Origin: Halothiobacillus neapolitanus c2
Lineage (GTDB): Bacteria; Pseudomonadota; Gammaproteobacteria; Halothiobacillales; Halothiobacillaceae
NCBI RefSeq assembly: GCF_000024765.1
Contig: NC_013422.1
Location: 825,501-889,500 of the forward strand
Direction of reading: 5' to 3'
Length of the DNA stretch: 64,000 bases
Under the pieces are notes generated by a model that worked only from the letters and a program-made list of their open reading frames with translations, was not told the origin of the DNA and did not search any database. The translations under genes were made by a program, and so were the position numbers. Below, piece after piece: positions 1 through 64,000 of the stretch; the stretch's first letter is position 1, and every line of letters starts with the position of its first letter.

Positions 1-650
1 CGATTGGTGGCATTATCTTTCCCAACCCGAACGCACCGACTGGGCGCTTACTTTCTTTGGTGGAAATTGAACGGATTGTTGCGGGGCAACCGGATGTGGT
101 CGTGGTGATCGACGAGGCATATATTGATTTTGGTGGCGAGTCGGCGGTTGCCCTGATCGATCGCTTTCCCAATGTTCTGGTGACGCAATCACTGTCCAAA
201 TCCCGTTCTTTGGCGGGTTTGCGCGTCGGATTGGCGCTGGGTCAGCCTGCTTTGATCGAGGCACTGGTGCGCGTCAAAGACAGTTTCAACTCCTATCCAC
301 TGGACCGTCTGGCCTTGGCGGGTGCGAAGGCAGCCTTCGAGGATGGAGCCTACTTTGCACAAACCTGCACACGCATTATCGATGCGAGGGAAGCACTGAC
401 CAAGGCGCTTGTATCGCGCGGTTTCACTGTGCTGCCATCCGGTGCCAATTTCGTTTTTGCACGCCATCCCAAGCAAGGTGGTGAGCAACTTTATCTTGGA
501 TTGCGCCAGCAGGGTGTGATGGTTCGTCACTTCAACAAGCCCCGAATTGCCGAATTTCTGCGGATCACGGTTGGAACGCCCGAAGAAAACCAGTGTCTTC
601 TCGCCGCACTTGATGTGGTGATGGGCATTGCGATGAGCGCGACTAATTGA
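1..650 (+). CDS. hisC: Histidinol-phosphate aminotransferase, C-terminal part (cut by window edge)
   Basis: PLP-dependent class I/II aminotransferase that converts imidazole-acetol phosphate to histidinol phosphate in histidine synthesis. The reading frame is open from base 3 and contains the family motif NPNAPTG (bases 27-47). It then shows DEAYIDF and the segment [14 protein letters not shown], whose lysine is the expected Schiff-base residue for PLP. The C-terminal part ends normally at TGA (648-650). The N-terminal third lies outside the window. What is seen fits HisC well; a related aminotransferase such as CobC is less likely because of the HisC-like [10 protein letters not shown] context. 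Confidence 0.88.
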
Positions 651-735
651 GTTTTCGGTTTGTGTGGACGATGGTCTCCGCGCCCTTGGCGTGTTATGAT
701 CGCGTTCCATTTTTCGAACAGAAGATGGTTTCTAT

Positions 736-850
736 GGTGTTCCGTATTCGTCCCTTCGCGACAATGCGCCGTGAACCCCGCCAGGCCCGGAAGGGAGCAA
801 CGGTAACGGTTGCCTTGGGTGCCGGAGATCGGCGGGTGCGGGATGCCACC
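736..850 (+). ncRNA. ffs: Small signal recognition particle RNA (4.5S RNA)
   Basis: The hallmark SRP apical region is present: GCCAGGCCCGGAAGGGAGCA at 779-798, carrying the asymmetric and symmetric internal loops and the GGAA tetraloop that bind Ffh. The flanks pair as a long hairpin: GGTG at 736-739 with CACC at 847-850, and GTGAACCCC with the GGGTG side near 833. The length of about 115 nt matches the Gram-negative 4.5S form. It lies between hisC and dnaX; ffs next to dnaX is a recurrent arrangement in bacteria. End positions are approximate. Confidence 0.93.
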
Positions 851-888
851 TTCCCAAAATTCATTTCATTCAATTCGGCTGTTGCGCT

Positions 889-2664
889 ATGAGCTACCTC
901 GTGCTGGCGCGCAAATGGCGTCCCAAAAGCTTTGCCGAAATGGTTGGCCAAGGCCATGTCCTGCAAGCACTGACGAATGCGCTGGACCAAAGCCGTTTGC
1001 ACCATGCTTACCTGTTCACCGGCACTCGAGGCGTGGGCAAGACCACCGTCGCGCGAATTTTTGCCAAAGCGTTGAATTGCGAGCACGGCATATCCAGTAC
1101 GCCCTGTGGTGTATGCAGTGCCTGCGTTGAAATTGATCAGGGCCGCTTTGTCGATTTGATTGAAGTCGATGCCGCTTCGCGCACCGGTGTCGACGACACC
1201 CGTGACTTGCTTGAGAACGTGGCCTACGCGCCGGTGCGCGGTCGGTTCAAGATCTATCTGATCGACGAAGTGCATATGTTCTCGAAATCGAGCTTCAATG
1301 CGCTTTTGAAGACGCTTGAAGAACCGCCCGAACACGTCAAGTTCTTGTTGGCAACCACCGATCCGCAAAAACTACCTGTCACGGTGCTCTCCCGGTGCTT
1401 GCAGTTCAATTTGCGCGCCTTGCCGCTTTCTCAGATTCAGCAGCATCTGGCCGATGTTTTGCAAAAGGAAAACATTGCTTTTGAGCCGGCTGCCCTGCAC
1501 TTGATCGCTGAAGCGGCCAATGGCTCGATGCGGGACGCCTTGAGTCTGCTCGACCAGGCCATCGCATTCACCGGCGGCAAGCTCGATACGGTTCAGGTGA
1601 GCCAGATTTTGGGTTTGAGTGATCATCAAATCATCTGGGACATGATCGACGCGCTCTATCAGCAGTCGGCGGACCGGCTGTTTGCTCTGGTCGACGAAGC
1701 ACTGGATCGCGCGGTAGAGCCGGCGATTCTTCTGGCGCAGTTCATCGAGTCCATTCATCAGTTGGCGATGGGGCAGTGGATTCAATCCATGTCTGCTGCG
1801 GCCAACCCGCCCCCGGACGAATTGAAATCCATCGATCCCCAACTGCTGCAGTTGTGGTACCAAATCGCCACGACGGGCCGACGCGATATGGCCTGGTCGC
1901 CCAATGCACGGATCGGTCTTGAGATGACTTTGCTTCGTATGCTGGCATTTCAGCCGGGAGGCGAGGCTTCAAACGGCGCAGTTAAAGCGACAGAACCTGC
2001 TGCTGTCCATTCTTATCCCTCTGATTCACGCAGCGTGTCTGCTGCAAAGACAAAACCAGAACGGGTTGCTTCATCGATCACACAACCCGAATCCGAGCCC
2101 GAAACAAAGGCGCGTTTGCAAAAAAGTGCCGAGCATCGGGTCGCAGAACCGATGGTTGCGCAAACAATGCCGGTTCAGGACAAATCTGATCATGATGTGC
2201 CTGATCATTCTGGCCATGCGCGCGCCCAATTGACCGACCTGCCATGGCATGAATGGGTTGAGCGCATACCCGGTCAGCCGGGGCGGAACTTGGCTGATCG
2301 CTGTCACATCAATATTGTCGACGGGCAGATTCAACTTGTGGTCGCCCCTCAATATGAAGTCATTGCCAATGCCCGTGCGCGGGAAAGTTTGCTTTCTCAG
2401 CTTTCTAAACTGGCCGATACTTCAAAGGTAAAAATTATTATCGGGCAGAACGATACGGCATCTGACCGAGCCACATCCGAAATATCAGCCCAGGCGGCCA
2501 TCACACCCGCCGAACGCAGAAATCAGGAAGAGATCAATCTGCAGCAGCAACGAAGACAGAGCGTTGTGCAACATCCCGTTGTGCAACTGCTGCAAGAACA
2601 AGCCGGGGCTCAACTCGTTGAAGAAAGTATTCTTCCTCGTGATGGCCAATCAGACCCCGCATAA
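889..2664 (+). CDS. dnaX: DNA polymerase III subunits gamma and tau
   Basis: Clamp-loader ATPase of the replicative polymerase. The 591-residue protein opens with the standard YLVLARKWRPKSFAEMVGQ segment, then Walker A GTRGVGKTT (about residue 45) and a four-cysteine zinc module with Cys-x8-Cys-x2-Cys spacing in CEHGISSTPCGVCSAC. The Walker B/DEVH-type motif LIDEVHMFS and sensor segment LATTDPQKLPVTVLSRC follow. After about residue 360 comes a low-complexity linker, then a tau-type C-terminal domain. Start ATG 889 follows the SRP RNA by 38 bases. I found no A AAA AAG slippery heptamer in frame, so a gamma form made by E. coli-style frameshifting is not supported. Confidence 0.97.
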   Translation: MSYLVLARKWRPKSFAEMVGQGHVLQALTNALDQSRLHHAYLFTGTRGVGKTTVARIFAKALNCEHGISSTPCGVCSACVEIDQGRFVDLIEVDAASRTGVDDTRDLLENVAYAPVRGRFKIYLIDEVHMFSKSSFNALLKTLEEPPEHVKFLLATTDPQKLPVTVLSRCLQFNLRALPLSQIQQHLADVLQKENIAFEPAALHLIAEAANGSMRDALSLLDQAIAFTGGKLDTVQVSQILGLSDHQIIWDMIDALYQQSADRLFALVDEALDRAVEPAILLAQFIESIHQLAMGQWIQSMSAAANPPPDELKSIDPQLLQLWYQIATTGRRDMAWSPNARIGLEMTLLRMLAFQPGGEASNGAVKATEPAAVHSYPSDSRSVSAAKTKPERVASSITQPESEPETKARLQKSAEHRVAEPMVAQTMPVQDKSDHDVPDHSGHARAQLTDLPWHEWVERIPGQPGRNLADRCHINIVDGQIQLVVAPQYEVIANARARESLLSQLSKLADTSKVKIIIGQNDTASDRATSEISAQAAITPAERRNQEEINLQQQRRQSVVQHPVVQLLQEQAGAQLVEESILPRDGQSDPA

Positions 2665-2705
2665 AACACTGATCGAATACAAACCCTACAGAGGAGAATT
2701 AAGCC

Positions 2706-3032
2706 ATGATGAAAGGCGGAATCGGCAATTTGATGAAACAAGCCCAGCAGATGCAGGAAAAGATGCAGCGCATGCAGGAAGAGGTTGCCAAAATCGAAGT
2801 GACGGGAGAATCCGGTGCCGGTCTGGTCAAGGTCACCATGACCGGTAAGCATGAAGTGCGTCGACTGGTTATTGACGACAGCCTGATGGGCGATGACAAG
2901 GAAATGCTGGAAGATCTGATTGCCGCAGCTGTGAACGATGCCGTACGTCGGGTCGAACACAATCAACAAGAAATGATGTCCAGTGTCACGGCGGGCATGA
3001 ACCTGCCAGCGGGCATGAAGCTGCCTTTCTGA
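2706..3032 (+). CDS. ybaB: YbaB/EbfC-family nucleoid-associated protein
   Basis: Small DNA-binding protein (108 residues) of the YbaB/EbfC family, which binds DNA as a dimer and is very often encoded between dnaX and recR, as here. The N-terminal half is a methionine- and glutamine-rich helix ([17 protein letters not shown]). The family core follows ([19 protein letters not shown]), then the second helix with [17 protein letters not shown] good ribosome binding site (AGAGGAGAA, 2690-2698) precedes ATG 2706. recR starts 10 bases downstream, so co-translation is likely. Confidence 0.95.
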
Positions 3033-3042
3033 TCCTGCCCAC

Positions 3043-3636
3043 ATGTTCTCGCCCAAGTTCGTCGCATTGGTCCAGGCCCTGAGGGGATTGCCTTCGGTCG
3101 GGCAGAAAACAGCTCAGCGCATGGCTTTGCAGTTGCTCGAACATGACCGGGAAGGGGCGGCCCAACTTGCAAGGGCGATCGTTGCGGCGCTTGAGGGTAT
3201 CGGTCGCTGCGAATCCTGCCGCATATTTTCTGAAACGCCGGTTTGCCCGGTTTGCGCGGATAACCACAGAGATGCGACACAGCTCTGCATTGTCGAATCA
3301 CCGACCGATTGGTTGGCGATTGAACAATCCGGTGCATACCAGGGGCTGTACTTTATCCTGTCGGGCCATTTATCACCCTTGGATGGCATCGGCCCAGAAG
3401 ACATCGGTATTCCCGAATTGATGAACCGATTGGCAAACAGCCCGGTTGAAGAAATCATCATGGCGACAAGCGCGACGATCGAAGGTGAAGCCACCGCAGG
3501 CTACATCATGGATCGGGTTGATCCTGCACGCTACAAGGTAACTCGACTGGCACAGGGCGTGCCCATGGGGGGAGAGCTGGAATACCTCGATGCCCAAACA
3601 TTGAGTCTGGCGCTTAAATCAAGGCGTTCCGTATAA
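3043..3636 (+). CDS. recR: Recombination mediator RecR
   Basis: RecR acts with RecF and RecO to load RecA on SSB-coated gaps. The 197-residue protein has the expected order of parts. The helix-hairpin-helix is LRGLPSVGQKTAQRMALQLL. The four-cysteine zinc finger is formed by CESC and CPVC. The Toprim domain begins LCIVESPTDWLAIE and contains the acidic/glycine segment HLSPLDGIGP. The Walker-B-like C-terminal region has ARGVP-type residues (TRLAQGVPMGGELEYLD). Length matches the family. It is the third gene of the dnaX-ybaB-recR unit. A convergent PilZ gene ends 26 bases further on, and no terminator hairpin is obvious in that short gap. Confidence 0.97.
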   Translation: MFSPKFVALVQALRGLPSVGQKTAQRMALQLLEHDREGAAQLARAIVAALEGIGRCESCRIFSETPVCPVCADNHRDATQLCIVESPTDWLAIEQSGAYQGLYFILSGHLSPLDGIGPEDIGIPELMNRLANSPVEEIIMATSATIEGEATAGYIMDRVDPARYKVTRLAQGVPMGGELEYLDAQTLSLALKSRRSV

Positions 3637-3662
3637 GCGCCAGTATTGTAGTCACAAACCTT

Positions 3663-4034
3663 TCAAGCGATATATAACGCTCTCCAATCGTGGTAATCCT
3701 TGTTTCTACGATCAAACTGAATTTCTATCCCAGCGTTGTATTCAGGTTCGCCCTGATCGTCCGATGACTTTTCGCACCAAGTGATCTTGCCGTTCATGAA
3801 GAACACGTTGTTGTCATTTACGGTGCAAACGGAAAGTTGAACAGGCAGGTTCAATTCAAGCGCGTTTTTTGTGGAAATGTTCAGTCCATTGGCACTGACA
3901 TCAATGATTTCTGCATTGAATATCTCAAAAGGCGGCGTCATGCATTTCAGTAAAACCTTGCCCCTGACCTTGATTCGGTTGAAATCCCGTCTGTCTTGAT
4001 TGTTATCGATTTGTGATGGGTTGCCGGCATCCAT
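3663..4034 (-). CDS. PilZ-domain protein, putative cyclic-di-GMP receptor
   Basis: A stand-alone PilZ domain of 123 residues. The two ligand-binding signatures of PilZ are both intact: an RxxxR motif in DRRDFNRIKV near the N-terminus and a (D/N)xSxxG motif in DVSANGLNI about 35 residues later. The following beta strands contain typical PilZ residues (VQLSVCTVNDN, GKITWC). The start ATG (4032-4034) abuts the stop codon of the upstream DUF1631 gene with no intervening base, so translation is probably coupled. Position at the end of the glgB-glgA-DUF1631 unit suggests a role tied to that unit. Cyclic-di-GMP binding is family knowledge, not shown here. Confidence 0.88.
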   Translation of the reverse strand: MDAGNPSQIDNNQDRRDFNRIKVRGKVLLKCMTPPFEIFNAEIIDVSANGLNISTKNALELNLPVQLSVCTVNDNNVFFMNGKITWCEKSSDDQGEPEYNAGIEIQFDRRNKDYHDWRALYIA

Positions 4035-6209
4035 TTATATTAAGCCCTCTGATTTGATCGTATCCAGAAGCTGTTGTTTTGCGCTGTTGTAATTTGGATT
4101 ATCAAAGACGGGGTTACTCCGGTTTTCGAGTAGATCGCTGATAAATTGGGCGATGGGAAGGACGAGCGTTATCTCCCCGTTTCTATTGGCGAAACTGACA
4201 ATTTTAAGTTCCATGTTGACCTTGCTGGCTTTCAGGCGCCTTAGCGCAGCATCATCAGAGGTATAAATCTGAAGCCACTCATTGTTAAGAATATGCCTAT
4301 CCAGAAACTGTTTGATTCGTGGATCGGAGCACAAGTTTTCGTAAGGTGATGGTTCAGGCTCCGGTTGATTCGTTTCCTCGACCGGTACAGCAGCGTCTGT
4401 CTTTGGCACGTCGACTTCCGCTGAGCGACCATCATTAGCCTCGATGCCGTTCTTGTGCGCTTGAGGCAAAGGTATGCTGGATACCTTTGCTGCGTTTTTT
4501 AATTCAGCAGCCTCCACTTGTTCGACAACAGACTCCGAGTTGAGTTGGTCGATATTTGAGGTAGCTTGGGTTTCGCGTTCCTCTTCCTTGCGTTTCTGAA
4601 TTATCGAAAATTGGGTGCGTTTGTTTTTCAGATAGGTTAAATAATGATCAGCGGCTGTTTTCTGCACCGCAACCTTGAAGAAGTCATCGCCGAGAATAGG
4701 GTGTTTAATCAGCTCTTTAACCTTGCTTTCAACAATCAAAACATCCCGGATGTCGCTGGCGCTTTTGACTTCTAACTGAATAACGTTGTCGAGGACTGCC
4801 AGAGCTTCTTTCCATTCATCACACTGTCGCCCATGTGTCATGAGAACGTGGATCATGAATGGATTCAGCACCTTTGCCAAAAAGGCACTGGCCTCGTCAG
4901 AAAGTAACGCAGCACCGATAGCGCTATTGATGATGAAAGTAATGCGGTTTCGGCTTCTGGTGGTTATCGAAGAGCTTAACGAGTGATTGCCCGCGCGTGG
5001 CGCCGCAACATGTCCTAGCTCATTGTTTTCAATCCCATCCAGCTCCTCAGACAACGTCTCAAATGCAGGTGTTTCTTTAGACGATGTTGATCGAATGAAG
5101 GATTTTACCGAATTCGCGATTTTTTTTATGTCATCTGTGCTGAGGTAAGGGTCTGAACCAAGCATGACCAATTTGTTGAGGACTTCGCGGGCAGGGTTTT
5201 TGAGGTTGCTGAAAAAATCAGTATCCGTAAATGCGGTATTCAGAACTATGGCTTGTAAGGATATCGCCTGATTTTTAATAATCGGGTTTATATCGTTGTT
5301 ATTAATCAGATCAGAGAGAATGGCACCGGCGAGCGTGATTATTTCCTGGTCATGACTATGCAGCTCGGTTTTCGATTGCAGACTGGGGTGTGATTTTCTG
5401 AAACGCTCAATAACCGCCTCAATGAGGTTTTTCGGTGACCATGATGATTTGGATTGAAGAAATACGTCTTTGTTATCAACCGATGACTTAAGGAAATTCT
5501 GAAGTTCTTCCGAGGAAATCCTTGAGTGTTCGTTCAGTTGTTCCTGAATGAGCGATTCGCTGTCCGAGATGGCATCGATCAATGACTCAAGCTCTGACCG
5601 TTGTGGGGGGCGTTTGCTTTTGACCTCGGGAAGCACGCCAGATTGAATCAGCAGGTCATTGAGCAAAATATAGAGCGGTTCTAATTTATATAGAACATGG
5701 GTTCCGAGTGAACGGATCAGACTGTCTCTAATATCACTTTGGAAGTGATGACTCGCTTTTATAAAGCCATAGGTGATTGAAGAAACGGTGTACAAATGTT
5801 GGGGGAAGCTTTCTTTCTCAGTCAGATTCAGGCTTTTGATCCTCGATTCATATTGCGCGTGTTCTATGCCATATTTTGCTTTAGCGTGCGCAATCATGTC
5901 CTCCATCTGCAGCGCTAAAGATCGGTTCTGAACGACGCTCGCCCAATTGATCTGGTTCAGAATCGGATTGCTTTCCCTAATAACAGAGTAAAGCGTTTCT
6001 TCGAAATCGTTCCTGCTGTTTTTAAGTTGGGCGATTTTTTCGAATAGCTCTGATTTGTCGTGCTGATTTGAGGTGTGATCAGCACGAGTAAACAGCTTCT
6101 TTTCTATTTCGTTAAAAAGGCTGTTTAACGCGCTATCCAATGCCGACTTCGCGAGTCGATCAAGTTCACCCCTAAGTTCTTCAGTGTTCGTGTTGACTCG
6201 ATTCATCAT
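4035..6209 (-). CDS. DUF1631-family protein of unknown function
   Basis: A large mostly helical, charged, apparently cytosolic protein of 724 residues with no signal peptide or membrane segment. Segments such as NPAREVLNKLVMLG and WKEALAVLDNVIQL resemble the DUF1631 family, whose biochemical role is unknown. Members often neighbour or functionally accompany PilZ proteins, as here. A low-complexity Glu/Pro-rich linker around residues 560-630 separates the main part from a short C-terminal domain. An upstream in-frame GTG at 6260 is open, but ATG 6209 has the better ribosome binding site (AAGGA, 8 bases upstream), so that start is chosen. Either way the gene overlaps the end of glgA (stop at 6181). 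Confidence 0.7.
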   Translation of the reverse strand: MMNRVNTNTEELRGELDRLAKSALDSALNSLFNEIEKKLFTRADHTSNQHDKSELFEKIAQLKNSRNDFEETLYSVIRESNPILNQINWASVVQNRSLALQMEDMIAHAKAKYGIEHAQYESRIKSLNLTEKESFPQHLYTVSSITYGFIKASHHFQSDIRDSLIRSLGTHVLYKLEPLYILLNDLLIQSGVLPEVKSKRPPQRSELESLIDAISDSESLIQEQLNEHSRISSEELQNFLKSSVDNKDVFLQSKSSWSPKNLIEAVIERFRKSHPSLQSKTELHSHDQEIITLAGAILSDLINNNDINPIIKNQAISLQAIVLNTAFTDTDFFSNLKNPAREVLNKLVMLGSDPYLSTDDIKKIANSVKSFIRSTSSKETPAFETLSEELDGIENNELGHVAAPRAGNHSLSSSITTRSRNRITFIINSAIGAALLSDEASAFLAKVLNPFMIHVLMTHGRQCDEWKEALAVLDNVIQLEVKSASDIRDVLIVESKVKELIKHPILGDDFFKVAVQKTAADHYLTYLKNKRTQFSIIQKRKEEERETQATSNIDQLNSESVVEQVEAAELKNAAKVSSIPLPQAHKNGIEANDGRSAEVDVPKTDAAVPVEETNQPEPEPSPYENLCSDPRIKQFLDRHILNNEWLQIYTSDDAALRRLKASKVNMELKIVSFANRNGEITLVLPIAQFISDLLENRSNPVFDNPNYNSAKQQLLDTIKSEGLI

Positions 6210-7650
6210 GGGTCTGTTCCTTGAGTGCTGCAGAATAAATTTTTTTATATTCTTTGGCACTGGTTATCCATCCGAAATCCTTTTGCATTCCTTGTTGCTG
6301 GATTTTTCTGTATAAGTCTCGATCTTTGTAAATTTCCATGAAATACCCGATCGCCCAGTGGATGGCGGAAACATCCAGATGGTCGATCACAATACCGGAA
6401 GCGGAACCATCCTTAATACTTTCTGGCGTGATATGCGTGACAGTATCAGCAAGGCCGCCAACCCGGTGAACAATCGGCAGGGCGCCGTATCGTAGGCTGT
6501 ACATTTGATTTAGGCCGCAGGGTTCGAAACGGCTAGGCATGATGAACGCGTCACCAGCGGCTTCAAGCCGGTGCGCCAACTTCTCGTCATAGCCGATGAC
6601 AACAGCGATCCGATCTGGGTTCTTCTCAGCGAGGCTACGTAAGGCGTGTTCAAACCGGTGTTCTCCCGCGCCCAAAATAACGAACTGTACCTGCGCGCTT
6701 CCCAATGTTTCAATTGCCTGGATGAGCAGATCGATTCCTTTTTGCTCGACCAACCGACCGACATGGGTAATGAGCGGTATGTTCCCGTCGATCGTGAGGC
6801 CGAATTCGTGTTGAATGCTCTCCTTGATGATCGCCTTTCCGGTCATATCTGATGTGCTGAATGGCTTTTCAAGCAATGGGTCGGTTTGAGGGTTCCAGTC
6901 TTCACCAATACCGTTAAGGATTCCCTTCAGTCGATCCTGTTTATGATGGAGTAGGCCATCGAGCCCGTATCCGAACTCCGGCGACTGGATTTCCTGCGCA
7001 TAGGTGTTGCTAACTGTGGTGACGAATTTCGAAAAGACGATGCCGGCTTTCATGAAGGACATATTCCCCCAATATTCCAGCGCATCCGGGCGCCAGAGAG
7101 ACCAGGGCAGGCCCAATCGTTCGAAAGTCGGACGATCGAATACCCCTTGATAAGCCAGATTATGAATGGTGAAAATATTTTTTGGCGAACTGCTTTCAGA
7201 GAGTAGTGCCGGAATCAATCCTGTTTGCCAATCGTTGCTGTGGATGATGTCCGGCTTCCATGCATCACCGAAAAGTCCGGTGGACAGGGCGACAACAGCC
7301 CGACAAAACAAGCCAAACCGATCCGGATTGTCGTGCCAATTGTTGCCGTCCGGCCCTATATAGGGGTTCCCCTGACGTGCTGAAAAAACCGGATGATCGA
7401 CCAAGTAGACCAGATGCCCAGTGTTCAAGTTGGCAAGGTTGATCTTTACGGGTTGTCCCAAAATTTCTTTTTGACCAATTTGGATTTCAGATTCAATTAA
7501 ATCAGTTTTGATGTTGGCATATCTTGGTAAGACAACGCGCACATCCACGCCCACTTGGCTTAAAGCCAGTGGGAGTGCACCGGATACATCGGCGAGCCCA
7601 CCGGTTTTGATCAATGGGAACATTTCGCTCGTGGCAAAAAGAACGTTCAT
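6181..7650 (-). CDS. glgA: Glycogen synthase (ADP-glucose type, GT5)
   Basis: Transfers glucose from ADP-glucose to the growing alpha-1,4-glucan. The 489-residue protein has the ADP-glucose-binding KTGGLAD signature at its N-terminus (IKTGGLADVSGALPLAL). A HSNDWQTGLIP motif and the THVGRLVEQKGIDLLIQA start of the second Rossmann domain follow. The C-terminal catalytic segment is SRFEPCGLNQMYSLRYGALP, which carries the conserved glutamate. Length is normal for GlgA. It lies 16 bases after glgB, and its 3' end overlaps the start of the DUF1631 gene. The window therefore shows a four-gene leftward unit, with the substrate made by glgC in the divergent unit. Confidence 0.97.
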   Translation of the reverse strand: MNVLFATSEMFPLIKTGGLADVSGALPLALSQVGVDVRVVLPRYANIKTDLIESEIQIGQKEILGQPVKINLANLNTGHLVYLVDHPVFSARQGNPYIGPDGNNWHDNPDRFGLFCRAVVALSTGLFGDAWKPDIIHSNDWQTGLIPALLSESSSPKNIFTIHNLAYQGVFDRPTFERLGLPWSLWRPDALEYWGNMSFMKAGIVFSKFVTTVSNTYAQEIQSPEFGYGLDGLLHHKQDRLKGILNGIGEDWNPQTDPLLEKPFSTSDMTGKAIIKESIQHEFGLTIDGNIPLITHVGRLVEQKGIDLLIQAIETLGSAQVQFVILGAGEHRFEHALRSLAEKNPDRIAVVIGYDEKLAHRLEAAGDAFIMPSRFEPCGLNQMYSLRYGALPIVHRVGGLADTVTHITPESIKDGSASGIVIDHLDVSAIHWAIGYFMEIYKDRDLYRKIQQQGMQKDFGWITSAKEYKKIYSAALKEQTHDESSQHEH

Positions 7651-7666
7651 TATTCTGTTTGATCTC

Positions 7667-9832
7667 TCAATTTATTCTGATCATCAGGGCGCCAAGTGGC
7701 GGTAGTGTCAGTTCTATATGGCCACTTTGACCATTATAAGGACTGTTTTTGTGGTGAGTTAATTCCAATGCGGTGGCTGAGCCGCCATAAACAGACTCGT
7801 CGGAATTGAATACTATATTCAACCGGTCGGTATTCGGTATGCCGATTTTGTAGTTCTGTCTGACGACGGGCGTGAAATTAAGTATGGTCAGGATGCTCTG
7901 GCCTTTGGCGTGCCTGAAAAAACTGATGACTGAGTTCTGGCGGTCGTTACAGTCGTTCCATGAAAACCCGCATCCTTCAAAATCATGGTAATGCAGTGCC
8001 ACTTCATTTTTATAGAGGTGATTGAGTGCCGTGCTGAGTTGACTGATGCCTTGATGGAGTTTGTATTCAAGCATCCACCAGTCGAGTTGCTTGGCATGAT
8101 TCCACTCGTTGCCCTGGCCGAATTCGCAGCCCATGAACAGGAGTTTCTTTCCTGGATAGGCGCATTGGTAGGCCAGAAGAAGGCGAAGATTGGCGAATTT
8201 CTGCCATTCGTCACCGGGCATTTTGTTCAGCAACGAGCCTTTACCATGCACGACTTCATCGTGCGAAAAGGGAAGGACGAAGTTCTCCGTGAAGGTGTAG
8301 AGCAGGCCGAATGTAAGATTGTTGTGGTGATATTGCCGGTTGATGGGGTCTTCCTGAAAGTATTTCAGCGTGTCATTCATCCAGCCCATGTTCCATTTCA
8401 ATGCGAATCCAAGCCCGCCGACCTCGGGCGGCCTGGACACCAATGGCCAGGCGGTGGATTCTTCCGCCATCATCAAGGCGCCGGGGTTCCGGCTTTGTGT
8501 CACATGGTTCAGTGCACGAAGAAAATCAATGGCCTCCAAGTTTTCGCGCCCGCCGTAGGCGTTCGGCAGCCAATCGCCATGTTCGCGTGAATAATCGAGA
8601 TACAGCATGGATGCCACAGCATCGACACGCAGGCCATCGAGATGCATTTCTTCGAGCCAGTACAGGGCGGAAGCAATCAAAAAATTGCTGACCTCCTTGC
8701 GCCCGTAATTGAAGATCAGGGTACCCCAGTCACGGTGTTCCCCGCGCCTTGGGTCCTCGTGCTCATAAAGTGCCGTGCCATCGAAGCGGGCGAGGGCAAA
8801 CTCATCGCGGGGAAAGTGAGCCGGAACCCAGTCAAGAATAATGCCTATGCCTGCTTCGTGTGCCTTGTTGACGAACTGCTTGAATTGTTCCGGCGTGCCG
8901 AAACGGGAGGTCGGCGCGAAATAGCCTGTGGTTTGATAACCCCATGAGCCATCGAAGGGGTGCTCCGTGATGGGCAGCAATTCAATGTGAGTGTAACCGC
9001 GCTCTTTAACATACGGAATCAGTTGCTCCGCCAATTCCGCGTAGGTTGGGAATTGTTTGCCCGTCAGTTTCCAAGAACCTAAGTGAACTTCATAGACATT
9101 CATCGGGGCGTGCATCCAGTCGTTTTGCTCGCGCGCCTTGAGCCAGAATTGATCCGTCCACTGGAATTCTTCGTCACTGACTACCTTGGCGGCCGTATTG
9201 GGGCGAAGTTCAAAGCTGCGGCCAAAGGGATCAGTGCGAACGCTGGTGGCCTGAGTATCTCTGTTTTTGATTTCAAACTTATAAAAATCGCCGGCAGAAA
9301 GGCCCGGGATAAACAACTCCCAAACGCCACTACTGATGCGATTGCGCATCGGATGGCGGCGGCCATCCCAGTTGTTGAAATCGCCCACGACGCTGACGCG
9401 GCTGGCATTGGGAGCCCATACGGCGAATGTTACGCCCTCCACGCCGTCAATGGTGATGACATGTGCGCCCAGCACTTTCCACAGGTCGTAGTGCTTGCCT
9501 TCGCCGAATAAGTACAAGTCGAGTTCGCCGAGTACTGGCCCGAAGCTGTAGGGATCCGTGATCTGGTACTTGTGGTGTTCAGCAGTTTCGATTTCCAGAA
9601 CCGGGTGAAGAGGCAGCAAGTCCTCGGTGAAGAGCCCAGCAAATACACCGGGGAAGTCGGCATCGGCTGTCAATTCAAGCCACTCGCCATGAGTGCTCAA
9701 TATCCTGATGTGTTCGGCCTGCGGCTGGTAGGTGTGAAAGCGGCATTTGCCCTCGCCAAGTGGATGGCGGCCTAGCAAGGAAAACGGATCATGCATTCTC
9801 GATTCGATAATGGGTTGAAAATCTAACTGCAT
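7667..9832 (-). CDS. glgB: 1,4-alpha-glucan branching enzyme (GH13)
   Basis: Introduces alpha-1,6 branches into glycogen. The 721-residue protein has a long N-terminal region, the CBM48 domain ([20 protein letters not shown]), and a GH13 barrel. The catalytic parts are visible: [18 protein letters not shown] (nucleophile Asp), [10 protein letters not shown] (acid Glu) and [13 protein letters not shown] (transition-state Asp). The chosen start is ATG 9832, because AAGGA lies 8 bases upstream; a TTG one codon earlier is possible. It is the first gene of the leftward unit and is divergent from glgC across a region of about 410 bases. Confidence 0.97.
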
Positions 9833-10246
9833 CAATGGGTTCCTTGTTTTAGCACGAATGGTTCACGTCGGCTTCATCGAACAAAGGTATCCCTTATGGT
9901 GAAACTGTTCAACTCTCGTATTGCCCGCGGCTTTAAGGCTTGTGATTTGCAAATAAACCGGTGAGTTAAAACCGTCGGTAAATTTCATATATGAACGCCT
10001 TGAGTTGCTTGTTGCGATCTTGGTTTGAGCCAAGTCGTCGATCATCCATCATTTTGTAGTGAAAATGAGGTGGAATTTATTTTCCATTTTGGCTTGACGG
10101 TCATGTTCCAAGGGTAGGATTATGGGACCGAGTGCCTGAATGAAGAGAGTTTATGGTCAGTGGTCAGTGATCAATTCGTTGTGAACATGAGGTCGTAACG
10201 TTTCCAGTTGACTATCTTTAATTGATTGATATAGGGATACTTTTTT
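9833..10246. promoter_or_regulatory. Divergent intergenic region between glgB and glgC
   Basis: This 414-base gene-free stretch must hold the promoters of both glycogen units. A weak sigma-70-like pair reading toward glgC is TTGACG (10093-10098) with TAGGAT 15 bases later (10114-10119), which is a short spacing. A 7-base tandem repeat (GGTCAGT unit) lies at 10154-10173, close to the glgC start, and could be an operator. I see no convincing coding sequence. The promoter positions are inference only. Confidence 0.35.
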
Positions 10247-11518
10247 ATGTTGGTAGATAGCCCCAAACGATTAGTCAGTCGAATTACCCGCGATACTTTG
10301 GCTCTGGTTTTGTCGGGAGGTCGTGGATCACGCCTCAAGCAACTCACTGATTGGCGTGCGAAGCCTGCCGTTCCCTTCGGTGGAAAGTTCCGGATTATTG
10401 ATTTCCCATTGTCCAATTGCGTCAATTCAGGCATTCGGCGCATGGCTGTATTGACACAGTACAAGGCGCATTCACTCATCAAGCACGTTCAGCTGGCTTG
10501 GGGTACAAACCGAATGGCCCGTGACGAGTTCGTCGAGCTACTGCCAGCCCAGCAGCGGATCAACGAACAATCCTGGTACAGCGGTACCGCCGATGCGGTT
10601 TATCAGAACATCGACATCCTGCGGACTCATGACGCCGAATACACGCTTATTCTGGCCGGCGATCACATCTACAAGATGGACTATGGCCCCATGATTGCCT
10701 ACCACGTCGAGAAAGGAGCCGACCTGACCATCGGCTGTATCGAAGTGCCGCTCGAAGAAGCCAAAGCTTTTGGTGTGATGGGCGAAGACGGGAAGGGTCG
10801 GGTCAACATGTTCGTGGAAAAACCCGATGTCCCCCCGGAAATGCCGGGTAATCCAGGCAAAGCGCTGGCATCCATGGGTATTTATGTCTTCAATACCAAA
10901 TTTCTGTTCGAGCAACTGATTTACGATGCGGACGATCCGAATTCGGATCACGATTTTGGTAAGAACGTCATTCCCCGAGTGATCAAACGATATCAGGTGT
11001 TCGCTTATCCGTTTCGAGATGTCCAGAATAATACCCAAGCCTACTGGCGGGATGTGGGGACCATTGATTCCTATTGGGCGGCGAACCTTGAACTGATTGG
11101 CGTGACTCCCGATCTGAATTTGTACGATACCGACTGGCCGATCTGGACGCATCAGGAACAATTGCCGCCTGCCAAGTTTGTGTTCGACGACGAAGATCGG
11201 CGCGGAATGGCTGTGGACACAATGGTTTCTGGCGGCTGCATCATTTCGGGCGCCCTGGTGCGTCACTCCCTGCTTTTTTCCAATGTCATCGTCAACGAAC
11301 ATGCATCGGTCGAAAACTCCGTGATCCTGCCCAACGTGATCGTCAACAAGAAAGCCAAGATTCGCAATGCCGTTGTCGATAAGGGATGCGTCATTCCCGA
11401 GGGCATGGAGATCGGCTTCGATCCGGTTGCCGACAAACAGCGTTTTGAGGTCAGTCCGAACGGGATTGTGCTGGTGACCCCGGACATGCTCGGACAACGT
11501 CTACACATGGTGCGCTGA
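10247..11518 (+). CDS. glgC: Glucose-1-phosphate adenylyltransferase (ADP-glucose pyrophosphorylase)
   Basis: Makes ADP-glucose from ATP and glucose-1-phosphate, the committed step of bacterial glycogen synthesis. The 423-residue protein has the nucleotide-binding motif [13 protein letters not shown] and [18 protein letters not shown]. Further motifs are [12 protein letters not shown] and FVEKP, followed by a C-terminal left-handed beta-helix with hexapeptide character ([20 protein letters not shown]). Length fits the family. Its TGA overlaps the ATG of the next gene by one base (TGATG at 11516-11520), which indicates translational coupling with the GH57 gene. Confidence 0.97.
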
Positions 11519-13218
11519 TGAAACACAAGAAGTTACCCGTTGTTCTGTGCTGGCACATGCATCAGCCGGAATACAGAGACCCTCGGGATAAAATCTACCA
11601 GCAGCCGTGGACCTATCTGCACGCCATCAAGGACTATGTCGATATGGCAGCGCACCTAGAGCGTCATCCCGGCGCGCGTGCGGTTGTCAATTTCGTACCC
11701 ATCCTGCTTGAGCAACTCGACGATTACTCGGTTCAGATTGCGCAATACCTTGAAACACGTGAAATTTCCATGCTGCGTGACCCGTTGTTGGTTGCTTTGG
11801 TCGAGCCTGAAAAGATCACAGACCCCACAGCGCGCATGACTGCCGTTCGGGCCTGCATGCGTGCCAATGAAGATCGACTGATCCGCCGTTTCGAGCCATT
11901 CAAGGATCTGGTCGATTTGGCGCGTTCAATCTCTGTAAATACGGAGAACGGCGATTATCTGAGCGATCAGTTCATCGCTGATCTGGCGGTGTGGTATCAC
12001 CTGGCCTGGATGGGCGAAACGGTTCGTCTTGAAAATACACTCGTTAAACAGCTCATGGCCAAGCCTTTGGGCTTTAATGCCGACGAGCGCGTCCAGCTGC
12101 TGGCACTCATCGGTTCCCTGATTGCTGGGATTTTTACTCGTTACCGGGCATTATCGGAAGGAGGGCAGGTTGAGCTGTCCATGACGCCTTATGCGCATCC
12201 GATCATGCCGCTGCTGCTCGACATAACCGCTGGCAAGCAAACCTGCCCGCACGATCCGCAGCCGCAGCAGGTGAGTTATCCTGGCGGTTCAGATCGTGTG
12301 CAGTGGCATTTGCAACATGGCTTGGATGTATTCAAGCGCTTTTTTGGTGTTCATCCCACAGGTTGCTGGCCCTCTGAAGGTGCGGTTTCCGAGCCGACGG
12401 TGCATGAATTGGCTAAAGCCGGTTTCACCTGGTTGGCCAGTGGCGATCAAGTGCTGAGTCACTCATTACAAAAGCAGAAGATGGTTGAAAGCGGTTGCCG
12501 TCATCGGGTGTGGCAGTTCGATGCTTTGTCCCCCGCACTCTTTTTCAGGGATGACGGACTCTCCGATCTGATCGGATTCGACTACCAAAAATGGCATGCA
12601 GATGATGCTGTTGCCGATTTTATCGCCCATTTAATGAAGATTCGTCACGATTGTCAGGATGACGATGCTGTGGTTTCGATCATTCTCGATGGTGAAAACG
12701 CCTGGGAGTTTTACCCCCACAATGGTTATTGGTTTCTGGATGCCTTGTACAAAGGCTTGAGTACGCATCCAGATATTGAACTCACCACTTTCTCTGAGGT
12801 GGTAACAAAGACCTATCAGCGTAAAACTTTGCAGCATCTGGTTTCTGGTAGCTGGGTTTACGGGAATTTGACCACTTGGATTGGAAGCCCCGCCAAAAAC
12901 CGGGCTTGGGATATGCTGATCGATGCACGATTGGCATTTGTGAAAGCACAGTCCGCAGGGCAGTGGGATGCCCAAACCGAGGAGCGGAATATCCAGCAAC
13001 TGGCCATCTGCGAAGGTTCGGACTGGTTTTGGTGGTTTGGCGATTACAACCCGGGCGATGCCGTTCGAGATTTCGACCACTTGTACCGCTTGCAGTTGAC
13101 CCGATTGTACGAGCTTATCGGCGAAGATGTGCCGGCCAATCTGGCTGTGCCGCTGTGTCTTGGCGTCGGAGAAAATTCGACCGTGGAAGCAGGTGGTGTG
13201 ATGCGACGTGGCCAATAA
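11518..13218 (+). CDS. Glycoside hydrolase family 57 protein, putative alpha-amylase/glucanotransferase type
   Basis: A 566-residue protein starting VVLCWHMHQPEYRDP, the typical GH57 N-terminal motif. The expected catalytic regions are present: GCWPSEGAVSEPTVHELAK, which contains the nucleophile glutamate, and SIILDGENAWEFYP, which contains the acid/base aspartate. Other conserved parts include LEQLDDY and WWFGDYNPGD. GH57 enzymes act on alpha-glucans (amylase, amylopullulanase, branching or 4-alpha-glucanotransferase activities), and the sequence alone does not say which. It is sandwiched between glgC and malQ with one-base overlaps on both sides, so a role in glycogen or maltodextrin turnover is likely. 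Confidence 0.88.
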   Translation: MKHKKLPVVLCWHMHQPEYRDPRDKIYQQPWTYLHAIKDYVDMAAHLERHPGARAVVNFVPILLEQLDDYSVQIAQYLETREISMLRDPLLVALVEPEKITDPTARMTAVRACMRANEDRLIRRFEPFKDLVDLARSISVNTENGDYLSDQFIADLAVWYHLAWMGETVRLENTLVKQLMAKPLGFNADERVQLLALIGSLIAGIFTRYRALSEGGQVELSMTPYAHPIMPLLLDITAGKQTCPHDPQPQQVSYPGGSDRVQWHLQHGLDVFKRFFGVHPTGCWPSEGAVSEPTVHELAKAGFTWLASGDQVLSHSLQKQKMVESGCRHRVWQFDALSPALFFRDDGLSDLIGFDYQKWHADDAVADFIAHLMKIRHDCQDDDAVVSIILDGENAWEFYPHNGYWFLDALYKGLSTHPDIELTTFSEVVTKTYQRKTLQHLVSGSWVYGNLTTWIGSPAKNRAWDMLIDARLAFVKAQSAGQWDAQTEERNIQQLAICEGSDWFWWFGDYNPGDAVRDFDHLYRLQLTRLYELIGEDVPANLAVPLCLGVGENSTVEAGGVMRRGQ

Positions 13219-14690
13219 TGGGTAAAGAGTCGACCAAAGAGAAAAAAATTTTGCCTGAAATGCCCTGTGCCCTTCGAAGAGCGGGCGTTTTGGCTCCTGT
13301 TTTCAGCCTGCCATCGGGTGATTTCGGCCCCTCGGTGGACCAATTTCTGACGTTCATGAACCAAAGCCGCCTGACTGTTTGGCAGGTTTTGCCGCTCGGG
13401 CCGCCACTTATGGATGGTTCCCCCTATCAGTGCGCGTCTTCTTTTGCGATTAATCCGGCATTCCTCTCTGATGCGCTGTTGCTCAATCCCGATGATTTTG
13501 ACCCTATCGCCCCGATCCGTGAACGAAGAGCCGGGCAGGGCGCTTTGCCATCCCTGTTGGCCGAATTCGACGAGTTCTGTCGTGCGTCGTCCAACTGGCT
13601 TGATGATTACGCCTTATTCATAGTCATCAAGTCCCATGAACAGGGGCGGTCTTGGCTGGAGTGGCGACCGGTTTGGCGAGATCGTGATCCGGCCTCTCTT
13701 GAGGCCTTTGCACAGGATCATGCGAAAGCGGTTCATGCCGTGAAGTTCGAACAGTTCCTGCTGGATCGCCAGTGGCGGCGTATTGTCACGAGGGCGCATG
13801 AACTCGGCGTTTTGATCTATGGTGATCTGCCGATTTTTGTGGCCGGTGATTCGGCCGATGTTTGGGCGAATCGGGCATTTTTCCAACTGGACGAACGGGG
13901 TTTGCCCACCGAGGTGGCCGGCGTTCCGCCCGACTATTTCTCTGCAACGGGGCAGCGCTGGGGCAATCCGCTTTTTGATTGGTCCCGAATGGCGGCCGAT
14001 GGGTTCTCTTGGTGGAAACAGCGAATGGCCCGCCACATCGACATGTTCGACTGGGTGCGGATTGACCATTTTCGTGGGCTGGCGGCGTACTGGTCCATTC
14101 CCGCTCAGTGCGATACGGCGATCGATGGCCGCTGGGTCGAAGCGCCGGGTGCCGCTTTGTTGACAGCTTTGAGCGAGGCGTTTGGCGGTGATCTGCCCAT
14201 CATCGCGGAAGATCTTGGGGTGATCACCGAAGATGTAACCGCTTTGCGCAAGGCATTCGGCATGCCGGGCATGCTCATCCTGCAGTTCGCCTTTGATAGC
14301 GACGACGATAACCCCTATCTGCCCGCCAATCACCACCCTGATTCGGTCGTATATACCGGAACGCACGATAACGATACGACGCTGGGTTGGTGGCAGTCGC
14401 TCAGCCCGGATGCACAAGCGCATATGTACGACGTGCTCGCGCAGCAATTGAATCTGTCGAGTTCAGAGCCAATGCCCATGGCGCTTCTTCGTGCGGCGAT
14501 GGCCTCGGTTGCTCAATTGGCTATTATTCCGATGGCCGATTGGCTGGGTTGTGATTCGAGCGGGCGAATCAATACGCCGGGTACACCGACGGGCAATTGG
14601 ACCTGGCAGTTTGAACGTGCCGACATGAGTGCCGAGTTATCGAAACGTATCCGCGCTTTGGTGACAGAGTATCAGCGCGATCCCGACTGA
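13218..14690 (+). CDS. malQ: 4-alpha-glucanotransferase (amylomaltase, GH77)
   Basis: Disproportionates maltodextrins. The 490-residue protein shows GH77 motifs: SPYQCASSFAINPAFLS near the N-terminus, YGDLPIFVAGDSADVW, WVRIDHFRGLAAYW (nucleophile Asp), IIAEDLGVITEDV (acid Glu) and YTGTHDNDTTLGWW (third carboxylate). The frame is open further upstream, but the real start is ATG 13218: it overlaps the TAA of the GH57 gene by one base and leaves a normal-length protein. It is the last gene of the glgC unit. No terminator is obvious before the convergent MgtC-type gene. Confidence 0.95.
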   Translation: MGKESTKEKKILPEMPCALRRAGVLAPVFSLPSGDFGPSVDQFLTFMNQSRLTVWQVLPLGPPLMDGSPYQCASSFAINPAFLSDALLLNPDDFDPIAPIRERRAGQGALPSLLAEFDEFCRASSNWLDDYALFIVIKSHEQGRSWLEWRPVWRDRDPASLEAFAQDHAKAVHAVKFEQFLLDRQWRRIVTRAHELGVLIYGDLPIFVAGDSADVWANRAFFQLDERGLPTEVAGVPPDYFSATGQRWGNPLFDWSRMAADGFSWWKQRMARHIDMFDWVRIDHFRGLAAYWSIPAQCDTAIDGRWVEAPGAALLTALSEAFGGDLPIIAEDLGVITEDVTALRKAFGMPGMLILQFAFDSDDDNPYLPANHHPDSVVYTGTHDNDTTLGWWQSLSPDAQAHMYDVLAQQLNLSSSEPMPMALLRAAMASVAQLAIIPMADWLGCDSSGRINTPGTPTGNWTWQFERADMSAELSKRIRALVTEYQRDPD

Positions 14691-14745
14691 CACTGTCGCG
14701 CGGTTCATTTGAGCGAGTTGGGCGCATGCCGGTTGTCTACACGCG

Positions 14746-16052
14746 CTACCTCAGAAACAGGGCGATATATCCCAACGACAGCAAAAAGGTCGCGGCCAGC
14801 CAGGCTGCTGATCCAAACAGGGCCGGATTGCGCGACAGGGCAACTGTGTAGCCTGCTTTCAACAGATTGTTGCTGCCGCTTGCAATGAGGATGGCGATTT
14901 CCAGGGCGTTTTCACTCACGTGAAATTTTCCGTCCAAAAGCGACAGGATGAAGGGATCGATGTCGGTAAAACCGACCATGAACGACAGCACACGTGCAAG
15001 CCACTCACACCGTAGTCGGTGACGACGAAATGCGTAAGGGTGGCAAAAAATACAAACAGGAAGGCAAATAACAAAGCCGTTGAGAATTCGAGCGGGTGGC
15101 TCGGTGGTGCTTCAGTCTGTGGCGCCGTAGCCACTTTCACCCTTCTGAATTGCCACCAGGCAAGTGCCGCTGTACTGAGAATCAACAGGGCGAACGGAGC
15201 GGCAATATGAGTGGCTGTTTGTGAATGTCCCAGCACGACAATCAGAACCCAGAGTCTCAAATACATCATTGTTGTGGCCAGCAATACCGCGACACAGATC
15301 AGACGAGTCTGAGGTTCGGGCTGTTTCTGCGCGCGCCTCCCCAGCACAACAGTGGCTGCCGTGCTCGAATACATGCCGCCGAGAATGCCGGTCAGTAACA
15401 CACCGCGTTCTGGGAAAAAATAGGTTTGTGCCAGATAGCTCAAATAAGAAATCGCCGAGACGACAATCACCGCGAACCAGACCTGATGCCAGGTTACGTC
15501 GATAAATCCAGCAATCTGGCGATCTGGCAGCAGGGGTAAAATTACCCCCGCCATCAGGAAAAATTTGACGAGTGTCAGCGCTTCGTCGTGTCGGAAAGCA
15601 TCCGAAAACCGCCTGATGCCGGGTTTTTCGCCCAATAACAGCAAGACCACGATCATGAAGACAATCGGCAGCCATAATGGGCCGTGCAGCGACAGCGGGC
15701 CGAGTAAATAAACCACGAGCGCAATCAGTGTGCTCAGGAGTCGATCATCCTTGTCTCTGGTTAGCCGATACCAGTAGGCTAAAGACAGCAACGCACCCAG
15801 TACCAGCAAACCTACGCCGTAGGCGATAAAGCTGGGGTCAATGACGGCCAGGCCATAACCGAGAATCGACAGCAGGGTCAGCGTGCGTGTTGTGCCAAAA
15901 CCCAGATCCTTATTGGCTGCACGGCGATAACTGTGCCACTCAAGCCCAATGAGAAACCCGAAAATAGACGTTTCAAGGAACGCGACCAGTAAAGGTGAAA
16001 GTGAATTGATTGAGCCCATGTGTGTTAAATCCGGATCGGTTTTGCTCATCAT
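14746..16052 (-). pseudogene. MgtC/DUF4010-type inner-membrane protein, disrupted by a frameshift
   Basis: A polytopic membrane protein. The N-terminal part has an MgtC-like helix with FGFLIGLEWHSYRRAANKD. The central part has the DUF4010 feature GGMYSSTAATVVLGRRAQ. The frame breaks at 14989-14993: the coding strand reads GTGTG where a single GTG would give the continuous sequence GVSGLHVLSFMVGFTDIDP. Downstream of the break the second frame completes the protein (DPFILSLLDG to the stop at 14746). Function of the family is uncertain; MgtC proteins are linked to magnesium and acid stress. The N-terminus is unsure: ATG 16052, ATG 16049 or ATG 16019. It could be a recent pseudogene or a base-calling error. 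Confidence 0.75.
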
Positions 16053-16330
16053 GGCCGCAGCGGGCGATGACGGCAAGAGCGCGAACTGACACCAGGATAA
16101 ATAATGGACAAGAGGCCGTGCCAAGAAAGAAATGTCTATCAGAAATCCAGCTTGAACGTCACGACGACTATTTCGACGGTGATTTGCCGTTCAATCTGTG
16201 GAAGACGACCATCGTTTTTGGGGTGAAAAGTAAAGCAAAAAAATTGGATTTATCGAAAATTTTTTCTTGACAGCATTGAAACTATGCACAGAGCGGCTAA
16301 GGGCGTGGCTTGAATGTAAGTTCCTGTGTC

Positions 16331-16346
16331 GACTTTACTTAAAGTC
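16331..16346. promoter_or_regulatory. Perfect palindrome in a gene-free region
   Basis: The arms GACTTTA and TAAAGTC are perfect inverted repeats separated by CT. It lies in the gene-free stretch 16053-16609 between the broken MgtC-type gene, which points away leftward, and the end of the MacAB-like operon. The stretch is AT-rich, and I see no convincing coding sequence in it. The palindrome has the size of an operator. No identifiable regulator or downstream target is apparent, so its role is unknown. Confidence 0.4.
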
Positions 16347-16468
16347 TACGTTATCTTCGCAAGGTACTGATTATAAAATATATATTTCCAATTAGTCATG
16401 TTGGTGTAAAAATAACCAAGACCGGTAACTGCTTGATGGGTTGTGTTCGTGGAAACTTTATACCCAAG

Positions 16469-16493
16469 GTTATCCACAGTTTTTGTTGATAAC
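16469..16493. promoter_or_regulatory. Inverted pair of DnaA-box-like sequences
   Basis: Contains TTATCCACA (16470-16478), a perfect match to the DnaA-box consensus TTATNCACA. On the opposite strand there is TTATCAACA (read from 16484-16492), one base off. Together they form a 10-base inverted repeat (GTTATCCACA and TGTTGATAAC) with a 5-base spacer. The surrounding sequence is AT-rich. No origin-associated genes such as dnaA, dnaN or gidA are nearby. A DnaA titration or regulatory site, or a chance operator-like palindrome, are both possible. Confidence 0.4.
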
Positions 16494-16609
16494 TTTTTTG
16501 CTCATTTTCTGTGCAGGATAGTGAAGTCCGAATCCCTCAAATCGTTCATGATTACTAAGTTGTGAATCATCATGAGGCAAACGTTCGAGCACTTGATATT
16601 TCAACCGGA

Positions 16610-17818
16610 TTATTCATGACGAAGCGCCTCAATGGGGTCGAGTCGTGCAGCCTTGCGCGCCGGAAAATACCCGAAGACGACCCCCACAGCGGCTGAAAAT
16701 AGTGCAGCCAAGGCAACAATTCCAGCATTGAAAACAAAGGGAATGTTCAACGCGCTGGCCAATGCGATCGATCCGCCAAGGGCCAGGGCAATACCGATCA
16801 AACCGCCGAGCGAGGATAAAACAATCGCTTCAACCAGAAACTGGAGCAGAACTTCTCGCTCGAGTGCGCCGATCGCCATGCGGATGCCAATTTCACGCGT
16901 CCGCTCGGTGACAGACACGAGCATGATGTTCATGATCCCGATGCCGCCCACCAGCAGGCTTACCGCCGCAACCGCCCCAAGTAGTGCTGTCAGAATCTGG
17001 GTTGTTCCCGTGAGCATCTTGGTGATTTCTTTCATATCCATCACGTTGAAGTCACTTTCCCCGGCCGGTGGTATATGGCGGCGCTCACGCAGAATCTGCT
17101 CGATATCCTGCTTGACTCGGTCTGTCGATACACCCTTGTCGGCAGAGACCTGAATGATGTTGACATCCTGATTGCCGGCGATTCGGCGTTGGAATGTTCG
17201 AAGCGGAATCAGGACTAAATCATCCTGATCCGTACCCATGGTGGATTGGCCTTTGGCATCCAGAACACCGATGACCTGACAGGCCATTTTTTGCAGCCTG
17301 ATCCGATCGCCGATGGGGTCCTGACTGCCGAACAACTTTGATTTGACGGTGGCGCCGATAATGCAAACGGCTGCGCCGGAGCGAAGTTCACTGCTGCTGA
17401 ATCGGCGTCCGTCCTGTATGGTCCAGTTCCGTGCGGCAAAATAGTCATCCGTTGAACCGCTCACCATTGTCGACCAGTTCTGGTTGCCATACACCACCGT
17501 CATGGCGCGCGACGAGGCGGGAGCTACGGCTGCAAGGCCCGGAACCTCACGGGCAATGGCCTCGGCATCTTCCACTTTGAATGCGGGCGCACCACTGATC
17601 TGTCCCGGACCCATGCGTTTTCCGGGCGTGGCGATCAACAGGTTGCTGCCGAGACTGGCGATCTGCTCGCTGACCTTTGCCGTGGCACCGCCGCCGAGCG
17701 TGACCATCACGATCACCGCGGCCACCCCGATGACGATGCCGAGAATGGTCAGGAACGAACGCATCACATTGCGTCTGATTTCGCGTAGTGCGAGCAGAAA
17801 GGTATTCCACAACATCAT
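16610..17818 (-). CDS. ABC transporter permease, MacB/FtsX type
   Basis: Inner-membrane half of a tripartite ABC efflux pump. The 402-residue protein has an N-terminal transmembrane helix (FLTILGIVIGVAAVIVMV) and a large periplasmic MacB-type core domain. It then has three C-terminal membrane helices, including the FtsX-family segment ERTREIGIRMAIGA. Unlike E. coli MacB, the ATPase is a separate gene, encoded immediately upstream with a 4-base start/stop overlap. It is the last gene of a leftward four-gene operon. The transported substrate (macrolide, lipopeptide or other) cannot be told from the sequence. Confidence 0.93.
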   Translation of the reverse strand: MMLWNTFLLALREIRRNVMRSFLTILGIVIGVAAVIVMVTLGGGATAKVSEQIASLGSNLLIATPGKRMGPGQISGAPAFKVEDAEAIAREVPGLAAVAPASSRAMTVVYGNQNWSTMVSGSTDDYFAARNWTIQDGRRFSSSELRSGAAVCIIGATVKSKLFGSQDPIGDRIRLQKMACQVIGVLDAKGQSTMGTDQDDLVLIPLRTFQRRIAGNQDVNIIQVSADKGVSTDRVKQDIEQILRERRHIPPAGESDFNVMDMKEITKMLTGTTQILTALLGAVAAVSLLVGGIGIMNIMLVSVTERTREIGIRMAIGALEREVLLQFLVEAIVLSSLGGLIGIALALGGSIALASALNIPFVFNAGIVALAALFSAAVGVVFGYFPARKAARLDPIEALRHE

Positions 17819-18531
17819 GCCGCTCCTGTCTGAGTGGTGTCGCTTTCGACCAAGCCATCGCGAAAATGGATGACGCGCCTCGCATAGGCAGCCATGTCCG
17901 GTTCATGGGTCACCATCACCACGGTAATGCCCTTGTCGCGGTTGAAGCGGGTGATCATTTCCATGACTTCCTGACTTCGAGCTGTATCGAGATTACCGGT
18001 CGGCTCGTCGGCCAGCAGGATGGCGGGGCGCGTCACGATGGCGCGCGCAATAGCGACCCGTTGCTGTTGTCCGCCCGAAAGTTCGCTGGGCGTATGGTGT
18101 TCCCAGCCGTCCAGTCCCACATCGGCAAGTGCCGCACGTGCCCGATTGTGGCGCTCTGTAATCGGTAAACCCTGATAAATCAGCGGCAATTCGACATTTT
18201 CCAGAGCGGAAGTTCGGGCCAGCAGATTGAACCCCTGGAAAACGAATCCCAGTTCGTGGCGTCGCAACAGCGCTCTCTGGTCACGATTCAGTTGCCCGAC
18301 TTCAAACCCTCGGAACCGGTAGTTCCCACTGGTGGGTGTGTCCAGACAGCCGATGATGTTCATCGCGGTGCTTTTGCCCGAGCCACTGGCGCCCATGATG
18401 GCCACAAACTCGCCTTCGGCAATCGCCAGATTGATACCGCGCAGGGCTTGCATGGACGCGCTGCCCTTGCCGTACACTTTGGTTACACCCGCCAGTTCGA
18501 GCAAGGGGGCTGGTGCGTGCGCATCACTCAT
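17815..18531 (-). CDS. ABC transporter ATP-binding protein, MacB/LolD type
   Basis: 238-residue nucleotide-binding subunit. Visible motifs are Walker [14 protein letters not shown]-loop region [16 protein letters not shown] signature [14 protein letters not shown], Walker [13 protein letters not shown] and the switch histidine in [11 protein letters not shown]. It overlaps the permease gene downstream and the adaptor gene upstream by 4 bases each. The N-terminal segment [16 protein letters not shown] is usual for the MacB/LolD/FtsE branch that drives mechanotransmission pumps. Confidence 0.95.
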
Positions 18532-19814
18532 TTTGTCTGCTCGTTCATGTCGACAATCAGCGGTGTGCCGGGTTGCAGAGCACCTTCTGTAATGGCGGTC
18601 ATGATGCCGTTTGTTTGCTGGGTCATGACATCGATCGGTTCAGGACGCCCGTCCTTCAAAACCCAAACGCGTTGCTCCTTGCCTGTCGCTGCCTGCACCG
18701 AATTCTGAGAGGAACTCGGGGGCCTTGGCATTAGATTGGAGATCAGGCCGCCGCTGCTTTTCGTGGTTGTCGACACAGGCGGTGAAAAGCGCAGTGCCGC
18801 ATTCGGTACAAGGAGCGCGTTCTTGTCTTCGTTGACCAAAATATGCGCGGTGGCCGTCATTCCAGGACGCAGCAGAAGATCCCGATTGTCGACCTTGAGA
18901 ATGGTTTTGTAGGTCACCACGCCGGAAACGGTTTGCGAGCCGTAACGCACCTGAGTGACTTTTGCATCGAAATTTCGATCCGGAAAAGCATCAACTGTAA
19001 AACGGGCGGGCTGTCCCACATGGACCTGACCGACATCTGCCTCATCGACATCGACCTGCAACTCCATCTGCGTGAGGTCTTCTGCCAGCGTGAACAGGAC
19101 GGGTGCCTGGAATGAGGCCGCGATGGTCTGGCCCGGTTCCACGTTGCGATTCAGCACGATGCCATTGATGGGCGAACGTACAACGGTTTTGGAAAGATCG
19201 GTGCGGTTGGCGTTCTGCACCGCCTCGCTTTGCACGACGCTGGCCCACGCGCTGGCAAGGTCTGCCTTGGCCCGGTTATAGGTAGCCTGCGCTTTGTCGA
19301 ATTCGAGTTTGGAGGGCACCTTGCCGCCGCTCATCTTCTGCACATTTTTCAGTCGAGCGAGCTGGGTCTTGGATTCTTGCACCGTGGCTTCGGCCTGTTG
19401 CACCTTGGCGCGCGCCGCATCGAGTGCGGCGGTGGACTGTCGCAACTGGGCTTCGAGCTTGGTCGGGTCGAGCAGGGCGAGGGGTTGACCGACCTTCACC
19501 TTATCGTTGTAGTCGACCAGCACTTCTTTGATGGTTCCGGAAACCTCGATCCCGACGTCGACCTGATTGGTCGGAGCCAATGTGCCGGTCGCGGTCACTT
19601 CAACCGTGAGATCGCCGCGTTGGACAGGCTGGGTCACGTATTGTGGCGTGTTGGTTTCCTTACCTTTAAACTGAATATATCCGGCGACCAGAACGGCGAC
19701 GGCCAGCACGATGAGCAGCCAGCGTTTCCATCGGTTGCCGCCGGATTTTTGCATGAAAATCGGCGTTCGGGCGTTTTCGGTGCCAGCTGAGGGTTGAGGT
19801 TTGGTCGCGCTCAT
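18528..19814 (-). CDS. Periplasmic adaptor (membrane fusion) protein, MacA-like
   Basis: 428-residue adaptor that bridges the inner-membrane ABC permease and the outer-membrane channel. It has one N-terminal membrane anchor (WLLIVLAVAVLVAGYIQF, about residues 32-50). A beta-barrel/lipoyl part (VTATGTLAPTNQVDVGIEVSG) and an alpha-helical hairpin rich in Ala/Gln/Lys (about 105-190) follow. The second lipoyl half contains NGIVLNRNVEPGQTI. The presence of MacB-type partner genes overlapping it on one side and a TolC-like gene on the other supports the assignment. Confidence 0.94.
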   Translation of the reverse strand: MSATKPQPSAGTENARTPIFMQKSGGNRWKRWLLIVLAVAVLVAGYIQFKGKETNTPQYVTQPVQRGDLTVEVTATGTLAPTNQVDVGIEVSGTIKEVLVDYNDKVKVGQPLALLDPTKLEAQLRQSTAALDAARAKVQQAEATVQESKTQLARLKNVQKMSGGKVPSKLEFDKAQATYNRAKADLASAWASVVQSEAVQNANRTDLSKTVVRSPINGIVLNRNVEPGQTIAASFQAPVLFTLAEDLTQMELQVDVDEADVGQVHVGQPARFTVDAFPDRNFDAKVTQVRYGSQTVSGVVTYKTILKVDNRDLLLRPGMTATAHILVNEDKNALLVPNAALRFSPPVSTTTKSSGGLISNLMPRPPSSSQNSVQAATGKEQRVWVLKDGRPEPIDVMTQQTNGIMTAITEGALQPGTPLIVDMNEQTK

Positions 19815-21292
19815 GGCGTGATCTCCGAAGAAGAAGTGAGGTCAGCGGCAGGTGGGTTCGCGACCCAGCCTCCACCCAGGGCTTTATAGAGTTGAATCAA
19901 ACTTGTGCTGACGGCCGCTTCACTGGTGGTGAGCAAATCCTGCAGGGTCAACAAGCTTCGTTGCGTATCGAGCACGGACTGAAAATCAATGAGGCCTGCG
20001 GCATATTGGCTTTGAGCGAGCGCTTGTGCACTCTGGGCTGCGGCGACTGCTCTGGTCAATGCGGCACGACGCTCTTGTTCGCGCGCGTATGAAATCAGAG
20101 CGTTTTCCACTTCGGCAAACGCCGTCAGTACGGTAGATTCGTATTGAGCCAGGGCCTGCGCCTGCAGGGCATTCTGGATCTGGATGTTCTGATGAATCCG
20201 ACCGGCATCGAAAAGCGTCCAGGCGGCATTACTGCCGATCGAAAAGGTTTTGGCTCCCGCCGTGAACAGGTTGCCTGAGGCCAAAGAAGCCAGACCGATA
20301 CTGCCCGCCAGAGAGAAGTCAGGGTACTGGGCAGCCGTTGCCACACCGATTTGGGCGGTTTGCGCGGCCAATTGCCGTTCTGCCCGGCGAATATCGGGCC
20401 GACGACGGAGCAGATCGGCAGGAATACCCGTATTCATCATGGCATCAGCCTGGGGAATCGGCGCGGTGGCGAATGGGGGCAGGTCTTCGGGGTTGATGCC
20501 GAGCAGTATCGCAATCTGGTTCTTGGTTTGGGCAAGGTTGGTCTCCAGCACGGGAATCTGGGCACGGGTCTGTTCCAGCGCGGAAGTGGCCTGTTCCAAG
20601 TCGAGACGACTGGTCAAACCCGCCTGATAGCGCCATTGAGCCAAATCGCGGGTTTGCGTCTGGATGGCGAGATTGGCCTCGGCAACAGCAAGCCTTGCCG
20701 CAAAGGCGCGCAGATTCAGGTAGTTGACACCCACCTCGGCCGTGAGACTGGTCTGAACGGCGGACAGATCGGCTTCACTTGCCTCCACTTGTGCTGAGGC
20801 CGCTTCAAGAGCACGTCGTTTTCCGCCAAAGATATCCATTTCCCAGCGGGCATCGAAACCGGCGGTGTACTGATTATTGATAAGCCCAGAACCCAGCTCT
20901 TGACTGCTGCCAATGCGGTTGGCCGAAGCGTTTGTTCCGAGTGTCGGGAATCGATCCGCCTCGGCAAACCCGCGCCGAGCACGGGCTTCAAGCAGACGGG
21001 CTTCTGCCTGTTTCAGATTCTTGTTGTTGGCCAGCGCTCGCTCAATCAACCGATCCAGAACCGGGTCATGGAATTCGCGCCACCAACGAGCCAGCCCGGC
21101 GTCATCAACGCTCGGTGGCGATGCGTTTACTATTGGCGATTGCCAGTTTTTCGGTACGGGAACCGTCGGCTTCTGGTAATCCGGACCGACTGCCGCGCAC
21201 CCGGAAAGGATCAAGGCAGCCGATATGCCTGCGGTAATTTGCCTTGGGTAAAGGGTTTTGAAGTTCAATCGCAGATCACCTGATGGGCGCAT
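19811..21292 (-). CDS. Outer-membrane efflux lipoprotein, NodT family
   Basis: TolC-like outer-membrane channel of 493 residues. The lipobox ILSGC (cysteine near residue 32) is followed by the family-typical AAVGPDYQKPTVPVP. Two repeats of the outer membrane efflux protein domain follow. These carry long Ala/Gln/Leu-rich helices and the TSRLDLEQATSALEQTRAQ-type pattern, plus QYAAGLIDFQSVLDTQRSL in the second half. It is the first gene of the MacAB-like operon; its stop overlaps the adaptor start. About 310 bases upstream, to the tRNA-Val gene, contain nothing else I can support. Confidence 0.94.
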   Translation of the reverse strand: MRPSGDLRLNFKTLYPRQITAGISAALILSGCAAVGPDYQKPTVPVPKNWQSPIVNASPPSVDDAGLARWWREFHDPVLDRLIERALANNKNLKQAEARLLEARARRGFAEADRFPTLGTNASANRIGSSQELGSGLINNQYTAGFDARWEMDIFGGKRRALEAASAQVEASEADLSAVQTSLTAEVGVNYLNLRAFAARLAVAEANLAIQTQTRDLAQWRYQAGLTSRLDLEQATSALEQTRAQIPVLETNLAQTKNQIAILLGINPEDLPPFATAPIPQADAMMNTGIPADLLRRRPDIRRAERQLAAQTAQIGVATAAQYPDFSLAGSIGLASLASGNLFTAGAKTFSIGSNAAWTLFDAGRIHQNIQIQNALQAQALAQYESTVLTAFAEVENALISYAREQERRAALTRAVAAAQSAQALAQSQYAAGLIDFQSVLDTQRSLLTLQDLLTTSEAAVSTSLIQLYKALGGGWVANPPAADLTSSSEITP

Positions 21293-21605
21293 AAAAAAAC
21301 CTGATAATAATACCTTTAGAGTATTTCGGCGGGGTTTTTGTGTGCTGTTTGAACAAAAAATTTAAACCAGTCACTCTCTATATTGACGTGTCCAGGGCTC
21401 GCGGTGCGGCAAAAATCATACCGATGACGCTTTAATACATCAGGTTCTTTATCGTTGCCGAGAATCCTGGATGCACACCCATTCGTCCAGAAGTTTAACT
21501 GCACATCAAGATAATTCGTGAAGGCCTTTCCTATTAGGCCCTGCGCCAAGATGGCTTCCCTCTTGACTAGAAAAATACAGGCGGGTAAAGTGCCGCACTC
21601 AATTT

Positions 21606-21680
21606 AGTCGCGTAGCTCAGTGGTAGAGCATCACCTTGACATGGTGGTGGTCGGTGGTTCGATCCCACTCGCGACTACCA
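21606..21680 (+). tRNA. tRNA-Val (anticodon GAC)
   Basis: Full cloverleaf of 75 nt including an encoded CCA end. The acceptor stem is AGTCGCG with CGCGACT. The D-arm is GCTCAGTGGTAGAGC. The anticodon loop TTGACAT, closed by CACC/GGTG-type pairs, gives anticodon GAC (valine). The T-arm holds GGTTCGATCC. A rho-independent terminator follows about 50 bases later. Confidence 0.96.
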
Positions 21681-21729
21681 GTTCGATATTCTTAAGTCAT
21701 TGTTCAATCCTATTTGGACTATAAATGCT

Positions 21730-21773
21730 AAAAAGCCTCAAACACGCAATGAAATGCGGTTTGAGGCTTTTTT
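21730..21773 (+). terminator. Rho-independent terminator after tRNA-Val
   Basis: The stem arms AAAGCCTCAAAC and GTTTGAGGCTTT are perfectly complementary across a loop of about 15 bases and are followed by a run of T. It is preceded by A residues, so it could also act on the opposite strand for the leftward sensor kinase gene's surroundings. The 138 bases between it and the kinase gene's stop hold nothing recognisable. Confidence 0.9.
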
Positions 21774-21911
21774 GTTTGCCTTGAATCAATGATTAGTTCG
21801 AATATTTTTTGGTATCTGATAACTCAACACCAGACTTGAAGCTGAATGATCACCCGAAGCTGACCGCTGGCGTTGCCCACAACGTCAAACCCAAGAGCAT
21901 TTCGGTGATCG

Positions 21912-23357
21912 TTAGGATACCTTCAAGCGAGGAAATGTCAGGAGGACTTTCAAGCCGGGATGATTATCGTGCAGTTCGACGGTGCCGCCCTGTTCGTGCA
22001 TGGCCGCGCGCACCAAGGCAAGCCCCAAACCGCTGCCGGGCGAGCTGCGTGCCGCATCCAGCCGGACAAACCGTTCCAGCACGCGCAATCGATCGGCGGG
22101 ATTGGGGATGCCCGGCCCGTTATCGGCGATGGTGAGTGTGATGCTTTTTTCCTGCTGGGTGAGGGTAACGGCTACTTTTGATCCCGCAGGAATGTGATTG
22201 AGGGCGTTTTCCAGCAAATTGACCACGATTTGCGTCAGTAGCCCTTGACTGGCCAGCCGGGTAATACCCGGTTGAATCTGTGCGCTGAGATGAACACCGC
22301 GGTCTTCTGCCGCCAACTGGTAAAAATCAACTAAATCAATCAGTAGCGTGCTGAAATCCACGGTCGTAAAGACCTCTCGCCGCATACCAGCTTCCGCTTG
22401 GGCAATGGCGATCAGGGTATTGAACAGTGCAAGGAGTTGATCGGCATCGTCCAGAGTTTGCTGCATGACGTTTCGATATTCTTCGGCGGGGCGCTCATGA
22501 GTTAAGGAGATTTCCAGTCGATTGCGCAGGCGGGTGAGCGGGCTGCGTAAATCGTGGGCGATGTTATCGGTCACGCTGCGCATCCCAGCCATGAGTTCAT
22601 CGATGCGGTCGAGCATTTGATTGAGTCGGGCGGAGAGATCCGAAAACTCATCGCCCTTGCCTTCATCGGGAATACGGCGGGAAAATTCTCCGGCCATGAT
22701 CTGCGTGGCCGTGTGGGTGATGGTGTCGATGCGGCGCAATACGGCAAGCCCCATCCAGCCGCCGCCCGCCAAGGAAAACAAGGTGATGATGCCCAAGGCC
22801 CAGCTCAGCAGATATCCGGTGTGGTCGGTGAATCCTTCCTCTTCGACCATCGCCTGACCGACCAGCAGGCAGTGCCCATCCGCGAGCCGTGTGCTCAGGG
22901 CGCGCACGCGGATATCCGAATCTTCCGCCTGTAGTTTTTTCGGCACGATGTCGCTTTGGTCGCTGAATTGGGCCGGTTGGCCACAGCTTAAATCATCGGG
23001 CCACCTCAGAAGATTACCCGCCAGAATGTGCTGATTGGCATCAACCAAGAGATAAAGACGGCTGCTTTTATCCGTCTGCGCGACCTGTTCTTGAATTTGC
23101 CCGACCAAGCCCTCGCCCTCGCCCGAGCCATCACTGACATCACCGCGTAATTGCGTCAGCTCATCGCGCAAATTCACATCGATTTGCCCCACGATATATT
23201 GCGTGGAAAGCCAATACACGCCCGCCAGCGAAACACCCACCACCAAGCTAAACGCCAAGGCGAACAATAACGCCAGCCTGAACACGCTGGTGCGCCATAA
23301 GCGCTTTAGGCGTTGCCAGCTGCGCAGGGGCAGGCCGATAACCTCAACTAGCGACAT
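21912..23357 (-). CDS. Two-component sensor histidine kinase
   Basis: 481-residue membrane kinase. It has two transmembrane helices (about residues 27-50 and 185-210) flanking a periplasmic sensor region of roughly 130 residues, then a HAMP linker. The HisKA site is DNIAHDLRSPLTRLRNRLEI, with the phospho-accepting histidine. The ATP-binding region has the N-box VNLLENALNHIPAG, G1 DNGPGIPNP and a GSGLGLALV G2 box. ATG 23357 overlaps the TGA of the response-regulator gene by one base, so that start is chosen over the TTG one codon earlier. Its likely target is the divergent RND operon. Confidence 0.95.
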   Translation of the reverse strand: MSLVEVIGLPLRSWQRLKRLWRTSVFRLALLFALAFSLVVGVSLAGVYWLSTQYIVGQIDVNLRDELTQLRGDVSDGSGEGEGLVGQIQEQVAQTDKSSRLYLLVDANQHILAGNLLRWPDDLSCGQPAQFSDQSDIVPKKLQAEDSDIRVRALSTRLADGHCLLVGQAMVEEEGFTDHTGYLLSWALGIITLFSLAGGGWMGLAVLRRIDTITHTATQIMAGEFSRRIPDEGKGDEFSDLSARLNQMLDRIDELMAGMRSVTDNIAHDLRSPLTRLRNRLEISLTHERPAEEYRNVMQQTLDDADQLLALFNTLIAIAQAEAGMRREVFTTVDFSTLLIDLVDFYQLAAEDRGVHLSAQIQPGITRLASQGLLTQIVVNLLENALNHIPAGSKVAVTLTQQEKSITLTIADNGPGIPNPADRLRVLERFVRLDAARSSPGSGLGLALVRAAMHEQGGTVELHDNHPGLKVLLTFPRLKVS

Positions 23358-24037
23358 CAAACAGGCACATCGCTCAGCACATAACCCGCGCCACGCACGG
23401 TATGCAACAGCGGCGTATCGAAATCCCGATCAATTTTGCTGCGCAGCCTTGAAATATGCACATCGATCACATTGGTTTGTGGATCGAAATGGTAGCCCCA
23501 GACCTGTTCGAGCAGCATGGTGCGCGTCACGACCTGTCCGGCGTGGCGCATTAAATAATCCAGCAGACGAAATTCACGCGGCTGCAACAGAATCGGTTGA
23601 TCGCGACGCATGACTTTATGTCGCACCCGATCAAGAACAAGATCGGCCACCGCCAGCGTATCGCTCGAATCGCGCGTTTGCATGCGCCGGGTGAGTGCCT
23701 CGATGCGGGCCAGCAATTCGGAGAATGCGTAGGGTTTGGTGAGGTAATCATCGCCACCGGCTTTGAGCCCAGTCACGCGGTCATCAACTTCCCCGCGCGC
23801 CGACAGAATCAACACGGGCGTTGCCCTGCCCGCCGCGCGGTAAGCGGCGATCAAACCCAAGCCATCAAGCCCCGGCAGCATGCGATCGACGATCAAGGCA
23901 TCGTATTCACCCGTCATCGCCAGATGAAGGCCATCAGTGCCATTGGCTGCCCGATCCACCGAGTGCCCGCTCTCCTCCAGGCCCTTGGCGAGGTAGGTCG
24001 CCGCCTGCACATCATCTTCAACCAGTAGTAGTTTCAT
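23357..24037 (-). CDS. OmpR/PhoB-family response regulator
   Basis: 226-residue DNA-binding regulator. The receiver domain has acidic residues in LVEDDVQAA, the phospho-acceptor aspartate in ALIVDRMLPGLDG, the conserved Ser in LILSARGEVDDR and the Lys in DDYLTKPYAFSELLAR. The C-terminal winged helix ends with the typical NVIDVHISRLRSKID and HTVRGAGYVL segments. It is co-transcribed with the kinase and divergent from the efflux operon starting at 24173. The 135-base gap between them presumably holds its binding sites, but I could not identify a clear repeat there. Confidence 0.96.
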   Translation of the reverse strand: MKLLLVEDDVQAATYLAKGLEESGHSVDRAANGTDGLHLAMTGEYDALIVDRMLPGLDGLGLIAAYRAAGRATPVLILSARGEVDDRVTGLKAGGDDYLTKPYAFSELLARIEALTRRMQTRDSSDTLAVADLVLDRVRHKVMRRDQPILLQPREFRLLDYLMRHAGQVVTRTMLLEQVWGYHFDPQTNVIDVHISRLRSKIDRDFDTPLLHTVRGAGYVLSDVPV

Positions 24038-24172
24038 GCGTGCATCCTAAATCAGTCCGCAATCCGGGAAGATGAAAATATGGTCATGTTGCGTTCATCC
24101 GCTCAAAAGGCATACACCCTTATGATCTTGCCATGACGGCACACCCCCGTACCGAAAAGTGATAAGGGATTT

Positions 24173-25531
24173 ATGTTTATAAAATCACAATTGTTAAATC
24201 AGACAACGCGTCGTTGGCGTGCCACCGCGCGAGCGGGCACCTTGCTAATCATGCTTGCCGCCGTGGCGGGCTGTGCCCAGTATCAGCCCCTGCCAGAAAC
24301 GGCGCGCTTGCCAGCAACCCCCGCGCCGCCCAAGCAGGTCTGGACGCTCGAAAGCGCCACACGGTACGCGTTTAAGCACAACCCCCAACTGATCGAAAGC
24401 AACACCCAATTGACGCTGGCGCGCCAACAAGCCGGTTTGGCGAATGTGCCGCCGCCGATGAGCTTGGGGTTCTCGCTGGATCATCCTTGGCAACAAGGGC
24501 TGTTCAACGCCTTCAGCTTATCGGTGAGTCAGGATTTAAGTTACTGGCTGAAACAAGCACCGCGCAAACAAGCTACCCAAGCGCGTTTGCGCCAAGCGAT
24601 TTTGAACCATCGCTGGCAGGCGTGGCAATTAGCCGCCGCCGTGCAGCAGCAGTATGTGACTGTCTGGTATCAACAAAAACAGCTGCGCTTGCTGCACGCC
24701 CAAATTCAGTGGCTCGATCAGCGGATCACAGCGAATGCGGCGGCAGAACAAGCGGGGCTAATCACCGCCGACACGCAAGCCTTGCTATTGACCAATGCGG
24801 CGCAGTGGCAGCAAATGGCGCACGCGGCCAATCTGCAACAGATTAAAAACCTTGCCCAATTGCGGCAGCTGTTGGGGCTGCCCGCCGATACCGCACTGCA
24901 TCTAATCAAGCCACCACAACCCGCGCTTACTTCTCAGATAATCAACACATCATCAATTGCCCAACGCCCCGATGTGTTGGCACTCAAAGCGGCCATTGAT
25001 GAGCAAGATGCGCAATATCGCCAAGCGCTGATCGATCAATTCCCCTCGATCAGCCTGGGGCTGACCCGCGCGCAAGATACCTCCAAGGTGCAAACCATGG
25101 GCGTTGGCATCAATCTCGTTTTGCCGTCGCTCGATGGCAATCGCCACGCCATTTCGGTGGCGAAAACCAGCCGAAAGCTGGCGGCAGAGCAATATCAACA
25201 TCGCTTACTGCAAATTCGCAGTGACTTCGCGGCGCTGCGGCAAAAACAAGCCGAACTGCAACGCGCACGCAAGCAGATTAAAGCGAACCTACCGGCGCTG
25301 CGCCAACGGCTGAATGAGGCCGAGCAAGCGATGGCACAGGGTTTGTTGAATGCCAATACCGTCGATACCTTGCGGCAAACCGTCGTCAATCAACGCTTGG
25401 CTTTGTTGCAGAACACCGCAGCGCGCCAACGCGCCGGCTATGCCCTGCCTGCGCTGGTGGGCATTGATCCGGCCATCCTATCCGTATCGAATGCAGTCGC
25501 AAACCAATCACCGACACCCACGGAACACTGA
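24173..25531 (+). CDS. TolC-family outer-membrane efflux protein
   Basis: 452-residue outer-membrane component of an RND pump. The lipobox-like AAVAGC near residue 35 suggests a lipoprotein. The mature part is helix-rich with many Gln and Ala (for instance TQLTLARQQAGLANVPPP), like the CzcC/CusC branch of the outer membrane efflux family. A ribosome binding site AAGGGA lies just before ATG 24173. The next gene begins 3 bases after its stop codon. It is the first gene of a four-gene unit that is divergent from the two-component system. Confidence 0.88.
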   Translation: MFIKSQLLNQTTRRWRATARAGTLLIMLAAVAGCAQYQPLPETARLPATPAPPKQVWTLESATRYAFKHNPQLIESNTQLTLARQQAGLANVPPPMSLGFSLDHPWQQGLFNAFSLSVSQDLSYWLKQAPRKQATQARLRQAILNHRWQAWQLAAAVQQQYVTVWYQQKQLRLLHAQIQWLDQRITANAAAEQAGLITADTQALLLTNAAQWQQMAHAANLQQIKNLAQLRQLLGLPADTALHLIKPPQPALTSQIINTSSIAQRPDVLALKAAIDEQDAQYRQALIDQFPSISLGLTRAQDTSKVQTMGVGINLVLPSLDGNRHAISVAKTSRKLAAEQYQHRLLQIRSDFAALRQKQAELQRARKQIKANLPALRQRLNEAEQAMAQGLLNANTVDTLRQTVVNQRLALLQNTAARQRAGYALPALVGIDPAILSVSNAVANQSPTPTEH

Positions 25532-25534
25532 TCT

Positions 25535-26632
25535 ATGTTTTCTTCATTTACACGCTGGACACTCATTGGCTTGCTTGGCTTGGCGGCACTGAATCATACC
25601 GTGCTCGCGGCCGACACCGCCGCATCCGACTCCGTGCAAATACAGGTTCAGCTCGTGCCGCTTGCTGAAGGTCGGCTTCAAGCCACGCCTCGATTCACGG
25701 GGCAAATCGTGCCCATCCCTTCGGCTGTGCGCGTGGCAAGCTGCGCGTTCGAGGGGCGGGTGACACGCCTTTTTGTTCAACCCGGTTCGACGGTCAGCAA
25801 AAACGCGCCTTTGCTCACCGTGCACACCAGTGCCCAGACACGCCAACAAGTAGCGCAGGCCAAAGCCAATCTGGCGTTTGCCCGCAAACATCTGGCGCAA
25901 ATCAAAATCATGCTCAAATCTCAATTGGCCACTCAGTCGGATTGGGCGCAGGCAGAACAAGGCCTGGCCTTGGCCGAGGCGAACTGGCGGTCGCTGGTGG
26001 CCAGCGGGGCCACAAAACCGCAGCATACTTTGACCGCAGCGCGGGCGGGCGTGGTACAAACCATCTCCGTGCAACTGGGTGGTGTATTCACCGCCAATCA
26101 ACCCTTATTGACCACGGTGGCCGCCGGGCAATGGGAAATCAAAATCCCAACACCTGTGGCCGTAGCTCAACAATTGAGCAACGGTGATGCCGTTAAAGTC
26201 CAATCGGTTTTTGGCGCGCAGCCGCCGCTGACAACGCACATTTTTGCTATCGATCCGATGGTTTTGCCGGGCAGCAATCGCCAACCCATTCATCTTCACC
26301 TGCCAACCAGTCAATCAGCCCAAAGCCCCAATTGGGTACTGGGAGAGGCCATCTCGGCGCAATTCACCTTGCCGGGTCAAACCGGTTTGATTTTGCCGCA
26401 TGCGGCCGTTCAAACCGATGCCAGCGGTCAGAATTTCATCTGGCTGGATCGTGCACACAAGGCGGTGGCCGTGCCGGTACACGTGCTCGATACGGTTGAA
26501 GCGCAAAGTGTGATCGAACCCATCGAATCGGGCGCTTTGACAGCGGGCGATCAGGTCGTCGCTACGGGGGCGCCGAATGTGGCGGCGGGCATGACGCTGA
26601 TTGCGGCACCGTCAACCGGGGCTCAGCCATGA
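25535..26632 (+). CDS. RND efflux periplasmic adaptor protein
   Basis: 365-residue HlyD/CusB-type adaptor. It has an N-terminal signal peptide ending near LAADTAA and a lipoyl motif region CAFEGRVTRLFVQPGSTVSK. The short coiled-coil hairpin is Ala/Gln/Lys rich (QVAQAKANLAFARKHLAQIK). The second lipoyl half is LTAARAGVVQTISVQLGG. The TGA overlaps the ATG of the pump gene (ATGA at 26629-26632), showing tight coupling to the transporter. Substrate is not determinable from the adaptor. Confidence 0.9.
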   Translation: MFSSFTRWTLIGLLGLAALNHTVLAADTAASDSVQIQVQLVPLAEGRLQATPRFTGQIVPIPSAVRVASCAFEGRVTRLFVQPGSTVSKNAPLLTVHTSAQTRQQVAQAKANLAFARKHLAQIKIMLKSQLATQSDWAQAEQGLALAEANWRSLVASGATKPQHTLTAARAGVVQTISVQLGGVFTANQPLLTTVAAGQWEIKIPTPVAVAQQLSNGDAVKVQSVFGAQPPLTTHIFAIDPMVLPGSNRQPIHLHLPTSQSAQSPNWVLGEAISAQFTLPGQTGLILPHAAVQTDASGQNFIWLDRAHKAVAVPVHVLDTVEAQSVIEPIESGALTAGDQVVATGAPNVAAGMTLIAAPSTGAQP

Positions 26633-29600
26633 GGTCTTATGCTGCGGTGGCGCACTTTGTATTGCGCCATCAACGCTCGTTGTTGTTTTTACTGTTGGTT
26701 TTGGTGGCCGGTGGTGTGTTCACCGCCCTGACACTGCCGGTGGCGCTGTTTCCGAGCTTGAGCTTCCCGCGGATTGTGGTCGCCGTCGATGCCGGTAACC
26801 GCGATGCCGCGCAAATGGTTCGCAGCATCACCAAGCCGGTTGAACAAGCCCTGCGCTCGGTACCCGGCGTGCAATCTGTCGCCAGCAGCACCAATCGGGG
26901 CAGTGCCGATTTGGATTTGCGCTTTGCCTGGGGCACCGACATGGCCCGCGCCGAACTGCAAACCGCCGCCGCGATGAATTCGGTGTTGCCCAGCTTGCCT
27001 GCGGGCACGGCCTTTCGCGTGCATCGGGAAAACCCAACCCGCTTTCCGGTGATTGCCTACAGCTTGACATCTAACAGCCAAAGCCAAACCGAACTGCGCA
27101 CCTTGGCGCAATACACGCTCGCCCCACTGCTTTCCAGCATCCCGGGCGTGCGCCAAGTGCAGATTCAGGGCGGCGCGCTGCCGGAATATCATGTGCTGCT
27201 GAATCCCGAACGGCTAAAGGCGTTAAACATCACCGCACAAGAAGTTGTCACGGCGCTGAACAGCGGTCAGGGACAACACGCCATTGGGCACCTGCAAACC
27301 CCCAATCGGTTGGAATTGTTGCTCACCGATGGTCGTCTGCGCGATGCGGCCGAGATCGGGCAGGTCGTGATTCGCCATACCGCAGCAGGCAGCGTTCGGG
27401 TTGCGGATGTCGCGCAGGTGGTGCATTCAACCGTGCCCAATTACCAACGCATCACCGCCGATGGCAAACCGGCGGTACTTTTGATGATCAAACAGCAATT
27501 GGGCGGAAACACCGTGGCCATCGCCCATGCGGTGCGCGCCAGCTTGCATGACAATGCGCCTTTGATTCCCGCTGGTGTGGTGCTGAAAAAATGGTATGAC
27601 CAAAGCACCTTGATTGTCGATTCAGCAAAATCTGTGCGCGATGCCATTGTGCTCGGCGTACTGTTTGCGATTTTGATTCTGTTTTTATTTCTGAAAAATG
27701 GCCGCGTCACGCTGGTGGCCCTGCTCGTGGTGCCCGCCGTGTTGGCCAGCACCTTGATTTTGCTAAAATTGTTCGGGCTGGATTTCAATATCATGACCTT
27801 GGGCGGCATGGCCGCGGCGGTGGGGCTGGTCATCGACGACATCATCGTGATGATCGAGTACCTGCTGCACCCCAAACACACCCGGCGGCGCCCGCATTTA
27901 TTGCATCCCTTATCGGAATTTACCCGCCCTCTGGTCGGCTCATCGACGGCCACCATTATCATTTTTGCCCCGCTGGCCTTTCTCGATGGCGTGACCGGCG
28001 CGTTTTTCAAAGCCCTGTCGTTGACCATGGCAGCCAGCCTGATCCTGTCGTTCTTGTTTACCTGGCTCGTGGTGCCGATTGTGCTCAATCGCTTGAATAT
28101 CAAGCCCAAACCACCCAAAGACTCGACCGTGCCGCAGGAAGGCGTGATGACGCGTGGCTACCGAATCGTGTTATCTCGCTTGCTGCGTGCACCGATTCTG
28201 TTGTTGCCCGTAATCGTCGGTTTGGGTGCTATAGGTTGGGTGAGTCTCACGCACATCCCCACCGGCTTTATGCCGGAAATGAACGAGGGCGGCTTCGTGC
28301 TGGATTACCAAACCCGGCCCGGCCAATCCCTCACGGAAACCAATCGCGAGCTGATGCAGGTCGAAGCCTTGATTCAGGCCATGCCCGAAGTCGATACGCT
28401 GACCCGCCGCACCGGCGCGCAACTCGGCGGCGGGCTCACCGAAGCCAATCAGGGCGATATGTTCATTCAGCTCAAATCACCGGATCATCAAACCGAGGTA
28501 ATGGATCGCATCGCCACAGAAATTGCGCAAAAAGTACCAGACGTCACCGTGCAGGACATGAATCAACCGATGGGCGATTTGATTGGCGATCTGGCCGGTT
28601 CACCCCGACCGGTCGTGATTCGCCTGTTCGGACAAAGCCAACACGAACTGCAAGCCCTTGCGCCGAAAGTCGCCCGAGCCATCAGTGGCATCAACGGCAT
28701 CAAGGAAGTGCAAAACGGCCTCGTGATTGCCGGCGATACGCTCGAATTTCATATTGATCGCAACAAGGCCGCGGTGGCCGACATCACGCCGGGCGCCATC
28801 GTGCAGCAAATGGGCACCTTGTTCGGCGGTACCGTCGCCACCCGCCTTGCCGAAGGCGAGCAAGTTGTCGGTGTGCGCGTCATTACGCCCAAATACCTGC
28901 GCGCCACGCCGCAAAGCCTGGAGAATATGGATTTGACCAATGCGGCGGGGCAGCCCGTTCGGGTGGGCGATGTGGGGCATTTTGTGTCCATCACCGGCAC
29001 GCCGCAAATCACCCGCTATAACCAAAAGCCGATGGTGGCCGTCTCGGCGCGGATTGGTGGACGCGGCTTCGGCGGCACCATTGCCGATGTCAAAAAAGCC
29101 CTGGCTCAACCTGGCCTTTTGCCGCAGGGCGTTTATTACCAACTCTCGGGTTTGTATCAGCAACAGCAAATCGCCTTTCATGGCCTGATGCTGGTGTTTG
29201 CCACCGCCACTGCGCTGGTGTTTCTGGCTTTGCTGTTTTTATACGAACGCTTCGCCATCAGCCTATCGATCATCAGCGCGCCGCTGATGGCCGTGGCCGG
29301 GGTGTTGTTCGGGCTGTGGGTGACCGGTCAAACGCTCAATATCACCTCACTGATGGGGCTGACGATGATTATCGGCATCGTCACCGAAGTGGCCGTGTTT
29401 TACTTCTTTGAAGTCGGGCGTATCCGCAGCGGGCCGTGGGGCGATCGTTTAATCGAAGCCGGTGTGCGCCGCCTGCGCCCCACCATCATGACCAGCTTAG
29501 CGGCGATTTTAACCCTGCTGCCCTTGGCGCTCGGCATTGGGCAAGGCTCGGCCATGCAGCAACCCTTAGCCATCGCCATCATCAGCGGCATGATCGTGCA

Positions 29601-29688
29601 AATTCCCTTGGCCTTGCTGGTGATGCCAACGTTGTATCGGCTGTTCCTGCGGAAAAAATATTTGGCACAGCAGACAAGTGGATCATGA
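26629..29688 (+). CDS. RND-family efflux transporter, inner-membrane pump
   Basis: 1019-residue proton-driven pump with the AcrB/CusA architecture. Helix 1 is followed by a first periplasmic loop with the porter-domain sequence TKPVEQALRSVPGVQ. Central membrane helices contain the proton-relay motif GLVIDDIIVMIEYL, which has two adjacent acidic residues as in drug pumps. A second periplasmic loop and C-terminal helices follow, where a glutamate sits in IIGIVTEVAVFYFFEV. The DD motif looks more like the hydrophobe/amphiphile class than the heavy-metal class, but the operon layout with a two-component system and a PepSY gene is also seen for metal pumps. Substrate remains open. Confidence 0.93.
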   Translation: MRSYAAVAHFVLRHQRSLLFLLLVLVAGGVFTALTLPVALFPSLSFPRIVVAVDAGNRDAAQMVRSITKPVEQALRSVPGVQSVASSTNRGSADLDLRFAWGTDMARAELQTAAAMNSVLPSLPAGTAFRVHRENPTRFPVIAYSLTSNSQSQTELRTLAQYTLAPLLSSIPGVRQVQIQGGALPEYHVLLNPERLKALNITAQEVVTALNSGQGQHAIGHLQTPNRLELLLTDGRLRDAAEIGQVVIRHTAAGSVRVADVAQVVHSTVPNYQRITADGKPAVLLMIKQQLGGNTVAIAHAVRASLHDNAPLIPAGVVLKKWYDQSTLIVDSAKSVRDAIVLGVLFAILILFLFLKNGRVTLVALLVVPAVLASTLILLKLFGLDFNIMTLGGMAAAVGLVIDDIIVMIEYLLHPKHTRRRPHLLHPLSEFTRPLVGSSTATIIIFAPLAFLDGVTGAFFKALSLTMAASLILSFLFTWLVVPIVLNRLNIKPKPPKDSTVPQEGVMTRGYRIVLSRLLRAPILLLPVIVGLGAIGWVSLTHIPTGFMPEMNEGGFVLDYQTRPGQSLTETNRELMQVEALIQAMPEVDTLTRRTGAQLGGGLTEANQGDMFIQLKSPDHQTEVMDRIATEIAQKVPDVTVQDMNQPMGDLIGDLAGSPRPVVIRLFGQSQHELQALAPKVARAISGINGIKEVQNGLVIAGDTLEFHIDRNKAAVADITPGAIVQQMGTLFGGTVATRLAEGEQVVGVRVITPKYLRATPQSLENMDLTNAAGQPVRVGDVGHFVSITGTPQITRYNQKPMVAVSARIGGRGFGGTIADVKKALAQPGLLPQGVYYQLSGLYQQQQIAFHGLMLVFATATALVFLALLFLYERFAISLSIISAPLMAVAGVLFGLWVTGQTLNITSLMGLTMIIGIVTEVAVFYFFEVGRIRSGPWGDRLIEAGVRRLRPTIMTSLAAILTLLPLALGIGQGSAMQQPLAIAIISGMIVQIPLALLVMPTLYRLFLRKKYLAQQTSGS

Positions 29689-29730
29689 ACAACCGTTCAT
29701 TTCCCCGAAATCTCCGCGTAGGGTCGAGTC

Positions 29731-29770
29731 GTTAATCTGATTCCACTGATTCGATGGAGTCAGATTTAAC
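29731..29770 (+). other. Strong inverted repeat between the pump gene and the PepSY gene
   Basis: GTTAATCTGATTCCA (29731-29745) pairs with TGGAGTCAGATTTAAC (29755-29770) with one G-T pair and one bulge across a 9-base loop. No T-run follows, so it is not a standard terminator. It sits just before the PepSY gene's ribosome binding site (CAGGAG, 29775-29780). A stabilising or processing hairpin that uncouples PepSY expression from the pump would fit; this is inference. Confidence 0.55.
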
Positions 29771-29788
29771 CCAACAGGAGATAAATCC

Positions 29789-30148
29789 ATGAAAACCAAC
29801 CTCCGTTTGTCACGTGCTTTGACCGCAGCCGTTGTTCTTGCCCTCGGCGCCAGCACTGCCGTTGTTTACGCGAACAACAGCCCAGCCAAGGCGGATGCCA
29901 AAATCACCATGGAGCAAGCCAAGGCGCAAGCGTTGCAATTGCAACCCGGCACGATCAAAGATGCCGAACTGGAGCATGAACAGGGCGGTTCCGGTCTGCG
30001 TTATTCGTTCGATATTCAAACCCAACAAGGCGTGCATGAAGTGGGCATCGATGCAATGAACGGTGCCGTACTCGAAAACGACATCGACCACGGTGATGCC
30101 AACGATAAAACGGATGATCACAAAGATGGCGAAACACAAGACGACTGA
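29789..30148 (+). CDS. Secreted PepSY-domain protein
   Basis: 119-residue exported protein. The signal peptide (TAAVVLALGASTAVVYA, cleavage near residue 29) is followed by one PepSY domain: ITMEQAKAQALQLQPGTIKD, then ELEHEQGGSGLRYSFDIQ and VHEVGIDAMNGAVLEND, with the usual alternation. The tail is very acidic (DHGDANDKTDDHKDGETQDD) and has three histidines, which could bind metal ions. PepSY proteins are periplasmic modulators or inhibitors. Its place at the end of an efflux operon next to a kinase with a periplasmic sensor suggests a signalling or metal-buffering role, but this is not demonstrated. Confidence 0.85.
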   Translation: MKTNLRLSRALTAAVVLALGASTAVVYANNSPAKADAKITMEQAKAQALQLQPGTIKDAELEHEQGGSGLRYSFDIQTQQGVHEVGIDAMNGAVLENDIDHGDANDKTDDHKDGETQDD

Positions 30149-30171
30149 TCGCGTCGAACTGCGTTAAAGAA

Positions 30172-30274
30172 AGCTCTAAAAACTCGTCATTCCCGCGTAG
30201 GCGGGAATCCAGCGCTGTTGATTTTTCTGGGTTCCCGCTTTCGCGAGAACGACGAATCACGGTATTTCGAGGTG
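30172..30274 (+). repeat. Interspersed palindromic repeat, copy 1
   Basis: About 103 bases that recur in inverted orientation at 56307-56410 with roughly 90 percent identity by eye. The core is ATTCCCGCG-TAG-GCGGGAAT, a hairpin of a kind widespread in proteobacterial intergenic regions. A second hairpin (TTCCCGCTTTCGCGAGAAC) follows. It lies directly after the PepSY gene. No coding capacity. Confidence 0.85.
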
Positions 30275-30288
30275 CCCTTAAGCCAATC

Positions 30289-30325
30289 GGCCCTATTCAT
30301 GTAGCAATGAATGGGGCTTTTTCTT
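30289..30325 (+). terminator. Rho-independent terminator of the RND/PepSY unit
   Basis: GGCCCTATTCAT pairs with ATGAATGGGGC, with minor mismatch, across the loop GTAGCA. TTTTTCTTT follows. It lies downstream of the PepSY gene and the interspersed repeat and would end transcription of the efflux operon. Confidence 0.85.
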
Positions 30326-30552
30326 TGCAAGTTTGATGATTTTAGCCGTTATTTGGGCGTACCAACGTCCGGCAGGGTGACCCGTTGTCGTGTTGTTCGG
30401 AAAATTGTTCGGTCTTGATGGCGCCGTGTCGGTTTAAGGGGGTTATCAGAGGCCTCCTGGGCTTACCAGATATGTTTCCGCAGAATTACCTGATCCCATT
30501 TGATTTAAATGAGCGCGCTTGTTTCTGCACTAATTTCGCTGTGCCAAGCTGT

Positions 30553-30577
30553 CTTTGCGCACAGATATGGTGCAAAG
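30553..30577. promoter_or_regulatory. Imperfect palindrome upstream of the guanidine operon
   Basis: CTTTGC at 30553-30558 and GCAAAG at 30572-30577 are perfect inverted arms; the inner bases (GC, A, C against GGT) extend the symmetry to about 7 of 9 pairs. The TGC...GGTGCA content recalls NtrC-type enhancer sites (TGCACC-N5-GGTGCA), but the spacing is two bases too long. It is 62 bases upstream of the sigma-54-like element. The 30326-30552 stretch before it holds nothing I can support. Confidence 0.35.
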
Positions 30578-30587
30578 AAAGGACCTC

Positions 30588-30611
30588 GTTATGCATTATT
30601 TATTGCATAAC
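30588..30611. promoter_or_regulatory. Perfect long palindrome, candidate operator for the NikR-like regulator
   Basis: The arms GTTATGCA and TGCATAAC are exactly complementary and separated by 8 AT-only bases. Widely spaced palindromic half-sites are usual for NikR-type ribbon-helix-helix proteins (E. coli NikR: GTATGA-N16-TCATAC), and a NikR-like gene lies in the operon downstream. The site is about 28 bases before the -24-like element and 98 bases before the first gene. The link to the regulator is inference. Confidence 0.55.
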
Positions 30612-30638
30612 TATATGAAAAATATGTAAACACATCTC

Positions 30639-30656
30639 TTGGCCTGATTCATGCAA
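30639..30656 (+). promoter_or_regulatory. Sigma-54-type promoter candidate for the nitrogen operon
   Basis: TTGGCCTGATTCATGCAA has GG (30641-30642) and GC (30653-30654) exactly 10 bases apart, the defining -24/-12 spacing. It matches TGGC and TGCA of the consensus TGGCAC-N5-TTGCW. It is about 52 bases before the start codon of the substrate-binding protein gene. Nitrogen-scavenging operons are commonly RpoN/NtrC dependent, which suits this location. The match is good but incomplete. Confidence 0.5.
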
Positions 30657-30708
30657 TTTCAGTATTACTGTTTTTGAAGATGGTAATACCAAGAGAGAGA
30701 GGTGTGAT

Positions 30709-31692
30709 ATGAAGTCTGTTCTGCGTGCGGTATCTCGAGTTGTTTTGGGTGCGGTTTTTTTGGGTGGCAGTGCACTGGCTAGCGCGGCGCCATTGACGAT
30801 TGGTTACAGCGATTGGCCGGGCTGGGTTGCCTGGCAGGTGGCCATTGAAAAGAACTGGTTCAAGGATGCCGGTGTCGATGTCAAGTTCGACTGGTTTGAT
30901 TATGCGCCTTCAATGGAAGCCTTTGCGGCGGGCAAACTGGATGCCGTGACCATGACCAACGGCGATGCGCTGGTTACGGGGGCGACCGGTGCCAAGAGTG
31001 TAATGATTCTGATCAATGATTACAGCAATGGTAATGACATGATCGTCGGTGCGCCGGGTATCGATTCTCTTAAGGATCTCAAAGGCAAGAAGGTGGGTGT
31101 GGAGATCGGCTTTGTCGATCATCTGCTGCTGCTCAATGGCCTGCACAAGAACGGCATGACTGAAAATGATGTTCAGCTCGTGAATGTGCCGACCAATGAA
31201 ACACCGCAGGTTCTGGCTTCCGGACAGGTATCCGCGATCGGGGCCTGGCAACCCAACTCCGGCGCGGCGTTGAAGTTGGTGCCGGGTTCCAAGCCGATCT
31301 ACACCAGTGCTGACGCACCCGGCCTGATCTACGACGTGCTGGCCGTTTCTCCGCAGAGTTTGGCGATGCACCGCGCCGAGTGGGAAAAGGTGATTAAGGT
31401 CTGGTATCGAGTAGTTGATTACATCAACGATCCGAAGACACACGATGAGGCGGTGCGCATCATGGCTTCCCGCGTCGGTGTTCCACCAGAGGAATATCAA
31501 GCCTTCCTGAAGGGTACCAAGATCCTGACTCTGGCCGAAGCGAAGTCGCACTTCAAGAAAGGTCCCGGCCTGGATTCGATTTACGGCTCATCTGAAATCG
31601 TGGACAAGTTCAATGTCGATAACAAGGTGTACACAGTGCCGCAGGACATCAATTCCTACATTGATCCTGCGTTGACCGATGCGCTGAAGTAA
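30709..31692 (+). CDS. ABC transporter periplasmic substrate-binding protein, NitT/TauT type
   Basis: 327-residue exported protein. A signal peptide of about 27 residues ([18 protein letters not shown]) precedes a SsuA/TauA-like fold starting [17 protein letters not shown]. Further segments typical of the family are [19 protein letters not shown] and [15 protein letters not shown]. It is the first gene of the operon that also encodes the permease, ATPase and the urea/guanidine carboxylase system. The ligand is therefore likely a small nitrogen compound (guanidine, urea or a relative) rather than a sulfonate. The good ribosome binding site (GAGAGAGAGG) is just upstream. Confidence 0.9.
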
Positions 31693-31734
31693 TCGCGTTA
31701 CTAAATGAAACGAGTCTGATTGGAGATGAGTTCA

Positions 31735-32697
31735 ATGGCCCATTCCTCGTGGTTCTCCGTTCGCCAGCCACTGGCCCCGCGCCGACGCTTCGTGTTGTCG
31801 CTGATGAGCTTCGGTATCCCGCTGCTTATCTGGTGCCTGGTGAGTTACGTGCCCGCGGTTTGGCACCCGATGATCAAAATCACCGATCCGGGCTCGGTGT
31901 CGTACTTCAGCGACGGGATGTTGCTGAATAAGGATCTGTTCTACAAGGAACAGGATCGGCTGGAAAAAGAAGGTAAAGCCCCGCCGCAAGGCATTCCAGC
32001 CAATCCGGTCTATTTGCCGACACCCGGGGCTGTGGCCACGGCGTTCTACACCGCCTTCACCACGCCGCCGCAACGTCGGGATGAAAAATGGCTTTACCAA
32101 AGCCTGGGGGACAGCATCTCGGTGATCTTCCTCGGGTTCCTCATTTCTTCGCTCATCGCTATTCCGTTGGGCATTCTGGCGGGTACCTTCGATCTGTTTT
32201 CACGATTGACGGAACCCTTTGTCGAGTTTTTCCGCTACTTGCCGGCGCCTGCGTTCGGTGCCTTGGCGGTCGCGATTCTCGGGATTAATGAAGCTCCGAA
32301 AATCGCCATCATCGTAATCGGCACGTTCTTTCAGCAAGTGCTGGTGGTCGCCAACACGACTCGGAAAATCGACACCTCGTTGCTTGAGGCCGCCATGACG
32401 CTGGGGGCCAACCGGCTGCATCTGTTATTCCGTGTGGTGATCCCGGGGATGCTGCCGGATCTGTTCAGAGACGTACGTGTCCTGCTGGGCTGGGCATGGA
32501 CGTATCTGATCGTGGCCGAGATGATCGGTGCGAGTTCTGGCATCACCTGGTTCATTACCCAGCAGGCTCGGTACAAGAACTTCGAGAACGTGTATGCCGC
32601 CATCATGATGATCGGGTTCATTGGTATTACGACGGATCTGCTGCTTGCCTGGTTGTCCCGCCGGATCTTTCCGTGGCAGCGCGGCAGCAAGGCCTAA
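31735..32697 (+). CDS. ABC transporter permease, NitT/TauT (SsuC) type
   Basis: Inner-membrane permease of 320 residues with an N-terminal helix (FVLSLMSFGIPLLIWCLVSY). A long periplasmic insertion follows, then the binding-protein-dependent transport domain with five helices. The EAA loop that contacts the ATPase is visible as LLEAAMTLGANRLHLLFRVV followed by IPGMLPDL. A TTG at 31720 and ATG 31726 are also in frame, but ATG 31735 has GGAG at a normal 9-base spacing. It follows the binding-protein gene by about 40 bases. Confidence 0.9.
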   Translation: MAHSSWFSVRQPLAPRRRFVLSLMSFGIPLLIWCLVSYVPAVWHPMIKITDPGSVSYFSDGMLLNKDLFYKEQDRLEKEGKAPPQGIPANPVYLPTPGAVATAFYTAFTTPPQRRDEKWLYQSLGDSISVIFLGFLISSLIAIPLGILAGTFDLFSRLTEPFVEFFRYLPAPAFGALAVAILGINEAPKIAIIVIGTFFQQVLVVANTTRKIDTSLLEAAMTLGANRLHLLFRVVIPGMLPDLFRDVRVLLGWAWTYLIVAEMIGASSGITWFITQQARYKNFENVYAAIMMIGFIGITTDLLLAWLSRRIFPWQRGSKA

Positions 32698-32749
32698 ATA
32701 GAAGCTTCCTGAATAGATATTTAAGTAGAAAGCTTAGAAGGAACATCAG

Positions 32750-33676
32750 ATGAGTGTGAACGATACAAACAGCGCCAACCATGACCTTAGCTACCTCGAT
32801 CAGTCCGAGGCGGTCAGAGCGCGGTTCGAACGGTTGAAACAGCGGCCGGTCGTTCTGGAAGTCAAAGGGCTCGGCAAGAACTTTGACTCATCGCAAGGGC
32901 CGGTCACGGCGCTGAAGGACATTAACTTCAAGGTCCACAAACGCGAGTTTGTGTGTGTGATCGGTCCGTCCGGCTGCGGCAAATCGACCCTGATCCGCAT
33001 TCTGGCCGGTCTTGAACAGGCCAGCGGCGGGGCGGTTCTGCTCGATGGCAAGCCGGTCGAAGGCCCGGGGCCGGAGCGGGGCATGGTTTTCCAGGGCTAT
33101 ACCCTGTTCCCCTGGTTGACCGTGAAGAAGAACGTGATGTTCGGTTTGCAGGTTTCCGGGCGGGGCGGGCTACCCGAACAGGAAGCGCTGCAATGGATCG
33201 ATCTCGTCGGGTTGAGCAAGTTTGCCAATCATTATCCGCATCAGTTGTCCGGCGGCATGAAACAACGCGTTGCCATCGCACGGGCACTGGCCAATCAGCC
33301 ACGCATCCTGCTGATGGACGAACCCTTCGGCGCGCTGGATGCCCAGACACGCGCTCGGATGCAGTCGCATCTGATGGAAATCTGGAAAAACATCGACATC
33401 ACGATCGTGTTCATTACCCACGATCTGGACGAGGCGGTGTACCTCGCCGACCGGATTCTGGTGCTGAAGGCGCATCCGGGTGAAGTTCAGGAGCTGATCG
33501 AGGTGCCCGTGCCCCAGCCGCGCACGTCTGGTCACCTCGATTCGCCTGAATTCATTGCCACCAAGAAGCACATCGAGTCGCTGATTCATCCGAAGAGCAT
33601 GGATGAGGAAGAGGGCGAGCACCTCAACATGATGCGGATGGTGCGCGTGGATGACGCGGTTGGAGACATTTTCTGA
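32750..33676 (+). CDS. ABC transporter ATP-binding protein, NitT/TauT type
   Basis: 308-residue ATPase. Visible motifs are Walker [15 protein letters not shown]-loop [13 protein letters not shown], signature [16 protein letters not shown], Walker [16 protein letters not shown] and the switch His in [12 protein letters not shown]-terminal extension of about 60 residues beyond the core is unusual in length; it holds a run of His, Glu and Met ([13 protein letters not shown]). A 52-base AT-rich spacer with a GAAGGAA ribosome binding site precedes the start. Confidence 0.93.
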
Positions 33677-33689
33677 TGGAGCGCGCGTG

Positions 33690-34487
33690 ATGAAAAGAAC
33701 ATGGCACCAACTCACCTGGGAAGAGATCGGCCAGATCGTTGCTGATGGCATGGATGCGGCGATTCTTCCTGTTGGCGCCACCGAGCAGCATGGACCCCAC
33801 ATGGGATGTGGCATGGATAGCGAGTTGGCGGGGCAGTTATGCAGAGATGCTGCCGCGCAGACGGGTGTGTTTTTGTTGCCCACCTTGCCTTATGGCTGTT
33901 CGGTCGGGCATTCCCGCCGCTGGCCCGGCACGCTAGCGGTGCAGCCGAAGACACTGATCGATCTCGTGAAGGAAATCGGAGATTGGGTGCATTCAGCGGG
34001 GATCAATCGCCTGTTTATCATCAACAGCCACGTAACGAATGCGGCCCCGTTGCGTTGCGCACTTGAGATGTTACGGGCAGAGCATGATGGACTGATGGTG
34101 GCGCTGATCAACAGCGCGCAGATCAGTCCACGGGTCAGGGATGCCCATCATGCCGATGGCGACGACTGGCATGCCAATGCGGCCGAAACCGCATTGATGC
34201 AGTACCTGGCGCCGGAATTGGTGCGCGAGGACAAGTTGATCGACGCCGATGATCCGGATCGCACGGCCGATTGTGTGTTCTCTCATCCCGTCAATCGAAC
34301 GAGCCTCAATGGGGTTACCGGCTCCCCTTCAAAAGCAACGGCTGAGGATGGTCGCCAGCTCTTTGAGTGGATGGTGACCGATCTGTCGGAAAAGATTCGT
34401 ATGGGTCTGGTTGAAAAACCGCCCTTAACCCACGGCTACAACGATGCCGTGCAATTCAATAAAAATGCCCAGAGCCAAAAGGTCTAA
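33690..34487 (+). CDS. Creatininase-family amidohydrolase
   Basis: 265-residue metal-dependent hydrolase of the creatininase family (creatinine amidohydrolase, ArfB and relatives). The N-terminal metal site is visible: [20 protein letters not shown] with Glu, His and Asp ligands. Other family segments are [18 protein letters not shown] and the conserved [13 protein letters not shown], where most members have NGHGGN. The change to NSHVTN is notable. The frame is open upstream, but ATG 33690 is preferred: it follows the ATPase stop by 13 bases and has GGAG 8 bases before it. Its substrate in this operon is not known; a cyclic guanidine compound such as creatinine is one possibility. Confidence 0.85.
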
Positions 34488-35875
34488 TGATGAAATCGAA
34501 CGCGAGCTTTAAGAAGAAATCCAAGTCCAGTGTCAAGAAAATCCAGGCCTCGCTTGCCGAGAAGGGTGTGAAGTACTGCCTGGGCGCCTACGTGGATATC
34601 CACGGCGTCCCCAAGGGCAAGGTTGTGCCTCTGGCGCATCTGGATCACATGGCGCAGGGTTCCGAGCTGTACACCGGTTACGCGCTGGATGGTTTGGGGC
34701 AGCGTCCCAATGACGACGAAATCGCGTCCGTTCCGGATCTGGACCACATCATCCAGTTGCCCTGGCAGCCTGAGATGGCCTGGATGCCCGCCGACAACAC
34801 CTTCCACGGCGAACCCTATCCGCTGAACACCCGCGTCGCGCTCAAACTGCAATTGGAGAAGGCGGCCGAGATGGGATTCGGCATGAATCTGGGTATCGAG
34901 GCCGAGCTGTTCGTGCTCAAGCAGAACGAAGACGGCAGCCTCTCGGTGCCGAACCCGGATGACCGTTTGACCAAGCCTTGCTACGACGCGCGTTGCTTCC
35001 TGGATCAGTTCACCTGGCTCGACAGGATGGCCACGGCAATCAACGACCTCGGCTGGGATCTGTATTCGTTCGACCACGAAGACGCCAACGGCCAGTATGA
35101 GTTTGATTTCAAATACGCCGATGCTTTGACTACCTGCGACCGTTTCACGTTCTTGCGCCTGATGGCCAAAGAGTTCGCCAAACAGGAAGGCCTGCTCGCG
35201 ACCTTCATGCCCAAACCGTTTGCCAACAAGACCGGTACCGGCGCGCATTTCAATATGTCGCTGTACGACCTGGAGACCGGATCGAACCTGTTTGCCTGCG
35301 ATCCGGCCGATGATCCGCACGGCCTGGGTCTGACCAAGCTGGGTTATCAGTTCATCGCGGGCGTCATCAAGCACGGCAAGGCCTTGTGCGCGGTGCTTGC
35401 GCCCACCGTCAATAGCTATAAGCGGTTGGTGCGTCAGGGCGATATGCCGTACTTCACCTGGGCGCCGGTGTTCAATTCCTTCGGCTCCAACAACCGCACC
35501 AATTCCATTCGCGTGCCGATGGGCGGCGGGCGGTTCGAGTCGCGTAATGCCGATGGCTCGGTGAATCCTTATCTGGCGGCGACCTTGTTGCTGGCAGCCG
35601 GCCTGGAAGGCATCCGTGAAGGGCTTGACCCCGGTTTGCCGCAGGAGGACAACCTGTATGAACTGACCGAGTCCGAGCGTGCCGCCCGTGGGATTGAGTT
35701 CCTGCCGCAGAATCTGGCCGAAGCGATTGATGTGTTCGAGGCCGATCCGTTCGTGACTGAAGTGCTCGGTCAGGAACTGCGTGACGAGTTTGTGCGCTAC
35801 AAGCGCCGCGAGTGGACCGAATACCATCTGAGTGTGACCGCTTGGGAAGTCAAACGTTACAGCCATTTGTTCTGA
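34487..35875 (+). CDS. glnT: Glutamine synthetase, type III (GlnT-like)
   Basis: 462-residue ATP-dependent ligase of the glutamine synthetase superfamily. The beta-grasp domain contains [20 protein letters not shown]. The catalytic domain has [31 protein letters not shown], the [14 protein letters not shown] loop and the [21 protein letters not shown]/glutamate region. It resembles the GlnT branch rather than the GlnA branch and lacks the NLYDLPPEE adenylation tyrosine region in the usual form. The start overlaps the stop of the creatininase-family gene (TAATG). A role in capturing ammonium from the nitrogen compound, or in gamma-glutamylating an amine, is inferred from the neighbours. Confidence 0.85.
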
Positions 35876-35907
35876 GGACAAGCAACGGAGAAAGGAGGGA
35901 ATGCCGT

Positions 35908-36354
35908 ATGAATGATCTGAATCGAGGAGCATTGAGCCGGATCAGCATCTCGCTGCCTTCCCGCTTGCTGGCGGAACTGGACAAAATGGTGCTCAAACGC
36001 GGTTTTGATAGCCGTTCGCAAGCCATTGTCGAGATGATCAACCAGCAGTTGGTCGAGCATAAGTCCGACCTGGGGTTTGATGTCATGGCTGGCACGATCA
36101 ACCTCGTCTACGACCATTCGACCACGAATCTGCAAAAGGAACTGGCCGATCTTCAGCATAAGTACATCGACGAGGTGATCAGTTCCTTGCACGTGCACCT
36201 GATGGACAACCAGACGATGGAAGTCATCCTGGTTCAGGGGCCGGCAACGAAACTGCAAATGATCGCCGACCAGATGATCAGTTGCAGTGGGGTGATTACG
36301 GGGCGCTTACAGCTGACGACCACGCAAATGCCGCCGTTACACCCATTGACCTAA
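35908..36354 (+). CDS. NikR-like ribbon-helix-helix transcriptional regulator
   Basis: 148-residue protein with the CopG/NikR ribbon-helix-helix at the N-terminus (LSRISISLPSRLLAELDKMV, SRSQAIVEMINQQL). A C-terminal ACT-like domain follows with DLQHKYIDEVISSLHVHL. In NikR the nickel ligands are three His and one Cys. Here the QH and LHVHL histidines are kept, but the position of the Cys in the DNCLEV motif is Thr (NQTMEV). It may therefore bind a different metal or another ligand. Start ATG 35908 has a perfect AAAGGAGG 8 bases upstream; an earlier in-frame ATG is unlikely. It follows glnT by 32 bases. It may control this operon through the palindrome at 30588. Confidence 0.85.
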   Translation: MNDLNRGALSRISISLPSRLLAELDKMVLKRGFDSRSQAIVEMINQQLVEHKSDLGFDVMAGTINLVYDHSTTNLQKELADLQHKYIDEVISSLHVHLMDNQTMEVILVQGPATKLQMIADQMISCSGVITGRLQLTTTQMPPLHPLT

Positions 36355-36627
36355 GGAACCTCTGATTGAATCCCTCGTGAGCCGAGTTGCTGATCCAAAA
36401 GCCGCAAAACGAGGCAGAGGCCGAAGGTCGTAGTTGCGCTACGATGCCAAGGCCGATAACGAAGTGTTGCGGCTTTTGGGCGGCAACCCGCATGGGACGG
36501 GCTTTTGAGTGCGATTCGCTGTGTTGCGCCGCTCACGAATGGAATAACCATTCGTTTCGCGCCGCGCCTTGCGACTCATCCCTCAAAAGCCCGTCTCGGC
36601 CACGAAGGATTCAATCAGAGGTTCCTT
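36353..36627. mobile_element. MITE-like element with long terminal inverted repeats
   Basis: A 275-base element inserted between the NikR-like gene and the first DUF1989 gene. The terminal inverted repeats are about 33 bases (36353-36386 and 36595-36627), beginning AAGGAACCTCTGATTGAATC, with few mismatches. Two further perfect internal stems give a cloverleaf: CCAAAAGCCGCAA (36395) with its complement at 36467, and GACGGGCTTTTGAG (36496) with its complement at 36582. No transposase is encoded. The left end overlaps the TAA of the regulator gene. Non-autonomous transposition is inferred from the structure. Confidence 0.75.
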
Positions 36628-36695
36628 AAGGAATGGTCCTGAAAGATAACGAGAACATACGCGGTAAGAACAACATGCCAATACAGGAGAAAATC

Positions 36696-37433
36696 ATGAC
36701 CGAAATGATGTACGAAGATGTTATCCCTGGCGGTGCCCACTGGTCGCTCGAAATGGCCAAGGGCACCCAGCTCGTCCTGATCGATGAAACGGGCGGAGCG
36801 AATGTCGGGATGCTGTTTTTCAACCCACGCAACCCGCTCGAACGCTACAACGCGCCGGACACGCTCAAGTGCCAGCACACCTTCAAGCTGACCCAGGGTC
36901 ATTGCCTGTATTCGGATATGGGGCGAATCTTCTGCTCCATCGTCGAAGACACAGTGGGCTGGCACGACACCGTGGGTGGCAACCTGAGCAAGCAAAAGTT
37001 GCGGGAAAAATGGACCGAACGCCGGTATCAGCAGGCGCACAACGATTGGACTTTAAGCGGCGTGGACAGCTTTCTGGTCGAGATGGCCAAGTACGGTCTC
37101 GGCAAGAAGGACATGGCCGCCAACCTGAATCTGTTCAGCAAGCTGGCGGTAGAGGACGATGGCACGCTGGTGTTCGTCGAGCAGCACAGCACTGCGGGCG
37201 ACAAGATCGCGCTGCGGTTTGAAATGAATACGCTGGTGATTTTCCATACCTGTCCCCATCCGATGAACCCGGCGGCGAGCTATCCCAAAAAACCGGTTCG
37301 GTACCAGATCTGGACGGCCGATCCGGTGACAGACGACGACCTGTGCATGAATTCACGGGTGGAAAACCAGCGCGGATTCAAGAACACCGAGCTCTATCAA
37401 CCCACGTGCTGTTCTGCACACAGCTGCGCTTAA
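36696..37433 (+). CDS. Urea carboxylase-associated DUF1989 protein (putative carboxyguanidine deiminase subunit, larger)
   Basis: 245-residue DUF1989 protein. Family motifs seen are DETGGANVGMLFFNPRNPLERYNAPDT in part, CSIVEDTVGWHDTVGG with the conserved metal-site His/Asp, and the C-terminal HTCPHPMNP. A downstream partner of the same family overlaps in function. Such pairs (CgdA/CgdB) are known to convert carboxyguanidine to allophanate and ammonia in guanidine degradation. ATG 36696 has AGGAG 7 bases upstream and is preferred to earlier in-frame ATGs. The C-terminus (CCSAHSCA) is unusually rich in cysteine. Confidence 0.85.
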   Translation: MTEMMYEDVIPGGAHWSLEMAKGTQLVLIDETGGANVGMLFFNPRNPLERYNAPDTLKCQHTFKLTQGHCLYSDMGRIFCSIVEDTVGWHDTVGGNLSKQKLREKWTERRYQQAHNDWTLSGVDSFLVEMAKYGLGKKDMAANLNLFSKLAVEDDGTLVFVEQHSTAGDKIALRFEMNTLVIFHTCPHPMNPAASYPKKPVRYQIWTADPVTDDDLCMNSRVENQRGFKNTELYQPTCCSAHSCA

Positions 37434-37442
37434 GGAGGCCCT

Positions 37443-38081
37443 ATGATCAAGCACAGTACGCTCACACCCGAAGTCGCCACCTTTCGCCAGGTGGTTGAAG
37501 CCGGTGACTATTTCATCAAGATCGTACAGTCGGGACAGACCGTACGAATTCTGGATCTGGAAGGCAATCAGGCTGCCGATACCCTGTTCTACCGGGCTGA
37601 TAATCCCACCGAACGCTACAGCGCCATCGACACCATTCGTGAGCAGGGTAATGTGTATCTGAGCGCGGGCACCCTGCTGCTCAGCACAGAGGGTAATCCG
37701 ATGCTCGAAATCGTGGCGGACACTTGCGGGCGGCACGATACGCTGGGCGGCGCCTGCGCTACCGAATCGAACACCGTGCGTTATGGCCTTCAAACCAAGT
37801 GTATGCACGCTTGCCGCGATAGCTGGATGCTTGCGGTGGCCGAGCATGAAGAATACGGCCTGAGCAAACGGGACATCACGCACAACATCAATTTTTTCAT
37901 GAATGTACCCGTCACGTCGGAAGGCGGGCTGACCTTCGAGGACGGCATTTCGGATGCAGGCAAATACGTTGAGTTGACGGCGAAAATGGACGTGATCGTG
38001 CTCATTTCAAACTGCCCGCAACTCAACAATCCCTGCAACGCGTACAATCCAACGCCCATTGAGGTCTTGATCTGGAACTGA
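37443..38081 (+). CDS. Urea carboxylase-associated DUF1989 protein (putative carboxyguanidine deiminase subunit, smaller)
   Basis: 212-residue DUF1989 protein, paralogous to the preceding product and 9 bases after it, with the ribosome binding site AAGGAGG. Visible are [39 protein letters not shown] with the conserved Cys/His/Asp, [12 protein letters not shown] and the C-terminal [18 protein letters not shown]. The separate-subunit arrangement matches the CgdAB heterodimer of guanidine degradation clusters. Which of the two genes corresponds to A or B cannot be settled here. Confidence 0.87.
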
Positions 38082-38114
38082 AACCCGTCAGTATCGACTG
38101 GACAAACCCGACCC

Positions 38115-38163
38115 CATGGGACGCCCCATGTGTGGTGCCAGAATCATTCGGGACGACCCGAAT
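38115..38163 (+). promoter_or_regulatory. Guanidine-II (mini-ykkC) riboswitch candidate
   Basis: Two tandem hairpins stand in the leader of the carboxylase gene. P1 is CATGGG-ACGC-CCCATG (38115-38130, 6 pairs). P2 is ATTCGGG-ACGA-CCCGAAT (38146-38163, 7 pairs). The linker is 15 bases. The mini-ykkC/guanidine-II class is defined by exactly this: two G-C closed hairpins with ACGR tetraloops separated by 7-40 nt, controlling guanidine carboxylase or exporter genes. P2 matches fully; P1 has ACGC, where consensus has A or G. A ribosome-binding-like CGGAG (38168-38172) follows at once, so control of translation is likely. Confidence 0.8.
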
Positions 38164-38174
38164 CCTACGGAGTT

Positions 38175-38192
38175 CATGATCACGCGATCATG
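38175..38192 (+). promoter_or_regulatory. Third ACGC hairpin and minimal upstream ORF before the carboxylase gene
   Basis: CATGATC-ACGC-GATCATG is a perfect 7-pair hairpin with the same ACGC loop as P1 of the adjoining riboswitch candidate. It contains ATG 38176, which opens a seven-codon frame (38176-38199, stop TGA) in phase with the carboxylase start at 38206, after the CGGAG at 38168. It may be part of the expression platform. The leader peptide is short and its translation is unproven; the CGGAG-to-ATG spacing is tight. Confidence 0.45.
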
Positions 38193-38205
38193 TAAGTGAC
38201 CACCG

Positions 38206-41200
38206 ATGTTTCATAAAGTACTCATTGCCAACCGCGGCGCCATTGCGTGTCGCATTATTCGAACCCTGAAGAAAATGGGGATCACGTCCGTGGCGGTTTA
38301 CTCCGAGGCCGATCGCCATGCACGCCATGTGGCAGAAGCCGACGAGGCCGTCTTCATCGGTGCGGCTCCGGCATCAGAGAGCTATCTGGACCAGGCGAAA
38401 ATTTTGGAGGCCGCACGCGCTACGGGCGCCGAAGCCATCCACCCCGGCTATGGTTTCCTCAGTGAAAACGCTGGCTTTGCCGAAGCCTGCGCGGCTGCGG
38501 GCATCGCATTCATCGGCCCGACACCGCAGCAGATGCGCGATTTCGGCCTTAAACACACCGCGCGCGAGTTGGCCGAAAAAAACTCGGTGCCTTTGTTGCC
38601 GGGTTCGGGCTTGCTGGACGATGTCGCCCACGCCCTGCGGGAAGCGGAGCGCATCGGTTATCCCGTGATGCTCAAAAGCACGGCGGGCGGTGGCGGCATC
38701 GGCATGAAACTGTGCTGGACGGCCGATCAGCTCCACGAAGCCTACGATTCGGTAGAGCGCCTGTCGCGCAGTAACTTCAGCCAAGGCGGTCTGTTTCTGG
38801 AGAAATATGTCGAGCAGGCCCGGCACATCGAAGTGCAGATTTTCGGCGACGGAAAGGGCCAGGTCGTGTCTCTGGGCGAGCGGGACTGCTCCGTGCAGCG
38901 TCGCAACCAGAAAGTCATCGAGGAAACACCGGCACCCGGTCTGGACGAGTCTCTTCGCACCGAGTTGTGGGGCGCGGCGACCCGTTTGGGGCAAGCCGTC
39001 AATTACCAATCTGCCGGTACGGTCGAATTCGTGTACGACGTGAAAAATGCGGCGTTCTACTTCCTTGAAGTGAATACGCGCCTGCAAGTCGAACACGGCG
39101 TGACCGAGCGGGTGACCGGTGTCGACCTCGTGGAGTGGATGGTGCGCGTGGCGGCGGGCGAACCGCCTGCGTTGGCGTCGTTCGTGTTCGCGCCGCAGGG
39201 GCATTCGGTCCAGGTACGCCTGTACGCGGAAGACCCGGGCAAGCTGTTTCAGCCCAGCTCCGGCTTGCTCAATTCCGTCGTCTTTCCCGATCATTCCAGC
39301 CCCGATGGCATCCGGATCGATTCATGGATCGAGACCGGCTCGGAGGTTTCTGCCTACTACGATCCGATGTTGGCCAAGATCATCGCACATGGCGCCGATC
39401 GCACGACCGCGCTGGCGCAATTGAGCCAAGCCTTGGAGCAAACCCATATTTACGGCATTGAAACCAATCTGGCGTACCTTCGGCAGGTGCTCACGGATGC
39501 CGTATTCGTAGCGGGCCAGCAGACCACCCGTTACCTCGATCAGTTCAGCTTTGCTCCGCGCACCATCGATGTGTTGTCGCCCGGCACGCAAACCATGATT
39601 CAGGATTACCCCGGTCGGGTCGGTTATTGGTCCATCGGCGTGCCGCCCTCCGGCCCGATGGACAGTCTGGCCTTCCGCGTGGCCAACCGTCTGGTGGGCA
39701 ATCCCGAAGACGCCGCCGGTCTGGAAATGACCATCACGGGGCCGAATCTTCGTTTCAATGTGGCGACCACCATCGCTTTGACCGGCGCGCGCATGAAGGC
39801 GGAACTCGATGGCGTATCGGTGCCGTATGGTCAAGCGGTCGCCGTGGCCGCGGGTTCCGTACTCAAGCTCAAGAGCATTCAGGGCGGCGGCAGCCGAACC
39901 TATCTGGCGCTGCAAGGCGGTCTGGATGCGGCGGACTACATGGGCAGCAAGGCGACCTTCACGCTGGGTCAGTTCGGCGGTCACGCCGGGCGATGCCTGC
40001 GGGCAGGCGAAGTGCTCCGTCTGGATCAGTTGGGCACCACGCCCGATTTGGTTGTCACTGCACCCCAAGCCCTGGTTCCCGAGTGCACAAAACATTGGGA
40101 TATTGCGGTGATGTATGGCCCGCACGGCGCGCCGGATTTCTTCACCGACGACGACATTTCGATGTTCTTCGATACCCACTGGCAGGTGCATTACAACTCC
40201 AGCCGGACCGGCGTGCGTCTGATCGGCCCCAAACCGACATGGGCTCGGACCGATGGCGGCGAGGCGGGTCTGCATCCCTCGAATATTCACGACAACGCCT
40301 ACGCCATCGGTGCGGTAGATTTCACCGGGGACATGCCGGTGATTCTCGGCCCCGATGGCCCGAGTCTCGGCGGGTTTGTCTGCCCGGTGACCATCATCCA
40401 GGCCGAGCTCTGGAAAATGGGGCAGTTGACCCCGGGTGACACGATCCGTTTCTACTGCGTTGATTACCCTCAGGCCCAGGCGCTGGCCTTGGCGCAGGAT
40501 GAAGCCATCGCGCACTTGTCCGCACCGAAGACGATTGAAATTACGCCGCAAACGGCGGGTGATACCGTCTCTCCGATTCTGTATCGGACTGCCGGTTCCG
40601 AAGACAAGATCGCGGTCTGTTATCGCCAGGCGGGCGACCGTTCTTTGTTGATCGAATACGGCCCGCTGGTGCTCGATCTCGATCTGCGGTTCCGGGTGCA
40701 CGCGTTGATGACCTGGATGCAGAACGCGGCCATTCCGGGCGTGCTGGACCTCACGCCGGGTATTCGTTCCTTGCAGGTTCAGTATGATGGTCGCGTGCTG
40801 TCGCAGTCCGAGCTTATCCGCGTGTTGCAGCAGGCCGAGGCCAGCCTCCCCGCGATTGATGACATGACGGTGCCAAGCCGGATCGTCCATCTGCCGCTTT
40901 CCTGGGGCGATCCGGCCACGCGGTTAGCAATCGAGAAATACATGCAGTCCGTGCGCCCCGACGCGCCGTGGTGCCCCAGCAATATCGAATTCATCCGCCG
41001 AATCAACGGACTGGATTCCATCGAGGACGTGAAGGACATCCTGTTCAACGCCCGCTATCTGGTCATGGGTCTGGGCGACGTGTACCTCGGCGCGCCGGTC
41101 GCCACGCCGCTCGACCCCCGGCATCGTCTGGTGACCACGAAATACAATCCGGCTCGTACCTGGACGCCGGAGAACGCCGTGGGCATCGGCGGCGCGTACC

Positions 41201-41832
41201 TGTGCGTCTACGGCATGGAAGGGCCGGGCGGCTACCAGTTCGTCGGTCGTACGGTTCAAATGTGGAACCGCTACCGCCAAACCCAGGATTTCACCGGCGG
41301 CAAACAATGGCTGTTGCGGTTCTTCGACCAGCTTCGGTTCTACCCTGTGGGCGCGGACGAAATCATGCAACTGCGCGAGGATTTTATTCAAGGTAAGTTC
41401 AAGATCAAGATTGAGGAAACCGAACTCAAGCTGGGCGATTACCGCGCGTTTCTGGCCGCCGAGCGGGAATCGATCGATGCGTTCAAATCCAAGCAACAAG
41501 CGGCTTTCGACGAGGAGCGCGAACGCTGGGCGCAAGCTGGTCAGGCTAACGAAACCCCGGACTTTGCAGAAGTCGATGTCGTCGAAACCGATGTGGCCGC
41601 CATTCCACCCGGTTGCATTGCGCTCACCTCGCCGGTCACCGGAAACATCTGGCAACTGCACGTAAAGCCCGGCGACACCATCGAGATCGAACAGGAACTG
41701 CTGATTGTGGAAGCCATGAAAATGGAAATCGCGATTCCCTGTGAAGAAACCGGCACGGTGGTCGAAATTCTCTGTGAACAGGGAACGGCGGTCACCGCAG
41801 GGCAAACGCTGCTGATCATCAAACCGCATTAA
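38206..41832 (+). CDS. uca: Urea/guanidine carboxylase, biotin-dependent
   Basis: 1208-residue single-chain enzyme. The biotin carboxylase domain (about 1-450) has [13 protein letters not shown] and [14 protein letters not shown]. The carboxyltransferase part has two allophanate-hydrolase-subunit-like lobes: one from [20 protein letters not shown], the other with [22 protein letters not shown]-terminal biotinyl domain carries VEAMKMEI about 30 residues from the end. Length and order match urea carboxylases, but the riboswitch candidate and the DUF1989 pair suggest that it carboxylates guanidine. Published guanidine and urea carboxylases differ at an active-site Asn/Asp; I could not place this without an alignment. 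No allophanate hydrolase gene follows. Confidence 0.93.
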
Positions 41833-41857
41833 AGCGTGCACATACTCGGCGCACGCT
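41833..41857 (+). other. Inverted repeat after the carboxylase gene
   Basis: AGCGTGC (41833-41839) and GCACGCT (41851-41857) form a perfect 7-pair hairpin with an 11-base loop directly after the stop codon. No T-run follows. It may help end or protect the operon transcript, together with the stronger hairpin at 41891-41924. Confidence 0.4.
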
Positions 41858-41890
41858 CATTCGCCGGGAAACCCCCATCGGGAATAGAAA

Positions 41891-41924
41891 AAGCCCGCGT
41901 AACTCGTTGGAATTACGCGGGCTT
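41891..41924 (-). terminator. Bidirectional terminator between carboxylase gene and tRNA-Leu
   Basis: A 12-pair perfect hairpin with arms AAGCCCGCGTAA and TTACGCGGGCTT around a 10-base loop. On the minus strand it is followed by TTTTTC, so it is a good terminator for the leftward tRNA-Leu gene, whose 3' end is 7 bases away. On the plus strand the tail is AATGTTT, so it can only weakly end the carboxylase operon. Confidence 0.85.
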
Positions 41925-41930
41925 AATGTT

Positions 41931-42017
41931 TGGTGCCTAGGGTCGGACTCGAACCGACACGATATCGCTATCGGTGGATTTTGAATCCACTGCGTCTACC
42001 AATTCCGCCACCCAGGC
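41931..42017 (-). tRNA. tRNA-Leu (anticodon CAA)
   Basis: An 87-nt class II tRNA with encoded CCA. The acceptor stem is GCCTGGG with CCTAGGC. The anticodon stem GTGGATT...AATCCAC surrounds CAA. A long variable arm (CGATAGCGATATCG) and a T-arm with GGTTCGAGTCC follow. Read on the minus strand, it lies convergent to the carboxylase operon. Confidence 0.96.
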
Positions 42018-42197
42018 AAGGGTGCGCAATTTATCTCGTTTGCATGACAAACGCAAGTGCCGGTTGGGCTTTTCCGTGGCGTTTCATGCGGTCATGGCCC
42101 ATGTTCTACCCGAACGATCAACATGCCACGTAGCAGGCGTTATGATGGGGGCTATTTTGAGATCACGGCGATCTCATCCGCACCTGTTGAACACGTC

Positions 42198-44447
42198 ATG
42201 TCCGAATCCCACCGCGATCCATCCATCGGCACGCACGAAGCTTCTTCGGGCGAGGGCATGGTGTATTGGCAGGTCGCTTTGCCTGGCCCGTTGCAGATGC
42301 TGTTTACTTACGGGGTGCCTGCTGATGTGAGCGCACGAGCCGGAATGAGAGTTTGGGTGCCGCTGGGTAAGGGGCAACGCATGGGGGTGTTGTGGTCCCC
42401 GGCGGAGAAGGAAACGGAATGGGTGATCAAACCCGTGCTGTCGGTTCTGGATGACGAACCGCTACTGGACGAAGAGCTGCTTGCCTGTCTGGGATGGGCT
42501 GCCGATTATTACCACTTCCCTTTGGGTGAAACCGTGCTGGCGGCACTCGCGCCGAGCTTGCGTCAAGGACGGTCACTGCACGAACTGGCGTGGCGCATTT
42601 TGCCCAGCGGTGAACAGGCATTGGCCGATGGCACGTTGCGCGGCGCACGGCAGCGCGCGTTGCTGGAACGGATCGCGCAAACGCCGCAGGGTGTGTCCGA
42701 ATCCCAGTTGCGGGACTTTCCCAAAGCGGTGCGTCTGCGACTGGCTGATTTGGGTTTGATCGAGCCGTTCGAGCAAATGATGCCTTCAACGTGGCCGGTT
42801 TTAGCCGAGATGTCCGGCAACAAGCTGCCTGCTCCGGATCTGAATGAAGCGCAATCGGCTGCGGTTTCGGCTGTGGCGGCCTGTTTGGAAAATTTTGGCG
42901 TCTGGTTGCTTGAAGGCGTGACCGGTAGCGGCAAGACGGAAGTGTATTTGAACCTGATCAGCCGGGTGTTGGCACAGGGCCGACAGGTATTGATTCTGGT
43001 GCCCGAAATCGCCCTGACGCCCCAATTGGTGACCCGTTTTACGGATCGATTGGGTTTGGTGCCTGCCGTGCTGCATTCAGGATTGAATGACGGTGATCGG
43101 TTGAACGCCTGGCTGGCGGCGCGATCGGGCGATGCGACAGTCGTGATCGGCACCCGATCGGCCGTATTCCAGCCGTTTGCCGACCTAGGGCTGATCGTGG
43201 TGGACGAAGAGCACGACGGTTCGTTCAAGCAGTCCGAAGGCTTTGGTTATCACGCTCGCGATGTCGCTATCTGGCGCGCGCGGCGTTTGGGCGTTCCTAT
43301 TATGCTCGGCTCGGCCACGCCATCGCTCGAATCTTTGCGCAATGTTTCTTTGAGTCGCTATCACCTGCTTACCCTGCCGGAGCGAGCAGGTGGGGCGGCC
43401 ATGCCGGATATCCGTTTGCTGGATGTGCGTCAGCAACGGATGCGCGGCGGTTTGTCGGATGATCTGGTTGCTGCTATCGAAACGCATTTGCTCGCGGGCG
43501 GGCAGGTGATGCTTTACCTCAACCGGCGTGGCTACGCTTCGAATCTGTTGTGTCATGCCTGCGGTTGGGTGGCCGAGTGCGCGCATTGCGATTCGTTCAT
43601 GACCTGGCACCGGGGAGTTAACCGGCTGCGTTGTCATCATTGCGGATTCGAGCGCCAACCGCCATCGGTTTGCCCGAATTGTTCCGCGACACTCTCGCCG
43701 CGCGGATTGGGGACGGAGCAGCTCGAAGATGTGTTGACGGGGCTCTTTCCCGGATTTGGCATCGAACGGCTTGATCGGGATGCCCTGAGCCGGGTGGGAG
43801 AATTGGACCGTCGGCTGGCGCGTATCCAGTCCAGCGAGGCGCGCTTGATCGTCGGTACGCAAATTTTGGTCAAAGGCCACGATTTTCCGCATGTCTCGCT
43901 GGTAGCCGTCGTCGATGCGGATCAAGCCTTGTTCGCCAATGATTTTCGGGGTGCCGAGCGTTTTGCGCAGCAACTGATTCAGGTGGCCGGGCGGGCAGGG
44001 CGGGCCAGTCGCGCCGGAACGGTTCTCGTGCAGACGCATCAGCCCGAGCACGTCGGCTTGAATCGACTGATCCATGCCGGTTACGCCAGCTTTGCGCAAA
44101 CCCTGCTCGCGGAGCGAGCCGAAGCCGGATTGCCGCCGGTGCGTGCGGCGGCAATGATCCGAGCGGATGCCCGCGATGCGGATGCACCAAGAGAGCTGCT
44201 GACGCACATGGCCGACTGGTTGCATGAACACCTTGCTGATCCTGCCGATAGCCCACTGGATGTTTGGGGCCCGGTGCCGGCCCCGTTGGCCCGACGTGCC
44301 GGACGGTACCGCTATCAATTACTGATTCTGGCGGATGATCGCCCAAGGCTACACGCAGCGTTGAGCCAACTCGAATCCTGGCAGGGCACCCGTCGCACAA
44401 AAGGGATTCGCTGGTCGATTGATGTTGATCCGGTCGATATGGCTTAA
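42198..44447 (+). CDS. priA: Primosomal protein N' (replication restart helicase)
   Basis: 3'-5' DNA helicase that restarts stalled forks. Conserved parts are the N-terminal 3'-DNA-binding domain (VYWQVALPGPLQMLFTYGVP), Walker A LLEGVTGSGKTEVYLN, Walker B IVVDEEHDGSFKQSEGFGYH and the aromatic-rich loop. The zinc module has paired cysteines (CHAC, CAHC, CHHC, CPNC). The C-terminal motor motifs include VGTQILVKGHDFP and QVAGRAGRASR. The frame is open well upstream. The homologous region begins near VYWQVALPGP, so the start is ATG 42198 or ATG 42258; neither has a strong ribosome binding site, and 42198 is a compromise. Confidence 0.95.
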   Translation: MSESHRDPSIGTHEASSGEGMVYWQVALPGPLQMLFTYGVPADVSARAGMRVWVPLGKGQRMGVLWSPAEKETEWVIKPVLSVLDDEPLLDEELLACLGWAADYYHFPLGETVLAALAPSLRQGRSLHELAWRILPSGEQALADGTLRGARQRALLERIAQTPQGVSESQLRDFPKAVRLRLADLGLIEPFEQMMPSTWPVLAEMSGNKLPAPDLNEAQSAAVSAVAACLENFGVWLLEGVTGSGKTEVYLNLISRVLAQGRQVLILVPEIALTPQLVTRFTDRLGLVPAVLHSGLNDGDRLNAWLAARSGDATVVIGTRSAVFQPFADLGLIVVDEEHDGSFKQSEGFGYHARDVAIWRARRLGVPIMLGSATPSLESLRNVSLSRYHLLTLPERAGGAAMPDIRLLDVRQQRMRGGLSDDLVAAIETHLLAGGQVMLYLNRRGYASNLLCHACGWVAECAHCDSFMTWHRGVNRLRCHHCGFERQPPSVCPNCSATLSPRGLGTEQLEDVLTGLFPGFGIERLDRDALSRVGELDRRLARIQSSEARLIVGTQILVKGHDFPHVSLVAVVDADQALFANDFRGAERFAQQLIQVAGRAGRASRAGTVLVQTHQPEHVGLNRLIHAGYASFAQTLLAERAEAGLPPVRAAAMIRADARDADAPRELLTHMADWLHEHLADPADSPLDVWGPVPAPLARRAGRYRYQLLILADDRPRLHAALSQLESWQGTRRTKGIRWSIDVDPVDMA

Positions 44448-44460
44448 TATCCTGTACTAA

Positions 44461-44844
<384 letters not shown>

Positions 44845-44925
44845 TTTAGCCGCTTGTTCAACAGGCTATCTCGGGCAGAGCACCTGCTGTTTGGTGGGCG
44901 TGAACTAAATCCTGGTTTTGAATAT

Positions 44926-44969
44926 AAAAAGCCTGATCCGTCCGACGAGGATGTGCTCAGGCTTTTCTG
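44926..44969 (+). terminator. Rho-independent terminator after the PII gene
   Basis: AAAAGCCTGA and TCAGGCTTTT pair across a loop of about 20 bases and are followed by CTGTGT rather than a pure T run. The opposite strand also carries a run of T after the hairpin, so it may serve the convergent glycine oxidase gene as well. Confidence 0.8.
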
Positions 44970-44993
44970 TGTTTGGTCTTTATGGCCTGACGC

Positions 44994-46097
44994 TTACGGG
45001 CGATCGATCCGATAATCGCTCAGATTGCTTGGCGTCGGTCGGCCCAGCATCACATCGGTAATGAGTTCAGCCGCGGCGGGTGCCATGGCCAGCCCATTGC
45101 GGTAGAACCCCGTGCTCACGAATAAACCCGCTATGTCGGGGTGCGCGCCAATGTAGGGGATTTCGTCGCGCGTGCCGGGGCGCAGTCCAGACCATTGCTG
45201 CGCCACGGGCGCATGAGCCAGATTGGGCCAGAGCTCAACCGCTTTGCGATGAAGGCGGTTCATGGCGTCATCGGTTGTGTGCTTGTCGAAACCGACATGT
45301 TCGACGGTAGAACCGACAACCACCGAACCATCCTTGCGTGGAATCAGGTAAACCCCTTCATCCATCAAAATAGTAGAAAGCCCCGTGTGCATCGCGGCAT
45401 CAAAGCGGATCATCTGACCACGAACGGGGAAGATGTCCGCCGGATTCAAACCGGGGATCAGCGGGTCGGGCACCAACTGCCCGGACCAAGCACCCGCTGT
45501 TATCAAGACATGTTCAGCGAGCAGTTCACCCTGTTCGGTGTGCACGCCGGTGACGCGATGGGCATCCTGAACTAAACCGTGTACCGGCGTGTGTGCGCGG
45601 ATATCCACCCCTGCCTCACGAACGGATTCCACCAGCGCCCGCATCAGGCGCGGGTTGCGCACGGTTTCGATCTCTGGCAGCCAGAGCGCGGGTTCCTTCG
45701 GCAGATGCGGGAAGTGTTGATTCGCATCCTGCCACTGGTGCGGGATGCCGTAATGCGTTGCCCAATTCGAAGCGTTGGATTGCTCGGCAGGAGTTGATCC
45801 CGCATCAAGGATCAACATGCCGCTGGTGAACAGTTCAGGATCGGTGTGGCCGTTGGCGCTCAGCTCCTGCGTGAAACCACGGTACTGCGCCATCCCCGCC
45901 GCCGCCAAACGCATGACCGATTCGGGATAACGCCAACCGTACAACGGACATAAAATGCCGCCACCCGCCCAAGAGGCCTCGCGGCCGATTTCTTCCCGCT
46001 CAAGCACGGTGACGCGCCAACCGGCCTTGGCTAAACGCAACGCGCTGGATAACCCGGCGACCCCACTTCCGACAATAATGCAATCAGTCTGAGACAA
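44994..46097 (-). CDS. thiO: Glycine oxidase ThiO
   Basis: FAD-dependent oxidase of 367 residues that makes dehydroglycine for thiazole synthesis in thiamine formation. It begins with the FAD-binding motif IIVGSGVAGLSSALRLAKAG and ATVLERE-type residues (VTVLEREEIGREASWAGGG). GDTVVGSTVEHVG-like residues (VVVGSTVEHVGFD) follow. The C-terminal substrate region has GLRPGTRDEIPYIGAHP. The start codon appears to be TTG at 46097, with a CAGAG sequence 8 bases earlier; a short alternative is not evident. Other D-amino-acid oxidases are similar, but the length and GLRPGT motif fit ThiO. Confidence 0.88.
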   Translation of the reverse strand: MSQTDCIIVGSGVAGLSSALRLAKAGWRVTVLEREEIGREASWAGGGILCPLYGWRYPESVMRLAAAGMAQYRGFTQELSANGHTDPELFTSGMLILDAGSTPAEQSNASNWATHYGIPHQWQDANQHFPHLPKEPALWLPEIETVRNPRLMRALVESVREAGVDIRAHTPVHGLVQDAHRVTGVHTEQGELLAEHVLITAGAWSGQLVPDPLIPGLNPADIFPVRGQMIRFDAAMHTGLSTILMDEGVYLIPRKDGSVVVGSTVEHVGFDKHTTDDAMNRLHRKAVELWPNLAHAPVAQQWSGLRPGTRDEIPYIGAHPDIAGLFVSTGFYRNGLAMAPAAAELITDVMLGRPTPSNLSDYRIDRP

Positions 46098-46192
46098 AAC
46101 GTGACTCTGTTATTAGGTTGATAAGGAGAATGATAGACCGAAGCGGTCGCCCTGAGCGACTCGGTGCATGACTTTGTGGTCGTCCTTCGAAT

Positions 46193-46217
46193 CAAAAGAC
46201 AAAAGGCCCATGCGGGC
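46193..46217 (-). terminator. Terminator after tRNA-Gly
   Basis: On the minus strand GGCCC-GCAT-GGGCC is followed by TTTTGTCTTTT. The hairpin begins 10 bases after the 3' end of the tRNA-Gly gene. The stem is only 5 pairs, but fully G-C. Confidence 0.7.
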
Positions 46218-46226
46218 CCTGAAATT

Positions 46227-46301
46227 TTGGAGCGGGTGAAGGGAATCGAACCCTCGCTATCTGCTTGGGAAGCAGAAGTTCTACCATTGAACTACACCCG
46301 C
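46227..46301 (-). tRNA. tRNA-Gly (anticodon CCC)
   Basis: A 75-nt cloverleaf on the minus strand, with an encoded CCA end and acceptor stem GCGGGTG/CACCCGC. The anticodon stem TCTGC/GCAGA closes the loop TTCCCAA, giving anticodon CCC (glycine). The T-arm AGGGTTCGATTCCCT is standard. It lies between thiO and the VIT-family gene. Confidence 0.96.
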
Positions 46302-46380
46302 AACGGGATGGCATTATCCGCGCTTGAGGCCGTTAATGGCAAGCCCTCTTCAAGCCCATTCAAGCGCTGAACCCTTCGGG

Positions 46381-47091
46381 TCAGACACTGATGCCAAAGA
46401 AATGGCCGATCAATGAGGTGGCGGCCATGGCCAATGCGCCCCAAATCAACACGCGGGAGGCACCGCGAACAATGGACGCACCACCGGTCCAGGCGGCAAG
46501 GCTGCCGAGAATGACGAGTGCGAGCAGAGTCATGGCAATTACGCCGGTAAAAAGCCAGGCCTGCGGCAGCAAGAGCGCGGTTACCAGTGGCAAACCAGCG
46601 CCCACCGAGAAAGCGGCGGCGGAGGAGTAGGCTGCCTGCATGGGGCGCGCACGGGAGATTTCATGCAAGCCTAGCTCATCGCGGGCGTGGGCACCCAAGG
46701 CGTCATGTTCCATCAGCTCGGTGGCGACTTGATCGGCCAGTTTTTCTGACAGCCCACGTTCACGGTAGATAGCTGCCAATTCCTGACGCTCGTAGTCAAA
46801 ATTGTTTTTAAGTTCATTAGCTTCCTGCGCCAGATCGGCTTGCTCCGTATCTTTTTGTGATTGTACGGATACATACTCACCCGCCGCCATCGACATGGCA
46901 CCCGCCACCAATCCGGCCAATCCCGCCAGGACAATGGTGTGGTTGTCGGCATTCGAAGCGATAAAACCAAGCATCAAGCTCGATACCGAGACGATACCGT
47001 CGTTCGCGCCCATGACCGAGGCACGTAGCCAGGAATTACGGTTGATGCGGTGGTGTTCGGCGTGGAGGTCAAACTTGTCTTTTGAAAGCAT
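46381..47091 (-). CDS. VIT1/CCC1-family metal transporter
   Basis: 236-residue membrane protein of the VIT family, which in eukaryotes moves iron or manganese into vacuoles and in bacteria probably exports or handles ferrous iron and manganese. The family signature is clear: VMGANDGIVSVSSLMLGF. It is followed by VAGAMSMAAGEYVSVQSQKD and a Glu/Met-rich cytosolic insert (about 85-140) with HDALGAHARDELGL. Three to four C-terminal helices then follow. The direction and metal are not determinable here. Confidence 0.92.
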   Translation of the reverse strand: MLSKDKFDLHAEHHRINRNSWLRASVMGANDGIVSVSSLMLGFIASNADNHTIVLAGLAGLVAGAMSMAAGEYVSVQSQKDTEQADLAQEANELKNNFDYERQELAAIYRERGLSEKLADQVATELMEHDALGAHARDELGLHEISRARPMQAAYSSAAAFSVGAGLPLVTALLLPQAWLFTGVIAMTLLALVILGSLAAWTGGASIVRGASRVLIWGALAMAATSLIGHFFGISV

Positions 47092-47392
47092 TACACAGGC
47101 CTTTTTGGTCAGTTTTTCAGTTCATCAGATAGTTGAGATTAAAGCATGGAAAAGCATGCACGAGGGCAATAAGCCGAACATTTTGTGGGAAGTTCATAAA
47201 ATCCCATCCTTGGGAATTTTCGATGTCGTTCGCGCCAATCTAAAGGATTTCAAGCTGCTCAGATGTTTGCTGTCGTTAACGATTGTTCTCAATTGGGCGA
47301 ACATAAGGGCCAGTGACTGCGTTGGTCTTGGCTCAACGTTTATACTGAGTAGTTATTTTTATTCCAAGCCGCAGGTTTGAGAGAGTGAACTT

Positions 47393-49513
47393 ATGCGCTA
47401 TGCCCTCGATGCGCCAAATGAGTCTTTATGCAGCGAGCTTGCCGAACGCACGGCGGGCAACACGCAGGTTCTTGCCGCCTGTCGCTTGGCCGGTTCCGTG
47501 TGGGATGGCGTCGTCACGCGCGCTCGTGGGCCGCGTGCAGCGTTGGATTTATTGGAAATCGGGGCGGATATTGAAACCGTTCAGGCCTGCGTGCTGGCTG
47601 ATCCGCGTTTGCAGGGCAAGATGGATCTGGCCGAATTGCGGCGGGACTATGGCGAGGTAGTTGCCGGGCAGGTGGAGCAAATGCAGCGCCTGTTGCAGTT
47701 GGGCGAGCAATATCGGCGTGATCAGCAGGCCGACTGGTACGAAAATCTGCGTCGGCTTTTGCTGAGCGCCATCAGTGATGTGCGCGTGATGCTGATTCAG
47801 CTCGTGCATCGGCTGGAACGGTTGCGCGGGCTCGCATTCGAGCCGGACCTGACCAAACGGCGCGCTATCGCGGCGGAAACGCTGGATGTGTACGCGCCCA
47901 TCGCGCATCGTTTAGGTTTGGGGCAGATCAAGTGGGAGCTCGAAGACCTCGCCTTCCGCCATCTGGAACCGGAGATATACAAGCGCATCGCGCACCTGCT
48001 CGATGAGCGGCGCACCGAGCGGGAAGCTTATTTACTGCGCGTGCGCACCACGCTGGAATCGGCTTTGGCGGCGGCGGGCATCAAGGCGCGGGTATATGGC
48101 CGCCCAAAACACATCTACAGCATCTGGGGCAAGATGCAGCGCAAGAAACTCAGCTTCGATGGCCTGTTCGACGTGCGCGCCCTGCGGGTCGAAGTGGATA
48201 CCTTGCAGGATTGCTATGCGGCCCTGAGCGTGGCACACAGCCTGTTTTCGCCCATCGAGGCGGAATACGACGATTACATCGCCCGCCCGAAGGAAAACGG
48301 TTATCAATCCTTGCATACGGCGGTTCACGCTTTGGATGACAAGGTGGTCGAAATCCAGATTCGTACCCGGGCCATGCACGAACAGGCCGAGCTGGGCGTG
48401 GCCGCGCACTGGCGCTACAAGGAAGGTGGCGGGCATCAGGAAGACCCATTCGCCGCCGAATTGAACCGACTGCGGCAAGCCTTGGCGGCGGGTGGTACGG
48501 CGCAGCCGCGTGTGGAGGATGTATATGTGTTCACCCCGCAAGGCGACATCATTGCCCTGCCGCTCGGTTCGACCGTGCTCGATTATGCTTATCGTGTGCA
48601 TACGCTGGTTGGGCATCGTTGTCGTGGCGCGAAAATCAATGGCCAGATTGTGCCGATTAAAACGCTGCTCAATCAGGCCGATCAGGTAGAAATTCTCACC
48701 CAACCCACGCCAGCGCCCAGCCGTGAATGGGGCAGTGCGCAGGCGGGTTTTCTGCATTCGGCCAGTGCGCGCGCGAAGGTGCGTAACTGGTTCCACCGGC
48801 TGGATCAGACGGCAGCTCGGGATGCGGGCGCGGTTTACTGCGATCGTTTGTTCCGCCGCCTGGGTTTGAACCGGCAGGCGCAATCCAAACTGATGTCCAC
48901 GCTCAAGTTCAAAAGCTTGGATGCTTTATATGAGGCAGTGGGTGATCACAAACTCGATACCAATAGTTTGCTCAATGCGGCTCGAGCCGTCATCAAGGCG
49001 CCCGAGCAAGAACAAGAGCCGGCGCAGCAGTTAAAAAACACCAGCCGCTCGGGCGCAGCCAAGTCGCCGGAAGATGCCGTGCTGTCGCTGGATGGCATGA
49101 AGGCGCAGCCAGCGGGCTGTTGCCAGCCGCGTCCCGGCGATCCGGTGCTGGCATTCATTACCCGAGGGCAAGGGCTTAAACTGCACAAACAAGACTGCGC
49201 GAATATCCGGCATTTGCAAGCCGAGTTTCCGGCGCGGATTCTGGCTGTCGAGTGGCCCAGCCAACCAACCCATTGGGCGCAGCTGCTAAAACTCGATTTC
49301 CTGTTGGAAGATGTGGCTCGATTCTGGGCGGATCTCGGGCCGGTGTTGGCGCCGTTTAAGGCCCGCGTGGTCGAGAGCCGCAGCCGGTTGGAACGCAACA
49401 GCGGGCTGACGGACATGGCCGTAACCTTCGAGTTGCCCGCCGCCGGTGATGTCTCTGGGCTAATCAAGCGCTTGCAGGCTTTGCCCGCGGTAGAATCGGT
49501 TCAGAGGGTTTAG
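47393..49513 (+). CDS. relA: (p)ppGpp synthetase RelA
   Basis: Ribosome-associated stringent-response synthetase of 706 residues. The N-terminal hydrolase-like domain lacks the catalytic His-Asp pair. The synthetase domain has VYGRPKHIYSIWGKMQRK and the acidic EYDD in AEYDDYIARPKENGYQSLHT, the RelA-type EXDD signature rather than the RXKD of bifunctional SpoT. The TGS domain begins VYVFTPQGDIIALPLGSTVL. A Cys-rich zinc region and C-terminal ACT domain follow (CCQPRPGDPVLAF). The start ATG 47393 has GAGAG 7 bases upstream. The upstream 301-base region holds no feature I can support. Confidence 0.95.
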   Translation: MRYALDAPNESLCSELAERTAGNTQVLAACRLAGSVWDGVVTRARGPRAALDLLEIGADIETVQACVLADPRLQGKMDLAELRRDYGEVVAGQVEQMQRLLQLGEQYRRDQQADWYENLRRLLLSAISDVRVMLIQLVHRLERLRGLAFEPDLTKRRAIAAETLDVYAPIAHRLGLGQIKWELEDLAFRHLEPEIYKRIAHLLDERRTEREAYLLRVRTTLESALAAAGIKARVYGRPKHIYSIWGKMQRKKLSFDGLFDVRALRVEVDTLQDCYAALSVAHSLFSPIEAEYDDYIARPKENGYQSLHTAVHALDDKVVEIQIRTRAMHEQAELGVAAHWRYKEGGGHQEDPFAAELNRLRQALAAGGTAQPRVEDVYVFTPQGDIIALPLGSTVLDYAYRVHTLVGHRCRGAKINGQIVPIKTLLNQADQVEILTQPTPAPSREWGSAQAGFLHSASARAKVRNWFHRLDQTAARDAGAVYCDRLFRRLGLNRQAQSKLMSTLKFKSLDALYEAVGDHKLDTNSLLNAARAVIKAPEQEQEPAQQLKNTSRSGAAKSPEDAVLSLDGMKAQPAGCCQPRPGDPVLAFITRGQGLKLHKQDCANIRHLQAEFPARILAVEWPSQPTHWAQLLKLDFLLEDVARFWADLGPVLAPFKARVVESRSRLERNSGLTDMAVTFELPAAGDVSGLIKRLQALPAVESVQRV

Positions 49514-49534
49514 TCTTTTGTGAAGTCGAAATGA

Positions 49535-49987
49535 CTAGGGGTGCATGTATGCCCATCCCTCGAGCTGTCGATCCACAAGATAGGCAACGCCCGATGGAAC
49601 AATGTCTTCTGAACTTACACCATACAAGTCATTTTTGTAGTCCAATTTGTTGGCATGAATAGTGTTGTTGCATACACGGAACTTGACACCATCTTTTTTC
49701 AAGCCATTTATTTTTTCCTGCAATGCATCATCCAGAACAGCATTCTTTAAAAGATTAATTCCTCCGCCATGGATAACTATCTCAATATGCATTGCCGTTG
49801 GGCCACTTGCGTTTAAATTGTTTTTTACGTTTCGCAAAACAGCCAATTCGTGGCTTGGATCCTTTTCGTCAAGCTCGTAAACAACGTGCTTCAATTTTCT
49901 GTGTTCGCCAGCCCATGCTTGTACAGTTGGAAAACCAGCTAACGTGCTGACTCCGAGTAAGGTATTTAAAAAACGGCGACGGTTCAT
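49535..49987 (-). CDS. Tat-exported DsrE-like protein
   Basis: 150-residue protein with a twin-arginine-like signal (MNRRRFLNTLLGVSTLAG; cleavage likely after VQAWA). The mature part is a DsrE/DsrF-type fold with EIVIHGGGINLL and VCNNTIHANK, where Cys is in the region used by DsrE proteins for sulfur relay. The VPSGVAYLVDRQLEGWAYMHP ending is typical of periplasmic DsrE-like proteins. The encoded sequence is more AT-rich than its surroundings. In a sulfur-oxidising host it could handle sulfur in the periplasm, but this is inference. Confidence 0.8.
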   Translation of the reverse strand: MNRRRFLNTLLGVSTLAGFPTVQAWAGEHRKLKHVVYELDEKDPSHELAVLRNVKNNLNASGPTAMHIEIVIHGGGINLLKNAVLDDALQEKINGLKKDGVKFRVCNNTIHANKLDYKNDLYGVSSEDIVPSGVAYLVDRQLEGWAYMHP

Positions 49988-50404
49988 GATGAAATCCTCG
50001 TTGTGTATCTGAGCATATATTTTTAATAAAAATTAATTATTAAACAAATCTTTTTTTTGGATTGCATGGTTTAAAATTTTAATAAACAATTTAAGAAGAT
50101 TTTAAATTACTAATTGCTGAATATTTTTTAAGCGTAAATTAAATTTAAAAGTAATAAATAGGGATTTAACAAATAAAAACAACACAACTCACCTTATCCA
50201 AGAAGATGAATAATTTTCTAATTTTTTTAATCGCTCCGCGAGATTTTAATCAAGGTCAAACGTTTGCAAATCCGTTCTAGCTAATGTAATTTCGCAGCTG
50301 AGTGAGTTAGTGTGCTGCTTGCCCAAAAACATAAAAAAATCCATGTTCTGCGTGCTTTCATGAAAGTGCACGCTAAAATTTAAATTGCTCCATGAGGGTT
50401 CATA
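49988..50404. other. Very AT-rich divergent intergenic region
   Basis: 417 bases between the leftward DsrE-like gene and the rightward DUF3365 gene, much more AT-rich than the rest of the window. It has many A and T runs (for instance 50041-50110) and no coding sequence I can support. Near 50244-50260 is an AATCAAGGTCAAAC stretch that resembles half of an FNR/CRP box, but the other half is missing. Curved or regulator-bound DNA is likely, with promoters for both genes. Confidence 0.5.
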
Positions 50405-51007
50405 ATGCTTAGTCCAAACATATATTTACGTTACTCGCTGGCTGCCGTGATCGCCATTAGCGTGACATTCCCCCTGGGAACACTAGCAGAGTCTGCTCAG
50501 GCCCAAATGTCCGAACAAACAGCAATGCAGAAATCGCAAGCAGCCATCAAGGAATACGCAACCACCCTCAAAGCTGCCTTGCAAACGGCAATGAAGGCGG
50601 GTGGGCCAATGGCTGCCATTCCCGTTTGCCACACCCAAGCCCCACAAATTGCAGCGCAGGTGGGCAAGAAGTACGATCTTGAAATTCACCGTACCTCGCT
50701 CAAGCCGCGCGCCATAGCGCCTCAGCCTTGGGAAAAAACCGTGTTGGAACAATTTGAGGTTGAAAAGGACGCGGGCAAACCCATCGGTAAAATCGTCTGG
50801 CATAAAACGGTTGAAGTCGATGGACAAAAAGAACTGCGTCTGATGAAAGCGATTCCAACCGGCGAGGTGTGCCTGACCTGTCACGGCACCAACGTTGCAC
50901 CTGCCGTATTGAGCAAGATCAAATCGCTTTACCCGAACGATGAGGCGACCGGTTACAAGCTGGGCGATATTCGCGGCGCGTTCTCGGTGACGGCAGCACT
51001 CAACTGA
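50405..51007 (+). CDS. DUF3365-type c-type haem protein, exported
   Basis: 200-residue protein with an N-terminal signal/anchor segment (YSLAAVIAISVTFPLGTLA). One covalent haem site, CLTCHG, lies in the C-terminal part. The middle region has IPVCHTQAPQIAAQVGKKYDL and TSLKPRAIAPQPWEKTVLEQF, both typical of the DUF3365 (Tll0287-like) family. Such proteins are periplasmic redox or sensor domains. The start ATG 50405 has GAGGG 8 bases upstream. A terminator follows at 51045. Confidence 0.85.
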   Translation: MLSPNIYLRYSLAAVIAISVTFPLGTLAESAQAQMSEQTAMQKSQAAIKEYATTLKAALQTAMKAGGPMAAIPVCHTQAPQIAAQVGKKYDLEIHRTSLKPRAIAPQPWEKTVLEQFEVEKDAGKPIGKIVWHKTVEVDGQKELRLMKAIPTGEVCLTCHGTNVAPAVLSKIKSLYPNDEATGYKLGDIRGAFSVTAALN

Positions 51008-51044
51008 TTGGCTTTAATGTTCCGGCATGGGTCGGGGCGTACGC

Positions 51045-51073
51045 AAAAACCCGGCTGTTGTCGGGTTTTTTGT
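51045..51073 (+). terminator. Rho-independent terminator after the DUF3365 gene
   Basis: AAAACCCG and CGGGTTTTTT pair across GCTGTTGT, with a T run after the stem. The opposite strand also carries AAAAAACCCG, so it can serve modC from the other side. Confidence 0.85.
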
Positions 51074-51081
51074 TCATTTAG

Positions 51082-52191
51082 TTATCGATCGAGCAAGGCA
51101 GCTGTTTTTACCAGAGCGAACACCGTTTGCCCGATAGCTAACCCAAGCCTTTGAACCGAGCGACGGCTCAGTTCTGCAAGCAGTGTTTGCCCATCTGCGA
51201 GGGCCAGAAACACAACCTGCCTTTGGGTTGGGGGCTCTGCTTCGATTTGGCTGATTGTCGCAGGTATCTGGTTTAACATGCTGATGCCTTCGGGGCGATG
51301 CAGTGCAATGGCCACATCACGTGCGAGTACCCGCAGGCGCGCCTGGGCCCCGGATGCATGAGGATTGCTGTGTTCCGTTCGATTGAGCCAGAAGGTAAAA
51401 GCCGAATCGCTTCCAGGCTGTTGGCGTGATTGAAAGGCAATCAGGCCATCGGGGTCGATGTCACCCAATTGACCATGCAAGACGGACACGGGCCCCTCTT
51501 CGGTGAACAAGGGTGAGTCGATGCGGCTGGTCGCATCACCCAGCGATTCGATCGAGGTGATTTTGCCATCGGCCATAAAGACAACGCGGTTCGCCAAACG
51601 CTCAACTTCGATGGGCGCGTGGGTAATGTACAGCGTCGGGATTTGATAATCGGCGATCACCGATTCGATCAGCAGCAACAGCTCGCTTTTGGCCCGCCAG
51701 TCCAGCGCTGATAAGGGTTCATCCATCATCAAAAGCCGAGGCCGGGTGAGCAGGGCGCGGGCGATGGCGACGCGTTGACGCTCCCCGCCGGAAAGATTAT
51801 CAACCGGTCGATTGAGCAGATGGCTGATGCCGACACGCTCAATGATCTCTTGTGTCGAGGGGCCGTGCTGCCGATGTTTGGGGATGCGTTTGATGGCAAA
51901 GTCTAAGTTGCCCTGAACATTTTTATTGGGCAGCAGGGCCGCCGTTTGAAACACAAAGCCAATATCGCGTTGTTCGACCGGCAATGCCTTTTTGCCGGAT
52001 TGCCAGACTTCATCATTGAACCTGAGTTCACCGTGTGATTGTTTATCCAGCCCCGACATCGCGCGTAATAGCGTGGATTTGCCCGAACCGGAACGGCCAA
52101 ACAGCACCGTAACGCCGGACGATTCGAAGGCAAATTCGCCCGAATCGAGCGCAAAGTTGCCTAATTTGAGTTGTAAATTGCCTTGAAACAT
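51082..52191 (-). CDS. modC: Molybdate ABC transporter ATP-binding protein
   Basis: 369-residue ATPase of the high-affinity molybdate importer. Visible are Walker A FGRSGSGKSTLLRA, Q-loop FVFQTAALLPN, signature [16 protein letters not shown], Walker B LLMMDEPLSALDWR and the switch His in LYITHAPIEVERL. A C-terminal TOBE/Mop-like oxyanion-binding domain follows (about 290-365) with LRVLARDVAIALHRP. Only 3 bases separate it from the modB stop. Length and domain order are normal for ModC. Confidence 0.95.
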   Translation of the reverse strand: MFQGNLQLKLGNFALDSGEFAFESSGVTVLFGRSGSGKSTLLRAMSGLDKQSHGELRFNDEVWQSGKKALPVEQRDIGFVFQTAALLPNKNVQGNLDFAIKRIPKHRQHGPSTQEIIERVGISHLLNRPVDNLSGGERQRVAIARALLTRPRLLMMDEPLSALDWRAKSELLLLIESVIADYQIPTLYITHAPIEVERLANRVVFMADGKITSIESLGDATSRIDSPLFTEEGPVSVLHGQLGDIDPDGLIAFQSRQQPGSDSAFTFWLNRTEHSNPHASGAQARLRVLARDVAIALHRPEGISMLNQIPATISQIEAEPPTQRQVVFLALADGQTLLAELSRRSVQRLGLAIGQTVFALVKTAALLDR

Positions 52192-52194
52192 GGC

Positions 52195-52887
52195 TTAACC
52201 CGTTTTGATTTGTAAGCGGCGATTCAAGCCGTACACAAAAATCAGCACCAACATCGAGAAAATCAGCATCAGGATGGAGAGGATGTGCGCTTCGGTGTAT
52301 TCGAGTGATTCGACGTGATCGAAAATCGCAATCGAGACGGTGCGTGTCATGCCTTCGATATTGCCGCCCACCATAAGTACTACGCCAAATTCCCCGACCG
52401 TGTGCGCAAAGGTCAGCACCACGCCCACCAGAAAACCCTGCCGAGCCAAGGGGACGATCACGGTGAAAAACCGATCGAAGAACGAAGCGCGCATGGTGCG
52501 GGCGGCATCGACAATCTGCGTCGGCAGCGCTTCAAAGGCCGCCATGATGGGCTGAACGGTAAAGGGCAGTGAATAAACCACCGAGCCGATGATTAACCCG
52601 GTTTTATTGAATGTGAGTTGGCCTGTGATGCCAAAATATTTAAGAAATTGAGCAAGCGTTCCGTCGGGATTGAGCGCTATGATCAGATAAAAACCAAGCA
52701 CGGTCGGCGGTAGCACCAGCGGCAGCGCAACCAGTGCCTCGAAGAAAATTCGGGCGCGCGAGCGCATATTGGCCAGCCACCACGCAATGGGTGTGCCGAT
52801 TAAAAGCAGGACGATGGAGGTGATCGTCGCCACTTCCAGTGTCAAGAGGATGGGGCCTACATCCAGTGGATAACCCAAAATTTGCAT
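52195..52887 (-). CDS. modB: Molybdate ABC transporter permease
   Basis: 230-residue inner-membrane permease with five to six helices. ModB features are the N-terminal VGPILLTLEVATITSIVLLL, the PLVLPPTVLGFYLI helix and the EAA loop FEALPTQIVDAARTMRAS, followed by FDRFFTVIVPLARQGFL. A C-terminal GEFGVVLMVGGNIEGMTRT is strongly conserved in the family. modA is 353 bases further upstream, separated by a terminator and a repeat element, so modBC may be transcribed from their own promoter. Confidence 0.94.
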   Translation of the reverse strand: MQILGYPLDVGPILLTLEVATITSIVLLLIGTPIAWWLANMRSRARIFFEALVALPLVLPPTVLGFYLIIALNPDGTLAQFLKYFGITGQLTFNKTGLIIGSVVYSLPFTVQPIMAAFEALPTQIVDAARTMRASFFDRFFTVIVPLARQGFLVGVVLTFAHTVGEFGVVLMVGGNIEGMTRTVSIAIFDHVESLEYTEAHILSILMLIFSMLVLIFVYGLNRRLQIKTG

Positions 52888-52923
52888 GAGCTCTCAATCT
52901 CCAATTGTGGCATTGACCTAATC

Positions 52924-52954
52924 AAAAAACACCCGAATGCTCAGGCACTCGGGT
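52924..52954 (-). terminator. Terminator between modA and modB
   Basis: On the minus strand ACCCGA and TCGGGT flank a loop of about 12 bases and are followed by GTTTTTTG. It lies between the modA stop and the modB start. Together with the C-rich repeat at 53135 it would limit read-through from modA to modBC. Confidence 0.7.
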
Positions 52955-53134
52955 AAGCGGGGGTAAACGTATTTGAGCTGTTAAGCATGTTAAGAGCAAA
53001 GGGTTTGAAATCCATCCCATTTCGTTTTTATTATTTTGCTCGTCCGGTACAGCGCGCAGTTAAATCCTGCTGCTATCGTTTATGGAATCTCTGAACGAAT
53101 GTGGCGTACCTTCGCGCAGTGGGTGCTTCTCGTC

Positions 53135-53234
53135 AAATCCCCCCCAACCCCCCTTTTTCAAAGGGGGGAGCATCAGCCCCGTTGTTTTGAAAAGGTGAAC
53201 CTCCCCCTTTGCAAAGGGGGAATGAGGGGGATTT
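53135..53234. repeat. C-rich/G-rich inverted repeat element
   Basis: A 100-base element with outer arms AAATCCCCC and GGGGGATTT. Inner hairpins are CCCCCCTTTTTCAAAGGGGGG and CTCCCCCTTTGCAAAGGGGG. Similar C-tract palindromes are found scattered in many bacterial genomes. It sits immediately after modA (the modA stop begins 7 bases later on the leftward strand). No coding capacity. Confidence 0.8.
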
Positions 53235-53240
53235 AAGGGA

Positions 53241-54011
53241 TTATTGCGGCATGGCGTAGCCATAACTCTCGATGATTTTCTTGGCCGCTGGGCTGTTCAT
53301 GTAATCCATGAATTCTTTGGCCGTTTTGGCGTGTTTACTGGTTTTGATGAGCACGGCGCCTTGATTGATGGGTGCGTAATCTTTTTGCGGTACCAGCCAA
53401 TATTCGCCTTTGTTATGCGCGGGGCTTTGTGGGTCCATGAGCTGAGAAAAGGCGACAAAGCCGAGTTGGGCATTGCCGGTCATAACAAACTGGAAGGTGG
53501 CGGTGATGCTTTCACCCGTGGCGATTTTGTTTTCGCTTTTCAGTTTGTCGTACATGCCCATGTTTTTCAGCACTGCGACACCCGCCGCACCATAGGGCGC
53601 CGCTTTGGAATTGGCGACGGCGATATGATTGAATTTGGCCGCTTTGATGATCTGGTTATGCTCTTTGGCGACGGGCAGTTGAGTGCTATATAACGCGAGT
53701 TTGCCTTGGGCATACACACGAAAATCGGTGGCTTTGCCTGCTTTTACGAGACGCTCTGGCGTTTTGGTATCAGCAGAGAAGAACGCATCAAACGGCGCGC
53801 CATTGTTGATTTGGGCATACAAGCCACCGGTCGGGCCGAACGAGAAGCGCACTTTGTTACCGGTTTCCTTGCTCCATTGCTCACCGATTTGCTCGGCAGC
53901 CTTGGTGAAGTTGGCGGCCACAGCGACCGTGATGGTATCGGCCTGCGCGCTGGCGATGCTGGCGCTCAGCAGCAGGGTAGTGGCGAAGGTAGTGGTTAGC
54001 ATTCTGTTCAT
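53241..54011 (-). CDS. modA: Molybdate-binding periplasmic protein
   Basis: 256-residue exported substrate-binding protein. The signal peptide (TTTFATTLLLSASIASAQA) is followed by ModA features: VAVAANFTKAAEQIGEQW, FSFGPTGGLYAQI with the oxyanion-binding Ser/Thr, FDAFFSADTKTPERLVKAG and KLALYSTQ. The chosen start is ATG 54011 (MNRMLTTTF), because GGAG lies 7 bases upstream; an in-frame start 30 bases earlier would put an odd N-terminus before the signal peptide. A ModE box lies just upstream at 54022. Confidence 0.94.
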   Translation of the reverse strand: MNRMLTTTFATTLLLSASIASAQADTITVAVAANFTKAAEQIGEQWSKETGNKVRFSFGPTGGLYAQINNGAPFDAFFSADTKTPERLVKAGKATDFRVYAQGKLALYSTQLPVAKEHNQIIKAAKFNHIAVANSKAAPYGAAGVAVLKNMGMYDKLKSENKIATGESITATFQFVMTGNAQLGFVAFSQLMDPQSPAHNKGEYWLVPQKDYAPINQGAVLIKTSKHAKTAKEFMDYMNSPAAKKIIESYGYAMPQ

Positions 54012-54021
54012 GCATGTGCTC

Positions 54022-54045
54022 CGATGGTTATCTAAGTACATATCG
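54022..54045 (-). promoter_or_regulatory. ModE-box candidate before modA
   Basis: A 24-base site with outer arms CGAT and ATCG and the right half TACATATCG. It resembles the E. coli ModE operator right half TACATAACG, with the same 24-base overall length. About half of the positions agree with that operator. It lies 10 bases upstream of the modA start codon, where repression by molybdate-loaded ModE would be expected. Confidence 0.6.
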
Positions 54046-54102
54046 ATAGTTAAAAAAAGGCGATGGGGTTTGTGGCCTCATCGCGCAAGGGGTTGGTTTG
54101 TA

Positions 54103-54906
54103 TCAGTTGTCCACGCCGATAATCACATGGCTGGCCTTTATGATCGCGCAGGCTTTATCGCCCGCTTTGAGGCCCAGTGACTGAGTGCTGCCTTCGGTAA
54201 TAATGGCGGTAACTAAATTACCGCCAGCGAGTTTGATGACCACCTCGGCATTCACCGAGCCATCGGTCACGCGCTCCACCACGCCGCACAGTTGGTTGCG
54301 TGCCGATGAGCTCATGCGTTCGGGCGAGACGATAATGAAGCTTGCTTTGATCATTGCGAAGGCCGGTTTGCCGACGGCAAGCTCCATGTTCTCGACACTG
54401 GCGTTGGTGATGATGGCGGTGATCTCGTCATCACCTTGCAGGCCAAGCACCACTTCTGAATTAACAGCGCCTTTAGTCAGCGATTTGATGGTGCCGGAAA
54501 AGGTATTGCGCGCACTGGTTTTCATCAAAACACTCCGTAAATCATGGGTTAAATGTTCGATTTGGTGGCGTTCAAACAGCTTGGTCAGTTCCTGTTGCAT
54601 CGCTTCGAGTTTGCCGAAGGCGGCGATCAGTTCCTCGCCGTATTCCGACAAGACTGCGCCGCCGCCGCCTGCACCGCCGTGCTGCGAGACAACCACCGGT
54701 TTGGCCGCGCGGTTGTTGATGGCGTCGATGGCATCCCATGCCGCTTTGTACGTCATGCCGATGGCCTTGGCCGCCCCGCTGATCGATCCGGTTTGGTGCA
54801 CGGCTTCCAGCAGCTTCATTCGGCGGTTTGAAATTTCATGCTCGCCAAATTTAAGTGCCAAGGGCAGGACGAACTCACCAAGATCACGTTCACTATATAT
54901 CGACAT
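54103..54906 (-). CDS. modE: Molybdate-dependent transcriptional regulator ModE
   Basis: 267-residue regulator. The N-terminal winged-helix domain has RRMKLLEAVHQTGSISGAAK and the flexible wing GGAGGGGAVLSEYG. Two tandem C-terminal Mop/TOBE domains follow (ARNTFSGTIKSLTKGAVNSE and ARNQLCGVVERVTDGSVNAE) that bind molybdate. The length is as in E. coli ModE. Its own start codon lies within a ModE-box candidate (54887-54910), which suggests autoregulation. modA follows by 91 bases. Confidence 0.95.
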   Translation of the reverse strand: MSIYSERDLGEFVLPLALKFGEHEISNRRMKLLEAVHQTGSISGAAKAIGMTYKAAWDAIDAINNRAAKPVVVSQHGGAGGGGAVLSEYGEELIAAFGKLEAMQQELTKLFERHQIEHLTHDLRSVLMKTSARNTFSGTIKSLTKGAVNSEVVLGLQGDDEITAIITNASVENMELAVGKPAFAMIKASFIIVSPERMSSSARNQLCGVVERVTDGSVNAEVVIKLAGGNLVTAIITEGSTQSLGLKAGDKACAIIKASHVIIGVDN

Positions 54907-54910
54907 AACG
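54887..54910 (-). promoter_or_regulatory. ModE-box candidate overlapping the modE start
   Basis: CGTT at 54887-54890 and ACATAACG at 54903-54910 match both outer parts of the E. coli ModE operator, which begins CGTT and ends ACATAACG, at the same 24-base length. It covers the modE start codon (54904-54906), so binding would block initiation of modE expression. Confidence 0.6.
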
Positions 54911-55021
54911 AATGACTCAACAGTTGGGTTAGAACGGGGCTAGAAAATGCCAGCTAAACTGTCGGCAACCGACTAAGCAGCGGCAGCATGAGTGAGGATG
55001 CGTCACCATCGGAGCCTTGTG

Positions 55022-55474
55022 CTAATCAAGTTTCAGCAGTTGCTCCAACAGTGCGTCGGTTTTGATCTCTTCGCCACTTAGCGCCATGGCCAGTAGTTCG
55101 GCGCCGATGACCGGCAAAGCCAGTACCACATCGGGATGCACCCGTTTGATTTTATTAAGGTGATGCGCATCACTGACCGCGACCACGGTCTTGATTTTTT
55201 CATTCACTTCGCGTGCCGCCAAGATGATGAACGCATTTTCGGAATCGTCTTCGGTCAACGCAATAATGGCGCGGGCCGCATCGGCCTGGACCTTCAACAG
55301 GGTTTCGCTGTCAGCACCATCACCGATAATGAAATCCTTCGGAATATCCGAACCCTGCGCGGGTGCGGTCGGGAGGATGCGGGTCACTTCAAGGCCGCGC
55401 TTTTCCAGCGATTCGGTCGCATTTCGAGCGAAGGGGCCGTTACCGACCACGATAATATGATCCTTGCGTTGCAT
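55022..55474 (-). CDS. kch: RCK/TrkA-N domain of a Kch-type potassium channel, separate frame
   Basis: 150-residue regulatory domain with Rossmann fold: DHIIVVGNGPFARNATESLE, then ARAIIALTEDDSENAFIIL and VAVSDAHHLNKIKRVHPD. It matches the part of E. coli Kch that follows the internal start MHRKDH. Here it begins MQRKDH. A ribosome binding sequence AGAGGA lies 5 bases before the ATG (55472-55474), so it can be translated alone. It is also reached by a -1 shift at the A7 run in the channel gene. RCK domains gate channels by binding nucleotides or ions. Confidence 0.85.
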   Translation of the reverse strand: MQRKDHIIVVGNGPFARNATESLEKRGLEVTRILPTAPAQGSDIPKDFIIGDGADSETLLKVQADAARAIIALTEDDSENAFIILAAREVNEKIKTVVAVSDAHHLNKIKRVHPDVVLALPVIGAELLAMALSGEEIKTDALLEQLLKLD

Positions 55475-56244
55475 TTTTTTCCTCTCGGTTGAACGAGCTT
55501 CATGATCTGCTGATTCATCATGGGGCCCAAGATCGCGGTCAGCGAGGTGGCGAAAACCAATAATCCCAGAATAATCAGGCTGATGGTGAACATCCGCGCT
55601 TCGGTGGTTTGGGCGATGATGTCGCCGTAGCCAACGGTAGACATGGAAACGATGGTGAAGTAGAGCGCTGTCGGGAAATCGGTGATGGCCGGTTTGAACT
55701 GGGCACCCAATACATAAGAACCGATGACACCGAATCCCAATGTCAGTAATACGCCGGTAATCGAGAACAGAGTGCCGGTGGTGAGACTGGTGCGCTGGAA
55801 ATGCTGGCGATTGAAAAATAAAAGCAGCAGTACCACGGCATGAAACAGGATCAAGCCGGCAGGCTGAGAAGCCAGCGGCGTGAGTTCTAGTAGCAGGCTG
55901 GCGATACTCATCAACACGGTGACCATCCAGGCCAACCGAGAACGAATCAACAAACCAAGCGACATGATGACCAGCAAAACGCCGATCACATCATGCGGTA
56001 TTCCTCGGATTGCCAGAGAACTAAATCCGCCGCTGAGCTGCTCGATGGATTGCTGCGGCAGGGCAAGAAATTCTTCGATCACCGACAGGGTTTGAGTGAT
56101 CTGCATGAGCCCGGACAACCCGACGGCCAAGGCAATGGGCACATGCGGGAACCAGAAGTCCATGCGTAAAGCGTGGTAAACGCGGTGCCAAAACGCATGA
56201 AAGATTCTGAGCGGGTGCTTTAATCGCTGGTTCATGGGCTTCAT
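55384..56244 (-). CDS. kch: Voltage-gated-like potassium channel, membrane part, in a different frame from its RCK domain
   Basis: 286-residue reading frame. It has several transmembrane helices and a K+ selectivity filter, VSMSTVGYGDIIA, followed by a helix FTISLIILGLLVFATSLTAIL. This part closely parallels E. coli Kch. After KLVQPRGKK the frame reads an unrelated tail of 29 residues to a stop at 55384. The codons GGA AAA AAA TGC contain A AAA AAA in frame; a -1 shift here joins the frame of the RCK domain, giving a fusion of about 407 residues, near the E. coli Kch length. Start is taken as ATG 56244; ATG 56235 is also possible. Confidence 0.85.
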   Translation of the reverse strand: MKPMNQRLKHPLRIFHAFWHRVYHALRMDFWFPHVPIALAVGLSGLMQITQTLSVIEEFLALPQQSIEQLSGGFSSLAIRGIPHDVIGVLLVIMSLGLLIRSRLAWMVTVLMSIASLLLELTPLASQPAGLILFHAVVLLLLFFNRQHFQRTSLTTGTLFSITGVLLTLGFGVIGSYVLGAQFKPAITDFPTALYFTIVSMSTVGYGDIIAQTTEARMFTISLIILGLLVFATSLTAILGPMMNQQIMKLVQPRGKKCNARIILSWSVTAPSLEMRPNRWKSAALK

Positions 56245-56306
56245 TATCGGCTTTTATTGCGATAAGGCGATATTGACGACGAAAATGAAGTGAAACATCG
56301 GGCGGA

Positions 56307-56410
56307 CACCACGAAATACCCGTGATTCGTCGTTCCCGCGAAAGCGGAAACCCAGATAAATCAAGGCGCTGGATTCCCGCCTACGCGGTAGTGACGGGTT
56401 TTTCGAGCTT
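56307..56410 (-). repeat. Interspersed palindromic repeat, copy 2
   Basis: Inverted copy of the 30172-30274 element, lying between the channel gene and phrB. It shares the CGCGTAGGCGGGAATCCAGC core and the trailing TTCCCGCGAAAGCG hairpin region, with scattered substitutions. Confidence 0.85.
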
Positions 56411-56474
56411 CCCGGGTGTAAGTGAATGGATGGCGAATTACGTTTCATCCTTATTCGGCCTGTGCTTGGGCTTG

Positions 56475-57947
56475 TCATGGGGCTGTGGTGTTTTGTTTGA
56501 TCTGGTCAAAATGCACCAGCGCCCGTTGGCGGCTTACTTTGAGATCGCTGATCGGTTCAGGGTAGGTTTTACCGAGCACAATGCCTGCCTGCGCCAAGGC
56601 GGTTTCGCTGGCTGTCCAGGGGGCAAAAAGATACTTGTTCTCAAGCCTTGCCAGTTCAGGCACCCAGCGGCGAATGAACGTGCCATCCGGGTCGAATTTC
56701 TCGGCCTGCAATACCGGGTTGAAAATCCGGAAGTAGGGTGCGGCATCCGCGCCCGTGCCCGCTGTCCACTGCCAACCGGCGGTATTGCTGGGCTCGTCGG
56801 CATCGACCAGCGTATCCATAAACCACGCCGCGCCGCAGCGCCAGTCGATTAACAGGTTTTTGGTCAGAAACGAGGCCACGATCATCCGGGCACGGTTATG
56901 CATCCAGCCGGTCTGCCATAAGCAGCGCATGGCCGCATCCACCACGGGAATGCCGGTTTGCCCGCGTTGCCACGCCCGTAAATCATCCGGCGCATCACGC
57001 CATTTGAAATTCAAAAACCGTGCGTCCAATGGTGCATCCACCGTTTGCGGATAGTGGTAGGCCAGATATGCGCCAAACTCCCGCCATCCGAGTTCCCGCA
57101 CGAAATGCTCGATGCCACGCGGTTCGAGCACAGAGCCGCGCGTGTCCAGCAGGTAACGTACGATCTGACGCGGGCTGATTTCACCAAAATGAAGATGGGC
57201 GGAGAGTTTCGATACCCCAGTGCCAATTAAATGATTGCGGGCCTCGGCGTACTCATCGATCAGGGGAAGAAAATCTTCAAAACGCGACCAAGCGCCCGGT
57301 TCACCTGGCTGCCAGTGGTTATAAAAATCCTTGTCCCAAGCGATAGCGGGCAAAAGCTCAAGCTCATCGATTGCGAGGCTGTTCAACGCTCGAGGCACGG
57401 TTGGTAGGTTGTCGGGTTCAGGATACGTCGGTAGGTCTAGTCCGGCGGCCACCACCGCTTTCCAATAAGGCGTGAACACCTTAAACGGCTTGCCTTGTTT
57501 GTTTTGAATCGTCCACGGTTCATGCAGGTAGTTGCCGTTGAATGAGTCAACGTTTATGCCTTCGGCGCGCAAGGCGGCCTTGATGCGGGTGTCTTCTGCT
57601 CGGGCTGCCGGTTCCATGCGCCTGTTCCACACAACGCGATTTGCCTTGGTTTCATGAATCAACCGTTGCAATTCAGCGAGCGGCTCACCCTGCCGGATAA
57701 TGAGCCGGCTGCCGCATGAGGCGAGCCGTTCTGCCAGTGAACGCAAGCTGTGGTGTCGCCACCAACGCGCGGCCGCGCCTTCATAAAGTGGTTTTGTTGC
57801 ATCGGCGGTTTGATCGGAGGGAGCGTAACCAGGATGAATATAAACCGGTATGATGTGGCCTTGGTCTGCGCCTGTCTGTATTGCCGCATCCAAGGCGGGA
57901 TGATCGCCCAATCGCAAATCCTGACGAAACCAGACAATCGTGGTCAT
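56475..57947 (-). CDS. phrB: Deoxyribodipyrimidine photolyase
   Basis: 490-residue light-driven DNA repair enzyme. The N-terminal photolyase domain begins MTTIVWFRQDLRLGDHPAL. The FAD-binding part has WREFGAYLAYHYPQTVD, TGIPVVDAAMRCLWQTGWMH, NRARMIVASFLTKNLLIDW and WQWTAGTGADAAPYFRIFNP. The substrate is a cyclobutane pyrimidine dimer in the class I family. The last 30 residues (SRQRALVHFDQIKQ) are ordinary for the class. Confidence 0.94.
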   Translation of the reverse strand: MTTIVWFRQDLRLGDHPALDAAIQTGADQGHIIPVYIHPGYAPSDQTADATKPLYEGAAARWWRHHSLRSLAERLASCGSRLIIRQGEPLAELQRLIHETKANRVVWNRRMEPAARAEDTRIKAALRAEGINVDSFNGNYLHEPWTIQNKQGKPFKVFTPYWKAVVAAGLDLPTYPEPDNLPTVPRALNSLAIDELELLPAIAWDKDFYNHWQPGEPGAWSRFEDFLPLIDEYAEARNHLIGTGVSKLSAHLHFGEISPRQIVRYLLDTRGSVLEPRGIEHFVRELGWREFGAYLAYHYPQTVDAPLDARFLNFKWRDAPDDLRAWQRGQTGIPVVDAAMRCLWQTGWMHNRARMIVASFLTKNLLIDWRCGAAWFMDTLVDADEPSNTAGWQWTAGTGADAAPYFRIFNPVLQAEKFDPDGTFIRRWVPELARLENKYLFAPWTASETALAQAGIVLGKTYPEPISDLKVSRQRALVHFDQIKQNTTAP

Positions 57948-58039
57948 AAGTAGATAAATAAAAGTAAATGGGTGTTAATTATGGCAGCACCGATGCAACA
58001 ACGCATTGTTGATCGCCATACCCAAAATAAGGGAACGAC

Positions 58040-59200
58040 ATGATCGAGCTAAAACACACACAGCCAGCCGGTGGGTTGCCCTTGCGCAACGGTTTAACGT
58101 CGCCCGGTTCTGTTATGACATCCGGCTTGGTCTTGGTTTTGGCTATGGCCATCACGGGTTGTCAAAAACAAAGTGCCGAGGTCGAGTTGCCGCCACCTGT
58201 GGTGCGCGTGGCCACCATTGCGCCAGGTACGTTGGCACAACCCGATTTAACGGGCGTGATCGTGGCGAAAACCCAATCTGCCGTGGGCTTTCAAGTGAGT
58301 GGGCGAATTGCCGAACGCGTGGTTAAACGCGGTGCAGGGGTCAAAGCGGGCGAGGTGCTGGCAACGCTCGATGATGCCGATTTCAAGGCAAAGCAGGCAG
58401 CCGCTTTGGCGCAAGCACAGCAGGCCCAGGCCGAGGCTCGGTTTGCGCAGCAAAACTTCACGCGTGTTCAATCCCTGCTTGCCAAAAAACTCGCCAGCCA
58501 GCAGGAATACGATCAAGCCAAATCCAATCTTCAAGCCGCCAAAGCAAACGAACAGGCCAGCCAAGCGCAACTCGAACAAGCGCGGCTGGCATTGGGATAT
58601 ACGGCACTTAAAGCCCCGTTTGCCAGTGTGGTTGCTGCTATTGATGCCGATCAAGGTGCGGTGGTTAATGCCGGGCAACCGGTGGTGACGCTGGCGGCAG
58701 GGGATGCCCGGCAAGCGCTGGTGGCTGTGCCTGAACAGCGTTTAATGCGCCTGCCGAATACGGCCCAGGCGCGGGTTCATGGCCAATCGACCGCCATCGA
58801 GGCGACGTTTGCCTCAAACGAAGGCGAAGTTGATCCGGCCAGCCGCACCTGGTCGGTTCGGTTTAATCTGGCAGCTAATCCTTCGGTGAAAACCGGTTTG
58901 GGTCAGAGCATCACTCTCTCTTTCCCCAAGCAAACTGTACCGAAGAGTGTGCCGATTACGGCGATATTGGGGCAGGGCAGTCAGGCGGCCGTATTCGAGG
59001 TGCGGCAAAATGGCACGGTGAAGATGCAGCCGGTGACCGTGACTCGGCTCGAACACGAGTCGGCGGTGATTTCAACCGATCTGGCTTCCGGCACGCGCAT
59101 CGTTGCATTGGGCGTGAACCGTTTGCATGATGGCCAGCGCGTGCGCATCCAGCCCGGTTTGGGCACGGATACGGCACCAAACACCGAGGATACACCGTGA
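58040..59200 (+). CDS. RND efflux periplasmic adaptor, lipoprotein
   Basis: 386-residue adaptor of a second RND pump. The lipobox AITGC (about residue 40) makes a lipoprotein anchor probable. The lipoyl half is VGFQVSGRIAERVVKRGAGV. The coiled coil is Ala/Gln/Lys rich (AALAQAQQAQAEARFAQQN). The second lipoyl half contains LGYTALKAPFASVVAAID. An AGGGA ribosome binding site precedes ATG 58040. Its stop overlaps the GTG start of the pump gene by 4 bases. Confidence 0.9.
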   Translation: MIELKHTQPAGGLPLRNGLTSPGSVMTSGLVLVLAMAITGCQKQSAEVELPPPVVRVATIAPGTLAQPDLTGVIVAKTQSAVGFQVSGRIAERVVKRGAGVKAGEVLATLDDADFKAKQAAALAQAQQAQAEARFAQQNFTRVQSLLAKKLASQQEYDQAKSNLQAAKANEQASQAQLEQARLALGYTALKAPFASVVAAIDADQGAVVNAGQPVVTLAAGDARQALVAVPEQRLMRLPNTAQARVHGQSTAIEATFASNEGEVDPASRTWSVRFNLAANPSVKTGLGQSITLSFPKQTVPKSVPITAILGQGSQAAVFEVRQNGTVKMQPVTVTRLEHESAVISTDLASGTRIVALGVNRLHDGQRVRIQPGLGTDTAPNTEDTP

Positions 59201-62200
59201 GCGAGCAGCCGCGCCGTTCATTCTCAGGGTTTAACTTATCGGCGCTGGCGGTGCGCGAACGTGCCGTTACCTTGTATTTCATCATTATGGTGGCCTTGGT
59301 GGGCGTATATTCGTTCATCTCGCTGGGGCGCGCGGAAGATCCGGCATTCACGCTTAAGGTTATGTTGGTCTCCGCTCAATGGCCGGGCGCGACCGCGCGA
59401 CAAATGCAGGATCAAGTCGCCGATCCGCTCGAAAAAGCCTTGCAGGATGTGCCGTATTTCGATCGGGTGGATACCACGTCTCGCCCCGGCAGCATCGCAA
59501 TGCAGATTAACTTCCGCGAAGATACCCCGCCCGATCAGGTGCAGCAGGCTTTCTACCAAGTGCGCAAACATTTGGGCGATGTGGCACCCACGCTGCCAAA
59601 GGGCGTGCAGGGGCCTTTTTTCAACGATGATTTCTCGGATGTGTATTTCACGCTCTATGCGCTGACTGCCCCGGGACTGCCCGAACGTGATCTGGCGCGT
59701 GAGGCCGAACGGTTACGATCTGCCGTATTAAACGTGCCGGGCGTGGCGAAGGCACATATTTTGGGCGAGCAACCCGAGCAGGTCTACGTGGATTTTGATC
59801 CGCACAGATTAACCACCTTGGGCATCACCCCGGCGCAAATCGGGCAGGCATTGGCCGCCGAAAACACCATCGTGCCGGCTGGTTTGATCGAAACGACCGG
59901 GCCGCGTTTGTATTTCCGGCTGGATTCGGGCCTGCGCGCCAGTGCGCCGGGCTTGGTGCAACGTATCGAGAACACGTCGGTCAATATTCAGGGCAAAGTC
60001 GTGCGTATCGGCGATGTGGCCAACGTGCGTCTGGGCTATGCCGACCCACCCAGTTATATCATCCAGAGCAATGGTCAGAACGCGATTATCGTTGGCGTGA
60101 TCATGGCGAAAAATGTCAACGGCCTCGCTTTGGGTGAACGCCTGGGCGCCTTCGAAAAAGCCGAGTCGCAAGCCTTACCCTTGGGGGTCCAGCTCACCAA
60201 AATCACCGATCAGGCACATGCGATTGCGCTGGCTGTTAATACCTTCCAGCTCAAGTTTTTCATCGCCTTGGGCGTGGTCATGCTCGTCGGATTTATTTCC
60301 TTGGGATTACGCGCGGGTTTGGTCGTCGCGCTCGCCGTGCCGCTCACGCTCAGTATCACCTTCGGCATCATGCTGATGACGGGCAAAAACCTCGATCGCA
60401 TCACCCTAGGCGCGCTGATTCTCTCGCTTGGCCTGCTGGTTGATGATGCCATCATCGCCATCGAAATGATGCTGGTGAAACTCGAGGAAGGCGTGGATCG
60501 TGTTGAGGCGGCGGCTGCGGCCTGGCGCATCACCGCAGCCCCCATGTTGATTGGTACGCTCATTACCGTTGTCGGCTTCGTGCCGATTGGGTTTGCCCAG
60601 TCAAATGTTGGCGAGTATGCCGGTAATATTTTCTGGATTTTGGGCATATCCCTGATTGCATCCTGGTTGGTTGCCGTGGTGTTCACGCCTTATCTCGGGG
60701 TGCATTTTCTGCCCAAGGTAACGCCCCATGCCGAGGGCAGCGCGGGCATGTATCAAGGGCGAATTTATCGTGGTCTGCGTCGGGTGGTCACATTCTGCGT
60801 GAATTATCGCTGGCTTGTTGCAGGCGTGACCTTGCTGCTGTTCGTGGCATCGATTGCCGTGATGGGCAAGGGCGTTGCCAAGCAGTTTTTCCCAAGTTCT
60901 GACCGCCCAGAACTGCTGATCGACATCAATATGCCCGAAGGCTCGTCCATTGAAGCGACCAAAAAAGTGGCGCATCGGGTCGAGGCCGCCTTGCATGGCG
61001 CGCCCCAACTCGAATCGCTTTCTACCTACATCGGCCAAGGTGCGCCGCGATTCTTTTTGGCCTTGAATCCAGAACTGCCCAATCCCGCCTTTGCCAAGAT
61101 CATCGCCGTGGCACACAACGCCACCGAACGCGATGAGCTGCAAGCCATGCTACAAAAGAAAATCGATGACGGTGATTTTCCAGAAGCGCGCATTCGGCCA
61201 CACCCTTTGCTCTACGGCCCACCGGTTATTTGGCCGGTTCAGTTCCGCGTGATGGGGCCAGATATCCGCGAGCTACAGCGTATTGGCGAACAGGTGCGCA
61301 GCGTCATGGCGGCTAACGCGCATACCATCGACCCGCATCTTGAATGGGGCGAGAAAGTGCCGGTGCTTGACTTTAAGCTCGATCAGGCCCGCTTGGCCGC
61401 GCTGAACATCACACCGCAAGCCATCGCCGAGCAAACCCAAACGTGGTTATCCGGCACAACGGCAACTCAACTGCGCGTCGATATTCGCAGCGTGGATTTG
61501 AGCGTACGGGGTTCGCCGGCCCAATCGCGTCAATTAACCCAGCTCGAAGCGCTGCCCATTCGCTTGGATAACGGCAAAACCGTGCCGCTCGGCCAGCTTG
61601 GGCACATCACCACGGCCTATCAATACCCCATATTGAAGCGGCGCAACCGCGATCCGTACATTAACGTCAATGCCGAAGTGCAGGGCGCGCAACCGCCCGA
61701 CGTGACCGCCGCCATCTGGAAAAAGCTCGAATCGATTCGGACGGATCTGCCCTTGGGTTATCAAATACAGATTGGCGGTTCGGTGGAAGAATCCGGCAAG
61801 GCCCAGGCATCCATCGCCAAAGTCATGCCCATTATGGTCTTGCTGATGCTGACTTTGATCATGCTCATCATGCGGTCTTTTCCCGGCATGTTCATGGTGC
61901 TGCTCACCGCCCCGTTAGGCTTGATCGGTGCCGTGGCCTCGTTGGCGTTGTTCAATCAGCCCTTCGGTTTTGTCGCCTTGCTGGGCTTGATCGGCCTGGC
62001 CGGTATTCTCATGCGCAACACTCTGATTCTGGTTGGGCAAATCCACGAGAACGAACGCCAAGGGCAAGACCGCTACACCGCCGTCATTGAAGCGACCATC
62101 CGCCGCGCACGGCCCGTCATCCTCACCGCGCTGGCCGCCGTGCTCGCCTTTATCCCGCTAACCGAAAGCACCTTCTGGGGGCCATTGGCCTACACCCTCA

Positions 62201-62304
62201 TCGGCGGGATTTTTGGTGGCACTTTCCTCACCCTGCTGTTCCTGCCCGCGATGTACGCATTATGGTTCCGCGTGAAAAGGCCCGTGGTGGAAAAGCCGGT
62301 GTGA
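59197..62304 (+). CDS. RND-family efflux pump, inner-membrane subunit
   Basis: 1035-residue proton antiporter starting at GTG. The first porter loop has FRAEDPAFTLKVM-type residues (LGRAEDPAFTLKVMLVSAQW). The membrane helix with LGLLVDDAIIAIEMMLVKL carries the acidic pair for proton coupling. C-terminal helices follow with GLIGLAGILMRNTLILVGQI. This resembles the OprM-independent pumps of the AcrB/MexF type and also fits the YegN/MdtB range. The partner outer-membrane protein is not beside it, so it may use a TolC encoded elsewhere. Substrate unknown. Confidence 0.92.
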   Translation: MSEQPRRSFSGFNLSALAVRERAVTLYFIIMVALVGVYSFISLGRAEDPAFTLKVMLVSAQWPGATARQMQDQVADPLEKALQDVPYFDRVDTTSRPGSIAMQINFREDTPPDQVQQAFYQVRKHLGDVAPTLPKGVQGPFFNDDFSDVYFTLYALTAPGLPERDLAREAERLRSAVLNVPGVAKAHILGEQPEQVYVDFDPHRLTTLGITPAQIGQALAAENTIVPAGLIETTGPRLYFRLDSGLRASAPGLVQRIENTSVNIQGKVVRIGDVANVRLGYADPPSYIIQSNGQNAIIVGVIMAKNVNGLALGERLGAFEKAESQALPLGVQLTKITDQAHAIALAVNTFQLKFFIALGVVMLVGFISLGLRAGLVVALAVPLTLSITFGIMLMTGKNLDRITLGALILSLGLLVDDAIIAIEMMLVKLEEGVDRVEAAAAAWRITAAPMLIGTLITVVGFVPIGFAQSNVGEYAGNIFWILGISLIASWLVAVVFTPYLGVHFLPKVTPHAEGSAGMYQGRIYRGLRRVVTFCVNYRWLVAGVTLLLFVASIAVMGKGVAKQFFPSSDRPELLIDINMPEGSSIEATKKVAHRVEAALHGAPQLESLSTYIGQGAPRFFLALNPELPNPAFAKIIAVAHNATERDELQAMLQKKIDDGDFPEARIRPHPLLYGPPVIWPVQFRVMGPDIRELQRIGEQVRSVMAANAHTIDPHLEWGEKVPVLDFKLDQARLAALNITPQAIAEQTQTWLSGTTATQLRVDIRSVDLSVRGSPAQSRQLTQLEALPIRLDNGKTVPLGQLGHITTAYQYPILKRRNRDPYINVNAEVQGAQPPDVTAAIWKKLESIRTDLPLGYQIQIGGSVEESGKAQASIAKVMPIMVLLMLTLIMLIMRSFPGMFMVLLTAPLGLIGAVASLALFNQPFGFVALLGLIGLAGILMRNTLILVGQIHENERQGQDRYTAVIEATIRRARPVILTALAAVLAFIPLTESTFWGPLAYTLIGGIFGGTFLTLLFLPAMYALWFRVKRPVVEKPV

Positions 62305-62400
62305 TAATGCCGATCAATTGCATCAAACGGCTTTATTATTCGGCGCTGCTCGGTTAAGATGCGCGCCTGATTTTCACACGGTCTTGCTGTGAAATCGATT

Positions 62401-62477
62401 CGGGATGTAGCGCAGCCTGGTAGCGCACCTGCATGGGGTGTAGGTGGTCGGAGGTTCAAATCCTCTCATCCCGACCA
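62401..62477 (+). tRNA. tRNA-Pro (anticodon GGG)
   Basis: A 77-nt tRNA with encoded CCA, acceptor CGGGATG/CATCCCG, D-arm GCGCAGCCTGGTAGCGC, anticodon loop ATGGGGT (GGG) and T-arm GGAGGTTCAAATCCTC. It lies just after the RND pump gene. tRNA 3' ends are frequent insertion sites for islands; a transposase remnant and the CRISPR array follow. Confidence 0.96.
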
Positions 62478-62761
62478 ATAAAATCAACAAGTTGGGGTTT
62501 TATATCTCAGCTTCGCTTCTCGAAAACCCACTTCCGTTGCCAATTTGTTGCCACTTTTCCATGAGTGGTACAGGCAGAAAATTGCGGTTGTGTTCACTCT
62601 GCTTAGCGTTATTGATTGTCGAATTTTCCATATCCTCATTGGATTTCGCCTCGTGACGACCAACGGGCACTGCTAATCATGCTTTTCTGGCCGCTACCCT
62701 CCAATTGTTGAGTGCTGGCTCTAAAATATCTCCTCTTTGATTGTCTCCACTCAGGTACAGG
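62478..62761. other. Gene-free stretch between tRNA-Pro and the IS remnant
   Basis: About 284 bases with no coding sequence I can support. A minus-strand frame near 62494-62640 contains a run reading FLPVPLMEKWQQIGNG, which I could not assign. The stretch may be decayed mobile-element sequence next to the tRNA. Confidence 0.35.
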
Positions 62762-62998
62762 ATGATTGTTCTGCGACAAATAACGGGCGCCGGTGTCCCG
62801 ATCAAGGAGTTGTGCCGACGGCACGGTTTATCAGAGGCCAGCTACTACCTCTGGTGCAGCAAGTTTGGCGGCATGGTCGTGTTTGACGCGAAGCGGCTTA
62901 AGGCGCTGGAGTCGGAAAACGCTTGACTGATGAAGCTGCTTGGCGAGGCGCTGCTGGAGAGCGAAGTGACGAAGGAAGCCCTTCGAAAAAAGTGGTGA
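62762..62998 (+). pseudogene. IS3-family transposase OrfA remnant with in-frame stop
   Basis: A remnant of an IS3-type helix-turn-helix protein. VPIKELCRRHGLSEASYYLW and GGMVVFDAKRLKALESENA are clear. The frame is then broken by TGA (62924-62926), after which the same frame goes on as LMKLLGEALLESEVTKEALR to the normal stop at 62996-62998. The N-terminus lacks a few residues of the usual start, and orfB is absent. No inverted terminal repeats were recognised. It lies directly against the degenerate end of the CRISPR array. Confidence 0.85.
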
Positions 62999-64000
62999 CA
63001 GCACCGGCGCGCCTGGCGGTTAGGCCGGGCGATTCTCGAACTTATTTACGATACGATCCACACAAGTTGTTTCAATCCGCGCCCGGCGGTTAGGCCGGGC
63101 GATTCTCCCATATACCGCATCCAGTCGGCTGATCTTGGGGTTTCAATCCGCGCCCGGCGGTTAGGCCGGGCGATTCGGGTGCATGAGCAGCTGGCCATTC
63201 CAGAGCCACAGTTTCAATCCGCGCCCGGCGGTTAGGCCGGGCGATTCGCCTGCCATACCACCTGCCCACATCGTTTTAATAAGGTTTCAATCCGCGCCCG
63301 GCGGTTAGGCCGGGCGATTCGCTGCCGGTGGTGGCAACCGATGCCCACGGCTTTGTTTCAATCCGCGCCCGGCGGTTAGGCCGGGCGATTCGAGAATTGG
63401 GCTGGTCATGAGGTAACCCATCGATGTTTCAATCCGCGCCCGGCGGTTAGGCCGGGCGATTCATCCATCACCATTACTGCATTTGATGCAAAAATTGTTT
63501 CAATCCGCGCCCGGCGGTTAGGCCGGGCGATTCGGCAAGTTGTGAATTGGTATAAAGCCCCAGAACAGTTTCAATCCGCGCCCGGCGGTTAGGCCGGGCG
63601 ATTCGATTGGAATGGTGACTTAAACTATGCCGGATATAGTTTCAATCCGCGCCCGGCGGTTAGGCCGGGCGATTCCATCGTCCAATGTCACCCGGTGCAG
63701 GCTGTAATCGTTTCAATCCGCGCCCGGCGGTTAGGCCGGGCGATTCGTGGTGTCCGAGCACGCTTCCCATGATTGCATGTTGTTTCAATCCGCGCCCGGC
63801 GGTTAGGCCGGGCGATTCTTTCGCGGATGGAAAGTTACCTCGCGCGGGGGCCGTTTCAATCCGCGCCCGGCGGTTAGGCCGGGCGATTCGCCAATCCAGA
63901 CCAGCGCGTTCCCAATCACGTCAGTTTCAATCCGCGCCCGGCGGTTAGGCCGGGCGATTCTCAAGCAAACTCAAACGCTTGTCATTCTGCGACTGTTTCA
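62999..64000 (-). CRISPR. CRISPR array, open at the right window edge
   Basis: Repeats of 37 bases (plus strand begins GTTTCAATCCGCGCCCGGCG and ends GGGCGATTC). Thirteen complete copies start at 63069, 63140, 63211, 63284, 63355, 63426, 63497, 63568, 63639, 63710, 63782, 63853 and 63924. A truncated copy lies at 63995-64000, and a degenerate copy at 62999-63035 has lost the first 10 bases. The fourteen spacers are 33-36 bases, mostly 34. Each repeat has an 8-pair stem, CGCCCGGC with GCCGGGCG around GGTTAG. The minus-strand form ends in ATTGAAAC, a typical crRNA handle, so I read the array as transcribed leftward. No cas genes are in the window. Confidence 0.97.

Follow-up and report, generated by a model that had tools for sequence, protein, structure and literature searches.

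A probable guanidine-II riboswitch with a pyrimidine in its first loop lies in front of the carboxylase gene of a guanidine operon in Halothiobacillus neapolitanus

The window analysed here, a stretch of 64,000 nucleotides from the genome of the sulfur-oxidising bacterium Halothiobacillus neapolitanus c2 (NC_013422.1, positions 825,501 to 889,500), carries on its forward strand a run of guanidine genes that begins with an ABC importer and continues through a creatininase-family hydrolase, a type III glutamine synthetase and a NikR-like regulator to the two DUF1989 genes cgdA and cgdB and a gene annotated as urea carboxylase (Table 1). Between cgdB and the carboxylase gene lie two short hairpins, P1 and P2, the first of which begins 33 nt past the stop codon of cgdB, while the second ends 42 nt short of the carboxylase ATG at position 38206.

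Table 1. Genes and RNA features of the guanidine gene run, in positions of the window.
Feature	Position	Strand	Description
ABC importer genes	30709-33676	+	substrate-binding, permease and ATPase genes; upstream in the run
Upstream part of the run	30709-36354	+	from ABC importer to NikR-like regulator
Creatininase-family hydrolase	33651-34487	+	inside the guanidine gene run; conserved in relatives
Type III glutamine synthetase		+	between creatininase-family and NikR-like genes; same run
NikR-like regulator	35812-36354	+	between glutamine synthetase and cgdA
cgdA	36633-37433	+	UAAP1, TIGR03425; DUF1989
cgdB	37443-38081	+	UAAP2, TIGR03424; DUF1989; immediately upstream of the element
Small hairpin	38089-38100	+	CAGT-ATCG-ACTG; between cgdB stop codon and P1
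Aptamer hairpin P1	38115-38130	+	CATGGG-ACGC-CCCATG; 6 bp, loop ACGC at 38121-38124; from sequence, pattern hits and orthologs
P1 loop position 4	38124	+	pyrimidine (non-consensus); read from sequence
P1-P2 linker	38131-38145	+	15 nt; read from sequence
Aptamer hairpin P2	38146-38163	+	ATTCGGG-ACGA-CCCGAAT; 7 bp, consensus loop ACGA at 38153-38156
Putative Shine-Dalgarno	38169-38172	+	GGAG; best complement of the 16S rRNA tail between P2 and start codon
Hairpin P3	38175-38192	+	CATGATC-ACGC-GATCATG; 7-bp stem between putative Shine-Dalgarno and AUG
Guanidine carboxylase gene	38206-41832	+	annotated urea carboxylase (TIGR02712); Asp705; controlled gene

The gene order of this run was also found in relatives (L283-L285) and, from the ABC permease onward, in Thiobacillus thioparus (L084). 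A NikR-like nickel regulator within a guanidine carboxylase run, where the route is of the biotin-carboxylase type, likewise occurs in relatives and in the Thiobacillus locus, and the creatininase-family hydrolase could supply or process a guanidino compound. In a genome assigned to another genus of the family (G015; loci L004 and L283), the operon proteins are 91-97% identical to those of the window over most genes, which suggests that the operon was recently transferred or that the genus label is wrong. A review names Asp as the residue that distinguishes guanidine carboxylases from urea carboxylases, which have Asn (PMC12186494), and by our own reading of the carboxyltransferase motif this specificity residue is Asp705 of the window's enzyme. 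The second urea-carboxylase-like gene of the genome (L286, G000:C1:1194000-1203500) carries Asn at the corresponding site; a riboswitch match was not found at this locus, and an allophanate hydrolase gene adjoins it. As the guanidine gene run has no allophanate hydrolase gene (atzF), both loci may share the one allophanate hydrolase.

A sequence-only reading of the window had proposed that the two hairpins, with loops ACGC and ACGA and a 15-nt linker directly upstream of the carboxylase gene, constitute a mini-ykkC (guanidine-II) riboswitch whose first loop departs from the ACGR consensus; this description proved correct to the base. Loop-pattern hits were obtained at 38118 and 38150, and a permissive scan of 211 nt against all 4227 Rfam families revealed a match to RF01068 (Guanidine-II) at 38113-38161 on the plus strand (E = 3.6e-4). 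The covariance-model search that the earlier reading had called for thus returned the expected family with all 48 model positions covered, although the score of 28.4 bits is 3.6 bits short of the Rfam gathering cut-off of 32 bits for this family. As the cut-off exceeds the score, the element is missing from a whole-window Rfam scan at gathering thresholds. In a genome-wide RF01068 search it was the only convincing match (E = 1e-3), and a second genomic match of 20.5 bits was taken as chance. Since GGGACGNCCC by itself is weak evidence (2 seen versus 0.61 expected), the reality of the element is based on the covariance-model score together with the conservation in orthologs. The surrounding 134-nt region folds no better than its shuffles (z -0.63), as would be expected for short strong hairpins. 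Regarding the features that define guanidine-II elements, both hairpins have the G-C closing pair and ACG at loop positions 1-3, the linker exceeds the minimum of about 13 nt, and a gene for a guanidine-modifying enzyme follows (the TIGR02712 carboxylase with Asp705, with CgdA and CgdB encoded upstream). The fourth loop nucleotide is a purine (A) in P2, whereas P1 carries C in place of the purine of ACGR.

We searched 40 related genomes for the carboxylase gene and read its upstream DNA. Two-hairpin elements with ACG loops were found between cgdB and the carboxylase gene in the orthologous loci L004-L010. A set of 32 non-identical elements linked to carboxylase genes showed no variation in the ACG of the loops or in the closing G-C pair, and the stems covaried, with compensatory substitutions at P1 pairs 3-6 and P2 pairs 3-5. 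At the outer pairs 4-6, 172 of 192 cells were paired, compared with a mean of 103.6 and a maximum of 124 in 2000 shuffles. Relatives with canonical loops score above the Rfam cut-off: one from the same family (G016) reached 37.4 bits and another (G264/L153), whose carboxylase is 84% identical to that of the window over the compared stretch, reached 42.1 bits. As the element shares its orthologous position with such canonical relatives, we class it as a guanidine-II variant.

Loop 1 reads ACGC in the window, ACGU in L004, L005 and L006, and ACGA in L007-L009. All four Halothiobacillus-type loci have C or U at position 4 of loop 1, as do Thiobacillus-type operons and one operon from the Nitrosomonadales; the ACGC loop is real, and its pyrimidine is no isolated case but is shared by close relatives. 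Elsewhere, surveys of the class and the phylum revealed a position-4 pyrimidine in 2 of 118 non-identical elements, namely L171, in which loop 2 is ACGC, and L266, in which loop 1 is ACGC and the gene that follows reads as a small multidrug exporter. As these surveys used the Rfam model, which penalises pyrimidines, the true share of pyrimidine loops may be higher. Three further survey rows with an apparent P2 pyrimidine were discarded as third hairpins mistaken for P2. A scan for ACGY/ACGR pairs over 84,980 species genomes, which yields many chance matches, gave among the matches listed true operons in Thiobacillus thioparus, a Hydrogenophilales genome, two Proteobacteria MAGs and a Nitrosomonadales MAG. 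Many of the pattern matches, mostly from high-GC Actinomycetota and with no guanidine genes nearby, are probably due to chance, and a Tepidimonas match (L077) is weak, the likelier pair being ACGG/ACGG. On the minus strand of another locus from a Proteobacteria MAG (L035), consecutive ACGN hairpins follow one another from about position 10 with a 33-nt period, ACGC and then ACGA; the 7.6-kb stretch contains neither CgdAB nor a carboxylase. A tree of 32 carboxylase sequences requires three changes to account for the pyrimidine in loop 1, at least two of which are forced by well-supported branches. C and U are both present within the Halothiobacillus-type and within the Thiobacillus-type groups, and a reversion to A or G was not seen. 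The loop-1 pyrimidine thus has at least two origins.

The purine of ACGR belongs to the published consensus, in which it was called 'less rigidly conserved' (PMC2864571). In the crystal structure, the fourth loop nucleotide lies outside the helix and stacks on its counterpart in the other loop without contacting guanidine, and the authors expected better stacking from purines (PMC5486947). NMR titrations of the Escherichia coli element gave KD values from 59 µM (A/A) to 264 µM (G/G) depending on position 4, with A and G as the only variants in the portion of that study drawn on here (PMC9300104). As position 4 is flipped out without ligand contact and A/G swaps shift the KD, the C/A pair should still bind guanidine, perhaps differently, and a weaker binding through the ACGC loop is plausible.

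The sequence-only reading had also drawn attention to the location of the element inside the operon, after the DUF1989 genes. The coordinates bear this out, but the arrangement is normal for these operons: 15 matches of the class survey have cgdB on one side and the carboxylase gene on the other, the internal guanidine-II element that separates cgdB from gca in Vreelandella boliviensis has been shown to bind guanidine with a KD of 93 µM and methylguanidine with a KD of 83 µM (PMC12508155), and the same arrangement was described for operons of Raoultella, Erwinia and Klebsiella (PMC12186494). The internal position is therefore real, but standard and already published. A guanidine-I riboswitch, considered at the operon head or elsewhere, was not found by a search of the whole genome, and nothing guanidine-like was found in positions 30140-36700 of the window, which comprise the operon head and the upstream genes. 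The element is thus the sole guanidine-I or -II riboswitch found in this genome.

Downstream of P2, the putative Shine-Dalgarno sequence pairs with the 16S tail at -6.1 kcal/mol, compared with -2.0 kcal/mol nearer the AUG. L005 and L006 have GGGAG at the corresponding place, and the GGAG or GGGAG stands 34-37 nt before the AUG, with nothing comparable nearer. The intervening hairpin P3 is fully conserved in L004, and in L005 and L006 its place and pairing are retained with unrelated sequence and the loop UCUGCU or ACAA. The hairpins at this place, unrelated in sequence between L003/L004 and L005/L006, are each weak when taken alone (shuffle p values of 0.05, 0.04, 0.14 and 0.01). P3 is probably part of the expression platform and may bring Shine-Dalgarno and AUG closer together. 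A terminator-like site was not found between P2 and the carboxylase gene, which fits translational control. On the other side of the element, L005 and L006 have longer hairpins at about the place of the small hairpin that follows cgdB. Secondary-structure folding revealed no clear or consistent difference between folded states in the cost of opening the GGAG, and by nearest-neighbour folding P1 and P2 of the window are predicted to be already formed without ligand (0.98-0.99). A search for an anti-Shine-Dalgarno common to the four Halothiobacillus-type loci found none; the partners of the GGAG differ.

We consider it highly probable that the element is a guanidine-II riboswitch which, when guanidine is present, activates carboxylase translation, and that the C in loop 1 is a tolerated substitution. 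This reading is based on the sequence, the conservation of the structure, the gene context and the pyrimidine found throughout the clade, and it gains from Vreelandella, whose internal guanidine-binding element occupies the corresponding place behind cgdB and ahead of the carboxylase gene (PMC12508155). P1 and P2 would bind two guanidinium ions by loop-loop kissing, which would free the ribosome-binding region from the GGAG across P3 to the AUG and thereby permit translation of the carboxylase. With the ABC importer genes and CgdAB placed ahead of it in this gene run, the carboxylase, representing the committed step, would gain a second guanidine checkpoint inside the operon. The C of loop 1, at a flipped-out position that does not contact the ligand, would probably shift affinity or cooperativity with sensing retained. 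Points that weigh against this reading are the score below the gathering cut-off, the break of the ACGR consensus in loop 1, and the folding predictions, in which both hairpins form without ligand and the opening of the GGAG shows no clear dependence on it.

A further proposal, which we regard as rather unlikely, concerns the ligand-free state. With U at position 4, the 3' half of P1 (CGUCCC) is fully complementary to the 5' half of P2 (GGGACG), and the loop-1 U would pair with A1 of loop 2, such that the two hairpins would open in the absence of guanidine into one rod representing the OFF state; the C of the window would then represent a relaxed form with an unstable rod. Rods were predicted in 5/5 natural ACGU elements (0.89-1.0; L004, L005, L006, L096 and L101) from two lineages, but in 3/101 ACGA, 0/16 ACGG and 0/5 ACGC elements, and the interchange of C and U within both clades without a return to A or G would also be consistent with this proposal. 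When ACGA was changed to ACGU in silico, rods resulted in only 22% of the elements (10% with longer flanks; Fisher p = 8e-4 if rows are independent, a value that is inflated as the elements effectively represent two lineages), and the natural carriers of U therefore appear to have rod-prone stems as well. In contrast, the window itself is not predicted to form a rod (0.00) and remains below 0.4 even when U is substituted, the species do not agree in how the GGAG is freed in the rod and in the aptamer state, and the prediction uses secondary-structure energies only, with kissing outside the model. Thus, we treat the rod as a lead, not a result. With the same reserve, and with a similarly low probability, loop-1-pyrimidine guanidine-II elements could be regarded as a natural sub-class with at least two origins in the carboxylase operons of sulfur oxidisers and their relatives, in which ACGU-A1 pairing would build a ligand-free rod which would have to give way to the kissing complex and position 4 would set the switching threshold, the ACGC of the window being a rodless member.

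Alternatively, the element could be in decay, with a non-functional first loop and a constitutively translated carboxylase, as might be suspected from a loop 1 off consensus and a score below the cut-off. The stems are nevertheless perfect, neither loop has lost its ACG or its closing pair, and the pyrimidine is kept clade-wide while other positions diverge, a retention that argues against a decaying switch and leads us to consider this option distinctly improbable.

Even less probable is a role of P3 as a third aptamer hairpin in a cooperative three-hairpin guanidine sensor. Its 7-bp stem and ACGC tetraloop are fully conserved in L004, and clusters of several guanidine-II hairpins were reported in vertebrates (PMC12335538). 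A comparable third hairpin occurs in three genomes of one other genus (L183, L184 and L201; P1 at about 1509 in match orientation) downstream of canonical ACGA/ACGG hairpins; this hairpin, CATGGGG-ACGC-CCTCATG, resembles an aptamer hairpin in loop and closing pair and covers the Shine-Dalgarno sequence and the AUG of the carboxylase. However, ACGN third loops were seen in two lineages only among 127 elements, which is about chance, and we reject the role for P3 on account of its C-G closing pair, reversed relative to the G-C pair on which guanidine stacks (PMC5486947), and of the loss of the ACGC loop in L005 and L006, where the hairpin stays.

That the hairpins are chance inverted repeats without regulatory role, for which one could adduce that GGGACGNCCC alone is not rare and that the region shows no folding excess, can practically be dismissed, because the comparative evidence is decisive: covariation in orthologs above all strongly disfavours it, together with the covariance-model match, the orthologous position and the gene context.

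While neither the riboswitch nor its location in the operon is unusual, the loop-1 pyrimidine is a small new point. The 'R' of ACGR, studied as A or G in those parts of the literature drawn on here, is a pyrimidine in whole clades, with C and U interchanging, and the occurrence of ACGA, ACGC and ACGU in near-identical operons provides a natural series for the effect of position 4 on affinity, cooperativity and the unbound structure. These results also suggest that tuning the Rfam gathering cut-off to ACGR leaves real members undetected.

Compared with the RF01068 family, the element shares two GC-capped ACG-N hairpins closed by G-C, a linker of at least 13 nt and a location upstream of a guanidine-metabolism gene near the ribosome-binding site, but differs in its loop 1 (ACGC, not ACGR), its score (28.4 versus the cut-off of 32 bits) and the additional P3 that separates the putative Shine-Dalgarno from the start codon. 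Like the E. coli guanidine-II aptamer (ACGA/ACGG), in which position 4 tunes affinity, it pairs two different loops as a heterodimer; whereas A and G were tested at this position in E. coli, the window offers a natural C/A combination. The guanidine carboxylase operons of Vreelandella, Raoultella, Erwinia and Klebsiella likewise have a guanidine-II element inside them, ahead of the carboxylase gene. In contrast to those operons, which have a guanidine-I riboswitch at their head where none was found for the window's run, the latter lacks atzF and adds creatininase-family, type III glutamine synthetase and NikR-like genes.
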